This document shows, piece after piece, positions 1-64,000 of a stretch of DNA of 64,000 nt (the stretch's first letter is position 1; every line of letters starts with the position of its first letter). Under the pieces are notes generated by a model that saw only the letters and a list, made by a program, of their open reading frames with translations, was not told where the DNA came from and searched no databases. Origin of the DNA: Dipteronia dyeriana (taxonomy: Eukaryota > Streptophyta > Magnoliopsida > Sapindales > Sapindaceae); contig CM065299.1 of assembly GCA_032871835.1 (NCBI GenBank), positions 77,216,204 to 77,280,203 of the forward strand. Reading direction: 5' to 3'. A program made the translations under genes and the position numbers.

Positions 1-992
1 ATGTGCAAGAGTAATTAACTAACGGGATTTTATCAAGTACAGGTTGCAGGTATCCAAATGGCATATTTTATTTTAGGGAAAATTATACAAATAATCTCCG
101 ATTTTAGGTGAAATTGTAAGTATATTCAAAATTTTATTTTATTAAACAAACCTCTCACAAATATGGATAATGGTAGACATCCTTCCCTTTAATCTAACAT
201 TTACATCAATTTGATGTGGTAGTTTACATGATACTTTATTATCAACTGTCACCTCATTACATTTTCATGTTCTTGCACTTTTTAATTTTTTCCTAAATCC
301 TAATTTTTAACTTCATTTAATTTGTTCATAATTTTATATAACAAAAAAGAATCGATCTTTATCGAAAACTCTAGAAGTTGATAAGGATGTGTTATATAAA
401 CTGTCACATCAAATTGGATATAAAAGATGGATAAAAGAATTGGATGTTTTCGATTATCTCCCAAATATTTCCTTTTACACATACAAAGAATTGAAACTAT
501 TTCCTCAAATATTTATACAATTGCTAATCTACTACAAATAAAATTACAAAATAGACCAACCATTTTAAAAAAAAAAAATTGAAATTAAGGAAAAAATAAC
601 GAAGTACTCCGCCGCCAGAGGAGTCTTCTCCATGAATTTGAGGTCAGATCTCCTTCGAAAATTTGCTTCGATTGAAAAATATCTGACATTTAGTTTGTGG
701 ATGAGACTCCTCCACGAACTACCTCCCTTACGATTATCATTTTGTTAATTAATAAATTAATTTCTAAATTTTCTATATTAAAATAGTAAAATGGGGACAT
801 TTTGCACTTTGCAATGTTGATCAAAGAGTATTTAGAGGTGAACAATTTTTATAGCAGGTTTGAGTAATAAACTAAAAAGTTTAACATGCATTCACTAAAA
901 GTGAGGAATGTTTGTGCAATTTTTCTAGTTTTTTTGCTTGGAAGCTCACACCATTGGATCGACAGTCCGTCGGGTTTTATCAAGATTAGGAT
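1..992. other. AT-rich spacer, no gene seen
   Basis: No coding region is recognisable. The longest reading frame, on the minus strand at 300-482, is 60 codons of low-complexity sequence without a family motif. The only structure seen is an imperfect 32-nt inverted repeat at 618-712, listed separately. Confidence 0.6.
618..712. repeat. Imperfect hairpin (inverted repeat)
   Basis: The left arm at 618-649 starts GAGGAGTCTTCTCC and ends AGGTCAGAT. The right arm at 681-712, read on the other strand, starts GAGGAGTCTCATCC and ends ATGTCAGAT. The arms are 32 nt with a loop of about 31 nt. It could be the remnant of a small inverted-repeat element or a foldback. No expression evidence is available here. 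Confidence 0.45.
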
Positions 993-1622
993 TAGAGATG
1001 TACATTTGGAATGTCCCATACAGGGAAAATAGGGATGAAGAATTTTGTGGGAGATATATCCATCTTCATCCCTATCCCCATTCCCATTCCCATCCCTAGT
1101 TCTTCATATTTCTCGTTTTTTCATTTTTACATTTTTTCATTTAGCTAAAAATTATAAAAATAAACTAAAAAAATTAAACATTCCATTACAAATATAAAAT
1201 AAAAATCTATTAATGCATTACAAATACAAAAATATATATTTTAATTAAAAATATATATTATATTTATATTTATATATGTTTGAAGGAAATAGAGAAATGG
1301 GGATGGATCTCATCCCCATCCCCATTTCAATATAATTGTGGGAAAAATTGAGAAATGGAGTCCCCCCATCCCCATTTCAATTTGGAAATGATTTTCATCC
1401 TCATCTCCATCTTCCCCTCATCCCCATCTCCATCCCCATTTCAATATAATTTTAGAAAAAATAGAGAAATGGAGTCCCCCCATCCCCATTTCAATTTGAA
1501 GATGATTTCTGTCCTCTTCCCCCCATTTTCCATTTTCCATTTTCCATTTTTCTCCAAAAAAAATCTACGATAGAGATAGAAATACGAAAAATTAAAACCA
1601 AAAAAAAAAATATACATCTCTA
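993..1622. mobile_element. Non-autonomous hAT element (MITE-like), 630 bp
   Basis: The ends are inverted: TAGAGATGTACATTT on the left matches the complement of the right end (TAGAGATGTATATTT) with one difference. The flanks are 8-bp near-duplicates, ATTAGGAT at 985-992 and ATTAGCAT at 1623-1630. An 8-bp duplication and a TAGRG-type terminus are hallmarks of the hAT superfamily. There is no transposase frame inside. The interior is rich in short 'ccatcccc' tracts and includes a tandem duplication. Confidence 0.7.
1313..1511. repeat. Tandem duplication, ~115-bp period, C-rich
   Basis: The string GAGAAATGGAGTCCCCCCAT occurs at 1350 and again about 115 bp later at 1465. The flanking text (CCCCATTTCAATATAATT before, ATTTCAATTTG after) is also repeated. 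The repeat lies inside the hAT element at 993-1622. The 72-codon frame here has no domain signature and is taken as chance. Confidence 0.7.
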
Positions 1623-2178
1623 ATTAGCATCTACAAATATGACCACCTTACAACTATGCATGGGATCCGTGTTAATATTATACTAAGTTAGACAACATTA
1701 ATTATAGCTTCACCGGCATTTTCCCCATTATATAATTATTAAAAAGGACAAACAAATCAAAGTAATTATTAACATAAAAGAAGAAGAGATCTTCGTGATT
1801 ATTGCCTCTGATGTGTTGCCACTAAATGGCAAAAAACCTCTTGTTAAGTGTTAATAAATTAACAAGCTCAAATAGGAAGTTTCAACACTAAAAACATTTT
1901 TACATATACAAAGAATTGCTAATAATTCTGTAGAAACATCAAACAAATACATGCTCATTTATTGCTTTCCCAATCATGGAAAGATACGATTTTAGTAAAT
2001 GTCAAGATCTATTGCTTGTCAATTCAGTCTACCAACAATACACACATATTACTTGTACTTGTTTGTGGTTCCATTAATAATTATAGAATAAATGTATGTT
2101 CGTTTTACTATTTAATGATAAATTTTAAACAATATAATTATACAGTCCTATATCACTCATACGATACATTATTAGGTC

Positions 2179-2222
2179 ATGAGGTAATACATTTTTTTTT
2201 TTGAAGCAATGAGGTAATACAT
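2179..2222 (-). mobile_element. Micro-insertion of a retroposon 3' tail with 14-bp duplication
   Basis: A perfect 14-bp direct repeat, ATGAGGTAATACAT, sits at 2179-2192 and 2209-2222. It flanks a 16-nt insert that reads TGCTTCAAAAAAAAAA on the minus strand. A poly(A) tail with a few 3' nucleotides between long target-site duplications is what a severely 5'-truncated LINE- or SINE-type retroposition leaves. Confidence 0.55.
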
Positions 2223-2464
2223 ATAGATCATACAACAAAAATTTAAATATAAAAAAAGATATAGATTGTTTGCATTTTAAAATTGACATAATTAAAAAAG
2301 CAAGCGTGTATTGGTAAAAAAAAGGAAAGAAAAAAAAAAGTCATGAGAGAAGGTTCCTTTAAATGATTTGTGTATGTTTTTCACTTTTACTAAATACTCA
2401 AAAGTCATAAATCAAACTTAAAAAGATAAGGTTTCTAGATTAATAATAATTTCAATTGTTTTCT

Positions 2465-2506
2465 AACACAACATATCTTTTTTTTGAAACAAACACAACA
2501 TATCTT
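2465..2506 (-). mobile_element. Second micro-insertion of a retroposon 3' tail with 15-bp duplication
   Basis: A perfect 15-bp direct repeat, AACACAACATATCTT, sits at 2465-2479 and 2492-2506. It flanks a 12-nt insert that reads TGTTTCAAAAAA on the minus strand. The insert resembles the one at 2193-2208 (TG-C/T-TTC then poly A), which suggests the same source family. Confidence 0.55.
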
Positions 2507-3847
2507 TTCCACTTCTCTCACCGATCAATTATAAAAATTTCTTCACCTTTTCTATTCTTTTTTTCTTCTAAGAAATTGGAATTAATATTTCAAATATTGA
2601 GAATTTTTTGAACTTTTTAAAATCTATTTCAGAAAAATATTATAAAATAAACGTAATAAGTTTTTGATCGTTTAAAAGAATGATACGAAAGAAATAAAAT
2701 AGTTGTAAATGTATATATATTTCAAATGTTTCTTAACAAAAATGAAAAAAAAATCAGTAAATATTATAATTGATTTAGAAAATAGTATTCTAGACAAATA
2801 AGGAGAACTCATAGTTTCTCAACTCTATTGACTAATGTCTATAATAATTATTCATAAAAAGAAAAAAAGAAAAAAAGAAAAGAGAATGCTACATTTTCAA
2901 AGGATATAATTATTATCAAGATGATTATTTCCCTTTATTTCTTAGACAATTTTCTACCTTCAATTTTTTTATCTTCCTCTCTACCATCGATGTTGGAGAG
3001 ATAGAGAGGGGGCCACGTCCCGTTGAAATACCATCATCTTCTTACAAAAGAGATAAAAAAAATTATGATATTGTATTGGGCCTAAAACTCTGAGCAAACA
3101 TCATTGATAATATATACATGACACAAACATATTTTTCCGATCATAACCAAGTTGTATGAAAAAATGAATCAGAGAGGAAATGGATTCTTTAGGTGGCTGT
3201 GAAAGGGATCGCTCTTTTCGGTAGGAATTTAATTATTAATTTGTATATATGACACGTAAAATTTGATTTCCAATAAATTTTAGTAATCACAAATTAAGAA
3301 TTAAATTATCTTTTACTAGTTAGAATTTTTCATCAGTAAACACGATCTTAATCATACAAGTTAACTAAAAAGCAGATGATTGTGGTGAACAGAGAATTAT
3401 TAATACATGTAACACCTTGTGCTGTTAGAAATACTCATCACCTACTCATGCATCAATCGATCTACACTCTCATCACTTGATAAGGTTGTGGGACAATAAT
3501 AAAAAATAAAAAAATCATATCCTTGAAAGGACAACAATGATTCAACGTAGAATATAATGATTAGAGGATCTTAAACAATTCCATAAAAGATTTTTCAATT
3601 TAGTATGAGATTCTACAAACAAATTAAGAGTATCCGATGACTAAAAGGGTTCAAAAAATAAATAGTATTTTTTGGAGGTAACGTTTCAATACTATCACTA
3701 CTTTTATGACTTATGTTTAAAAGATACTTATTATGGTGAACGGATAAAAATGTCCCAAATAGTTGTTTCATCAGAATATTTGATTCATTTTTTTACGGTG
3801 AGAGATATGAAATAGAGAGAGAGTTTCATTGAAACTTAGGTACTACG

Positions 3848-3951
3848 CAGACGCATTCGGGGGTCGAGCTCCCCCGCCGAGCTCGCGGTGGTCGAGCTGC
3901 CCTGTCAGCTCACGGGGGGCAGGGGGCAGGGGGCAACGCCCCCGGAGCTTT
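3848..3951. other. GC-rich island with a strong hairpin
   Basis: About 100 bp of strongly GC-rich sequence lie in an otherwise AT-rich region. They hold three GAGCT-containing blocks and GGGGGCAACGCCCCC, a 6-bp stem with a 3-nt loop, followed shortly by a T run. It directly precedes the palindromic satellite that is built on AGCTCG motifs, so it may be the conserved end of the same element. Function unknown. Confidence 0.4.
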
Positions 3952-4019
3952 TTTTTTCTAGTCAGTACTTAATATGTTCGAAATATAATAACAAAAGGCT
4001 CAGAGCCTTTAGTAAAAGT

Positions 4020-5000
4020 CTTGAGCCTTTAGTAAAAGTCTCGAGCTTTTTTGGTAAGGGTTCGAGCTTTTTTACTAAGTGTCCGAACATTTTTTTACTT
4101 GATTCGAGACTTTTTGTCAAGTTAAAAAAAAGCTCGGGCACTTGGTAAAAAGTCTCGAATCAAGTGCAAAAAAGCTCGGGCACTTGTTAAAAAAGCTCAA
4201 ATTCGAGACTTTTTACCAAGTTAAGAAAAAGCTCAAGCACTTGGCAAAAAGTCTCGAATCGAGATTTTTTGCCAAGTGTCCGAGCATTTTTTTACTTGAT
4301 TCGAGACTTTTTTTCAAGTTAAAAAAAAGCTCGGGTGCTTGGCAAAACGTCTCGAATCAAGTGCAAAAAAGCTCGGGCACTTGGCAAAAAAGCTCGATTC
4401 GAGACTTTTTAACAAGTGCCCGAGCTTTTTTGCACTTGATTCGAGACTTTTTGCCAAGTTAAAAATAAGCTCGGGCACTTGGCAAAAAGTCTCGAATCGA
4501 GCTTTTTTGCTAAGTGTCCGAGCATTTTTTTACTTGATTCGAGACTTTTTGCCAAGTTAAAAAAAAGCTCGTCCACTTGGCAAAAAGTCTCGAATCGAGT
4601 TTTTTTACCAAGTGTCCGAGCTTTTTTGCACTTGATTCGAGACATTTTACCAAGTTAAAAAAAAGCTCGGGTACTTGGCAAAAAGTCTCGAATCGAGTTT
4701 TTTTGCCAAGTGCCCGAGCTTTTTTGCACTTGATTCGAGACTTTTTGCCAAGTTTAAAAAAAGCTCGGGCACTTGGCAAAAAGTCTCGAATCAAGTGCAA
4801 AAAAGCTCGGGCACTTGGTAAAAAGGTTCGATTCGAGCTTTTTACCAAGTGCCCAAGCTTTTTTGCCAAGTGCCCGAGCTTTTGTTTATTTGATTCGAGC
4901 TTTTCTAACAAAAAAACTCGAAGACAAATCAAAAAAACTTGGAAGAGTATAAAAAAACTCAGAATCATATCAAAATAGCTCGGACACTAATAAAAAAGGC
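4020..5000. repeat. Palindromic satellite, ~100-bp period, alternating orientation
   Basis: The core AAGCTCGGGCACTTGGCAAA followed by AAGTCTCGAATC recurs near 4324, 4460, 4561, 4656 and 4757, about every 95-135 bp. Between these copies lies its own reverse complement (GATTCGAGACTTTTTGCCAA), so each unit can fold back. Frames of 70-150 codons stay open on both strands because the repeats lack stops. They are low-complexity and I do not regard them as genes. Confidence 0.85.
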
Positions 5001-5547
5001 TCGAAGTATTTTAAAAAAATCTCGAACAGAATCTGAAGACTAAATGTTCATACATGTTCATACAAAGATTGGGATACCAAATTATAATGAATGGATACAT
5101 TGTTAAACCACACAGAAATATATGATAATGTATAAAAGAAAATCACAAACATATGTTATTTTTTTTAACAGAATCTGGAGAGAGACAAGTTTTTTGGAGA
5201 GAGATGAGTTGTAGATCGATTTTCAGACAACTATTTTGGAGAGAGAGAGAGGAGTTATCGTTTTCAAAGTGTAGATAGAAGCACAATGAGAATAAAAATA
5301 AATTATTTAAGGGTAATTTGAGTAGTTCACTATAATAGGTGCCTTTTAAACTTAAGTTATTAAAACGGTGATATCATTACAACACATAAATAAAAAGGTG
5401 ACATATCTCACCATTTCCACGCGACTAAAAGGTGTAAAGCAAAAGGCAACTTAGAGGTCATCACAAGCCCCACCACATACAAGAAGGAAATTTAGCAACT
5501 TTGTTATAGGGGACACAGACTCTCAATTTCTGTCATCTTTCTAGAAA
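5001..5547. other. Spacer after the satellite
   Basis: No gene seen. Short repeats of 'ttggagagaga' occur at about 5170-5250. It may be the flank or far end of the satellite-bearing element. Confidence 0.4.
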
Positions 5548-5655
5548 TTTTGATTTTTTGATTTTTTGTTAAGTATCTATCTATCATCGCCATCCTCATC
5601 ATTCGAACCCGTGACCTTGAATTCCTCAAGGACCCAACTGACCCTCAAGTCAGCG
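5548..5655 (-). mobile_element. Probable tRNA-derived SINE
   Basis: On the minus strand there is a box-A-like GGTCAGTTGGG followed at suitable spacing by the box-B match GGGTTCGAATG (complement of 5600-5610). The sequence then runs into an A-rich tail with repeated 'aaaaaatc'. I could not find clear target-site duplications, so the limits are approximate. Confidence 0.45.
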
Positions 5656-6695
5656 GGTGGGTTTGAAAATTGGAACCTGAAGAACAACACAAATTATTTT
5701 CCCAACATGTAGACAGAGCACATAGGTTCAAAGAGAGAAGAAATTATAGGTACTTTTCACATTATATAGAACCCAGAATTGCAAATCAAATATGACCCAT
5801 CTATCAGAGTATTTTTAACCATTGTTGAGTTCCCCATTTCAATAAATCGACACTAGTTAGTGGGCTACTGGCCTTTAAATATTGCTAAAAAAAGCTGTAT
5901 GAAAGCACTTTTTCTTAGTTGGGCCTGAGCCTTAAAATCTGCCACATCGTTTGTTTAATTTGAGAGTTGGTAATGGTCGGCCATTTTTGATCATCTGATC
6001 ACTTTAAATTGGACGAGAGCCCTTACAGGTTTTTTAATTGGGAAAGGCAATTGCACTATGTCCGCCAAATTACATGGAGTTTTTCAACTTACAATTTAAT
6101 TATATAAGAAAAAGTTGGTGCAATGCAAAGATGATGACCTTATTTGGGAAAATATTGTAATGTTAGATTGCCAGGATAAAGCATGATGACAAGTGGTAGC
6201 TAGTGGTGTTAGGGTCTAATTGAATTAAGGTCTGATTGAATCAGGATTTAGCATGAATTTAGAATGCAATTAGCTATTTAAAGTGCTAAGAGAAGCTGAT
6301 ACTTGCAACTTGCAACCTGCTGATGTAGATATATACTGTATATTATCTTTCAAAAAAATTATTGAACATGCAAGACAGAAAAAATAAATTATAGTTTTGA
6401 TCGTGTATGTATATTTGGTTTGGAGCGCAGGTAGAAGTAGAACACCTTAGAGATGCAGAACCAATGCCAGCTTCAGGTGGGAGAGACTAGAGAGAAAGAA
6501 AGTGAAAAGTCTTCTCGGTTCACTGAAAACTTTTATTATTATTATTATTATTTTATTTTTTTTTCACCGACCCACAATGACTACGGGTCTGATAGGTTAA
6601 TGTCCGTCCGAGTCGCACGGAAATGATCCAGGTACAATGGACCCTGTGTCCCTATCCATATTGTCAACCCAGACAACCAAAACACTACCCAGAAT
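5656..6695. other. Spacer, no gene seen
   Basis: About 1 kb of unassigned AT-rich DNA with a short (ATT)n run at 6534-6552. No supported coding frame. Confidence 0.5.
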
Positions 6696-7692
6696 TAGTC
6701 ATGACCACGGTTCCGGTTCGGTTCGATTCCGGTTTGATTCCGGTTCCGGAGGGACCTAGAATTGGAACCGTCTGGAAGCTGGTTCTGGTTCCGACTCCAG
6801 CAGTTCCTGTCCGATTCCGACGGTTTGGTTTCTTAAAAAAAAATCCCCTTCATGAGTTCATAGCTTCATCACACAGATCATCACACATTCACTGATTCAC
6901 ATAGTGACACATATCACAAATCCCATATTCCCATATCTCTTTCATCAAACAAATCAAACCCTAAAATGTATTTTACAAATCAAGCCTAAATAACAAATCA
7001 AATCCCAAAATCTCTTTTACTCGTGTTTCATCACACTGATCATCACACAAATCAAACCCGAATAACAAATCAAACCTCAAAATATAAATCATCCACTGGT
7101 CCACCACCACCACTCACCAGTCATCAGAGATCGAAGAAAATATATCAGAGAGAGAGAGAGAGAGATCGTAGAGAGAGGGTTTTTAAGGGAAGATCGTCGG
7201 TGAGAGAACGATCGAATAAGAGGTCGTCGGCGACAGGGTGAGAAATCGTAGGCCAGAGAAGAAAGAAATCGTCAGTTAGAAATCCCAGATTTTCTAATTT
7301 ATAGGTGGAAGTGTGGATTCTGTGGAACATTTGGAAGAAGGAAGAAGGAAGAAGAAAGAAGGAAGAGAGAGATGAGAGATCGTGAAAGGAAAGAAAATAG
7401 AGAGAGAGAGATAAGATTTGAAGAAAAGAGAGAGAGAAAAAAGAGTTTAGATGGACGTTTAAAAAGGAAAAAGAGGTTTGGAATCGCCGGTTCTAGAACC
7501 GGAACCGAACAAGGGGTTTGAACCCCCGGTTCCAAACCGATTTTTTTTAGGATGAACCAAAACCGAACATTAAGGCCCACGGTTTCAGTTACGATTTTGA
7601 ACTCGGTTCCACAGTTTTGGTTAAGGTTCATTTTATACGGTTACGGTTCATTTCACACGATTACGGTTCGAATCGAACTGTGGTCATGACTA
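6696..7692. mobile_element. Non-autonomous hAT element, ~1.0 kb
   Basis: The inverted ends are TAGTCATGACCACGGTTC on the left and the complement of GAACTGTGGTCATGACTA on the right. The 8-bp flanks CCCAGAAT (6688-6695) and CCCAAAAT (7693-7700) differ at one base. Subterminal sequence on both sides is dense in GGTTC/CGGTT motifs, typical of hAT transposase binding regions. There is no transposase. Short frames inside (for example minus 7299-7631) are low-complexity Ser/Leu/Phe-rich and not supported. Confidence 0.8.
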
Positions 7693-7863
7693 CCCAAAAT
7701 GTTTTGCAATAAATTGAATTGTTGAATAGAAAAAAAATATTGTTCAATTTAACGCAACATTGCAATTACAAATCTCACTACATGAGTTAAATCGATTTCT
7801 CTTCTAAATAATTTCCCTTCATTTTGTTTATTTATTTAATTTTCCATGACCATTTAATATAGA

Positions 7864-7966
7864 TTTTTTTTTTTAATATTACAATGCTTTGGAGTTTAGG
7901 AATGGGGAGAGACTCGAACTAAAAACCTTGGTATGGGTATGAGGAAAATTCCACTAAACCAACCTT
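7864..7966 (-). mobile_element. tRNA-derived SINE
   Basis: Read on the minus strand it starts near 7964 with AAGGTTGGTTTAGTGGAA (box A, TGGTTTAGTGG). It carries box B AGTTCGAGTCT (complement of 7911-7921) and ends in a poly(A) tail seen as T at 7864-7874. Length and layout fit a short plant SINE. Its 5' end abuts the PIF/Harbinger element at 7968. Confidence 0.65.
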
Positions 7967-7967
7967 A

Positions 7968-8513
7968 GACCATCTCCAATCCATTGCACCAATTTGTTAC
8001 AATTTTACAGTAAAATGTAGCAACTTTCACTCCACTATCTCTAACGCATTGCACCAAATCTTACTCTAAAAAGAATTTTCCCTAAATATTCATTTTTTTT
8101 TATTTCTCAACAATTAACATTTCAGCCCTTAATTAACATAATATTATGATAATTTAAGAAATGTAAATAGTAATTAAATTATAACAAATATAAAAAGGCT
8201 TTAGATAATTGAAAGGGTACAACTATAATACATTTGATTTAATAGGGGAAAAACTGTGATTAAACAAAACTTTTAAATAAGGGATACAACCATAATAGAT
8301 GTTATTGAAAAATGGTCAATATGTGAATAAGTAAAAATTTAGGTACTTAAAAAAACACAAAAAAAAAAATTACTGCAAACTAGCGCTGAACAAAGGCTTG
8401 CGCTTGATCTGACGTTGAGAATTGGCAGATGCAAAGTGACGTGGAATTTGGCGCAACCATTGGAGAAGAAAGTCGCTGCAAAATGCAATCTAGCGCATCC
8501 ATCGGAGATGCCC
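7968..8513. mobile_element. PIF/Harbinger-type MITE (Tourist-like), 546 bp
   Basis: The inverted ends are GACCATCTCCAATCC (7968) and, from the other side, GGGCATCTCCGATGG (ending 8513). Both are flanked by TTA (7965-7967 and 8514-8516), the 3-bp target duplication typical of PIF/Harbinger elements. AT-rich interior without coding capacity. It sits exactly between two SINEs. Confidence 0.75.
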
Positions 8514-8521
8514 TTATCTTA

Positions 8522-8634
8522 GCTTTTTTTTTATTTGAAGTATTACATTAACTCGAGGTTTTTTGGAGAGAGAGATGACTCGAACCCACAATCTCATGTA
8601 CATGTGTAAGGGAGCTTACCACCAGACCAACCTC
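8522..8634 (-). mobile_element. tRNA-derived SINE
   Basis: The minus strand begins GAGGTTGGTCTGGTGGTAAG (box A within 8615-8629) and has box B GGGTTCGAGTC (complement of 8577-8587). It ends in an A-rich tail. A short direct repeat, ATCTTA, lies at 8516-8521 and 8635-8640 and is the likely target duplication. Confidence 0.75.
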
Positions 8635-8697
8635 ATCTTATTTACATTTAACATAGAGTTGGATGATGTTGCAAAATAATTCATATAGGTGCATATA

Positions 8698-9892
8698 TAG
8701 GGGTGACAATATGGGTCATGACACGATAGGTCGACATCATATGAACACGATTATTACGGGTTTGGGTTGAGGTTAAAAGGGTCATGCCAATAAACATGTC
8801 AACCCACTTAACTCGTTTAATAATCGTGTCATGCTCGGGTTACGTTTAGCGGGTCACGGGCTGACACGATTAGTAAGGGTAAATATGTAAATTTAATATT
8901 AAAGACCATTCATGTAATTTTGTGTATACTATATAAACTAAAGATGTGAAACCCTAAACCTATTTTATAAATTTCATTCTACCAACAACAGCGACATCAC
9001 TTTGATATCTTCAATACTCTTCTGCTTCATCACTTTTACTCTTACACTCACCCTGTCTCTCTCGCACCCACCGGAAACGTCACTGGAGACCAGACCTCTT
9101 GCTCTCATCATCACCATCTATCGCCGGTGAGACTTTGAGTCTCTCTCGTCCTCATCAGAGTTCAACACACATTAGCCAAATCTATAGAACATGCGCGTGT
9201 TGAGTTTTATTCTTCTATCAGGCTCCATCGATCGCTTGCTTCTTCGCCGATTTCGATGATTTTTTTTCTACTCTTTTTTCTTCTCTTTTTTTTTTATTTT
9301 TTTTTCTATATTTACTCTTGATTTTACAAGAGCTTCAATAGTAGTGCTGAAACAATTATTGAATTAATTATTGTTGAACTTGTTCTTTACTGGATTCATT
9401 AAGTTTCTGGATATTATTTCAGTTTATTGATTTTTTTTTTTAAAATTCATTGTATAATATTTATCTAATTGCTTTTGATTTTTGGAAATATTTGAGAAGC
9501 CAAATTGCACACAATAGTTTTCTAGAGAATTTTTGCTTTTAAATGATTTGGAACGTTAGAAATACAATTGAGAATAACCAATTATGAATTAGCATTTTTG
9601 TCAATTTTTTATTTATGAATTAGCATTTTTGTCAAAAATAAATAAATTATGAAATAGAATTGATTATGTGATTAATAGGTTAAACGGGTCATTTGACACG
9701 ACCCACCAAACCCGTTTATTAAACGGGTTATTTGTGTCGTGTTCATGTTAAACTATAATTAACCGTGTCGTGTTTGGGTCAAGAGTGTCTGACCCATTTA
9801 ATAATCATGTCGTGTTCGGGTTGACCCGAAATTAATCTTGTCATGTTTGGGTTGATCCTAACACGACCCGTCAACCCGAGTAGACACCCCTA
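8698..9892. mobile_element. Non-autonomous hAT element, ~1.2 kb
   Basis: The left end TAGGGGTGACAATATGGGTC and the right end (complement TAGGGGTGTCTACTCGGGTT) are inverted and hAT-like. TGCATATA precedes the left end and AGCATATA lies two bases beyond the right end, a near 8-bp duplication. Both subterminal regions of about 180-230 bp repeat 'cgtgtc', 'gggtc' and 'cacgac' motifs on both strands. The interior has plant 5'-UTR-like CT-rich sequence but no supported reading frame. Confidence 0.75.
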
Positions 9893-9997
9893 TCAGCATA
9901 TATTAATATTTTATTATGGGTGGGCATCTTCTACTGGCCCGATACAACTCGAATTGTTCGGCTCAAGTCTGGTTTTGGGATTATAAATAAAATAATA

Positions 9998-11234
9998 GGG
10001 ATATTATGATTTTAGTCCTTTTAGTTTGTGTTTATCTGAGTTTGATTAACTAGTTTTGAGAACTACTAACTTTAGTCCTTCCGTAACAAATTCCGTGAAA
10101 ACAAATGGGCTGACATTGTCAGAGTGAACAATGACCGATATACCCTTACTAAAGGTTTCTGATGAAGGGCAATATGATAATTTTATATTTAAGTAATAAA
10201 AAATGAAAAAAAAAATTACGTTTAAAAAAATAATAATAATAAATAATAATAATAATAATAATCCTTCTCTCTCTCTCACGTGTTCATCATCATCAGATTT
10301 GAAAAGTTTCCAGATCTAGAGCAAATCCATCTCAAATACAACATCAACAAACCAAATCCATCGATTCAAAAACACACCACCTTTAAAGCACTACTCAACC
10401 ACACCCAGAAATCGCATCCAAACCCCACACCCATTCAACCCCAAACGAAACCACTTGGCCTTAACTGAAACCATCAGAAATCACCACTTAAACCAACTCG
10501 ACCACCACCACTTCACAAACAAGAATGATGACGACAAGCAAGCGTGACGTCGGCCCACACAAGCGCTCACATTCCTCTCAAGAATTTTGAAAATCAGCTT
10601 TACAATCTTTAAACTAAATTCAAGACTCGAACTTCAAACCAATCCAAACATCGAGCATAATCATTCAAAACTTGCACCAATTGAATAAAGCTCAAAGAAT
10701 CAAACAATAAAGGCAAAAGAGATAGAAAGAAAATCAATTACAATAACAAGAAGAAACCCAGTTTAGCAAGAGAGAGAAAAAATCAACAAAAAAACCCAGT
10801 TCAACAAGAAGAAACCCAGTTTAGCAAGAGAGAGAAAAAACCCTATTCACCAGCTAAATAATTTACAACAAAAAAATCAACATAAAAAAATCTGAATCAA
10901 CAGAGGCAGTAGAGAAAGAGAGAGAGAAACCCAGTTTAGTTTCAAATTTTGAATTTTGCAGAAGCAAATATGGCACAGAGAAGGACGTGTATCGGTGGAG
11001 GTGGTGGCAGATGTGCAGCGACGATGACGACTTGAAGCCGACGTCATTGGGGAAGTTTCTAGAGGTGGAGTGGAGATTCGAGGACTTGAAGAGGCGAGGC
11101 GGCGATGGAGGTGGTGGCGGATGTGCAGCGACGACGGCGACACGAAGCTGGCTTCATTTCGAGGCGGCGGTGGAGGAGCTAGAGGGTGTGGTGATGGTGA
11201 GAGCGGGGGGTGAGAAGATAGTTTTTTTTATGTG

Positions 11235-11288
<54 letters not shown>

Positions 11289-11665
11289 AGGATTTGTGGG
11301 TTGGGTTCCATTCCAATGGTGATTACCAGATGAATTTTGAGGAGAGAGTAAGAATTGGGGGAGAAAGAAGGGTAAAATAGTATATGTATATTATTATTTT
11401 TTAATTAATTGTAATATTTTTTTAAAAAAAATTTAGTTAAATTTCAAAATTAGCCTTCTTCTAGTCACAATTCTAGAAGCATTAATTGAGTTTCTCATAA
11501 TGCCCCTTTGACCTAATAGAAGTTAACGAAAAACAAACAGAATTTGACGGAAATGACTTGATTATGTATTGTCAAAGAACAAGTTGAATGGATTAAGTAA
11601 TTTCAAAAACTAGTGGACTAAACCCAGATAAATATAAACTAGAGGGACTAAAATCATAATAACCC
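9998..11665. mobile_element. Mutator-like element (non-autonomous), 1668 bp
   Basis: Long inverted ends: GGGATATTATGATTTTAGTC on the left against GGGTTATTATGATTTTAGTC read from the right, with resemblance extending for more than 80 bp. The flanking 9-bp duplication is AAAATAATA (9989-9997) and AAAACAATA (11666-11674), one mismatch. Long inverted ends plus a 9-bp duplication define the Mutator superfamily. No transposase. Interior frames (plus 10987-11322, minus 10877-11143) are low-complexity, one ending in an Asp run from a (GAT)n tract, so I do not call a gene. Confidence 0.85.
11238..11286. repeat. (GAT)n microsatellite
   Basis: About 16 uninterrupted GAT/ATG units inside the Mutator-like element. 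Confidence 0.95.
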
Positions 11666-11674
11666 AAAACAATA

Positions 11675-12192
11675 AATTTGCAAGCCGACAACGACGATCT
11701 TCTTCCGTGCACGCCGCTCATGCATCGCTTCATCTTATTGTTGCTGGCATCGACCGTTCCACGGTCCACACTGCTCCTACACGGCCCATGTTGCTTGAAG
11801 CCTCTGCGCTCCTGCTCTACTTAGGTTTAGCCTTCATACTTGATATTTCCATTGTCAATGTGAATACTGGTTATTGGATTTTATTTATGTTTGAATTTTT
11901 GAAACAAAATCGTTGTCAAGTCAAGTGTAAATTTCTTGTTTCTTTTTATAAAAAAAATTATTTAAAATTTATGATTGATGTGAATTAGTAGTTACCCAAT
12001 TAAGGTCTGGTTTTAGACTCTCAGACATGTGTGTATGTTTTTAATGCATACATGTTTTGTTTTACTTGTAAATTTAAACAATTTTAGGGCTTAAGATCTG
12101 AATTGTATTGTTGAATGAGGTGCTTTGATTAATTAAGAACAAGTATGAACTGTTGAGCCAAAGTTATATTCGATGTTTGATGAGGTAGTTTA
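11675..12192. other. Spacer between two Mutator-like elements
   Basis: About 0.5 kb. A 93-codon plus-strand frame at 11707-11988 starts in GC-rich sequence and turns low-complexity. I recognise no family in it. Confidence 0.4.
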
Positions 12193-12201
12193 TTAATAAA
12201 A

Positions 12202-13878
12202 GGGTAAATCGAATTTTAGTCCCCGTAGTTTGCCTTAATCTGCGTTTAGTCTATGGTTTTTTAGAATTGTAACTTTTAATCATTCTGTGACAAAATCCGT
12301 CAACAGTACATATAGTGGCATGTCAGACGTGTAAAATGACTACAATGCCCCTAATGTATTTTGATGCTATTGAAAAGACCATTTTACCCTTTATTAATAT
12401 TTAACTAAAATGACCTTTTAATATATATATATATATATAAATAAATATACTAAATAAAAAATATATTTTAAAAAAAACAAAAAAGATGGATATCTAGAAA
12501 AAAATCTGGGAAAAAAGTTGATTAAAAACTCCAATTGTTTTTCTTATATATTAAAAAACGAAATCATTTTTTTTTTAAAAAATCTAATCACCACCAACAT
12601 CAGAATCCACTCAATTCAATCAATCCAAACCCAAATGAAAATAATTGAAAAATAAGAACAAAACCACCATCAACATCGGATTCCATACCAAATTAATAAT
12701 TGAAAAATCAAAAACACATCACATTTAATTCAAGCCAATCCCAAATGAAACCCAACCAAATCATCATCATCATCATCATCATCATGAAACACAAAAAGCC
12801 AGTTTCTTAAACCCATAAGATATTTTCTGAAACCTAGAAACCTCATCAGTCATCACCTAGCTCCCACACCAGCTCCTATAAACCAATACCAACCAGAAAA
12901 ACAACAACACCAACACAGTTACACCAACAAGAAATAGAAACATAGGAACCGACACCTCACCAGAAAAGAAAAACAAATCCATCCAAAATCAAAGCAACCA
13001 TCAATTTTTTTAATAAAATCAAATTAAAAGTAAAAAAAAAATCAACACTCAAATCCTACCAGCAAATCTAACAACCAAGGAGATTAGCTCTCACATCACC
13101 GGCGACCACCTCAAATCCAAACCCAAAAAGAAACCCATTCATCACAATTACCACTACCCCATGAAGAGAGAGAGAGAGAGATGTGAAGAAGAAGAAAGGG
13201 GAAGAGAAAGAGATGGGGTTCGGCGGCGTCATGAGATCGAGCGACGTGAAATGGGAGATTGAGCGTTATTAAAGAAGATTATTGAACTGGTGGAGATGAT
13301 GGCGGGGAAGATGATTGAAGAAATCAAAGAAAAAAATGAGGGAGGGAGAGATCGATTGATGGTAAGAGAGATGGGAGATCGGTGGAGCGGGGTGTGAGAG
13401 AGATTTTTTCAGAATGAATGGATTTTGATCTGGTGTTGAAGTTGGGGATGGATTTCGATCTGGGATGATGATGGGTTTGGTTGAATAGTGGTGGTGGGTT
13501 TGGTTGATCGATGGATGTTGATTTGGTGTTGAAGTTGTGTGTTTTTTAATTTTAATTTTTATTATTTTATTTTAAAAATATATAATAACCTTTTAAAACT
13601 AATTAATTTAATTTAATAATATTTATTTGTTTTTTTTAAATTAACTTGTATATTACTATTATACTCTTTGATTAAATAAGATTCTAGAATACCAGATGAT
13701 GTTTTACCTTTTTACCCTCGTTGACCCTTGTTGACTTGACGAAACCCTAACTTAATTGGACGGTAGGGACCCAAATCCGTATTGTCAGAGAAATGATGTA
13801 TTAAAAGTTACAATACCAAAAAACCGTGAACTAAACGCAGATTAAGGTAAACTACGAGGACTAAAATACGATTTACCC
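12202..13878. mobile_element. Mutator-like element (non-autonomous), 1677 bp
   Basis: The inverted ends are about 90 bp long, beginning GGGTAAATCGAATTTTAGTC on the left and GGGTAAATCGTATTTTAGTC from the right. They are flanked by a perfect 9-bp duplication TTAATAAAA (12193-12201 and 13879-13887). The interior has (AT)n, (ATC)n and (GA)n tracts and no supported frame. Its ends share 'TTTTAGTCC..TAGTTTG' and 'TTAATCTG/TTTATCTG' elements with the neighbour at 9998-11665, so both may be mobilised by related transposases. Confidence 0.9.
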
Positions 13879-13887
13879 TTAATAAAA

Positions 13888-14395
13888 CTTGGATGATTCA
13901 AGAAAAGAAATCAAAGGAATTTCCAGGATATATACCACAGAATTGACTGACTTGCTCCAAGAACAAATATTATATACGTATGAACTCTTCAATTACATTC
14001 TAGAGTATATAACAACAAAAAAGTCTTATTGCATTTTTGTATCATAACAAAGTTGAAAAAATTATCCTAGCGGGATTCATTGATTACCAGTATGTATGAC
14101 CAAATAAAGAGACTTTGTTATTTTCATTCAAATGAATTGGCTCTTGGCGTCCGTGACTCATTGACTCTTCGTCATTAGTCTTAGTCTTCTGTTAGCATAA
14201 TGGTCAGTAAGAGTTCATCAACAAGTCAAGTATGTACATACCTAAATCTGTTCATATGAGACGCTTGAATTATATGTGATGATGTTATGTTTTGATTAAT
14301 GCGTGATGTAATATTCAATATTTCAACTAATAATCCATGTAACTTAACATAATTTATATGAATTTGATTTATTTTTTTCCTGTGCTTTTAGATCT
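13888..14395. other. Spacer, no gene seen
   Basis: About 0.5 kb of AT-rich sequence without a recognisable feature. Confidence 0.5.
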
Positions 14396-14469
14396 AACCT
14401 GATCAATCCAAGCCGACCAATATTGGGTTGGGTTGGGTTTGGTTTTCCAACCCGAAAATGCCACCCTAC
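14396..14469. mobile_element. Possible hAT right end
   Basis: From the right the sequence reads GTAGGGTGGCATTTTCGGGT, then tandem AACCCAACCC. This resembles hAT termini such as the one at 8698. No partner end was found on the left, and the TRIM element is inserted at this border. Confidence 0.3.
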
Positions 14470-15104
14470 TGTCACGGGCCGTAAACTTACAAGCCCAAGA
14501 GTCCAACAAAAGACCTTACTTTATCTAGCTTATGGAAGATTCTAGAGACCTCTCCACAATTCCAGTATTGGTCAAGCTTCTGGAAGTCTCTAGCTACTTA
14601 ACCATCTCTACACCATTCTTGTACTTAGCTAGATAGGTGTAGAATAATCTAGAACCTTGTAAAGACATGTAAATACATATAGAGTATTCTACTTAGATGT
14701 AGAATATTCTAGAGACTTAATCTCCACTATTAGACTAGATTAGTCTAGAACATTCTTTAAGGAGGTGACTCACCTATAAATAGTCAACCCCTCTCATTTG
14801 TAAATCAGTATAGAATTCTTTCATTAATACAACTCTTCCTTTGAGAGTATTTGTGAACATTCTAGCGATCCGGAGTATCGTGGTCTTTCTTTGTAAGTCC
14901 CATCGATCCTCTGTCTCCGGACTTCCCATTTCAACCCTCTCCCGACTCTCCCCACTCTAAATCGCTTCAGCATTTTCACACTTGGCAACGTTCGTCCAAG
15001 AACTTGCCCGAGTGTCCCTCTTACAAGGCTTACTTAGCAACGTTCCCACGGGATTTGCCTAAGTGCAGCACGGGTGTGCCTAGCTGAAATCTCACCCAGT
15101 GACA
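14470..15104 (+). repeat. 5' LTR of the TRIM-like element
   Basis: Starts TGTCACGGGC and ends CCCAGTGACA. Carries a TATA box (TATAAATA, 14775-14782) at about LTR position 305, conserved at the same offset in the other copy. Confidence 0.88.
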
Positions 15105-15106
15105 AG

Positions 15107-15118
15107 TGGTATCAGAGC
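15107..15118 (+). other. Primer-binding site (tRNA-Met type)
   Basis: TGGTATCAGAGC, two bases after the 5' LTR. This is the standard plant LTR-retrotransposon primer site complementary to the 3' end of initiator tRNA-Met. Confidence 0.9.
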
Positions 15119-15151
15119 AGGTCGGTTCCAAGCTGCAGGGTTCGAAGCTCG

Positions 15152-15312
15152 TTACTAGGTAATCACACCTAGCATGAGTCATGCACTCCGATAGCGAAGC
15201 TGCCGCCAAAAAGCAATCACAGCTAGCACGAGTCATGCACTCCGATAGTGAAGTTGCCATCATAGAGCAATCACAGCTAGCACGAGCCATGCTCTCCGAT
15301 AGTGAAGTTGCT
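15152..15312 (+). repeat. Three tandem ~60-bp repeats in the TRIM interior
   Basis: CAATCACAGCTAGCACGAG and CATGCACTCCGATAG recur at about 15161, 15216 and 15270 with small differences. The open frame across them (15181-15498) reflects the repeat and matches no family I know. Confidence 0.75.
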
Positions 15313-15499
15313 CGATTCGAAATCCAAACGCTTGTTCGTGGCGACCAACGCTCCCACAACAAGCAAAGCAAGTCTAAGGCACTCTCCATTCAGGCGGAAT
15401 CCCTGCCCGAGCCATGTAGGATGCCATCCGCAACAAGACTCGAGGAGACACCCAACTCTCCATCCTTTCCACAGGACGTAACGCCCAGGGACATTTGAA

Positions 15500-15805
15500 A
15501 GAGCAGGAAGCGTGCAAGCCATGAGAGGCAATCGAAGGCACCAAGAGAAGGCACCCGAGATGCTGGATCACCTTCAAAGCCAAGCAAGCCCACTTGCACC
15601 GAGCCAAGGATGCAACCCTCCGTAAAGCTTGAGGAGTCACCTAGTTCTCCCACTTCTCCATAGAACCAGCCGACCGTAGGTGTTTGAAGGAGCAAGAAGT
15701 GCGTAAGCCATGGGAAGCGGTCGAAGGCACCGAGAGAAGGCACCCGAGATGCTGGATCACCTTAGAAACCTAGCCAGCCCACTTGCGTCGAGCTAAGGAT
15801 GCGAG
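15500..15805 (+). repeat. Tandem duplication (~220-bp period) in the TRIM interior
   Basis: A block containing AAGGCACCCGAGATGCTGGA occurs near 15550 and again near 15737. Flanking text (GTGCAAGCCATGAGAGG against GTGCGTAAGCCATGGGAAG) is also duplicated. Confidence 0.75.
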
Positions 15806-15925
15806 ACTCGAATTCGGTTCTTCAAGGGAGGCTTTCCAAGCCGAAGACCTTCCGCACTAATGACCCAACTTGCGGCCAACTCCAACATACTCAATGCCCA
15901 CGCAATGAGGACGTTGAGAACTTAA

Positions 15926-15936
15926 GTGGGGAAGGA
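15926..15936 (+). other. Polypurine tract
   Basis: GTGGGGAAGGA immediately before the TG of the 3' LTR, as expected for the plus-strand primer of an LTR retrotransposon. Confidence 0.8.
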
Positions 15937-16569
15937 TGTCACGGGCTGTAAACTTACAAGCCCAATAGTCCAACAAAGGACCTTACTCTGCCCAGCTTTT
16001 GGAAGATTCTAGAGACCTCTCCACATTCTAGTATTGGTCAAGCTTCTGGAAGTCTCTAGCAACTCAACCATCTCTACACCATTCTTGTACTTAGCTAGAT
16101 AAGTGTAGAATAATCTAGAACCTTATAAAGGCATGTAAATACATGTAGAGTATTCTAGTTAGATGTAGAATATTCTAGAGACTTAATCTCCACTATTAGA
16201 CTAGATTAGTCTAGAACATTCTTTAAGGAGGTGGCTCACCTATAAATAGCCAATCCCTCTCATTTGTAAATCATCATAGAATTCTTTCATTAATACAACT
16301 CTTCCTTTGAGAGTATTTGTGAGCATTCTAGTGATCCGGAGTATCGTGGTCTTTCTTCGTAAGTCCTACCGATCCTCTGTCTTCGGACTTCCCATTTCAA
16401 CCCTCTCCCGACTCTTCCCACTCTAAATCGCTTCCATATTTTCACACTTGGCAACGTTCGTCTAAAAACTTGCCCGAATATCCCTCTTACAAGACTTACT
16501 TAACAACGTTCCCACGGAATTTGTGTGAGTGCCGTACGGATATGCCTGGTTGAAATCTTACCCCTTGAC
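15937..16569 (+). repeat. 3' LTR of the TRIM-like element
   Basis: Repeats the 5' LTR with scattered substitutions and carries the TATA box TATAAATA at 16241-16248. The last bases (TTGAC then GCTAC) have lost the canonical final CA. Being 274 bp from the POP1 start codon, it could have influenced transcription of that gene, which is inference only. Confidence 0.85.
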
Positions 16570-16732
16570 GCTACGCTGTGTAATAATTCACGGGCTCGGT
16601 TTGACACTCTGACTGCTACAAAGTCCAACTGAAACCTTTATGCGTTATCCTTTGAAAACGGGGCATTCTCATCCCCATTGTGTTAACGTCTTTTTGTGTA
16701 CCCTAATTGCTTAAACCCTGCAGTCCTGCTCT

Positions 16733-16740
16733 TATATAGA
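16733..16740 (+). promoter_or_regulatory. Candidate TATA box of the POP1 locus
   Basis: TATATAGA about 105 bp before the ATG, in sequence that is no longer part of the TRIM element. Position and sequence fit a core promoter but nothing else confirms it. Confidence 0.35.
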
Positions 16741-16842
16741 AAATTCCTTTTTTTGTCTGACATATATCACTCTTCTAATACAATTTGTTCAACTTACAGA
16801 GCACATAACAGCTCCAAGGTTGCTGCAATATTATTTCTCAGA

Positions 16843-18898
16843 ATGGCTTCCAATGGAACTAAACGGTCTCAAGTTTCATCATCCCCCGTTCGAAAAATCA
16901 ATGTGCAGAAATTCGCAGAGTCTCAAGCTTCTGAGCTGCGTTCACTTCACTCAATTGTATCAAATCGATTGGACAACAATTTTCACTCTCGAAGAAACAA
17001 GAGAAGGAGAACCACTGCCTATGACAATCAGGTCACGAAGAAAAAATCTAGAAAGAGGCGGAAATTAGGAATAACTGATAAAATCAATGTCTTGGAATCT
17101 GATAAAGATCAAACAAAAGTTTCGCGTCGCCTACGCAGGAGATTGGAGGTTAAAAAGAACCCTGAAAGTGGTTTCTCTGCTTCTGGGGACGGCACAAAGA
17201 GACTGAGGACTCATGTTTGGCATTCCAAACGATTTACGATGAAGAAGTTGTGGGGTATTTACTTTCCTCTAGGTTTGCAGGGCAGGTATTTTTATGTTTT
17301 TTCTATTTTTTCCATAAATTCATTACAAAATTTGACTTTTATTTGTATGTGTAAGAGCTTGTCTTTATAGATTGGCTAAAACTAGTGTTTATGCTATGCA
17401 GAGGAAGGGGTTCTAGGGCTGTGTTAAGGTGGTTCAAACAAGAAGTGCTTGTACATGATGCAAGCGATCACATTGCTGTCCAGTTAGAGGGTCAGGAGGC
17501 AGGCATTCCCTTTTTTCTCTGTAACTTGTAAACTTTTCATCATAAAATTGTATGTATTCCATTCTATCGTCGCCTTATAAGATTTCATGGTCTAAATTAG
17601 TTTTGGTGTTATATGCTTTCCAGGATTCAATAAGGTTGATACTACAGATGGTACTGGTTCCTTCCCCATCATCCCTGTTTGAAGATATTTCTCATTCTGT
17701 TCTGTCTGGGGTTATTTAAGGAAGTGCTATGGTAGGTCACTTTATCAACCCTTACGAATAATGGAACGACTTTGGATATCTAAACATTTTTATGTTATGT
17801 ATTTTTCTTTCTCCAGCTTCATCATGTTGCCGTGGCTCTTTCTCAGCCAATTGCTCCTGTGATGTATATGCGGAAACCTTACCCCAATCATGATAGAGAA
17901 GGTGATGGCAATTTTCAAATTGCTGTTGAATATAATGATCCCCATGTTTGTCATTCACCGTTTCGTCAACTTTGGTTGTGGATGCATGCTTCAGCTTTTG
18001 ATGACGGATATAATGCCCTAAAATTAGCTTGCCAGAAACAGGTTAAAATATTTGTCATTGTTTCTTCACAGTTCTAAGAAATGTCATACATTGCAATTTT
18101 TTATTGAATTGCTATAATTCTACTTTACGCAAGTTTAAACTCGCTACATCTACTCTGAGTCAATTTTCTTTTGGGCCTAGATATGCTCAATTCTAGGTTT
18201 CATGTCTTATTTTAGATGAATGAGACCAGCACCTCAATTAATTGTTTCTCACTAGAGGGTAAACTTGCAAAACTAGAATTAATTGGATCAAAGGCATTTC
18301 AACTCCTTCTAAAGACATTGCGTCCTGTTACTGAGTGAGCTGCCATCGTGTTGAAGAATATCATCCAAGACAAAAATTTAAGATTGACTAAATGATGTTG
18401 ACTACTTTGCAGCATTTCCAAGGATCCTTTGCAATTGAAGAAATGTTCAGCTTTGGAGGCCGATGGTGACTCTGAAAAGAATAAGATTTTTGTACTTGAG
18501 GATAAAAAAAATGTATCATCTACTGCAATTTTGTCTTTTATTGTCAAGGAGCCTCGTTTGTTGTTGAATGAAAGGATTGCGGATTTTTGGGGGTCAGCTT
18601 CATCTATTATACCCAACAATGTACGTGACGATGAAGCTAATGAACTCTCGTCGTCATGGTCAAAATTTGAAGGAAGTACCATTTTTAATGACAGAAGTTT
18701 GTGGGATGCTAACAGTGGAATAAGTCCACCCGTGGAAGAAAATGTTCTTTGTATGGAAAAACATCAACAGCATTTGGATTTCATTTGCCTTGATGATCCA
18801 AAATCAGGAACAGCGAAGACTTCAAATGAGGCGCAGTGTTCAAGATCTTGCCCTATATTGCTTCTAAAAAATAATAACCAAAAAGGGTCGCCAATAGG
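16843..18898 (+). pseudogene. POP1: RNase P/MRP protein subunit POP1, 5' half, broken
   Basis: POP1 is the large protein subunit of nuclear RNase P and RNase MRP (tRNA 5' processing, rRNA maturation). Six exons can be joined: 16843-17285, 17402-17498, 17624-17731, 17817-18041, 18216-18334 and 18413-18898. Exon 1 gives a basic N-terminus with the POP1 hallmarks: HSRRNKRRRTT, VSRRLRRRLE and THVWHSKRFTMKKLWG. Later exons give VLVHDASDHIAVQLEG, QLWLWMHASAF and INCFSLEGKLAKLE, all as in plant POP1. Exon 6 ends at NQKGSPIG with donor GTAATT, just before the conserved block that should follow. Damage: TAA at 17717-17719 where Tyr is expected, and a GC rather than GT donor after exon 2 (17499). The rest of the coding region is absent from the window; transposons follow. 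The ATG was chosen because it opens the conserved N-terminus. Confidence 0.88.
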
Positions 18899-19731
18899 GT
18901 AATTTCTTTTCTTCTGTTTGCTTCTCTTCCTTTATATGTCTTATTTTGAGTATACCATATACATGTATATAAACAAAAAAGATTTAATTTTCATGTTCTT
19001 CAAGTTCACTCACTGCTTCTATTTCTTCAATTATTTAGTACATATCTTTTTTGGTTGACATCTTATGAGCACCGTTTTGGCTTGTGTGATCTCCAGAGTC
19101 GTAAGGAAAGAATGACAACCACTATGTTCTCTCATTATACACAAATTTGGCTTATCAGGAGACATTTTTCATTTCACTATTATTCTGATTGATTTTTTCT
19201 TCATAGTAATAAATGAAAATTTTACTGCCTTACATTTTGTTATTATAATTGGATCTCAACCATTATTTGCTCAGTTAGAATTTAAGCGTTGCTTTGACTG
19301 GCTACACTTGAGCTGAGAGGGCTGGGGATAATGATGGGGCACGATTGTTTTTTGTTTGTGTATCCAGTTTATGACTTTATTCTATATCTATTCTAATTTA
19401 CATGTTCAAAATAAAGCTTAATAGAGGCTTTAGTTTAGAAATTCTGTCTTGATGACTTCATGACACTCTTTTCCGGAAAAAAAAACCATTATACAACTCA
19501 GTTTGACTCTGTTTAAGTTATGCCTCAATAGACCAGCTTAATCACTCTCTCTCTCTCTCTGTCTCTCTCTCTCTCTGTTTTGGAATTCTTTCCATTTACA
19601 CACTATGAAAATAAAGCGTTTCTATTGACATTAATGAGCTAGAAAGTTTTTGTAATACATGATAGTAACTGAAAAGAAGACTTTTTGATGTGTTTATTTG
19701 TATGTCAAATGGTCAATTGTACTCCCATTAA
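18899..19731 (+). other. POP1 intron remnant / spacer
   Basis: Begins with a normal 5' splice site after exon 6. No further POP1 exon is seen before the DNA transposon at 19732. A (CT)n tract lies at 19545-19579. Confidence 0.5.
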
Positions 19732-22485
19732 GGCTAAGTTTGACATTGCTTCCCACGCTGCTTTTAGGGCGAAAAGTGATTATGGACTATTGATAGGATG
19801 TTTGGTAAAATTTCAGGGAAGTGCTTTTGGGCACTTTTAGCTTCTCCCAACTGTGTTATTGGGAAACTACAAATTGTAGCTTTTGGAAATCAGCTTCCTA
19901 GGGAAGCAATTTCCAAAACGCGCACAATGAAATGTTTAATGAATTTTTATGAAACTTCCAATTTTATCCTTTTCTTTTCGTGAAATTTTCCCAAATAAAC
20001 CAAACTCCACTTCTCTTTTCTGCTACTTCACTTTAAACACAGCACACAGCCACGGAGAGAAATAATGAAAGGAGAAGGGAAGATGTTGTTCAAGTCGAAG
20101 ATGAAGTGAGTTGGATTAGTTGGATTGATTCTATCAATTTTCTCCATATTAGTACATATATTTCTTGCAAGGTTCACAGAGGATGGCATTTCAGTTTACC
20201 AGTCCTCTATCACCATCTTCTCTTGGAGACCCATCTTTGAAACTCTCGATCCATCTAGAACTGTAAGTTTTCTGCTTAAATTTAACCCCACAAGCATCTC
20301 CTTTTATTTATTTTGCTTTGCATTTTTTCTTTGTTGAATCAGTGATTATAAAGTTCAAATCTTTGATTTTTCTTTTCTTTAAACTGGGGGGATATTTCAA
20401 AGTACTAGTTTCATTTGGTTTCTAGTGTTTTATTTTAATTGGGTGCTAATTGCTGTACAAATTACTTTTTGTTGTTGTATATGAATGGATATATGAGCAT
20501 TGGATTGAATGTTGAGTGTTTTAGGGTTTTTTCTGATAATTTTTTCTTCCTTTTGTTTCTTTTAATGTTTGTTCTTTTGTGGATCCATCTTTTGAATGTG
20601 TCATAAAATTTGCAACTTGGAATACTTTATATCATTACTATATATTTTATTTTCCCCCTCATTTCTTCTATTAATTTTGGTAACATTGTTCTATGTTGGT
20701 AGCTTCTTATTGTGTTTTTTTTTCCCTTCTAATGGTTTGGGCAGAGTCCATTGTACAGAAGATTATGGGGTCCGGTAAACCTTCTTGAATCTTTACATCC
20801 AGATGCGAGTCCCAGAGAATACTATGCTGGTTAGCTCTTACTTTTTTTCTTTTGTTAGCATTTTCCTGTGCTTTTTTGAGACTTGTGTTGTTAAAACATA
20901 GAAGGTCTTGTTGATGCTCATTGCAAAAGTAAAGCCAACCATAGGTTTAAGTAAAAACGTGTATGCAGTCACTCCGCATTGTTTTGCAGTTTATTGGGTG
21001 CCTTTGGGGTTCTCTTTAAGTTGGCATCAATTTTGTGATTTTGTTATCAGAATAAAAGAATAAAGAAGGTGAATGAAAAGAAAAGTAAGAAAGAAAAAAG
21101 AAATGATTTTTGGACTAATGTGTTCATGTTGCTATTTAAGTGTAAAATACCTCATATTCATATATTTCTATTTCTACCGAACACAAAACGGATTTCGATT
21201 GTGCTCCTTTTAGAACCATGGAAGTGGTTGCATGCTTATTTCAACCTACTTGTAATGAAAGATAAAAGAATAGGATGTGGGTTCAGAAAGGAAAATCTTG
21301 TATTTCTGATGGTGGATGCTTACAGGTAATGAGATATGTCAAAATGTCAAAATGTCAAATGACCTCAAGTTATGAGCTTTCTTTGCTCTCCTTTTTTTTT
21401 TCTTGGTATTTGTTTCTTTCTGTATATACACGGATTTTTTTCCCTGATTCTTTGAAATGGAGTTGATTGTGGTTGCCAGTGCCTTATTATTACTTTAGAT
21501 GATGCCAGTGCCTTTAATCATGTAGAAGGCCATAATAAACTTTCTCAAGTAAGTTCAAAACCAAAAGAAAGAGAGAAAAAGAAAACTAGTCTAGTTCTTG
21601 TTCTTAAGATTCACAACAGGGAGATTGCCTCATCATGCTTTACATGGTTGATTTTCAGGCTCTTAAAATCATGCTCAAGTGAAGAGTTTAATGAAGAAAT
21701 GAAGGCCAATGCACATGAAGAAGATGGTCTGGGAAGATGAGAAATGGAAATGTTAAGAAATGTAATTGCAGAAAGTTTAATGAGTGTGCACACTTAACAA
21801 TTATTTGCAATTCACTAGCAACTTTGTAACATATTTTGTTTTTTGGGATTTTTATATTTAATGAGAGTCGATCATATGTGAGATTTCGTATGAAAAAACT
21901 CATGTAATATGTTCCAAGTGGATTTATTTGATAAATTAATATTCCATGTGGATTTATTTTCACATTGCATGATATATATTATTAAATTTTAGTCAAGAGT
22001 ATTGGCTAATGGTTATATCATATGTATGTATGTGAATCTAAGGATTTTTTTAATATTTATATAAAATAACAAAATTATTTATTATTATTATTATTATAAA
22101 ATATAATAATTTTATTATATTATTATTATTTTGTAAAAAAAGGAGAAATAATAATAATAATAATTATTTTAGTTTAAAATATTAACCTTTATTTTCAATT
22201 ATTAAAATTACTGTAACCAATTTCTATTGAAGTTCATTATATAATTATAGTGGACAAGTTGGACAAGTTTCATTATAAATGTGTCCTTTTAGTAATTTTA
22301 TACCGTCACAACACTTTTTACTTCAATTTATCAAGCACATTGAAATTGTTTTTGGTTCCATAACACTTTTACAAATCAGTTTACTAACACTCAGTTGATT
22401 CTTTCCACATCAAATCCAAAAGCAATTTCCCTTACAGTAGATTCAAAAGCACCTCTCCCATAACATAACAATGTCAAACTGGGCC
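19732..22485. mobile_element. PIF/Harbinger-type element carrying gene fragments, 2754 bp
   Basis: The ends are inverted: GGCTAAGTTTGACATTG on the left and GGCCCAGTTTGACATTG read from the right (15 of 17 match). Both are flanked by TAA (19729-19731 and 22486-22488), the 3-bp duplication of PIF/Harbinger elements. No transposase is seen. The interior holds pieces of a host gene (20065-21322), so it behaves like a Pack-type element that captured gene sequence. It is inserted in what was probably a POP1 intron. Confidence 0.7.
20065..21322 (+). pseudogene. Captured fragment of a plant O-fucosyltransferase-like gene
   Basis: A first exon at 20065-20262 opens at ATG and reads a short basic stretch, then a hydrophobic signal-anchor (VGLVGLILSIFSILVHIFLA), then ARFTEDGISVYQSSITIFSW. 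It ends at a GTAAGT donor. A second exon at 20745-20829 (acceptor GCAG) gives SPLYRRLWGP and ESLHPDASPREYYAG and ends at a GT donor. A possible third piece, ending at 21322 with ISDGGCLQ before GTAATG, fits a later exon. These match, in order, the N-terminal membrane anchor and start of a plant O-fucosyltransferase (GT106/DUF246-type) Golgi protein as I remember the family. A TGA at 20107-20109 interrupts exon 1 where Trp is expected, and most of the catalytic domain is missing. Exons and introns lie inside the transposon, so genomic DNA, not mRNA, was captured. Confidence 0.6.
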
Positions 22486-22488
22486 TAA

Positions 22489-22640
22489 GTTAGGTTATAG
22501 TCTTCTTGATTGCTTTTGTCTCCAAGGGGGATCATGCGATAGGTCTCAGAGAAAAACAATGGATAGGTCTCAGATAAAAACAATGGATTGTGAAGAAATA
22601 TACTTGATTGCCTTAATTTTTATATTGAAGTTGTCAACTA

Positions 22641-22642
<2 letters not shown>
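22489..22642. other. Short spacer
   Basis: Contains a 20-bp direct repeat of 'ggataggtctcag' type at about 22540-22580. No gene. Confidence 0.4.

Positions 22643-22682
<40 letters not shown>
22643..22682. repeat. (AT)n microsatellite
   Basis: Twenty uninterrupted AT units. Confidence 0.95.
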
Positions 22683-22685
<3 letters not shown>

Positions 22686-22858
22686 ACAGTTGAGGATTGC
22701 CAATAAATGAAGGATATGTTTCTATTAATTTAGAGAACCAAATCTCTCTAAGCTAGGTCCTAATTAAGGAAACCAAATCCCTATAATTTTGGTCCTAACT
22801 AAGGAAAGAAATAATTATACAATCAAGTAAAATAATAACAAAATATGTACGGTCAACA
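22683..22858 (-). repeat. 3' LTR (part) of a Copia element
   Basis: Read on the minus strand the LTR starts TGTTGACCGTACA directly after the polypurine tract AACTTGAGGGAGAG (complement of 22859-22872). The downstream LTR limit is unclear, possibly within or beyond the (AT)n tract. Confidence 0.6.
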
Positions 22859-23590
22859 CTCTCCCTCAAGTTTTGTTGAAAATATGGATTATACCCAGCT
22901 TGCTACTTAATTCATCAAATTTGGCCACTGGAAGTGGTTTAGTTAAAATATCTGCAATTTGTTGGCTGGTTGGAGTGTAATCCAACTACAAAATCCCTCC
23001 ATCAATCTTTTCCTTTATGCAGTGTCTTTCTATCTCAATGTGTTTAGTTTGGCCATGGTGAACTAGATTTTTAGCAATACTAATCGTAGTTTGGTTGTCA
23101 CAGAACATGTTGATGGCCCCTTCAAACGGTACTTTTAGATCACTTAAAACCCGCTTGATCCAAAGACCTTCACATATTCCATGTGCCATTACACAGATTT
23201 TAGCTTCAACACTGCTTCTAGCTACCACTGACTGTTTTTTACTTTTGCAAGTGGTTAGATTCCCTCAAACTATAGTGTAATAACCCGAAGTGGACCCACA
23301 GTCTGTAATGGAGCCTACCCAGTCAGCATTGGTGAAAACGGACACTTCCCTGCTTGCTACTTTCTTGAAAAACAGTCCTTCTCTTGGGGTTAATTTTTGA
23401 TACTTTAGTATTCTCTGGACAACCACCATATGTTCCTCTATAGGGTTGTTAATGTACTGACTAACATCACTAACAGGGAAAACTATGTCTGGCCTTGTGA
23501 GTGAGAGATAGATTAGCTTTACAATAGGTCTTTAATATCTCCCCTTGCCTACTAGAGGGCTGTCCCTATCAAAACCAAGCTGGATTTTAG
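22859..23590 (-). pseudogene. Copia pol fragment (RT C-terminus and RNase H)
   Basis: The minus strand at 22986-23228 encodes the end of a Ty1/copia RNase H: SSVEAKICVMAHGICEGLWI, FCDNQTTISIAKN and QTKHIEIERHCIKEKI. Further upstream, broken by stops, are the conserved RNase H entry and the end of the reverse transcriptase, out to about 23590. Sequence beyond that no longer reads as pol. It is the 3' stump of an element otherwise lost. Confidence 0.8.
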
Positions 23591-24351
23591 GGGAAAATGG
23601 AGTCTTGGTGGTTTTCTTAGAAGTTGGGTTGATGATGTATGAGGATGATGAAATGATGAGGTAATTGTGAATATTCTTAGGTCTAGAGAGGGGTCCTTAG
23701 GTCTAGAAATAGTAATGGTATTTATAGAGAAGGGGATTAGGTCAAGGGTAAAAAGGTAAATTATCTGATTTTTGTACCTTTTCTAGGCAAATGGGCGACC
23801 TTGGGTCAGGTCGCTATTGTTGATCTGATAGAGATGCGACCTTGGGGTGACTTGGGTCAGATCGCCTTAAGGTCGCTTTTGCGTCTGGTGTAGAGTCCCT
23901 TAAGCCAAGAAGATAGCAACCTTGAGGCGACTTAGGTCTAGGGATAGGCGTGGGGGCCCATTGGGGCGGGAATAGGGGGGGGGGGGGGTCCCCACCTCCA
24001 CCCCCACCCCCACCCCCCCCACCCCCATTCCTAAAACCTCCCCCCACCTTGCCCCCAATTCTCATTTGGGGGAAGTGGGGATGTGGGTGTTTGTGGGAAG
24101 GTTCCCCTGCCCATCCCTGTTCCCCATTTCTCCAATTTCTCCCATTTGCAATCCTAGTATTATTTAATTTGAAGTCTGAAATTTAAAATTTGAGATTCGA
24201 AATTCGATCATTCTAATCATTTGATTCACCGTATTTCGATATTCAATCCAATAAATAATCTAAAATATATAATTGATTTAATTTAATTCAAAATTAATAC
24301 AAACAATTATAGTAATATAGTATTACACATAAATATATATGTGAAAATAAA
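23591..24351. repeat. Degenerate minisatellite and G/C homopolymer tracts
   Basis: At 23785-23940 a 20-25-bp motif around GCGACCTTGGGTCAGGTCGC recurs about three to four times with changes. It is followed by G runs (23975-23988) and (CCCCCA)n (23989-24030). A 'tatttatag' TATA-like string at about 23720 suggests this may be a piece of another LTR. The 80-codon frames here are Gly/Pro homopolymer artefacts. 24150-24351 is plain AT-rich sequence. Confidence 0.5.
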
Positions 24352-26330
24352 TGTTGGAACCCCGTTCACCGGTTACGCAGCGGAACTAGGTTTTAAAATT
24401 TTTATACATATCGTAATATGTATCTGAGACCAATGAACTTGGGATCGTAATTATTTTTCGGAACTTATACATATAATATGTAAACACAGGAAATTGAAAT
24501 CGATATAATCAGAAGAAGAAAATCATACCAACGTTTGGAGGCTCTTTCACATTATAATATGCTCATGTCTGAACCAATCTTACCAACGTTTGGAGGCTCT
24601 TTCACTTTACGATATGTTCCTGTCTGAGCCACTCGGTCTTCCTTGTTATCTCCCGGGATTGGTAACTGCGTGTGGACGGGTCACGGTCTCAAGAAGGATA
24701 TAGAGAAATACTTAAACAAACTCTTTCTTCTCAATTTGGTGTATTTATTTCACACACACATAAATTGCATCTCATGCCAAACTTATATTTACTGAAGTTG
24801 TTTTTTTTTTTAAAAACATAATATATATCTAATCTTTTTAATATTATTTCTCGCGCACCTTTTAAAGCCAAAAATCAAAACAAAACTCTTTTGACTTTCC
24901 TTTTAAGTACAAACGCACACTACACCGTTTGCATCACATGCAAATGATGCAAATTGAATCACTTATCATTCATGTGACTTTTTTGTTGTTGTTATCAAAT
25001 ATATCTCATATATTTATTAGAACTTAAACGCTTAAAGATATTAATCAACTTATAATGAATTCAAACTTTTTAAATTCAAAATTAAATATTTAATTTAATA
25101 AAATAATCAAATTATCTTATTTTTAAAAATTAAATATCAATCAACACCCTCTATTTAGTGATTAATTAAATAATCTCATTATTTAATTTATTTAATCACC
25201 ATTGTTCATTAATTAAATAACCTTATTATTAAATTAATTCTTAAGTAAATACGTGTCATTTTCGTAACACAATTAATTGGACAATCCAATTAATTAACCG
25301 TGACCCTTGTTACCTAAATCGATCGGGCTAGCAAGGGGACCTAATGGACCCACAATATTTTGAGCTCCAATAATCCTCGAAATCATTAATTAAACTCTTT
25401 AATTAATATTTCTTGATTATTAACTCCAGTGTTATTCCACTAAAAATCCGAAGTTGTACTCTCTCAACTGTAGACGATTTTACACAGACCGATACAACTC
25501 GGTGTCCATCGATATAGCTATTGCATATGGTGTGATCCTCCACAAGAGTTCATAATTAGAGCTGGGTCATAATGTCTGTTATACCCCTCTAATTACATAT
25601 ATCCTTTAAGTACCATTGATTCTATAATGAACAATAAATCCTACTTCCTCACGGAATTATGAGAGCGCTCATATTGTCCAAGCCCCGAATCAACCCTTAA
25701 GGGAACTACCATCTACTTCTCACAAGAATGAGTGGATTCCATTATTGTGTACAAACCTTCCCAGCCACAAGCCAAACCACAATCCCAACATACAGAGTAT
25801 ATTGATCAGGAAATGCATCTGACATCACTCATGGTATATCAAAGACCACGATCTAACCTGAAGGAGTCGATAAGACACCTAGGATTAAGATCACCCACAT
25901 ATAGCTATCATTAGTTGATATATATGAATCTCATCGGTAAATGGATCTTGGTGAGAGATTCATATAGATCATGGCCCAGTCCTAAATGATCACATCATAC
26001 AAGGTGCCTCTATTCTCATATCTCATATGAATGATTCATGATAAAATCACTGTACATTACAGAATGGATCACAACTATAGATTAACCATAAATAAAGTAC
26101 CCAACTTTATTTACTATCTATGGACTCTTTAGATTGCACGTCTCTTACTGTATCCATATGTATATGACACTCATATACACAGTTCGAGATTACATCCGAT
26201 AATCTTGGATGTTAAATATATGCACAAGTTATAAAATAAACAACACAACAAGACTGAATTGAACTTTTCCTTTTTTTTTTATTTCATAAATCCATTTACA
26301 AATTACATCTTTAGGGCGTAAACCCCAACA
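24352..26330 (-). repeat. 3' LTR of the outer Copia element, 1979 bp
   Basis: Reads TGTTGGAACCCCG...ACCCCAACA on the plus strand, with perfect TGTTGG/CCAACA inverted ends. Followed by ATCTTCCACTTG, the complement of a Copia polypurine tract (26331-26342). Confidence 0.88.
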
Positions 26331-26342
26331 ATCTTCCACTTG

Positions 26343-27170
26343 AACTAAAGCATGTGAGCCATGTCTCGTAACTCTAGACCATTTAGGTGACCCGAATAAC
26401 ACTTTAGCTGGTGAGGTCTTCGTAAATGGATCAGGATGATTGTCTTATGAAGCTATCTTTGTGACGATCATATCTCCTCTCTACACTATCTCTCTAATGA
26501 GAGATTCTTTCTCTCTATATGCTTTCCTCTTTTGTGGCTTCTTGGTTATTTAGAATTAGCCATAACACCACTGTTATCACAATAAAGTGTGATGAGTTTA
26601 TCTAGATATGGAACAACTTCCAGATCACTTAAGAATCTACGGAGCCAAACAACCTCTTTAGTAGCTTCACATGCGGCTACATATTTGTCTTCCATGGTTG
26701 AGTCAGCAATGCAAGATTGCTTGATACTTCTCCACACAATGACTCCACCATCTAGGGTGAATACTGATCTATACATGGATTTCCTAGACTCCCTATTTGA
26801 CAAAAAATCAGAATCTGTGTATCCTAACGGAATCAAATCCAGTCTGAAATACACTGCATATAACTTCTCGTTCTCCGAAGATACTTGAGAATAGTCCTGA
26901 CAGCAACTCAGTGATCCAATCCTGGGTTGAATTGGTATCTGTTGACTACTCCCATTGCATAGCAGATGTCCTGTCTTGTGCATAAAATATCATACATGAG
27001 ACTACCTACTACTGATGCATAGGGTACACGTCTCATATCCTCAACTTATTGAGGTGTCTTCGAACACTGTTCCTTAGACAAGTGAACTCCATGCTTGGAA
27101 GGAAAATTACCATTTTTAGGGTTCTGCATCGAAAATTGCACAAGAATCTTGTCGATATATGATGCCCGAG
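26343..27170 (-). pseudogene. Outer Copia: RNase H and end of reverse transcriptase
   Basis: Minus-strand frames at 26546-26983 and 27046-27170 give the Copia RNase H signature (GYTDSDFLSNRESRKS, SIKQSCIADSTMEDKYVAAC, ITLYCDNSGVMANSK). Upstream is the RT tail with SRASYIDKILVQFSMQN. The frames are shifted against each other. The sequence stops at the nested element within LSRASY; the codons before it continue at 36724. Confidence 0.85.
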
Positions 27171-27175
27171 ACAAT
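27171..27175. other. Target-site duplication of the nested Copia element (left)
   Basis: ACAAT, repeated exactly at 36719-36723. Confidence 0.9.
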
Positions 27176-28719
27176 TGAAATTCTCTAGAAAGTGTGTATC
27201 TATAACCTAGAGGGGGGGAGAGGGGGGGGGGGGGGGGGGGTGAATAGGTTTTAATTCGATGAATTACCAATTTTGCGAATTAATCAATATTAACAATTCT
27301 ACCCCATTCTACTTAAATGCTCAATTAAAAGACAACAATCATAAAACAATAACAACACGAAAAATATACGTGGAAACCCTCCAAATGGGAAAAACCACGG
27401 GCTATTTAGAGCGCCACCCTTGATCCACAAAATCCACTATTGAGTAAAAGTTTACTACCTAGATTGACCTCCCGTCTAACCCTCCAGTTACTAACCCTTT
27501 CATTCTACCAAATGGGCCTTAATAGCGATTTTGGATCACTAGCCTTGTGCACTAACCACATAGCCAAAAGCTAAAACAACAATGAAGAGATAATGACAAC
27601 CTAAGTGAATATGCAAGAATATTCAATATGCAAAAATGCTAGGTCAATACATTCATGCTTATCTAGGATTAATAATGACATTTAAAGCAAATCCTAGATA
27701 TCAATGTTCTAAATGCAAAGGCAAGAAGAATTAGCTAGAAGGGCAAAATCGTCCTAAATGCTAGCTATCACAAATTAATGCATCTCAACCAACAATCAAA
27801 ACATAAGGATGTCATAAAAACAATTAAACACTCAAGCAAGCAATTATTGTGCAATTAAGACTAAAACCCTCGGCATACATGTCTTGTAATGAAAACATGA
27901 AGCTTAGAACATGTAGAGAATACCTAGTCATGCACACACAAGAAACCCATGCTTGGAAGATGCTTGATGATTTGGATTTTAAGGATGGTTGAGTAAAAAT
28001 GGCTTCTTGGAGCTTCTCTCTCTAAAGAACCTTGTCTCTCTCTTAAAAATAGGTTTGGAAGCTCTCCAAAACGAGTTGGGAAGAAGATGATGTATATATA
28101 TGAAGCCTAAAGAGAAACTGCGTCGTTTTGGGCGAAGGGAAACCAAAACGCGTCAGGATCGCTGGCTGTACAACGGTCCAGGCAAGTGTCCAGACCGCGA
28201 CACAGAGAGCGATGTATCGTCTGGACAACGCTGCTCTGTAGGCCTCTGTGCATGCACCGTGCACAGACGGCAGTCTGGACATCATGCATCCTCTGTGAAA
28301 CTCTGCTTGGGAGGCCGCGGCGTAGGCAACACGTACAGATCGCGGTAGACACAACGTGCATCCTCTGCCAAGCACCGCTGTGCAGGCCGCGGTGGGGGCA
28401 CTGCACGTAGAGGGGTCTAGACCGCGGTAAAGAGGAAAAAATCCTCTTCCTAAGGCACAAACATACATTCACACTCAAATAAGAAATTAGACACACAAGG
28501 CACTCAAAATGGAAAATAAGCATGCAAGCAAGATAATTAAAATAAAATGCATGAGTGTGAGTGTGTGCACTAAATCTCTTCAATGAAGTTAAGCAAGTGA
28601 TTTTACCTTTGATGCTTGAGCTTGGTTACGAACAATGAAGCCCTAAACTACTCTTACAATATTGATCCCAAAATGTGGTTGTCAATGAAATAAGCCAATC
28701 AAAAACTGAGTAACTTACA
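27176..28719 (-). repeat. 3' LTR of the nested Copia element
   Basis: Includes a poly(G) tract at about 27211-27240. It also has a repeated segment with CCGCGG boxes (28315-28320, 28387-28392, 28422-28427). Short frames at 28043-28583 on both strands come from this low-stop GC-rich LTR segment and are not genes. Confidence 0.88.
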
Positions 28720-29946
28720 ATCTCCCCCTTTGGCTATTTCGTGACAAAACCACTCACTCACAAAGTATCCTCACGACAAATAACAAGAAATAAACAAGAG
28801 GTCAACAAACAACCATTCTATGTTACAAGAGATACCTAAAGCTAAATCTTCAAATCTTTCATCTCTTGTAGCGTGATCATCCCTACAAAACAAGGAACTA
28901 CACTTTCCAAGACAACTGTATGAGAGGGATCAAGAAAAATAAAAACAAGTGCAATTTGCATGAAATAGAAACAAGTAACATGCAATCAACAATGCATAAA
29001 GTAAATGCTCCCTCTAAGTAGGTCAACTCCCTCACAATAGGTCAATCTCCCCTTAAAACATGCCAACATCAACTCCCCCTAGATCCAACACTACTCTTTT
29101 TTTTTTCACAAGATAGGCAAATGAGTATTCCCCAACCGAGATGCTGTAGCAAAGAGAGATATTTGCAATGTAAATGCATAATCATATACAACAACTTTAT
29201 GCAGGTCAGTTAAGAGAGAGAAAATCATGGAAATTTTATTGATTTGAGTATGTGTGAAAGAAATGCCTTGAATGAAATACATGCAACATTAACTTCCAAA
29301 AGCATGGTATTTGGCAAAGGAAAATAGCACATGAGGTTCCAAGAGAAGTCAAACCAATTTTCACCAAATTGACAATGGAAAACAAGATATAGTTTAACTA
29401 AGAACATAAGAACAACTATCAAACTTTACAAGTTGAACAAGGCATGAGCGACTATTGCGCCCTAATAGTTTTTTCCGGTCAAGATACCCGTATGATAGTA
29501 GCCTTGCTCAATAAGTAAAGAGAAAGACTATTGGATTATGAAATCCTTGAAATGGATACAATATCCTTATTGAATAAAGTCTCAAAAGTCACTTGCACAC
29601 ATGTTTGCAATCATTTTGTAAGCATTCAATAAATTCAGCATGCATATCACTTTAAGCATGGCAAGATCAAGTTTTCACAATCATGGAGATAAACCTTGAG
29701 TCAATCAAATGTACTTTCCAAACAAATTTCATAGTCCAAAAATACATGTTTGAACATAAATGAGACATGCATTTCAAATAAGGTAAAAACACACTTATTA
29801 ACCAACAAGACATATAATAATATATGCATCCAAGATACTTAAGCAATTAATTAAAGAGCATAAAATTGAACAATTATTTGCTTATTAAGATGCAAGTTCG
29901 CTCTTTTTGCTTGAGCTCTCCAAATGGGGTCAAGCACCAAAAACCA
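28720..29946 (-). other. Nested Copia: post-pol region, no intact gene
   Basis: About 1.2 kb between the end of pol and the polypurine tract. In SIRE-like elements this position can hold an env-like gene, but only a 65-codon frame (29225-29422) remains, with no motif I can assign. The polypurine tract is the complement of ATCTCCCCCTTTGG at 28720-28733. Confidence 0.6.
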
Positions 29947-31307
29947 TCAATGCATATGACAAATCCCAATAGACCTACTAAGAGATTTAAACCTAGTTGA
30001 ATCTAATGGTTTTGTAAACAAATCCGCTAGTTGATCATTTGTGCCCACATGTTTAAGTGCAATGCATTTGCTTTCAACTAGCTCCCTTATGAAATGATGT
30101 CTAATGTCAATATGCTTAGTTCTAGAATGTTGGACAAGATTTTTTAAAATATTGATGGCACTCATGTTATCACAATAAAGGGTTAGAGTACCTTGCTCAA
30201 AGCCATAATCCACAAGCATTTGTTTCATCCAAAAGAGTTGTGTACAAGCACTCCCAACTGCTATATACTCGGCCTCGACTGTGGATAATGAGATGGAATT
30301 TTGCTTCTTGCAAAACCAAGACACAAGATTGTTCCCTAGGAAGAAGCAACCGCCTGATGTACTCTTCCTATAATCATAATTACCTGCCCAATCTGTATCA
30401 CTAAAGCCAACTAAACTAGCATTAGTGTCAAAATAGTACCATATCCCATAGTTGGATGTCCCATTTACATATCGAATGATTCTCTTCACAGAGGAGAGAT
30501 GGGATTCCTTGGGATTGGCTTGGTACCTAGCACATACACCAACACTAAAAGCTATATCGAGGCTACTAGCAGTCAAGTATAGCAAGCTCCCTATCATGCC
30601 ACAATATAAACTTTGATCCACACTTTTTCCACTAGAATCCTTGCTAAGTTTCAAAGTGGTACTCATTGGTGTGTCACAATGTTTGGCATTCTGAAGGCCA
30701 AACTTCTTCACTAGATCCTTGGCATACTTAGATTGGGATATGAAGATCCCATCATGCATTTTCTTAATTTGCAAGCCTAGGAAGTAAACATCAACAAATT
30801 GTTGAACTTTCAAGTTGTTAGTGAAACCAAAAACAATGTCATCAACATAAATTTGAGCTATGAGTAGCTCATCTTTAGTGCACTTGATGAACAAAGTCCT
30901 GTCAACACTACCTCTAGAGTAGTCATTGTCAACAAGATAAAGAGTGAGACGCTCATACCAAGCCCTCGGTGTTTGTTTCAACCCATATAGTGCCTTTTTG
31001 AGGCGATAAACATGATTGGGATAGTGAGGATCCACAAACCCCTAGGTTGCTCAACAAACACTTCCTCTTGCAAGAAGACATTGAGGAAGGCACTCTTAAC
31101 ATCCATTTGATACAATTTAAATTGGTGAACACACGATATGGATAAGAGAAGCCTAATGGACTCTAAACGGGCAACGAGAGCAAAAGTCTCCTCAAAGTCG
31201 ATACCCTCAATTTGAGAGTATCCTTGTGCAACAAGCCTAGCTTTGTTCCACACAATGTTGCCATCCTCATCAGATTTGTTCCTATAGACCCACTTGGTGC
31301 CTATCAC
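29947..31307 (-). pseudogene. Nested Copia: reverse transcriptase and RNase H
   Basis: Two overlapping minus-strand frames, 30978-31307 and 29947-31035, are one protein split by a frameshift near 31020. RT motifs in order: GTKWVYRNK, KARLVAQGYSQ, QMDVKSAFLN, LKKALYGLKQTPRAWYERL and the catalytic IYVDDIVFG. RNase H follows with GFSDTDWAG, SISLSTVEAEYIAV, LYCDNMSAINI and QHSRTKHIDIRHHFIREL, ending at LADLFTKPLD and a short tail. The order RT then RNase H at the 3' end is as in all Copia elements. Confidence 0.92.
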
Positions 31308-31388
31308 ATTAGTGTTCTTAGGCCTAGGAAATAGAGTCTAAACATCATTCCTTTCAAATTGATTTAGCTCTTCTTGCATAGCAAGAAC

Positions 31389-33223
31389 CTAAAATTCATC
31401 ACTTAAAGCTTCAACTACCTTTTTGGGTTCAAGTTGAGAGTTGTAGCAAGTGTAACTAATTTGATTTGCTAATTGATGTCTAGTTCTCACACCCTCATTC
31501 ACATTTCTAAGGATGTCACTCTTGTTGTGGAGATGCCTAACCCAATAAGCGGGTTCCTTAGGGTCCAAAGTAGGATCTCTATCAAGAGATTGAGTGACCT
31601 CTTTGTCAAGCTTAGATTTTTCATCACTAGAAATCTCATCAATCCTCACCAAGGGAGTATCATCAATCACACTAATCTCCTCATCATGGTTACTAAACTT
31701 AGGCTTACAATCATCTATGACCACATTAGATGATTCCATAACACTTATAGTTTTCAAATTAAAAACTCTATAGGCCTTACTATTTAGGGCATAGCCAATG
31801 AAAATCCCCTCATCACTCTTGGCATCAAACTTTCCAAGTTGATCACAGTCATTTAGAATGTAACACTTGCTTCCAAATGAGTGGAAGTAGCTAATATTTG
31901 GCTTCCTACCCTTCCATAATTCATAGGACGTTTGCCTAGTCCCGGGCCTAAGAAAAACCCTGTTGCCTATATAACAAGCCGTATTGACAGCTTCAGCCCA
32001 AAGGTTCCTAGGCACATTATTGCTATACAACATCACACGGGCCATCTCTTGGAGGACTCTATTCTTCCTCTCTACTACCCTATTTTGTTGAGGAGTTCGA
32101 GGAACCGAGAACTCATGGGAGATTCCAAGACTATCACAAAATTTTCAAAGCAAACATTTTCAAATTCTCTCCCATGATCACTCCTAATTCTCTTGATGCA
32201 TTTTATGTGAGAATCCTTCTCATTTTGAATTTTCGTGCAAAGTATTTTAAAAGTTTCAAATGTTTCAGATTTCTCTCTAAGAAAGTAAGTCCAAGTAAAT
32301 CTAGAAAAATCATCCACACACACAAAAATGTACCTCTTGCCACCGAGACTCTCGGTTTGCATGGGACCCATAAGGTCCATATGAAGAAGCTCTAATGGCT
32401 CCTTAGTGGCAAGGTACTTACCCTTCTTATGCACACTCTTAGTTTGCTTTCCTTGTTGACAAGGTCCACAAACTCCCTCAATCCTATTTCCAAACTTAGG
32501 AAGACCTCTCACAACTTTCAACCTCTTAAGAACTTTCAAGTCTTTGAAATTCATATGACCTAACCTTTGATGCCATAATTCAACTTGATCACAACTAGAC
32601 AAATTGCAAGAGATGCCATTAGAATTAAGACAATAACAATTGTCACTTGATCTTTTGCCTTTCAATAAAACATGTCCATCTTCTCTCAGAATAGAACAAT
32701 CAACTTTACCAAACATGACCGAAAACCCTTCATCATATAAATGTGATATGCTAATGAGATTGGCTTGCAAGCCATCTACATAGAGATCATTAGGCAAGGA
32801 GGGCAAACCGGGGATGGAGATGTTTCCTTTTCCTAGAACCTTCTTATGTGAACCATCATCAAAGGTGACAAATCCACCATCCTCCATCACAAGAGTTTCA
32901 AAGAAACTCTTGTTTCCAGTCATGTGCCTAGAACATTCGCTATCAAGGTACCAAGTGTTAGAAGCTTTCACCTTCAAAGCCACTTGGGCCACATGGAAAG
33001 CATACTCATTAGTTCTAGTCCACCTAGTAGCAACATTGTCATTCCTAGGCGCCTTGGGTTCATTGGCTCTAAAATTCCTAGGTGCATGCATTTTGGCTCT
33101 TCTAAGCATATTCTTCTCAGTCATGCTTTCAGAACGACACAACTTAATAAATTTAAAACAATTCGGCCTTATATGACCTTCAACACCACAATAATGACAT
33201 ATGAGAGTAAAGTAAGAATTCAT
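31389..33223 (-). pseudogene. Nested Copia: CCHC knuckle, protease and integrase
   Basis: The frame at 32075-33223 opens with a CCHC knuckle (CHYCGVEGHIRPNC, residues ~9-22). Next comes the protease block WYLDSECSRHMTG, where the catalytic DSG is altered to DSE. Then come the integrase zinc-binding region (LWHQRLGHMN ... CGPCQQGK) and the catalytic core with DLMGPMQ, VDDFSRFTW and RSDHGREFEN. The core continues in another frame at 31389-32045 (NLWAEAVNTACYIGNR, SYELWKGRKPNISYFHSFGS, DEGIFIGYALNSKAYRVFN), so a frameshift lies near 32060. Confidence 0.92.
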
Positions 33224-33448
33224 ACCATATCCTTATGCAAACATGGAAGACTTCCCTCTCCTTTGAGCTGTCCTTTGATGTTGAGCCGAATCTCTTATTT
33301 GAAACATCCTTTGCGGTTGAGCCACATTAGCTTCTCTTATTGGTTGTGGGTGAAAACTTTTTTGTTGAATTTGAGAGCTCTTTGGAGGTTGTGGTCTTGT
33401 TTGATGAGCTCTAGCTTTTGGTGAATTTGTTTTAGCTTGAGACTTTGT

Positions 33449-35154
33449 TTATGCTTGCTTTGATGATTCACCAACCTCATTTGATCTCATTTGTTGGTGT
33501 GACTCTTGAACCTCTTTGTCCTTTAGACTCTTGAAAAAGATGGTCTTCTTCAAGGAAGTGGCATCCTTGCCTTCCATATATCCTAGACCCGTTTTATCAT
33601 TAAGACTCTTCCCACATGATAGCATCTTGTCAAGTCTCTCGATTCCGGATGTCATATTGGCAACCAATTCTTTAGCTTCCTTAAGCTCAATCTTCAAGTT
33701 TTCTTCACTCTTCTTAGTGATCACAAGCTCTAACTTTAAACTCTCTTCTAACTCTTTTCCACTCTTTAGCTTCTCACTCAAGTTGGTAATCTTGAAGGAC
33801 AACTCTAGATTCTTCTTTTTCAACTCTTGAACCTCCTTCTTCCTTTTCAATCTAGACTTTTCAAAAAACTTCATAAAGTCTACATAGTCCAATTCCTCAT
33901 CAATATCAAATATAGAGTTAGAAGAGATAGTCTCATCACTAGAGTCATCTACTTCTTTGTTGTCACTCACAACTTCCTTGCCATTATGAGATGTTGTGAA
34001 GGCAATGAAGTTTACAACTCGATCTTCATCATCCAAAGACTTTTCTTCCTCTTCTAAGTCTTCACTATCACTCCAAGTAGCCGCCATTGCCTTCCCCTTT
34101 TTCTTTTTCTTTTTCTTCAAATTTGCACATTCTGGAGCAATGTGACCAAAGCCACTACATTCATAGCATTGAATGCCCTTCTTGGAGTCACTTTCTTGAA
34201 ACTTTTCAATCTTCTTGAAGGGAGTTTTCTTTTTCACTTCTTTTCCCTTTGACCCAAAACCTTTCCTCTCAAATTTCATGAATTTCTTGAATCTTTTAAC
34301 CATGAGGCCATTTCTTCATCTGAGTCCTCCTCCTATTCTTCAACCTTAGTGGTCTTCAAAGCAATGCTCTTTTGCTTCTTTGGAGGTGTGGGTGAGGTGT
34401 TCCATCTAGACTCATAAGCTAGAAGTCTTCCAATGACTTCACTCGACTTCATATTCTTGTACTCACTATTTTCTTCAAGTGCCGTCACTTTTGATTCGAA
34501 CCTTGATGGAACTGACCTCATAATCTTTTGCTTGACTCTTCTATCTGAATAGGGATCACCAAATTGATGGCTTTGGTTGACAATATCCATCAACTTCACT
34601 TGGAAGTCATTGAAGCATTCATGCTCCCCCATTCTAATCATCTCAAACTGCATTTGGAGGACTTGGAGCTTTGAGTCCTTGATTACCTCGGTTCCCTCAT
34701 GTGCTGTTCGAAGAATGTCCCAAGCCACCTTAGCAATCCTAGTGTTTTGGACCAGTTTGTACTGGTTATCATCCACGGCACAGAGAATGGCATGCATAGC
34801 CTTGTTGTTCCAATTGGATGCTTCAAACTCTTGAGTACTCCAACTAGACTTGGGCTTTGAAGCTTCTACACCATCATCAGTGGTCATTATTGGAGGAGTA
34901 TAACCGTCTTCAATAGCCATCCAAGCACGGTCATCTATTTAGCAAAGAAAGGCTTCCATCTTGCCCTTCCAAGTAGCATAATTCACCCCATTGAGCAAAG
35001 GAGGCCTTGTGCTTGAGGCTCCTTCATGACTGTTCCCGTTTCCACTCACAGTGTTTGGGGGTAATAAATGATATGAAGATGCAAATGTAATGCAACACAC
35101 AAAATGCAAACAACCAAAATGCACAAGGTAAGACACACACAATGCACAGATCAC
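33449..35154 (-). pseudogene. Nested Copia: gag
   Basis: Gag is spread over minus-strand frames 34939-35154, 34333-34920 and 33449-34303. The first ends with PPLLNGVNYATWKGKMEAFL, the usual Copia gag opening, then a stop. The second carries the UBN2-type gag core. The third has a CCHC zinc knuckle (CYECSGFGHIAPEC, residues ~41-54), a Lys run, an acidic segment and a Lys/Glu/Leu-rich stretch likely to be coiled coil. Stops at the two joints prevent a continuous product. Confidence 0.88.
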
Positions 35155-35170
35155 CTAAGTATATCTAGAC

Positions 35171-35188
35171 ACCGGCTTTGATACCAAT
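35171..35188 (-). other. Primer-binding site of the nested Copia element
   Basis: Minus strand ATTGGTATCAAAGCCGGT immediately after the 5' LTR; TGGTATCAAAGCC differs by one base from the usual tRNA-Met primer site. Confidence 0.85.
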
Positions 35189-36718
35189 TGAAATTCCCTA
35201 GAAAGTGTGTATCTATAACCTAGAGGGGGGGGGGGGGGGGTGAATAGGTTTTAATTCGATGAATTACCAATTTTGCGAATTAATCAATATTAACAATTCT
35301 ACCCCATTCTACTTAAATGCTCAATTAAAAGACAACAATCATAAAACAATAACAACACGGAAAATATTTGTGGAAACCCTCCAAATGGGAAAAACCACGG
35401 GCTATTTAGAGCGCCACCCTCGATCCACAAAATCCACTATTGAGTAAAAGTTTACAAACTAGGTTGATCTCCCGTCTAACCCTCAAGTTACTAACCCTTT
35501 CACTCTACCCAACGGGCCTTAATAGCAATTTTGGATCACTAGCCTTGTGCACTAACCACTTAGCCACAAGCTAAAACAACAATGAAGAGATAATGGCAAC
35601 CTAAGTGAATATGCAAGAATATTCAATATGCAAAAATGCTAGGTCAATACATTCATGCTTATCTAGGATTAATAATGACAATTAAAGCAAATCCTAGATA
35701 TCAATGTTCTAAATGCAAAGGCAAGAAGAATTAGCTAGAAGGGTAAAATAGTCATAAATGCTAGCTATCACAAATTAATGCATCTTAACCAACAATCAAA
35801 ACACAAGCATGTCATAAAAACAATTAAACACTCAAGCAAGCAATTAATGTGCAATTAAGACTAAAACCCTAGATATACATGTCTTGTAATGAAAACATAA
35901 AGCTTATAACATGTAGAGAATACCTAGTCATGCACACACAAGAAACCCATGCTTGGAAGATGCTTGATGATTTGGATTTTAATGATGGTTGAGTAAAAAT
36001 GGCTTCTTAGAGCTTCTCTCTCTAAAGAACCTTGTCTCTCTCTTAAAAATAGGTTTGGAAGCTCTCCAAAACGAGTTGGGAAGAAGATGATGTATATATA
36101 TGAAGCCTAAAGAGAAACTGCATCGTTTTGGGCGAAGGGCAACCAATACGCTTCCGGACCGCTGGCTGTACCGCGGTCCAGGCAAGTTTCCAGACCGTGA
36201 CACAGATAGCGGTGTATCGTCTGGACAACGCCGTTCTGTAGGCCACTGTGCATGCAGCGTACACAGACCGTGGTTTGGACATCATGCATCCTCTGTGAAA
36301 CTTCGCTTAAGAGGCCGCGAAGTAGGCAACACGCACAGATCGCGGTAGGCACAACGTGCATCCTCTGCCAAGCACCCCTATGCAGACCGCGGCCGGGGCA
36401 CTGCACGTAGAGCGGTCTAGACCGCGGTAAAGAGGAAAAATCCTCTTCCTAAGGCATAAACATACATTCACACTTAAATAAGAAATTAGACACACAAGGC
36501 ACTCAAAATGGCAAATAAGCATGCAAGCAAGATAATTAAAATAAAATGCATGAGTGTGAGTGTGTGCACTAAATCTCTTCAATGAAGTTAAGCAAGTGAT
36601 TTTACATTTGATGCTTGAGCTTCGTTACGAACAATGAAGCCCTAAACTACCCTTACAATATTGATCCCTAAATATGGTTGTCAACGAAATAAGCCAATCA
36701 AAAATCGAGGAACTTACA
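35189..36718 (-). repeat. 5' LTR of the nested Copia element
   Basis: Same sequence as 27176-28719 with scattered substitutions and a shorter poly(G) tract (35226-35240). Followed by the ACAAT target duplication at 36719-36723. Confidence 0.9.
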
Positions 36719-36723
36719 ACAAT

Positions 36724-37470
36724 GCTATGAGTTTGTTCTTACGATCCCTTATAAGTTGGATCCCTAAAACATAACTTGCCTTTTCCAATGAGTAGGATAT
36801 CATCTACGCATAGGATCAAGAAAACTAGTTTCTTATCAATGATGCGCTTGTAGACACAAGGCTCATTGACGTTCTGCTCGAAGCCATAGGTTTTGATCAC
36901 ATCATCAAACCATATGTTCCAAGATCTAGATTTTTGCTTAAGTCCATAGATGAACCTTTGCATCTTGCAAACATTTTGCTCTTGATCTAGAGACACGAAT
37001 CCCTCTAGTTGCATCATATAAATGGTCTCGTCAAGATTTCCATTCAAGAATGCAGTCATGACTTCCATTTGTCAAATTTCATAATCAAAATAGGCAGCAA
37101 TGGATAAGAGAATCCTAATAGACTTAAACATGGATACTAGCGAGAAGGTTTCTTCATAATCGACCCCCTATTTCTAGGTATAACCCTTGGCCACTAGCCT
37201 TGCTTTGAAGGTCTCTACCTTCCATTTTACTCCCCTCTTTCTCTTCTAGATCCACTTACACCCTATGGGTTTTACCTCACCCGGTAAGTCTATAAGATCC
37301 CAGACTAAGTTAGAGTACATGGACTCCATCTGGAGATTCATGGCTTTAAGCCATTCCTTTTTATCAGGATCTTCCATTGCATTCTTAAATGTCAATGGAT
37401 CATCCACACTATCAGCAGAGACAACACCTTGTCCCTTACATATACCAAAATAGCGTTCAGGTTGTCTCAT
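36724..37470 (-). pseudogene. Outer Copia: reverse transcriptase, N-terminal part
   Basis: Minus-strand frames at 37246-37470 and 36739-37068 give the RT entry (DPDKKEWLKAMNLQMESM, KPIGCKWI) and then EVMTAFLNGNLDETIYMMQL, YGLKQKSRSW and a CVDDILLIG active-site block. Region 37069-37245 bridges them with stops. The frame runs into the nested Copia element at 36723 and resumes at 27170. Confidence 0.88.
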
Positions 37471-37524
37471 AACCCTCTCACTACGTCTAGATGGTAGTCT
37501 ATCCTGATTATGAGCAATCTGACT

Positions 37525-38930
37525 CTAAAATGTTTGTGGATCAACAACTCTTGTTGATGAAGCACTAGTCTCACCAGGCTCCAGCTCATTCAACACAATC
37601 TTAGAACGAGGTTTATGGTCACTAATATAACTGTCCTTAAGAAACGTTGCATTTGTTGATACAAATACTTTGTTATCTTCGGGACTATAGAAGTGTCCAC
37701 ATCTGGTCTCCTTGGAGTATCCTACAAACAGACAGACCATAGACTTGGAGTCTAGCTTTCCACTTCTGTTCTTTAGCACGTGTGCTAGACACCCCTATAT
37801 GCGGAAATGTCACAAACTACCTTTACGACCATTCCATAACTCTAGGGGAGTTTTAGGAGCAAATTTGGATGGCACCACATTCAAAATGCATGACGCTGTT
37901 TGTCACGTATATCCCCAGAAGGAATTTGGTAATGATGAGAAACTAATCATAGATCTCACCATTTCCATTAGGGTTCTATTTCTCCTCTCCGATACACCAT
38001 TTTGCTGAGGTGTACCAGGAGCTGTAAGTTGGGAAACTATCCCATACTCGACCATGAAGTCTTTAAACTCTTAGTCAAGGTACTCACCTCCACGATCCGA
38101 TCGTAGTGACTTGATATTCCTACCTAATTGATTCTCAACTTCAGCTCAAAAATCTTTGAACATTTCAAAAGTTTCTGACTTTCGTTGCAATAGGTAGACG
38201 TATCCGTATCTTGAGTAGTCATCTATAAATGTGACATAATACTCATAACCACCCCTAACTTTAACATTCATTGGTCCACAGATGTCTGTATGTATAAGCT
38301 CTAGCGGTTCTTTAGCTCTAAGCTCTTTTCCAGTAAAAGGTCTCTTAGTCATCTTACCTTCCAGACAAGATTTGCAATCAGGTACGGTGCCAACCTTTAA
38401 CTCTCTTAAAGGTCTGCTTTTTACTAGTCTGTCTATCCGGTCAAGGTTGATATGACCAAGCCTTGGATGCTAGAGATACGTGTCATTATCTGGAGAAATC
38501 TTATGTCGTTTAGTTATTGGTTTTTCAACCTTAAACATTTCGGTGTTGAGCAGTGTAGTATGTATTAATGGTCTTAACACATACAAATTGTTTTCAATAA
38601 TTACTGAACAAATATTCAGACCATTCTTTCCAATAATAATAGACTTATTATTAAAAGAAAGAGAATATTTTTGTTTTAACAACTTAGAAACGGAAATCAA
38701 ATTCCGTATAAATCCATGAATATAAAAACATTGTCCAACAATATATAACTATTAGAAAAACGTAATCTAATTACTCTCAGTGCTCGTGCCGACACGACAT
38801 CCTCTGACCCCACACGTATAGAGAAGGCTCCCTCCTCTAGCTGTGTCCAAGAATTAGTCCATTGCAAAGAAGAACAAACATGGTTAGTGACCCCGAAATC
38901 ATCTATCCAGGATGAAGAATCATCTTCCAC
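37525..38930 (-). pseudogene. Outer Copia: protease and integrase
   Basis: Minus-strand pieces in order: protease (38697-38930, SSSWIDDFGVTNHVCSS, active site altered from D-S/T-G), pre-integrase (38470-38700), integrase core (38146-38352, ELIHTDICGPMNV and TFIDDYSRYGYVYLL) and integrase C-terminal part (37525-37779, KSMVCLFVGYSKETRCGHFY). Stops and frameshifts separate them. Confidence 0.85.
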
Positions 38931-39703
38931 TAAACATGACTCAAGAACAGGTAATCATATTTACCTTTCTTGGACTTCTTCTTGTTTTGGGCTTTCTTGG
39001 GTTTGGGCTTACCCTTCTCCTTCCCAGTAGACCTCTTCTTCTTATTATTATTGGAGAAAGATGGTTCGACAACACTTGCCTCACCGGTCTTACCCTTGTT
39101 GTCCTCAGTCAAGGACTCAAAGGTAGTGAGCTCATTGAGCAATTGTGTGGGACTGAACCTTAACTTGTTCATCTCGTAGTTGCTTTTAAACTGAACCAAA
39201 CACTTCGGAAGTCGTCAGTATGATGCGCACTTGACTGGGTTCGTCAATGTCCCCGCCATTGACTTCTACCGTGTTGAAGTATGACATTATGCTCATGACA
39301 TGTTCCCAAATTGATGTACCAACCTTCATACGAGCGAGCATAGCGGAACGAAAAGCTTCGTGTTGCTTTTGCTAGGAGGGCTTCCCGAACGTAGCTTGCA
39401 ATAACTCCATGATTTCGAATGCTAAAGTCATTGCTTCATGCTTTGTGATAAGCACGTCTATCATTGAAGCCGACATATATGAGATGAGACCCATTGCTCG
39501 TATACCTCACGACCAGTTCGTGTGGCATTGACAGCGGACGCTAGAGGACATTCCTCCGTAAGCACAAACTTGAGGTCTTTGATGACCAATATTGCATTAA
39601 TGTTAAGTTTCCACTTAGTGTAGTTATCACCAGTCAATTTGTCATTTGCGAGAATTTGAAGTAATGCATAAGACATTACTGCTGAAATAAATAAAGCATT
39701 CAT
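38930..39703 (-). pseudogene. Outer Copia: gag
   Basis: The minus strand at 39461-39703 opens with a Copia gag start (LANDKLTGDNYTKWKLNINA, FVLTEECP). The frame at 38930-39199 gives the C-terminal part, with a Lys/Pro-rich basic stretch where a CCHC knuckle would be expected. No intact knuckle is visible. Confidence 0.75.
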
Positions 39704-41405
39704 TCAGTCATTTATTTAAAACAAGTGTGAGTGCTTTGGCATAAATTTAAACACGATGCATACATATTTTTAACGAATTAGAACTACCCTAAAACTAGTT
39801 ACTATACCACGACAATCCAACATACCATAAAAAATTGCCGATTTAGGGTCGGTCAAGTCTTTGCATGTTGGACCGAGACATTCTCAATCAAATGATATTC
39901 TAGAATAGCTCTTATTCCATATCATTCAACCATCGTTTATTCAGTCAGGTTTTTAATTAACAAACTTAATCAAAACCTTCGTGAGTGTATCCCACCATTT
40001 CAGATCTTACGAGCTTAACTCGAGAATTGCCGCCTTAGGGTCGGTCAATCCCGAAATACCCTCAGAAATCCTATCCGTTAGAAAGTCAATCTTTGTATTG
40101 ACCTTTGTGGAAACCCTCCTTATGGAGGACGAAAGCAAAACCATCACGAGACCCCACTCGGATCTTACAATGTTGAACTAATGATGGAGACCGCGGGATA
40201 AAACCGCGAAATATATATGTCATATATCCCTCTCCGACTCATTATTTTAAAATTATGGTTTTCTGTTAACCGTTAATACACCTAGACTCTACAGGATAGA
40301 ACGACTAACTTTAATCAAGTTATCTAGTGCATTAACTAATTAGAAAAAAATTCTAATTAACTAATAAATTATTAATGAATTAAAAATCTAATCTATTAGT
40401 GAATAATCTAAGCCTTTGTAAATTATTTACTAAGGTCAGATTATTATGTTAGTGTTTACCAAGTTTTAACTATTAAAACCCTAACACTTTATTCAGATAA
40501 TTTAATATTAGGTTATTAATCAAATTAGTCCTAATAAGTAACCCTATTAATCTAATTTTTTAAACACTTTAATAACTAGATTAATATTAATGAGAATTAT
40601 CGAGTTTTCTAACAATTAAAAAACTAATCTCATTATTCATAGTCATTTATGTATTTACCCATTTTAATCACATTAAAAAAAAATACATAAAGTATCAGAC
40701 TATGATGCATGTATGACATATCATATATATTTGTATAGGAAAATCTAATCTAAATGACACGTATGCATGACAATGCTTTTATCATCACATAATATAAAGC
40801 ATACATGAATTGACCGAGTGCTGTGGATTATTTAACCTAAAAAATTAAAATATAAAATTACAAAAAATTCCCCAAGGCATTCTTGGTCTTATAGTAACTT
40901 CAGATATCTTTCAGTCTCTTCAAGTCTTTCGGATTCATGAGATCCGAAACGGGAAATCTGCACGGAAGGCACTAGACAACACTTGCCAACAGAATCGTGC
41001 AAGATGTGAATAGTACCGTATGAACAGTATCCGATGAATAGTACCCTCGGTGAACAGTGTCCATGAACAGTCCCCCCCTTGTGAACAGTGTTTGTGAACA
41101 GTACCCCCCCCCCCCCCCTCCCCCCGCCGTGAACAGCGTCCGGTGAACAGTACTGCCGTCGCGAGCGTTTTCCAGTTCTTCGTTTACGTGTTATAAGTTT
41201 TTTTATTTACAGTACAATAACATTAAAAATAAAAATAAAAAAACTATACAACCCATAAACCCTAAATCCACAATACCATAAAAAATTACGATCAACCATG
41301 TTTAAATTAAAAAAATTATTTATAAACATTCATACAATTATATAGATGGTGCCAACACATTCATACATACAGGAGCATAGAAAACAATTTCCTATTCCGA
41401 AAAAT
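39704..41405 (-). other. Outer Copia: long untranslated leader
   Basis: About 1.7 kb between the primer site and gag with no coding frame. It has two copies of a 'ttgccg..ttagggtcggtcaa' motif (39834-39860 and 40027-40050). A cluster of GAACAGT repeats with a C15 tract lies at 41008-41160. Confidence 0.6.
41008..41160. repeat. GTGAACAGT repeat cluster with poly(C)
   Basis: About ten copies of TGAACAGT or TGAATAGT spaced 12-25 bp apart, with C tracts including 41104-41118. Confidence 0.8.
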
Positions 41406-41407
41406 AA

Positions 41408-41425
41408 ATTGGCTCTGATACTAAT
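41408..41425 (-). other. Primer-binding site of the outer Copia element
   Basis: Minus strand ATTAGTATCAGAGCCAAT next to the LTR. TATCAGAGCC is the core of the tRNA-Met primer site, with one base changed from TGGTATC. Confidence 0.85.
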
Positions 41426-43367
41426 TGTTGGAACCCCGATCACTGGTTATGCAGCGGAACTAGGTTTTAAATTTTTTATACATATCGTAATATGTATCTG
41501 GGACCAGTGAACTTGGGATTATAATTGTTTTTCGGAACTAATACATACAATATGTAAACACAGGAAATTGAAATCGATATAATCAGAAGAAGAAAATCAT
41601 ACCAACGTTTGGAGGCTCCTTCACATTATAATATGCTCCTGTCTGAACCAATCTTACCAACGTTTGGAGACTCCTTTACTTTACGATAAGCTCATGTCTG
41701 AACCGCTCGATTTTCCTCGCTATCTCCCGGGATTGGTAAATGCGTGTGGGCGCGTCACGGTCTCAGGAACTTGAATGAAGGATGTTGAAAAATACTTGAA
41801 GAAACTCTTTCTTTTCAATTTGGTGTATTGATTTCATGTATACATAAATTGCATCACATGCCAAACTTATATTGACTGAAGTGATTTCATTTTTTTTAAA
41901 ACAGAATATATATCCAATCTTTTTAATATTATTTCTCACGCACCTTTTAAAGCCAAAAAACAAAACCAAACTCTTTTGACTTTCTTTTTAAATACACTAC
42001 ACCATTTGCATCACATGCAAATTGAATCACTTATGATTCGTGTGACTTTTTTTTTGTTATCAAATATATCTCATATATTTTTTATAACTAAAACTTTTAA
42101 AGATATTAATCAATTTATATTCAATTCAAACTCTTTAAATTCAAAATTAAATATTTAATTTAATAAAATAATCAAATTATCGTATTTGTTATCAAATATC
42201 AATCAACACCCTCCATTTAGTGATTAATTAAATAATCTCATTATTTAATTTATTTAATCACCATAGTTCATTAATTAAATAATCTCATTATTCAATTAAT
42301 TCCGAATAAATACGTGTCATTTTCATAACACAATTAATTGGACAATCCAATTAATTAACCGTGACCCTTGTTACCTAAATCGATCAAGCTAGCAAGGGGA
42401 CCTTATGGACCCACAATATTTTGAGCTCCAATAATCCTCGGAATCATTAATTAAACTCTTTAATTAATATTCATTGATTATTAACTTTGGTGTTATTCCA
42501 CTAAAAACCCGAAGCTGTACTCTCTCAACTGTAGATGCTTTTACACATACTGATACAACTCGGTGCCCATCGATATAGCTATTACGTATGGTGTGATCCT
42601 CTAAAGTATTTTATAATTAGAGTTGGGTCATAATATCCGTTATACCTCTCTACTTACATATATCCTTTAAGTACCGTTGATTCTATAATAAACAATAAAT
42701 CATATTTCCTCACGGAATTAGGAGAGCGCTTATATTGTCCAATCCCCGAATCAACCCTTGGGGGAACTACCATCCACTTCTCACAAGAATCAGTGGATTT
42801 CATTATTGTGTACAAATCTTCCCAGCCACAAGCCAAACCGTAATCCCAACATACGGAGTATATTGATCAGGAAATACATCTGACCTCACCTATGGTATAT
42901 CAAAGACCACGATCTAACCTGAAGGAGTCGATAAGACACTCAGGATTAATATCACCCATATATAGCTATCATTAGTTGATATATATGAATCTCATCGGTA
43001 AATGGATATTGGTGAGAGATTCATATAGATAATGGCCTAGTCCTATATGATCATATCATTCAAGGTGCTTCCATTCTCATATCTCATATGAATGATTCAG
43101 GATAGAATCACCGTACATTACGGAATGGATTGCAGTTATAGATTAACCACAAATAAAGTACCCAGCTTTATTTGTTATCTATGGACTCTTTAGATTGCAC
43201 GTCTCTTACTGTATCCATATGTATATGACACTCATATACACAGTTCGAGATTTCATCCGTCAATCTTGGATGTTAAATATATGCTCAAGTTATAGATTAA
43301 ACAATACAACAATAATGAATTGAACTTTTCCTTTTATTTATTTCATAAATCCATTGACAAATTACAT
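41426..43367 (-). repeat. Second LTR of the outer Copia element, truncated at its right end
   Basis: Starts TGTTGGAACCCCG like 24352 and matches that LTR throughout. It lacks about 50 bp at the junction: after AAATTACAT it jumps past the LTR end and polypurine tract straight into internal sequence. Functionally it is both 5' LTR of the copy on its left and 3' LTR of the remnant on its right. Confidence 0.85.
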
Positions 43368-43687
43368 GTGAGGCATGTTTCGTAAACCTAGACCATCTAG
43401 GTGACTCGAAAATACTTTAGCCGGTAAGGTCTTTATAAATGGATCAACATGATTGTCTTGTGAGGCTATCTTTGTGACGATCACATCTCCTCTTTACATT
43501 ATCTCTCTAATGAGATTATACTTTCTCTATATATGCTTCCCACTCTTGTGGCTTCTTGGTTCTTTGGAATTAGCCACAACACCACTGTTATCACAATAAA
43601 GTGTGATAGGCTTATCCAGATCTGAAACAACTTCCAGATCACTCAAGAACTTACGGAGCCAAACAACATCTTTAGCAGCTTCATAAC
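43368..43687 (-). pseudogene. RNase H remnant of a third Copia unit
   Basis: About 320 bp that repeat 26350-26670 (end of RNase H and the region next to the 3' LTR), cut off at about 43687 within the conserved RNase H block. Confidence 0.8.
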
Positions 43688-43720
43688 TATCTATGGACTA
43701 TTTTGATCCACATGATGTTT

Positions 43721-44120
43721 GATGGACACCGAGTTGTATCGGTCTGTGTAAAAGCGTCTACAGTTGAGATAGTGCAGCTTCGGGTTTTAGTGGAATAACA
43801 CCGGAGTTAATAATCAAGGAATATTAATTAAAGAATTTAATTAATGATTCCGATGATTATTGGAGCTCAAAATACTGTGGGTCTATTAGGTCCCCTTGCT
43901 AGCTTGATCGATTTAGGTAACAAGGGTCACGATTAATTAATTGGATTGTCCAATTAATTGTGTTACGAAAATGACACGTATTTATTCGGAATTAATTGAA
44001 TAATGAGATTATTTAATTAATGAACAATGGTGATTAAATAAATTAATTAATGAGATTATTTAATTAATCACTAAATTGAGGGTGTTGATTGATATTTAAT
44101 AACAAATAAGATAATTTGAT
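43721..44120 (+). repeat. Inverted partial LTR copy A of the outer Copia family
   Basis: Reverse complement of the middle of the LTR (compare 25100-25510): GATGGACACCGAGTTGTATC, then the AT-rich block down to 'gatatttaataacaaataag'. It ends abruptly where copy B begins. Confidence 0.85.
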
Positions 44121-45379
44121 CCATACGTAATAGCTATATCGATGGACACCAAGTTGTATCGATCTGTGTAAAAGTGTCTTCAGTTAAGAAAGTGTAGCTT
44201 CGGGTTTTTAGTGGAATAACACCGGAGTTAATAATCAAAGAATATTAATTAAAAAGTTTAATTAATGATTCCGATGATTATTGGAGCTCAAAATACTGTG
44301 GGTCCATTAGGTCCCCTTACTAGCCCGATCGATTAAGGTAACAAGGGTCACAATTAATTAATTGGATTGTCCAATTAACTGTATTTATTCGGGAATTAAT
44401 TGAATAATGAGATTATTTAATTAATGAATGTTAATAGTTAAATTAATTAAAAAATTAGATTGTTTAATTATATTGATAATTATGAATTATTAATTAACTA
44501 TTAATTGGAGGGTGTTAGTTGATATATGGATTTAGGTGAAGATAAAATTTTAGGATTATTTTATTTTACTAAATCATGTATCTAAGTATTTGAATTTAAG
44601 TTTAAATTTATAATACTTATTATCACTTTTAATATATTAGATATATTTTAAAAAGGATAATTAAAAGATATATATTAATTAATAACACAAGAGATTGTAT
44701 TGGATGCAAATTGGTGTGTGCATATGAAACATTAGTCAAAAGATGAATTTACATAGGATGTAAATACTTGATCTACATAATATATATATAGATATATATA
44801 AAAATGCAAGTGGAGGTGTTAGGCATGTGATATATATATTTGTGAAATACAAGAAGTGTAGGGGTTTTTGTTTAAGTTATATATATATATATATGTGAAA
44901 CAAAAGGTGTAGGCGTACAACAAAGATTTAAAAGAAAAAAAATTGTGATTTTTTTTTGTATTTGATACAAGCTGTTGGCGATAAAAGAATTATTTTTGTG
45001 CAAGTGTGTACATTAGAAAAACACCAAAGATTGAGGAAAGAGTTTCTTCAAATTTTCTCTACATCCTCCATTCAAGTTTCTGAAATTGTGACGCGCCCAC
45101 ACGCAGTTACCAGATCCGAAAGATAGAAAGGAAGATCGAGTGGTTCAGACAGGAGCACATAGTATTTCAGACATGAGCACATAAAGTGAAGGAGCCTCAA
45201 AACGTCGGTATGTTCTTCTGATTTTTGTTGATTGCAATTTCCTGTATATACATATTGTATGTATTAGCTTCGAAAAATAACTACGATCCAAAGTTCATTG
45301 GTCCCAGATACAGATATGATCTGTATAAAAAATTTTAAAACCTAGTTCCGCTGTATAACCGGTGAACGGGGGTCCAACA
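44121..45379 (+). repeat. Inverted LTR copy B of the outer Copia family
   Basis: Repeats the same inverted segment (GATGGACACCAAGTTGTATC at 44141) but continues to the LTR terminus GAACGGGGGTCCAACA, so its outer end at 45379 is a genuine LTR end. With copy A it forms a head-to-tail partial duplication opposite in orientation to 41426-43367. Confidence 0.85.
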
Positions 45380-47110
45380 ACATCATCCTTACCAATAGCC
45401 TCTTCACCAATACCCCTATCACCAACAACCTCATCATCTTGCCGATCACTATTCTACACATCAACATCAACAAATAAGTAAAAAACTATTATAATACAAA
45501 AGTATTAATAATATAATTTTTGAAAACTTTATATCTAACCTTCATGTCCGTTCTAATTTTTGCAAATTCTTCTTATAGAAGGCAATGATACGTTTCTCGG
45601 ATTCAAGTATAGCAGCATATTGTTCTGGGATTATGGATGGCACCTGAATTATGCAATAATTAATAATACAATGCATACAAGAATAACATACTACAAGTGT
45701 CTGAAACCAAAGTGTAGATGCTACCATACCGTAGATTTTTCATTGGAGAATAGACGCTTCTTAGAAGGGGGGGGGGGGGGGGGGGGGGGAGGGGGGATAT
45801 TCTCTAGAAAATATGCTTCTATCTCTCCCCACAGAGCATCATATCTCCTTCAGATCAAGAGTGCCAATTCCATCACTGACATTGCTGGTCTGATAATCAT
45901 CAACTGCATCCTCATAACCAAGGTCTTGTTCCTCTTCACTTGTATGTAGATCAAGAGCCAATTTCTCCCTCTTCTTTTCTGTTAATGGATCACAAACATA
46001 TTTGAGGTTCAATGGTTTGAAGTAATCTGTTCCCTTTTCATAGGTTTCAACTTTCCAAGGGAATAAAGCCATCTACATATCAAGAACAACTCTTGTTAGA
46101 GAATTTCTACAAATAATTAACTAAAAATAAATTGAATTTGGATGCAATATCTAATATCTTTACAGTAAATTCCCATATACTGAATCGATGATAACCTGTA
46201 CCAATTCTCTTTCTCACGTTATTATCAAGACGCATTATCCTCTCCATGGCCCATACCTATACAATTTAAACTAACAAATATCAATCAATGTTTTTCAATC
46301 CAAAAAGTATTAAACGAGAAACACTAAAACAAAGTTCGGTAACATGCTCAAGTTTTCTAAAACTTACCTAAAGTACTAGAGGGAATCCAGATAAATTGTA
46401 GGTGTAATACTTTGATTTCTTTTCCTTCTTCTTTCATCTCCCTTTCTTTTTCTCTTTCCCTTTCTCTTTTTTCTTTGCTTCACCTCTCAGTTGGGATAGC
46501 CTTTTGTTCCGTACACCCATCAAAAAATGTAATGTAAAGTTGAAGATGTATGAACCCCATGGAAACTTTTTGAATTCTTCTTTGTTTTCAACTAATGAGA
46601 ACAACCACCCAGAGATGGCTGTGGCCTGTCCGTCATCAATAACAAAAAATTGGCTCACCATATATACTCAACATCTTGTTTGTATCTTCACTCTGTTCGG
46701 ACGTCATTTTGCTCATTGTGGCATACAATACCTCTGCAGTTGGCCTTTCCCCTTTAAAAATTCTGCTAAGTATCGAATCCTTTAGAACTTCGTTGTTGTA
46801 AGCAAAACCTTCAGGCAACTATCCAATTTTTGAGCCGTTGCATAAACAAAATTCTTCTTGGCCGAACCGAGCTTTCGACTTCCCAAACCTGAACCATATC
46901 TCATCTTCTCTCTGTCCTTTCGGCTGAATGATTTCTCTTTTTAAAATATTGTGTTTCAGCTGCCCGTACAGTGTCAATGGTTCTTTCAACTCCAAATATA
47001 TGTCGAAGGGCCCCCCCTTGAATTTTTCCTTCAAACCAATTTTGTTTAGCATCGACTTCAACTCTGTGATCATACACTTTTTTCTTCCACTATTAACTCT
47101 GACGAGAACC
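45380..47110 (-). pseudogene. DUF1985-type gene, probably transposon-borne, broken
   Basis: Minus-strand segments at 46819-47073, 46636-46818 and 46434-46661 join into one DUF1985-like domain: EIWFRFGKSKARFGQEEFCL, LPEGFAYNNEVLKDSIL, FVIDDGQATAISGWLFSLVE and EEFKKFPWGSYIFNFTL, then a Lys-rich tail. DUF1985 proteins are plant-specific, often carried by Mutator-like elements together with Ulp1-type protease domains; their function is unknown. An in-frame TAG separates the first two segments and a frameshift or lost intron (near 46660) the last two. Later minus-strand frames (45839-46072, 45542-45727) may be downstream exons. A G23 tract (45767-45789) lies among them. The left side is cut by the inverted LTR at 45379. 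Confidence 0.6.
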
Positions 47111-48350
47111 TAACTCTCATGGTCTGGGAACCGCCACAAGTCTGCATTCGCATTTTTAGGTATATAAAAAATGAAAAAAAAAAATAACATCAGTCCCAGG
47201 CTTATAGAAATATCTCTAAGGCTCAAGAACGATCATAGGCTTATAAAAACATTCATATACTCATAGGCCATGAATGCATCAGTCACACGCTTTTATGAAA
47301 ATAAGTTCTACGCTTAAAATTTAAAATTTAAAATATAACATCATTCTCAGACTCAACATCAATACTAGCCTAAAGAAAAACATTCATAGCCAAAACATCA
47401 GTCTTAGGCTCAAGATCAGTACTAGGCTTATTAAAAACTTTCATAGAAACATCAGTCCTACATGCATCAACCATCCCTCTCGACCTACAGTTATGAGAAA
47501 CGTTCATAGCCTAAATATATGTATTCACCATTACATGCAACATCAGTCGTTTGCTCTGCAAACATTTATCTTTCTTCCCTCCCATTATAAATTTCATCAA
47601 TCAATCAATCAATAATTTTTTTTTTTGCACTTTAAACAGACCACACAACCTTCAAATACACTTAAAAACACATTAAAAACACAAACAATAACAAACTTCA
47701 ATATTCATCTCGAAACACAAACAGTAACAAACTCGAATATCATCCTAAAATACAAAGAATAACAAACTCCAATAAAATAAAGAAATTTGAAGAAATTTAA
47801 AGAAATTAGTACCTTCAAATTGATTTGTTTTTTTTTTTCTAGGGTTTGGGTGGTTCATTAAATGGCGATGGCGACGGCGACAACGATGATGACAACGACG
47901 ACGAAAACTATGACGAGCTTGTGCTTCTCCTTTCTCTATCTATTTCTTGTTTTTTGTTGTTGTTAGGTTTGCGTATCGTCCAGGATTCGGTTGCTTGGTT
48001 CTATGCTGATGTCGACGGTGACGACGACGATGACGATGACGACGATGATGACGAATACCTTCTGCTTTATTCTTTTTCTAACTTTCAGCTTTGGTTGTTC
48101 TTGTTGCAGTCATAACATGGGACATTTGAATTAAAATGGTTATGGTATTGTTAATTGAAGTTTTGTTTGAAATAAGAGGGCAATTTGGTCATTTTATGGG
48201 AAATCAGAATGAGGAGGGTAATGTAGTCAACTTTATCAACATTTTTTTGTTCTAAAATTTAAGGAGGGTATTTAAGGGATTTCATCAACAGAGGGTCTTA
48301 ATGGAATACTATTAAATGAGGTTTCCCAAGTGACTATATATGCAATATTT
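47111..48350. mobile_element. Upstream part and probable Mutator-type end of the DUF1985 element
   Basis: Upstream of the DUF1985 gene (minus sense) lies non-coding AT-rich sequence, a (GAC/GAT)n stretch at 47865-48055, and a terminal region to about 48350. That region reads, from the right, like long inverted ends of Mutator-like elements ('ttgggaaacctcattt', 'accctctgttgatgaaatcc', 'taccctcct'). The matching left end was not found; it was probably lost at the LTR border. The 89-codon plus frame at 47846-48115 encodes an Asp run and is not a gene. Confidence 0.45.
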
Positions 48351-49224
48351 TCCCCAACGGGTTATTTCCTAGAAACTTAATGTTGGGAAAGGCTATTTCC
48401 TTTAATTTCTACTATAAAAAAATTATAATTAGTTTAGCCCCCTGCTATAATGTCCTGGCTTCTCCCCTGCCCACCCCTAGCCACAAGAATTGTTTTATAT
48501 TTTGATTTGATGTGTCGCTCTTCCAAATTAAGCATAATTTTCTAAACCTTATCAAGAAGTTCCCGCCATGAATGATTGACTATCCGAGCTCATGAAAATA
48601 CATGAATTATATTTGAAGACTCTGTAAATCTGGCTGCTGAGGAGAGTGAAGGTGCACATGAAGATAAGAAGATTGGTGTTTATGACTCATGATCGTAGAC
48701 GGACCAAATCGCTCTATTGAATTTGAGATGGATGTTGGAAAAATCAATTAAGATCAAACTGTGCAAAAGCACTATAATTAAGATAAGATCGCACCCCTCT
48801 AGTATAATGTGTTAGTGCAATTAGGTAAAAGACGCCCTGACCTTCAACATTTAATAACCTATTAATATTGTAAGGGTGCACTCCTAATGCAGTATTCTAG
48901 ATAATATATTCTCATTCCTTTTGGTAGCTTTTCAGGGTATTCGATATTCTTAAAATTCTTGCATAAAATGATTTTGAATGCTCTATTTATAATTTGAAAT
49001 CTAACCGTTACACATTAAAATCACCATTAACAACAACATTAATTTGAATAATGGTCCAATATTTTTTTTATAAAACTGACATAACGGTCACGTAATTGTA
49101 CACATAAAATCATTTTATTGACAACGGTTAAAACTTCTAAAATTAATAAAATGTAATTATTGTATTTTGAAATTTTAAATAAAATTTCCAACATGTTTAA
49201 TTTGTTACATTTTTTTTTTTAAAA
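48351..49224. other. AT-rich spacer, no gene seen
   Basis: No coding frame or recognisable element. It has a short C-rich segment at 48435-48480 and a small GCACCCC/GGGTGC inverted motif near 48790-48880. Confidence 0.45.
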
Positions 49225-49600
49225 CAATGAGTTTTAATTGGACCGAAAAGATGACTTCAATCCGGTTATAAACAAATAAAAGTGATAAATTCAAACAATG
49301 CTTATAGATTTTACAAATATCAATCCAAATAGTGGTTTCGATTTCAAAGAAAAACCGCCAAAATGTGAGTTTAATTAGTTTAATTCAATTTGGGTAAAAA
49401 AAAAGGGTTTTAATTATACTCAAAACATGACTTCAATCTAGATATAAACAAATAATAGTAATAAAACAAAAAAAGTTTACAAATTTTACAAACATGAACC
49501 CAAACAAATTAGCAAAACATGAATTTAATTTTCGCAGTTCAATTTGTTTTAAAAAGTGGGTTTTAATCTGAAGTGGAGTTATTATATTTAGTAAGCATTA
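49225..49600. repeat. Degenerate tandem repeat, ~160-175-bp period
   Basis: The start motif GTTTTAATT recurs at about 49230, 49405 and 49558. ATGACTTCAATC followed by TATAAACAAATAA is found in the first two units. The third unit is partial. Sequence after it (49780-49980) repeats a shorter 'gtgtttaattccaac' motif. Confidence 0.6.
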
Positions 49601-49986
49601 GTATTTTGATTGTTCTTAGCAAACAATCCACTTTTTGAACAAAACTGACCTTCATTCCATTCAATTGAAAACACTTTTATTTTAAAAAAGAAAAACTTAT
49701 TTTTTTTTTCATAAATAATAATAATTAGAGATCTGATAGAGGTCTTGCCTCTACCTCTAAAAAACAATTAAAGAAGAAGGAAACAAAATCAAACATGCTA
49801 ATTCCAACAATTTTTTTTTAAAGTTTTTTGGAATGTTTAATCCTAACAAAAAAACCTAGCGTGTTTAATTCCAATAAAAAAAATGTGTTTAATATATGTG
49901 AGAAATTCGGTGAGTTTTCAAATAAATAAAAAAAATTCTTTAGTGTGTTTAGTCCCAACAATAAATTTCATGGCATGTTTAATTAT

Positions 49987-50281
49987 GGGGTTAATAGCAT
50001 CAATGTTCCCTGAATTATACGCGAAATCGTATGTTGTCCCTTGAACTTTTTTTTTTCCTAGCATTAGACCCCCTCTGAACTTTTATTTATTGGTAACAAG
50101 TAACGGAAGAGATGCGGACGTCTAAAAAAAATTACACTTACACACCCTGATTATATTCATAATTACATTAAAACTGGAAAAATATAATAATAACACAAAT
50201 ACACCCTTTGACCATTTGACTAATGTAAAAATAAATATTAATAATTTTTTAAAATAAATAATAATAATAATATTAATAAAC

Positions 50282-50329
<48 letters not shown>

Positions 50330-50347
50330 CTTTCAAAATAATAATAT

Positions 50348-50381
<34 letters not shown>

Positions 50382-50388
50382 GATAAGA

Positions 50389-50441
<53 letters not shown>

Positions 50442-50647
50442 ATTATATAAAATGATATATTTTTATTTTTCATCTATTAACTTCTCTGCTCGTTACCATC
50501 ATAATGTGTGATGGTGGTTGGTGCTTTAGCCTCCGAACACTTGTTTAAAAGTGCGTATAATTCTGGGGCCATTGGTATCAGGAAAAAAGGTTTAGGGGGC
50601 AATATGTAATTTTGTATATAAGTCATGGACATTGATACCATTAACCC
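49987..50647. mobile_element. Small element with ~85-bp inverted ends
   Basis: The left end GGGGTTAATAGCATCAATGT and the right end read inward (GGGTTAATGGTATCAATGTC) match, with resemblance extending about 85 bp (GAATTATACGC / ACTTATATAC, CCCCCT blocks). This is Mutator-like in design, but I see no clear 9-bp duplication; the right flank is an (AAT)n tract. The interior is almost entirely (AAT)n and (GAT)n. Confidence 0.55.
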
Positions 50648-50925
50648 TAATAATAATAATAATAATAGTAAAAACAACAACAACAACAACAATAATAAAA
50701 TAAATATAATATTAATAAAATTTAAAAATAACAATATATAAGAAATGCTAAACTTTATGGATCACCATTTCTAAACAAATGTTCAGAGACTGAAACACCA
50801 ATCATTATCACACATTATGATGGTAATGAACCAAGATGTCAATAGATAAAAAGTAAAAAAAAAATCATTTTATATAATTTTATTATTATCATCATCATCA
50901 TATCGTCATCATCATTACTATTTTT
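50345..50925. repeat. Large imperfect palindrome
   Basis: Segment 50345-50560 reappears inverted at 50750-50925. Both arms hold a (GAT)n/(ATC)n tract, TTATATAAAATGAT, and TTACCATCATAATGTGTGAT followed by a TTGGTG block. The centre is near 50655. The arms overlap the right half of the element at 49987-50647. Confidence 0.75.
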
Positions 50926-52190
50926 TTTTATGTTAAAAATAAGAGAAAAAATCGTTTTCCCCCTTGACTTTTATCCTACTAGAAAAGCGATGATAGAGTT
51001 TATCTATACGGACCGATCTTCCCCTTGAAATTGAAACATTGTATAATTTTCCCCTTATGTTACATTTTCCATCCAAAAAACGATTTGACCGTTAATACTC
51101 ATGGTCAAATGACCGTTTTATCCTTCAATTTTCTCCATAAAATGACCATTTAACCCTTTAATATATTTATTAGATGAAAATTATATTAAAAAACAGAAAA
51201 CAAAACAATATATTAAAAAACACAATTGAAAAAAAATGGGGATATCCACCGGTGGAAATATCTCTTTTTATATATTTTTATTTTAATTTTCTTATTGTTA
51301 ATTATTAAAAATGTCACTTAAATAAAAATAAATTAAATAAAAAATCACTTGGATCTCTTCAAACAAAATTAAATTAAATTAAAATTAAAATTAAAAATCC
51401 ATCTCTTCTACCGTCATCATCACCACCTTCTCCTCATCATAAACAACAAAACATCATCAACACCAACAAAATCTTCAACAAGCATCAAAAGAAAACATTT
51501 TTTTTACAGAAATTGTATCCTTCATGACAGCTACTTGCGAGAGGGAGAAGCCAATCGATTTGCGCGTGGGACGAAGGAGCAGGTCGAACTACTCCATCAA
51601 CTCCATCCTCATCTTCATCCTCATCACCAACCTCATCTCTAACACCAACATTGACTAATCAATTTCTTCCCAATGAACACAAAACACAATTTAACTAAAC
51701 TTATTCCAAACCAAAACACAATCCACCACCATCACCATTACCACACCACCACCATTACCACTACCACACAACCACTCCAAACACCTTGAAACCTTAACCA
51801 AACACAACCCAAAATCCACATACAAACACAATCTAGAAAACCATCATTTTTTAAACCTAGATTTGGACCATCAGAACCACCAAACCCAAAACCCATAATC
51901 GGACCGCTACCACCACCGTGTTTTATGGTGTCGGGAGGTTTGATTTCGATTGGGGATGGTAACTAGTTGATTTCAATTTAGGTTTTTCGATTAGGGGTGG
52001 TGGCTAAATTTTGGAGGTGGAAGCTCTGTGTTTGGGTGATTTTTGTGGGTTGTTATGGTGTTTTTTTGTTGTTAGAGGCTGCAGCTAAGATTTTCCATGG
52101 AGTTTGCTGGAGATTCTGGTCTGGTGGAGCCAGAGGTTTCCATGGTTCGATTTTGGTTATGAACCGCCAGTTTCGATTCCGTGGAAAGGC

Positions 52191-52224
52191 CTAACCATAA
52201 CCATAACCATAACCATAACCATAA
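52191..52224. repeat. (CCATAA)n short tandem repeat
   Basis: Five to six copies of AACCAT at the left border of the hAT element. The unit differs from the plant telomere repeat (CCCTAAA). Confidence 0.9.
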
Positions 52225-55200
52225 CTGGAGTTGGACGGTTCGGTTACGTAACCGTCGGTTTGGCAGTTACGGTTCGGTTCTATTATGGGCCGGTTTCGGT
52301 TCCGATAGAATGTTTTTTTTTGGTTTTTTAACATTTAAAAAAAATATATACATATAAATGTGATTTTGTTTTAATGAAACTATACAACTAATATTCTAAT
52401 ACTAATAAAAATTGACAAACTTTAAAATTTAAAAATCAGCCAAACATTTTTATTTGTTATCAAATTTCATTTACAAGGTCTATATATAACCAATATTCAT
52501 ATAAAATATGAAATACAATTATCTAAATATATAATTGAACTATTGAAGTATTTAACAATGAATGTGTAAAATAAAAGAAATTTACATTGATTAATAAATA
52601 AAAATTTACAGTTGCATCTAATTTTTTTTTTAAAAATTAAAAATTGACCTTAAATGAATATACAATCTAACACAGTTCAAATAACAATAAATAAATAAAA
52701 TGTTGGCCTTGCTCTTAATGTTGACCACAATTTAGTTGCTTACGTATCCTCCATCAATGTAGAGGAATCAAAGGCGACGTAGTTCTTTAACTTTAATTAG
52801 ATGGTTGGTGTTGGAGGTTGGAAGATTTGAACAGAATCTATTTGTTGCCTTCCGTTCCCGTGGTATGGTCATATTCGAAGAAATCATTCACTATGTCTGG
52901 CTCCGAGTTCTTGTTGTCTAAATTTTGCCTTTGTCCAATCATCAACACATGCTTGAGCTTCAAGTGATTGTGGACACAGAACCAACCTTCTTGGATCTAA
53001 AATATTTCCACCTGTATTAAATTCTTGTTCCACAACACTGTAGAAACCAGTGTTCCAAGAATTTGTTTGGAAATAATAGCCAAAATTGGATATTCTTGTT
53101 CATAACCCTTCCACCAACCCTAGATACTAAATTTATTTCTAACAATACATGATTGACTTTTAAATATCTGTCAAGATAAGAATTTGAGTCAGATGAGGAT
53201 GAAGAAGGTGTTCGTAATTTTTTGGCTCTTTGGGAAAACAATCGATCCTCTAAGCCCTTTAATTTAAATTTTGAGGAAGTTGTAGTTCCATCAGATGTGG
53301 GTTGGGGTGTTGAAACTGACTTGTTCAAAGATGAACCATATATTCTAAGAAATTAATCATATAATTCATATAGCAAAGTTTTAACGGAATTACAACAACT
53401 AAGAACATCAATTTCTATTCCTAAACTATTGTAGTAATGAGTTAAATAATCCTGCAAACATTCTAATTTAAAGCGTGGATCAAAACATGATGCAAGCAAA
53501 TAAATATTTGGAATATCCCTATAATACTGTACCCATTTTTTTTTATTGTAGCAACACATTGATGCAATTGTAGATCAAGTTCACACTCATTGAATGCACT
53601 GACAATATTGACACTTTGAATAAGAAATAAATGAGTAATGAGATATTAAATACCGGATAAAGCATTAGTAGCATTATTAAAAACACGTAAAAATTCAAGA
53701 ATTTTTATACATACATCCCAATGCTTCAATTGAAGCGAAATTGAAGGAACGTTATAAGTAATAAAAGAAACTAATATTTCCTTATATTCAACACTTTCAT
53801 TAAGCAACATATAAGTAGAATTCCAACGAGTACTAATATCTCGAGAAAATTTAATAGAACACCTACTATTTTGAGAGATAAATTTCAACCATTGTTTATG
53901 AATTTTGTTATGCGTCCAAATATAGTTAATACTATCTCTAATTGGTCTAATATAAACAGAAAGAATTTGTAATCCAGCTTGAACGCACAAATCTAAACAT
54001 GGTATGCACATCTTTGATGAAATAATTTACCCTCAAAATAGGGATTGCACATTTCTTTTAACATTGGAATAGATGGAGTATTGATTGCAACATTATCAAA
54101 ACCAATTGAGAAAATTTTGTTTTGGATATGAAACTCTTCAAAAATAATTTTAAGGTGTCAAAAAATATTGTGAGCTGTATGTGACTCATCGAAAACACGA
54201 AATGCAATAATTTTTTTTTGCATGAACCAATCATTAACAATATAATGACATGTCACACCTATGTGATGATGGCTACCCAAATTGTTGGTCCATAAGTCGA
54301 CACATACGAAAGCACAACCTTGAAATTGAAAAAAATGGATTTCAGTTTGTGTTTTTCTTTTTTGTAAATGGAAAACAGTGCATGTGTGAGAGTGACTCTA
54401 GAAACACGTTGTATTGCAGGATTTAATGCAGTTTGACAATAATTAACAAAGCTAACTTTCTCACCAAAACTAAAAGGTAAGTGTTCTACTGCAACCATTC
54501 TTGCTAATTCTTCCTTATTTTTTTTCAGACGTATAATGAAATAATTGATTGGTAGAGGTTCCGTACCTGGAGATTTGAGATTGGTTACTAGCCTTCACCA
54601 ATTCAGATGGGTGATTTCTCTTAATATGGTTCCAGTACATGCCATATCCAAAAGACTTACTGGTCTTATATGTTTTGGGACAGTAGTTGCACATGATTTT
54701 GATTGTTCCATCAACTAACTCAATTTTCTTCATATGCATTTTGAAGAGATCAAACTTCAACGGCTTTTCTTCTTCACCTTCATCAAATTCATCTGAATGG
54801 GGTGGCATTGTAGAAGGAGTAGATATATTTTCATTTTTAATGGGGGTACTGGGATTTGGCTCAGAAAATAAAGAGGGGGATTAAGATTAGGAGGGGGATC
54901 AGATCCAAATTGAGCTTGAAAAAACTCGTGGTAAAGTAGGTCATTGTAATTGACGTCATCACTTTCATGTTCTAACAAATCTTGCAATAGACACTTTCCT
55001 TTGTCCAAATTTGTAGGACTTGAACCTTCTCCCCCACTTGCTAAAAAAAATTATAAATACTAATTGAAAAAAAAATTGATGATTGTAAGTAAAGAATAGA
55101 TTACTGTAAAAAATAAAAGAAATATATATTTATTAATTTATATGAGAAATGAGAATAAAATAAAATTGTTGAATGTAAAGAGAACTGAGATTTTGTGATT

Positions 55201-55732
55201 GAGAGAGATTGAGAGAAGATGAGAGTGGTGTGAAGAAGAATGAAGTGTGGGGGATATTTATAGAATTAGAGTGGAGGGACATTTTGGCAATTATATGAAA
55301 TAAATAAATAAAAGTAAAAAATAAAAAATTATCGTTGGAGGAAGTCAGGAAGATGACCGTTGAACGGTCATTTTCCTTCAATAGTCAATTTTTTTTTTCA
55401 AACAAGTTACCACGTGTCAGTCTATTGTTTGTTGGTGCATTAAAGTTTTTTTTTATTGGTTAACAGTCACTTGTACCATACAAGTGCCTACACCTAACGT
55501 CCAACGGTTACCTCTGCCATATGTCACAATATTATTGGTTTTTTTAATAAAATATATTGAAACTGTCGGTTAAACCTTCACTTTTGAGGTGGTTTTTAGG
55601 AAAGTATAACTGTAACCGAACCACCGGCTTCCAACCGGTTTCGTAATCGACGGTTTCGGTACCTGTTTTGGTTACGGTTTTGGATGGATGGTTTCGTTCA
55701 GTTTTGATTTAACCGAACCGTGGACACCTCTA
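52195..55732 (-). mobile_element. hAT transposon, formerly autonomous, degenerate
   Basis: The right end read inward is TAGAGGTGTCCACGGTTCGG. The left end region (CTGGAGTTGGACGGTTCGGT at 52225) is a degenerate partner, followed by many GGTTCGGTT/CGGTTACG subterminal motifs that recur inverted at 55600-55730. Between the ends lies a hAT transposase on the minus strand. No clean 8-bp duplication was identified. It is inserted into the Mutator-like element 50943-56036. Confidence 0.75.
52740..55008 (-). pseudogene. hAT transposase with BED zinc finger
   Basis: Minus-strand frames read as one protein. The N-terminus is at 54757-55008 (MDKGKCLLQDLLEHESDD...). A BED-type finger lies at 54515-54808 (MCNYCPKTY ... 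YWNHIKRNH, C-x2-C...H-x4-H). Catalytic-region pieces are at 54259-54498, 54058-54240 and 53646-54011 (DISTRWNSTYMLLNESVEY is the conserved hAT block). 53353-53559 carries LLASCFDPRFKLECLQDYL. The C-terminal dimerisation domain is at about 52740-53330 (YLDRYLKVNH, then the WW-type block, frame-shifted). hAT transposases of this ricesleeper/DAYSLEEPER class are about 650-700 residues; here at least five breaks prevent a product. Confidence 0.88.
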
Positions 55733-56039
55733 GGTGGAATAAGGATTTCCAAACAAGCCACCGTAAAACAGAGAGAGAAGACAATGATAAGAGATAGAGA
55801 GAGAGAGAAAAAAAAGAGAGGGAGAGAGGATTTTAATTTTTAATTTGTTTATTTATAGTCATTTACCATTTTACCCTCACAATTTTGACAGTCAATGCAA
55901 ATATGGACATAATTCCTAATAAAATGAGTTCTTTTTCCATTAATTCTATTTTGGTGGGGATTAAAGGCTAATATGGACAAACTCTGTCTTCACATTTCTA
56001 ATATGGTAAAGGCCAGAGGTCAAAATGATCTTTTCCATA

Positions 56040-56352
56040 TAAGTAATATGGATCCCCATCACCCATGTTTTGTGCATTTTGATGCCTACTAGTCCACTCG
56101 ATCCAACGGTCTGCTTTTTCTGCTTGGAAAGCCACTTGCTTTTCCTTGTGACAACCTCTCATCCTTTATTCATCCAAAGGCCTTCAAGTCTATAAATATG
56201 CCATGTCACAATTGTAAAACCCCCATAAATCAATACAAAAGCTATGTTTTCTCTCTCATTCATTTGTTATTTCTCTATTTATTAATCTGATACTAGCTCT
56301 CGTCTCTCTCATATTTCATCTTTTTATTTGTTTTTTCATTTATTTTATAACA
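56040..56352 (+). repeat. Probable Copia 5' LTR
   Basis: TATA box TATAAATA at 56191-56198. The LTR probably ends in TTTTATAACA at 56352, followed by CTTTATCAACACGG, which resembles the TTATCAGCACG primer-site sequence common after plant Copia LTRs. The LTR start is uncertain. Confidence 0.45.
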
Positions 56353-57438
56353 CTTTATCAACACGGTCGTATGTAAGTAAAAAGTATTTCCAAGTGAGTG
56401 ATTTAATTACGGCTCGATGTTCATGTATATAAGTAAAAAGGATCTCTAGGAGACTGACTTACATATATTTCAATATTTGTATTTATTTATTTATACACAA
56501 TATATAAGACTAGCTGCAACTGTGTTGACAGAGACTGACTATGGCTATATCGACAGAACCTATTATAGTTCTGGATTTATTATCATGCTTTTTAAATATT
56601 CGTATTTAATTATACGCAATATATAAGATGGTTATGACTGTGTCGACAAAAGCTATTATAGTTCTGGATTTATTTATGCTGTTTAAATAATCACCATTTA
56701 TTTTATGCAGCATATCTGGTGAGCTTAGCCTCTGAAATTGTTTAAATATTCACATTTATTTTTATGCAACATATTGGGTGAGCTTAGCCTTCTTGAATTG
56801 TTTAAATATTCGTTATAATTAATTATATGCAATATATGAGATCGGCTAGGCAGACTAAATAGAAGTTAAAGTTTCTGGATTTATGATATTTAAGTTGGTA
56901 CGGTTTTGAAAACCGATGAGAACCTAGAGATCTGGATACAGTGTTATATATATGAATGTCATACGGTACGGTTTTAAAAATCGATAAGAACCTGGAGTTC
57001 TGAATCCAGTGTTATATTCATGAATGCCATACTTCATTATATGGAACCTGAGGATTCAATTCCATTAAGAATCTGAAGTTTTCTTAGTTTTATGAACTTA
57101 CTGTTCATGGTCGAACCAGAGGTTTGAAAAGTCAATATGATTAATTATTTTGTTTTATCTCATATATATGAATGATATGTTTACTTGTCATTCATTTAAG
57201 CAAAAGGATTTACACATCCCAACAAGATGATGTGAGTATCATAACAAGGATTTAAGATTCTAACGTATAATGAAATTAGAAATAATATTTTATCAATTTC
57301 ATACATGATTGATGCTCATGACAAGCAATATTCAAAGTTGCTGAAAAAAAGGAGCAATATTTAGAGTTGCTAAAAAAAAAATGAATTGCCATCTGGGAAA
57401 GAAAATGAGAGAGTATCAACATGGCATGATAATGACAA

Positions 57439-57442
<4 letters not shown>
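56353..57442 (+). repeat. Copia leader remnant with tandem repeats, no gag
   Basis: Blocks of roughly 60-125 bp containing 'tttaaatattc', 'atgcaatatat' and 'tatagttctggattta' recur four times between 56480 and 56870. A ~75-bp block with GGTACGGTTTTGAAAACCGA repeats at 56890 and 56962. No reading frame of pol or gag is left. Confidence 0.5.

Positions 57443-57492
<50 letters not shown>
57443..57492. repeat. (AT)n microsatellite
   Basis: Twenty-five AT units without interruption. Confidence 0.95.
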
Positions 57493-57496
<4 letters not shown>

Positions 57497-57909
57497 TTTA
57501 CTAACACGTCCTAAAAAATGGTTCCTACTCCCAAGTATAAGAGTGTCAAATTAATAAATTAATCGGTAAGACCGGGTTGAACCATAAGGAGGTTGTTCAC
57601 TTGTCCTTGTAGAATTAATTATCTAGATTAATCACTAAGTTTGTTATAAAGTGTAAATAAATTAAAATTATAACGGGGGCTAAGGGATCCATTGTTGGTA
57701 AATCAAATATGATCCAATTATTAATATTAGTCCAAATTGATGGGTGGGGTGGGGTGGGGTGGGGTGGGGTGGGGTGGGGGGGTTTCCACACCCCTGTCCA
57801 CTCTCTAATAGATATGGGTAAAGTACCAACTGTGCCAAGCAACATCTATCTGTCCACAGTGAGTCAAAAACTCCACAAAAATCAGAAGGGAGAAAGCAAA
57901 AAATAATAT
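57493..57909. repeat. Spacer with foldback arms around a (TGGGG)n tract
   Basis: 'aatatgatccaattatta' at 57705-57722 recurs inverted at about 57902-57923, each with ATTGTTGGT nearby. Between the arms is (TGGGG)n at 57744-57782. No gene. Confidence 0.5.
57744..57782 (+). repeat. (TGGGG)n, potential G-quadruplex
   Basis: Seven TGGGG units followed by a longer G run: enough G4 runs with 1-nt loops for an intramolecular quadruplex. Confidence 0.9.
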
Positions 57910-58757
57910 TGGATCATATTCTCCACACCAACAATATCACATTTGACCCTAACTATATTAAATTAGCCAGATATAATTTAACTAGGAAATAATTATTTTA
58001 TTTAAACTGAGAATTTGAGAACATTATTAAGATAATTTCACAAATCTAAGGACAGATTTGGATTCAGGATGTCTTAATTAGAGGGGAGGTCCCCTATTTA
58101 TACAAAATACGAATGAAAATTAGCCATCGGATGAATTTAGAATGGAGCATCCAGATTTCACCACGTCATCAGTGAATAATGAACAGTGAACAGTGAACAT
58201 TGATAAGTGAATAGTAACCGCATCAGTGAAAGTCAACAGTAAACAGTGCACTGACTTCTAGAATATGATTCCCTGCAATCACGTGTACGGTGCACTCATA
58301 ATTCGGTCCAATAGAAATGTGCAACGTCATAAGTTAACAGACAAAGTCAATAGTCTTCTAGAATGTGATTCCTCGTAGTCACGTATACGGTGCCCTAGCA
58401 ATTCGGTCCAATAGAAATGTGCCACGTCATTAGTGAACATTGAAAGTCAATTGTGAACAGTGAAAGTCAAATGTGAACAGTGAATAGTCAAAATTATAAA
58501 ACTGCCCTTCGTGGCCTTCCTCGGGTTTTTAACGTTCTGAACTTGAAAATTATGTTTGTTTTGCCATATGATTTCTCCATAATTCTGAATTGACCATATA
58601 CCTTTGAAATACAAAGAAAAATACACAGATTACTACACAATACATTTATTTAAGCGAGCGAACGAAAATATGTCTAAATTAGGGAATTAATCATTTTGGA
58701 AGTGTAAAACAATGATATTATCCCTTTGAAAACATACATTTTTTAGTGTTAATCACA
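57910..58757 (-). repeat. Probable 3' LTR of the Athila/Tat-type Gypsy element
   Basis: On the minus strand the LTR should start TGTGATTAACAC at 58757, directly after the polypurine tract. A TATA box (TATAAATA, complement of 58095-58102) follows after a U3 of about 650 bp. The far end at 57910 (…TATGATCCA) is a guess. The U3 contains repeated GTGAACAGT motifs and a duplicated ~100-bp block. Confidence 0.45.
58170..58500. repeat. GTGAACAGT motifs and a ~100-bp tandem duplication
   Basis: TGAACAGTGAA-type motifs occur at 58175-58250 and 58430-58490. Between them, CTTCTAGAATRTGATTCC ... CAATAGAAATGTGC occurs twice (58256-58324 and 58354-58423). Confidence 0.8.
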
Positions 58758-58792
58758 CCTCCAACCAGCTTATTGCTAGTCCCTAGCAACTA

Positions 58793-59740
58793 AAGCGAAA
58801 ATAGTAAAAACTTAAATTCAAATCTATAAAAAAACTACCAAATAGACAAACTCTCTCATACCTCTTTTCTCACCCTTTGACAACCAGTCATCAATCGAGA
58901 TATCAATCAAACTTTCTTGTGTTCAATAAAGATCAACACAATAACTATGAGATTCAATTGAAATCAAGCAACATTTTCATTCTGAAATCTCATCAGGCAT
59001 TCTTCCTTTGGCGGCAGTTTTATTCATTTTTTTTAACTAAAAAATATAACAAAACTGGAAACAAACATTCCATCTTTAATCCATATAGTGAGCTTTAGGC
59101 AAATGACTCCCAAACCAGTTGGCTTTAGTGCATTAAGTGTTGAAACACTTCTACGGGCTTAATTACTTGGATTGCAGATGTTTATTAGTAAAATTCCCTT
59201 AAGCTTTCTCTTTAACTCGTGTAGCGAGCTTTGGGTAAATGACTCCCAGACCAGTTGATCTTAAGGCATTAGGTGTTGAAGCACCCCTCAGACTTAATTG
59301 CTCGAGTTAAAGAGGCTACAAAACTATACTTTATTCTTATCAAGACTCCACCATTTTACGTGAACACTCTATGCTTGTAGAGGCATGAGGCCCGGCTACT
59401 AAGTAAAGTTTTGGTCAAAACACACAAGATTATTATTATTATATATATATTATAAAAAACTGCCTTCAGTTGTTACCTTTGAATGATGTTTCAAAACTAA
59501 ATATCGTAAAATCTCAACTTACTGCACATAATCACGTGTCAATATGCGTGTGTGTTCAGAATAGTTCCCCAATGTCTTTAGAAAGAGGTAAGGTTTAGAA
59601 GATATAACCTAAACAACTTCAAAGACAATAAAATCCTACAAAAACAACAAAAGTAATATAAAATAAAGGAAAATAAAATGCATAAAAAACATTGGATAAT
59701 TACAAATTGAGATTCAAAACAATTATGTGTTTGTTGTTGT
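58793..59740 (-). other. Non-coding 3' region of the Gypsy element
   Basis: Apart from the tandem duplication at 59080-59310, no coding frame is supported between the LOG copy and the polypurine tract. Confidence 0.5.
59080..59310 (-). repeat. ~115-bp tandem duplication in the Gypsy 3' region
   Basis: GTGAGCTTTAGGCAAATGAC at 59088 and GCGAGCTTTGGGTAAATGAC at 59225 start two copies. Both continue with CCAGTTG and GTGTTGAA blocks. Confidence 0.8.
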
Positions 59741-59744
59741 CTTC

Positions 59745-60482
59745 ATTATTGGACCAATTTATTTTGGAGGTTGAGGGATCTGGCTCATATTTAAAAGCTT
59801 GTAACTAGTCAATCAACTCATGAGCATTTAAAGTAGAGATAAAGATTTTTTGGATTGAAGGTGGAATGTAATAATTTTACTGAGCATGATCAAGAAATGG
59901 AAGCAAACCATCATAAAATTTATTAACATTCAACAAACCGATGGGTTTCTCATGGATGTGTAGTTACGTCCAGGATGCCATTGTAAAGATTTCTTCTAAG
60001 GTTTCAAAACCACCTGGCAAAGCAGTAAACACATTAGCATAATGTAACATAGTAGTCAATCTTTCCTACATACTTGAAACAACTAGCTCTTCACCGTTTG
60101 TCTTTCCGATGATGTCCGCTGCGGCCATAGGTTTTGGGACGATAACCGGAACTTGACTACCTCTGTCTTGTATAGCTCGTGAAACATACCCCATTAATCC
60201 CAAGTTACCTCTTTCATACACTAGATGTATTTTTCATTCAGCCAAAACCTTACCAAGATGAGTTGCAGCCTCAACAAACTCTCTATATTTCCCATAATTA
60301 GTGCCACCAAACACACAAATGTTTGTGAATCGTTTAGCTGAAGGTGATGCCGTTAATGCACTCTTTGAATTTTTCTTTTGAATGCTTATGAGTGCTTTGA
60401 AGAAAAGGGAAAACAGATGCTTGTATTTATAGATCTTGAAAAGGTAACACAATGATACATCTATATGTATAGGGCAATGCAT
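59745..60482 (-). pseudogene. LOG: LOG-like cytokinin phosphoribohydrolase, intronless copy with stops
   Basis: LOG enzymes release active cytokinin bases from cytokinin riboside 5'-monophosphates. The minus strand reads through the whole LOG fold in a single frame: RFTNICVFGGTNYGKYREFV, IHLVY...GNLGLMGYVSRAIQDRG, PKPMAAADIIGKTNGEELVV, FTALPGGFETLEEIFTMASW, KPIGLLNVNKFYDGLLPFLD, a C-terminal HELID. The PGGxGTxxE catalytic motif is present as PGGFETLEE, with the second Gly changed to Glu. Five stops interrupt it (TGA at 60234, TAG at 60066, TAA at 59964, TAA at 59877, TAG at 59805), but there is no frameshift and no intron, whereas plant LOG genes normally have several introns. The 5' start is uncertain; a TATAAATA lies at 60424-60431 on the minus strand. 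It sits between integrase and the 3' LTR of the Gypsy element, same strand. Confidence 0.8.
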
Positions 60483-60658
60483 TTGTCAATGATATTATAT
60501 CCAAATGGTTCAAAAATCAAAAGTAAACAACAATAATTTCAAAAGACATTAAATGTAGAAGGAAAAAGATAATAAAAACAAAAGGATATTTACTGGTAGT
60601 TGTGATTGTGGCTCACACCTTCCTCTGGTTTTACATCCAGTAACGGCTTCAACGCTCT

Positions 60659-61211
60659 CTATGGGTATGGGATATGCTGCCCATCAAAGTTTCTTATAAA
60701 TTGGAAAACAGGGTCTTTTAAAGTCAGATTCCCAAGACTATATTGTGCATATTCTTTTTGAAATTGTGGCCATAATCGGTCAATTGTCATTTGCAGATAT
60801 CCATTAGGATGTGCATTAAGAGTCGTTAGGATATTATCTAATGACTTCCTATGCAAACCATGCCTAATGAATAAAATTTTACCCTCCTGATTATTAGACA
60901 CCATTCCTAAAGAACGACAACATGTGTTGCAAGTTGTACGTGCACATTTGTGACAAGTAATGCCTAACTTCTTAGCACTCCATTTTCTTGTAAGGTTACT
61001 TCTTCCAAAACCAGGCATGTAAGAAAAAAAATGAATCAGAAGACTCACCTGTTAGAAGTACCTTAACTTCGATCAACCAACGAATATCAGCAGGAATGTT
61101 GTACATCATCAGTAAGCGCAATCTTTCGGATCGTGCTTTGTAAATATTTTTCAGAGCATTTTGAGGCAACGATGGCAAATATTTTTGCATGTTTGTGAAA
61201 ATTTCGTCCAT
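60659..61211 (-). pseudogene. Unidentified cysteine-rich reading frame downstream of integrase
   Basis: Two overlapping minus-strand frames (60996-61211, 71 codons; 60659-61048, 129 codons) look like parts of one product. The first starts MDEIFTNMQKYLPSLPQNAL. The second contains a cluster CHKCARTTCNTCC (about residues 32-44), which could bind zinc, and ends RNFDGQHIPYP. A splice-donor-like CAG|GTGAGT at 61048 suggests the two were joined by splicing, or by a past frameshift. I do not recognise the family. It lies between integrase and the LOG copy, where Athila elements place env-like genes, but no signal peptide or membrane segment of that kind is evident. Confidence 0.4.
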
Positions 61212-61419
61212 GCCTTGTTTTTGGGAATAAGTTTTTTAGGAAACTGAGTTAAACCGAAGTGAATTGTCACGGAGTACCGTTATCCGCCACTTAACCGGTA
61301 ACACACCAAGCAAAAATTGAAGTTAGAAATTAATCCTGTAAAAATTTAAAAAGTAAAAGTGAACAAAAACAAAAATAATAATTGCAAACACAAATTAAAT
61401 CAAAAGTAAGAGATTTTTT

Positions 61420-62821
61420 TACTCACTGTTGTAACAAAGGTCAGAAAGGACGATAGAGTCTTTTTGAAAATCTGTATGTTCTAAGAATGGTTTCACACGT
61501 TGTCCGTTTACTTTAAACACATTACCATTCCTGGGATTCTCAATGTCAATGGCACCAAATGGATACACGTGTTCACAACAAATGGATCACTCCACTTTGA
61601 TTTCAATTTGCTAGGAAATAAATGAAGTCGAGAATTATAAAGAAAAACCAACTTCAGTTGATCTTCTAAAAATACATTTGTCATGAAGGGTTTTAGATTT
61701 TTCTTTAAGAATTTTTGCATTTTCATATGCATCATTTCTTACATCTTCAAGTTCATTTATTTGCAACTTGCGCAATTCACCAGCATTTTTAGGTTAGAAT
61801 TGAAAGTTTTAATGGCCTAATATGCTTTTTTCTCAAGTTCAACAGGTAAGTGGCTAGGTTTTCCATAAACTAAACGATAACGAGACATACCCAAAGATGT
61901 TTTGAATGTAGTACGGTAAGCCCAAAGTGCCTTATTTAGTCTAAGAGCCTAATCTTTTTGATTAGGGTTAACTGTTTTTTTGCAAGATCTACTTTATTTC
62001 CCTATTTGCTAACTCAACTTGACCACTTGTTTGAGGGTGGTATGGTGTGGCAATTTTGTGTGTGACTCCGTATTTCTTCATTAAAGATCCAAAAGGTTTG
62101 TTATAAAAGTGTTTGCCTCCATCACTGGTAATGGTTCGAGGGATTCCAAATCGACTCAAAAGATTTTTCTTTAAAAACTTAATCACTGTTTTGTGATCAT
62201 TATTTTGACAAGGAATTGCTTCAACCCATTTTGACACATAATCGACGGCAACCAAAATGTACAAAAATCCAAATGACGGTGGAAATGAACCCATACAATT
62301 AATTCCCCAACAATCAAATATTTCAATGACAAGAATGGAGTTTAAAGGCATCATGTTTCACTTGGAAATGGATCCTAATTTTTGACAATTTTCACAAGTT
62401 TTACAGAATGCATGTGCATCTTTAAACAATGTGGGCCAATAAAATCTACATTGCCAGATTTTTACAGTCATTTTCTTTGACGAAAAATGACCACCACATG
62501 CTTCAGAATGACAAAATTTAATAATGCTACTTACCTCATTGTCTGGAATACACGTCGAACGATTTGATTAGGACAATACTTGGATAAGTACGGGTCATCC
62601 CAGTAAAAACGTTTTACCTCGGTCAAAAATTTCTTTTTATCATATGTATTCCAAACAAGTGGCATCCTTCCTGTTGCAAGATTTAACAATGTCAGTATAC
62701 CAAGGCATAGTTGTGACAGATAATAAAAGATCGTCAGGAAAAGAATCATTAATGGGTGTTTTATCAAATGACGACTTAGTGGTGAGTCGTAATAAATGGT
62801 TTGCGACGACATTTTTAGCAC
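61420..62821 (-). pseudogene. Athila/Tat-type integrase
   Basis: In order on the minus strand: zinc-binding region (62380-62821, with FLTEVKRFYWDDPYLSKYCP and HSEACGGHFS in shifted frames), and catalytic core (61989-62354: [63 protein letters not shown]). The C-terminal part follows (61508-61735 and on to a stop at 61420: LVFLYNSRLHLFPSKLKSKW, then VNGQRVKPFLEH). The DDE residues of the core are visible. Frameshifts near 62530, 62370 and 61570 and several stops break it. Confidence 0.88.
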
Positions 62822-63068
62822 CCTTTTTGTCCTTAATTTTGAGATTGAATTTTTGTAGCAACAAAATCCAGAAAATCAGTCCTGGTTTTGCATCTTGTTT
62901 AGATATTAAATACTTCACAGCAGCGTGATCAGTAAAAACAATGGTTGATACGCCAATCAAGTATGACCGAAATCTATCCAATACAAATATCACAACAAGT
63001 AATTCTTTCTCAGTAGTGGTGTAATTCATTTGTGCACTATTTAAAGTTTTACTTGCATAATAATTCAC
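62640..63068 (-). pseudogene. Gypsy RNase H
   Basis: MNYYASKTLNSAQMNYTTTE, then KELLVVIFVLDRFRSYLIG and TIVFTDHAAVKYLISKQDAK: the standard Athila/Tat RNase H, followed by the linker to integrase. Open for 142 codons; it joins the RT upstream after a break near 63090. Confidence 0.88.
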
Positions 63069-63585
63069 AAAAGGCTTACCTTCTCTTCTCTATCCTAAGA
63101 CAGCTTCAACAGCAAAATCACTCACATCACACATCAAATTAAAAGGCAAGGATCAATCAAGGGATTGCATGATAGAAGCAGATGTTAAAAGATCAATTAT
63201 CTTTTTAAAAGACTCTCGACACTCTTGTGTCCGTTTAAATTTTGTATCCTTTAATAAGAGGTTACAAAGTGATTTAGTTATGACACTGAAATCTTTAATA
63301 AACCTCCTATAAATCTTGTATGCCTTAAAAATGACCACACATCTTTGACTGTTTGTGGTGATGGTAACTTCAAAATGACTTCAATTTTTGCCTTATCAAC
63401 CTTGATTCCTTTTAATGACACAACATGACCCAAAACAATTCTAGACGTGGTTATATAATGACACTTTTCCTAGTTAAGCACAAGTCCTTTTTCTATACAA
63501 CGTTTCAAGACTCTTTCCAAGTTATTAAGACAATCATTAAAAGAATTCCCAAACATAATTAAATCATGTTGTTCTATATTAGTTA
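63069..63585 (-). pseudogene. Gypsy reverse transcriptase, C-terminal part
   Basis: The minus strand at 63153-63338 gives the thumb/connection region (YRRFIKDFSVITKSLCNLLL, QECRESFKKIIDLLTSA). Upstream to 63585, with stops, are blocks for a post-YxDD 'NWEKCHF' motif and 'GIKVDKAKIE'. The catalytic YxDD block itself is cut off by the Copia sequence. Confidence 0.8.
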
Positions 63586-64000
63586 AGAACTTACGGATCC
63601 AAACAACCTCTTTAGCTGCTTCACTAGCTGCTACGTATTCGACTTCCATGGTGGAGTCAGCAATACATGATTGTTTAAAACTCCTCTGTACATAAGTTTA
63701 ATCCCTAAAACATAACTCGCCTTTCTCAAATCTTTCATTAGTAATTGGCTAGCCAGCAAGCCCTTTACTTCTAACAATACCCATTCGTCATTCCTAATAA
63801 GTAGGATATCATCTATGTATAGGACTAAGAAAACTACTTTCTTGTCATTAATGCGCTTGTAGACACAAGACTCATCAACGTTTGGCTCGAAGCCATAGAT
63901 TTTAATAGCACTATCAAACCTAATGTTTTAAGATCTAAATGCCTGTTTTAGTCCATAAATGGACCTTTGCAACTTGTAAAGATTTTGCTCTTAATCTAGA
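63586..64000 (-). mobile_element. Internally deleted Copia fragment (same family as the outer element)
   Basis: The minus strand carries RNase H sequence matching 26600-26700, which jumps directly to reverse transcriptase sequence matching 36745-37000 (the CVDD-type active-site region, 'cgcttgtagacacaag'). The intervening ~600 bp of pol are missing and part of the RT has an extra segment. It continues past the window edge. Confidence 0.8.

Follow-up and report, generated by a model that had tools for sequence, protein, structure and literature searches.

An intronless copy of LOG, a cytokinin-activating enzyme, lies within a retrotransposon in the 64,000-nucleotide stretch of Dipteronia dyeriana DNA that was analysed (the window). 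This raises the question of whether it came here by a one-off uptake or belongs to the element, and of what an element would do with such an enzyme.

The LOG copy in the window and its element

The window element is a dead, 5'-truncated, Athila-like Ty3/gypsy copy that carries a sense-strand LOG between the integrase and the 3' LTR. Its features, in window coordinates, are the following:

57502-58755, minus strand: 3' LTR, which begins TGATTAACAC and has its end changed from CA to TA
58756-59699, minus strand: non-coding stretch from LOG to the 3' LTR
59700-60353, minus strand: LOG reading, dead copy (217 codons plus stop, ACG start, five stops)
60354-60485, minus strand: 44 codons in frame with LOG and ahead of its start, none of them a stop
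60424-60431, minus strand: TATAAATA, candidate core promoter of LOG's own, 78 bases before the LOG start
60662-61051, minus strand: second small accessory reading, an open piece with basic/Cys motif
61422-62680, minus strand: integrase homology, with a core domain piece at 61992-62357
62643-63089, minus strand: RNase H piece of pol (PF17917, 70 bits)
63567, no strand: point near which the copy breaks off on its 5' side

The LOG reading has neither introns nor indels, and its codons run from 60353 down to 59703, followed by the stop codon at 59702-59700. The first-pass annotation had placed LOG at 59745-60482; these forward coordinates are right, the strand is minus, and the plus-strand reading of 59745-60482 contains no LOG. 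Its length of about 240 codons is explained by the 44 open codons that precede the 217 codons of LOG. It was correct in describing an intronless gene on the element's own strand between integrase (homology at 61422-62680) and 3' LTR (57502-58755), and its five in-frame stops without an indel are found again in the minus-frame reading and in the comparison with the unbroken copy L009, to which the window LOG is 80.6% identical. Given the five stops and the start codon changed from ATG to ACG at 60353, it is clear that this copy is dead and can no longer give the protein. The C-terminal end of the dead reading is LNLNL. The LOG of L009 matches PF03641 with 130 bits (cut-off 27), TIGR00730 with 160 bits (cut-off 96) and Arabidopsis At2g37210 (2a33) with an E-value of 4.6e-55, which places its assignment far beyond chance.

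The homology to other copies of the element extends to about 63567; beyond this break, at 63634-63927 on the minus strand, stands a piece of a copia reverse transcriptase, and therefore the window copy is without its 5' part. Two copia elements are found elsewhere on the minus strand of the window, one at 29947-34938 with long open pieces and gag, zinc knuckle, integrase and reverse transcriptase domains, and a decayed one at 36742-38469 with reverse transcriptase and pre-integrase pieces. On the plus strand, an open reading of 224 amino acids at 16696-17370 matches POP1_N marginally (23.3 bits against a cut-off of 22.2) and is perhaps a piece of a host RNase P/MRP subunit gene.

The TATA-type site TATAAATA is present in 24 of 27 flanked copies (defined below), mostly at -78, with a conservation that is not exceptional (rank 54 of 232), and it may act as LOG's own promoter. 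A spliced leader for LOG was also considered and rejected: the upstream tract is 72% pyrimidine versus 47%, yet it offers no convincing acceptor. The second reading between integrase and LOG, which contains a Cys motif after a basic run, is open over 188 codons in 4 of the 27 copies (L014:3861-4424, L017:3878-4441, L064:611-1174 and L078:2436-2999). It weakly resembles carlavirus nucleic-acid-binding proteins, with 21.0 bits for PF01623 in L005 (cut-off 20.9); among 10 other pieces, six score at most 19.3 bits, below the cut-off, and four give no match. A comparison with phage records returned no match. A protein of the carlavirus nucleic-acid-binding type would, at this stage, be a lead only.

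Distribution and origin of the LOG-bearing elements

The genome of D. dyeriana contains at least 195 further LOG copies, distributed over contigs C1-C9, which are nine chromosomes. This count is the union of two genome searches, in which 150 of 671 and 150 of 786 candidates were scored, and it is a lower bound because the window copy is itself absent from the 195 places. In every listed match the query is covered almost in full, with no introns (E at most 1.8e-30 and 2.4e-48). The search for more LOG-bearing elements, proposed in the first-pass annotation, thus does not support a one-off uptake: LOG is an accessory gene present in high copy number, and domains of its type have already been published from related elements.

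The position of LOG was followed in 27 copies with usable flanks and distinct LOG letters, after eleven loci of places counted before, and L066, had been dropped. An LTR lies downstream of LOG in all 27, and in 25 of these the end of the integrase lies upstream as well, at 1047-1087 bases from LOG (2061 in L015). L065 (C4:34320159) and L066 (C4:34414410) lie about 94 kb apart and are identical over the 400 bases compared, which may point to recent segmental duplication or to a repeat in the assembly. In L011, LOG lies inside two LTRs of 1423 and 1277 bp with TG..CA ends, and the 5-bp target duplication GTAGG stands on both flanks outside the LTRs, bracketing the whole LOG-bearing element. Its LTRs differ by a K2P distance of 0.083, which corresponds to roughly 3 million years at the rate of 1.3e-8 changes per site and year of rice; trees may be slower. 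The LOG frame was examined in 56 copies drawn from the best-scoring matches, a sample that leans to intact copies: 50 are of full length without indels, 26 of these without a stop and 24 with stops, while six were dropped for indels, breaks or truncation (L002, L023, L024, L026, L027 and L034). It is clear that LOG is a regular sense-strand accessory gene of this family, open in many copies.

The assignment to Ty3/gypsy comes from several copies, the window copy being truncated: TG..CA LTRs, a 5-bp duplication, and gag, reverse transcriptase, RNase H and integrase domains are all found. L009 has gag and integrase domains, with protease matches below the Pfam cut-off, and misses reverse transcriptase and RNase H; L015 has these latter two. 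The gag letters and the primer site of the family look Athila-like. No second, archaeal-type RNase H was detected by Pfam in the scanned pieces of L009, L012, L014, L015 and L016, which are parts of each element, and this domain is the mark of Tat (PMC6317226). The Athila ORF-1 model PF03078 gave no match; PMC6317226 reports it in 16% of Athila elements. Of the Athila/Tat type first proposed, the element looks Athila-like rather than Tat, as judged from the pieces searched for the second RNase H.

Relatives of the gene extend well beyond this family. Three D. dyeriana proteins (P0005, P0007 and P0008) match at 83, 69 and 88% identity, and the nearest proteins elsewhere (best 120 of 7411 and of 6556) are those of Xanthoceras, Populus, Diplodiscus, Reevesia, Melia, Paulownia and environmental DNA. 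The Paulownia relative stands on one 41-kb contig and is possibly contamination. Many of the environmental relatives are complete readings of 215-217 amino acids on contigs of 1-5 kb and, therefore, are probably intronless. In the Xanthoceras gene models P0003 and P0004, Athila-type gag letters are joined to LOG, as seen by eye against L009; the retro-type LOGs of Populus, Diplodiscus, Reevesia, Melia and environmental DNA are known here from the LOG sequence, not from element context. Of two scans of viral contigs, the first gave no relative and the second a single one, of 41% identity (L081).

The tree of LOG copies against cellular LOGs, also suggested beforehand, was built from 67 chosen proteins. 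Rooted on two microbial LOGs, it groups all 46 retro-type LOGs, among them those of Dipteronia, Xanthoceras, Populus, Diplodiscus, Reevesia, Melia and Paulownia, in a single clade (97.4/99) apart from AtLOG8 and 18 proteins of LOG1/3/4 type; long-branch effects are possible in this set. With this limited sampling of cellular LOGs, the tree suggests that LOG probably entered an ancestral element once, long ago, and then travelled along with it. An uptake from mRNA would fit the lack of introns. Three poplar proteins publicly named LOGL10 (P0022, P0054 and P0117) bear the C-terminal tail described below, the tree places P0022 and P0117 among the retro-type LOGs, and all three are probably element genes.

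The retro-type LOG protein and its possible use to the element

The fold and the motif of the enzyme are retained. The profile matches of L009, the motif alignment and the predicted structure of the Diplodiscus protein P0119 (mean pLDDT 85.5, with LOG-like alternating strands and helices and a disordered tail) all indicate a LOG fold with the PGGxGTxxE motif, here PGGxGTLEE. When 30 retro-type LOGs are aligned with 10 cellular ones, Glu120 is invariant and Arg98 and Glu121 nearly so; Arg98 and Glu120/121 are kept in at least 90%. Arg98 and the Glu are presumably catalytic. Among 125 positions that are near-invariant in cellular LOGs, 62 keep their residue in at least 90% of retro-LOGs, and at 42 a different residue is the commonest; seven of these 42 lie in 96-106, with Lys99 among them. 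Thus, of the stretch at Arg98-Lys99 that is invariant in cellular LOGs, Arg98 is kept and Lys99 and its neighbours are changed in most retro-LOGs, and for this reason their activity is uncertain. The LOG of L009 reaches 108.5 bits for the equivalog NF058542, below its cut-off of 300.

The tail was compared in proteins picked by length: 151 out of 187 non-cellular ones, and 114 out of 120 cellular ones, which are of LOG1/3/4 type. An exact LxLxL end is present in 131 of the 151 retro-type LOGs and in none of the 114 cellular ones, and a basic run in 148 versus one. When up to three extra end residues are allowed, LxLxL is found in 98 of the first 120 retro-type proteins and in none of 120 cellular LOGs. 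It is absent from the Xanthoceras proteins seen and from some others. In 24 proteins of less than 75% identity, positions 207-209, 213, 215 and 217 are conserved at 83-92%, and the linker 187-205 averages 52%. The basic run resembles a nuclear import signal. LxLxL, or DLNxxP, is the EAR repression pattern as described in PMC9956375, and by sequence this pattern is present in the same 131 of 151 proteins. The tail therefore looks NLS/EAR-like and seemingly suited to nuclear work.

Taken together, the dead truncated Athila-like copy, the regular LOG of its family, the single old capture and a mechanism acting through the nuclear tail make up an account that we consider likely. In this mechanism, the element would express, possibly through a TATA promoter of its own, a protein with the LOG fold and the catalytic motif retained; the basic-plus-LxLxL tail would bring this protein into the nucleus and to TOPLESS-type co-repressors; and there it would shift the hormone or transcription state of the cell, from which the element would benefit. 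An effect on host cytokinin, which the first-pass annotation had suggested, could be one outcome.

The protein may act in either of two ways, as a hormone cargo or as a nuclear repressor. It is conceivable, at clearly less than even chances, that it is an ordinary cytokinin-activating LOG with an incidental tail, raising free cytokinin and, thereby, the number of dividing cells in which to transpose. The confidently modelled LOG fold, the kept PGGxGTLEE and the close match to Arabidopsis LOG structures agree with this, but the 42 changed positions out of 125, with the seven in 96-106 that include Lys99, and a tail conserved far more than its linker speak against it. A further step, of slightly lower probability, is that the enzyme has been turned into a nuclear effector, with a remodelled substrate stretch and a nuclear-entry/EAR tail retained across several plant orders, which would silence host genes or hydrolyse a defence nucleotide and so favour transposition.

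It is improbable that the captured LOG is a passenger of no use to the element, with open copies that are merely young. Within Dipteronia, pN/pS is 0.66 for LOG, and the frames of the non-coding spacer score alike (0.54-0.75), as the passenger explanation would have it, and 24 of the 50 indel-free copies carry stops. Indeed, the Dipteronia copies mostly decay freely after insertion. Nonetheless, gag-PR (0.71) and integrase (0.70) behave in the same way, and for this reason within-genome codon ratios cannot discriminate a passenger from a needed gene. The proposal that dN/dS across copies would settle function had thus to be abandoned, and a low ratio was rejected as proof of function on the same spacer values. 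The other copy-based measures are as follows. Over all copy pairs dN/dS is 0.61 (0.47-0.82), and a codon model gives an omega of 0.84 (LRT against 1 of 4.96). The pairwise ratio falls as dS rises, with a binning that is biased, and falls less in a split-codon version (from 0.79 to 0.54). Changes common to at least six copies include fewer replacements (22 N, 18 S, p 0.035), while among those in at least three copies replacements are not depleted (79 N of 111, p 0.67). Shared replacements weakly avoid conserved positions (p 0.06 for three or more copies and 0.025 for two or more).

LOG is, on the other side, the least diverged part of the element, with 0.058 changes per site compared with 0.065 for integrase, 0.072 for the 3' non-coding stretch, 0.073 for the spacer and 0.100 for the LTR; it lies below the spacer in 29 of 35 pairs and below the 3' non-coding stretch in 30 of 35. 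The conserved tail and the open retro-LOGs of equal length in several plant orders also count against a passenger. A Populus retro-LOG, about 1.0 change per residue away, is equally long and free of stops; had there been no constraint, some 11 stops would be expected. This argument is softened by the fact that database proteins are ascertained for being open. This intactness between species argues for past constraint on the retro-LOG, and one old capture followed by long retention appears supported.

Finally, a processed pseudogene of a host LOG, inserted into the element independently and by chance, can practically be dismissed: the window LOG is intronless and broken, but LOG occupies the same place, with both neighbours, in 25 of the 27 flanked copies, and the duplication of L011 lies outside the LTRs, which speaks against an insertion site of LOG's own; the gene is part of the element, as had been supposed.

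Comparison with known systems

Athila-like elements similar to LOGL4 are reportedly named in the abstract of Steinbauerova et al. 2011. A LOG-type domain in Ty3/gypsy elements is a known kind: PMC9289625, which credits Steinbauerova et al. 2011, reports that Gypsy consensus elements from two Citrus species contain a YgdH (LOG-type) domain, as do those of Populus trichocarpa when one filter is left off. Beyond the papers named here, a search by title and abstract, with most subscription journals outside it, pointed to no other description of LOG in elements, nor to any of an EAR motif in a LOG or an element protein. The conserved tail and the wide set of relatives are new here. LOG in Athila-like elements thus passes from a listed curiosity to what looks like a widespread, old accessory gene; why an element would keep a hormone enzyme can be put to the test through a few predictions, namely nuclear entry, TOPLESS binding and a nucleotide substrate, and some poplar LOGL10 annotations are suggested to be element genes.

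The cellular plant LOGs of LOG1/3/4 type share the fold, PGGxGTLEE, Arg98 and Glu120 with the retro-LOG, and the Dipteronia copies are 41-49% identical to the cellular LOG P0123 of Dipteronia sinensis; in contrast, the retro-LOG has no introns, is changed at Lys99 and its neighbours in most cases and has gained the basic-LxLxL tail. The YgdH elements of Citrus and Populus (PMC9289625) likewise carry the LOG-type domain as an extra gene in Ty3/gypsy, whereas the host here is Dipteronia, and this analysis adds a count of at least 195 copies, the place and strand of LOG, a wider range of relatives and the conserved tail. The AlkB-type demethylase gene of a Phalaenopsis Gypsy (PMC9289625) is also a host-type enzyme taken as an extra gene by a plant Gypsy family; enzyme and host are different, and AlkB activity was shown in vitro, whereas LOG is known here from sequence. 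The extra reading frames between pol and 3' LTR, env-like ones included, that are treated in the review PMC7264820 share position and sense orientation with LOG, which, unlike these, has an identifiable enzyme fold.
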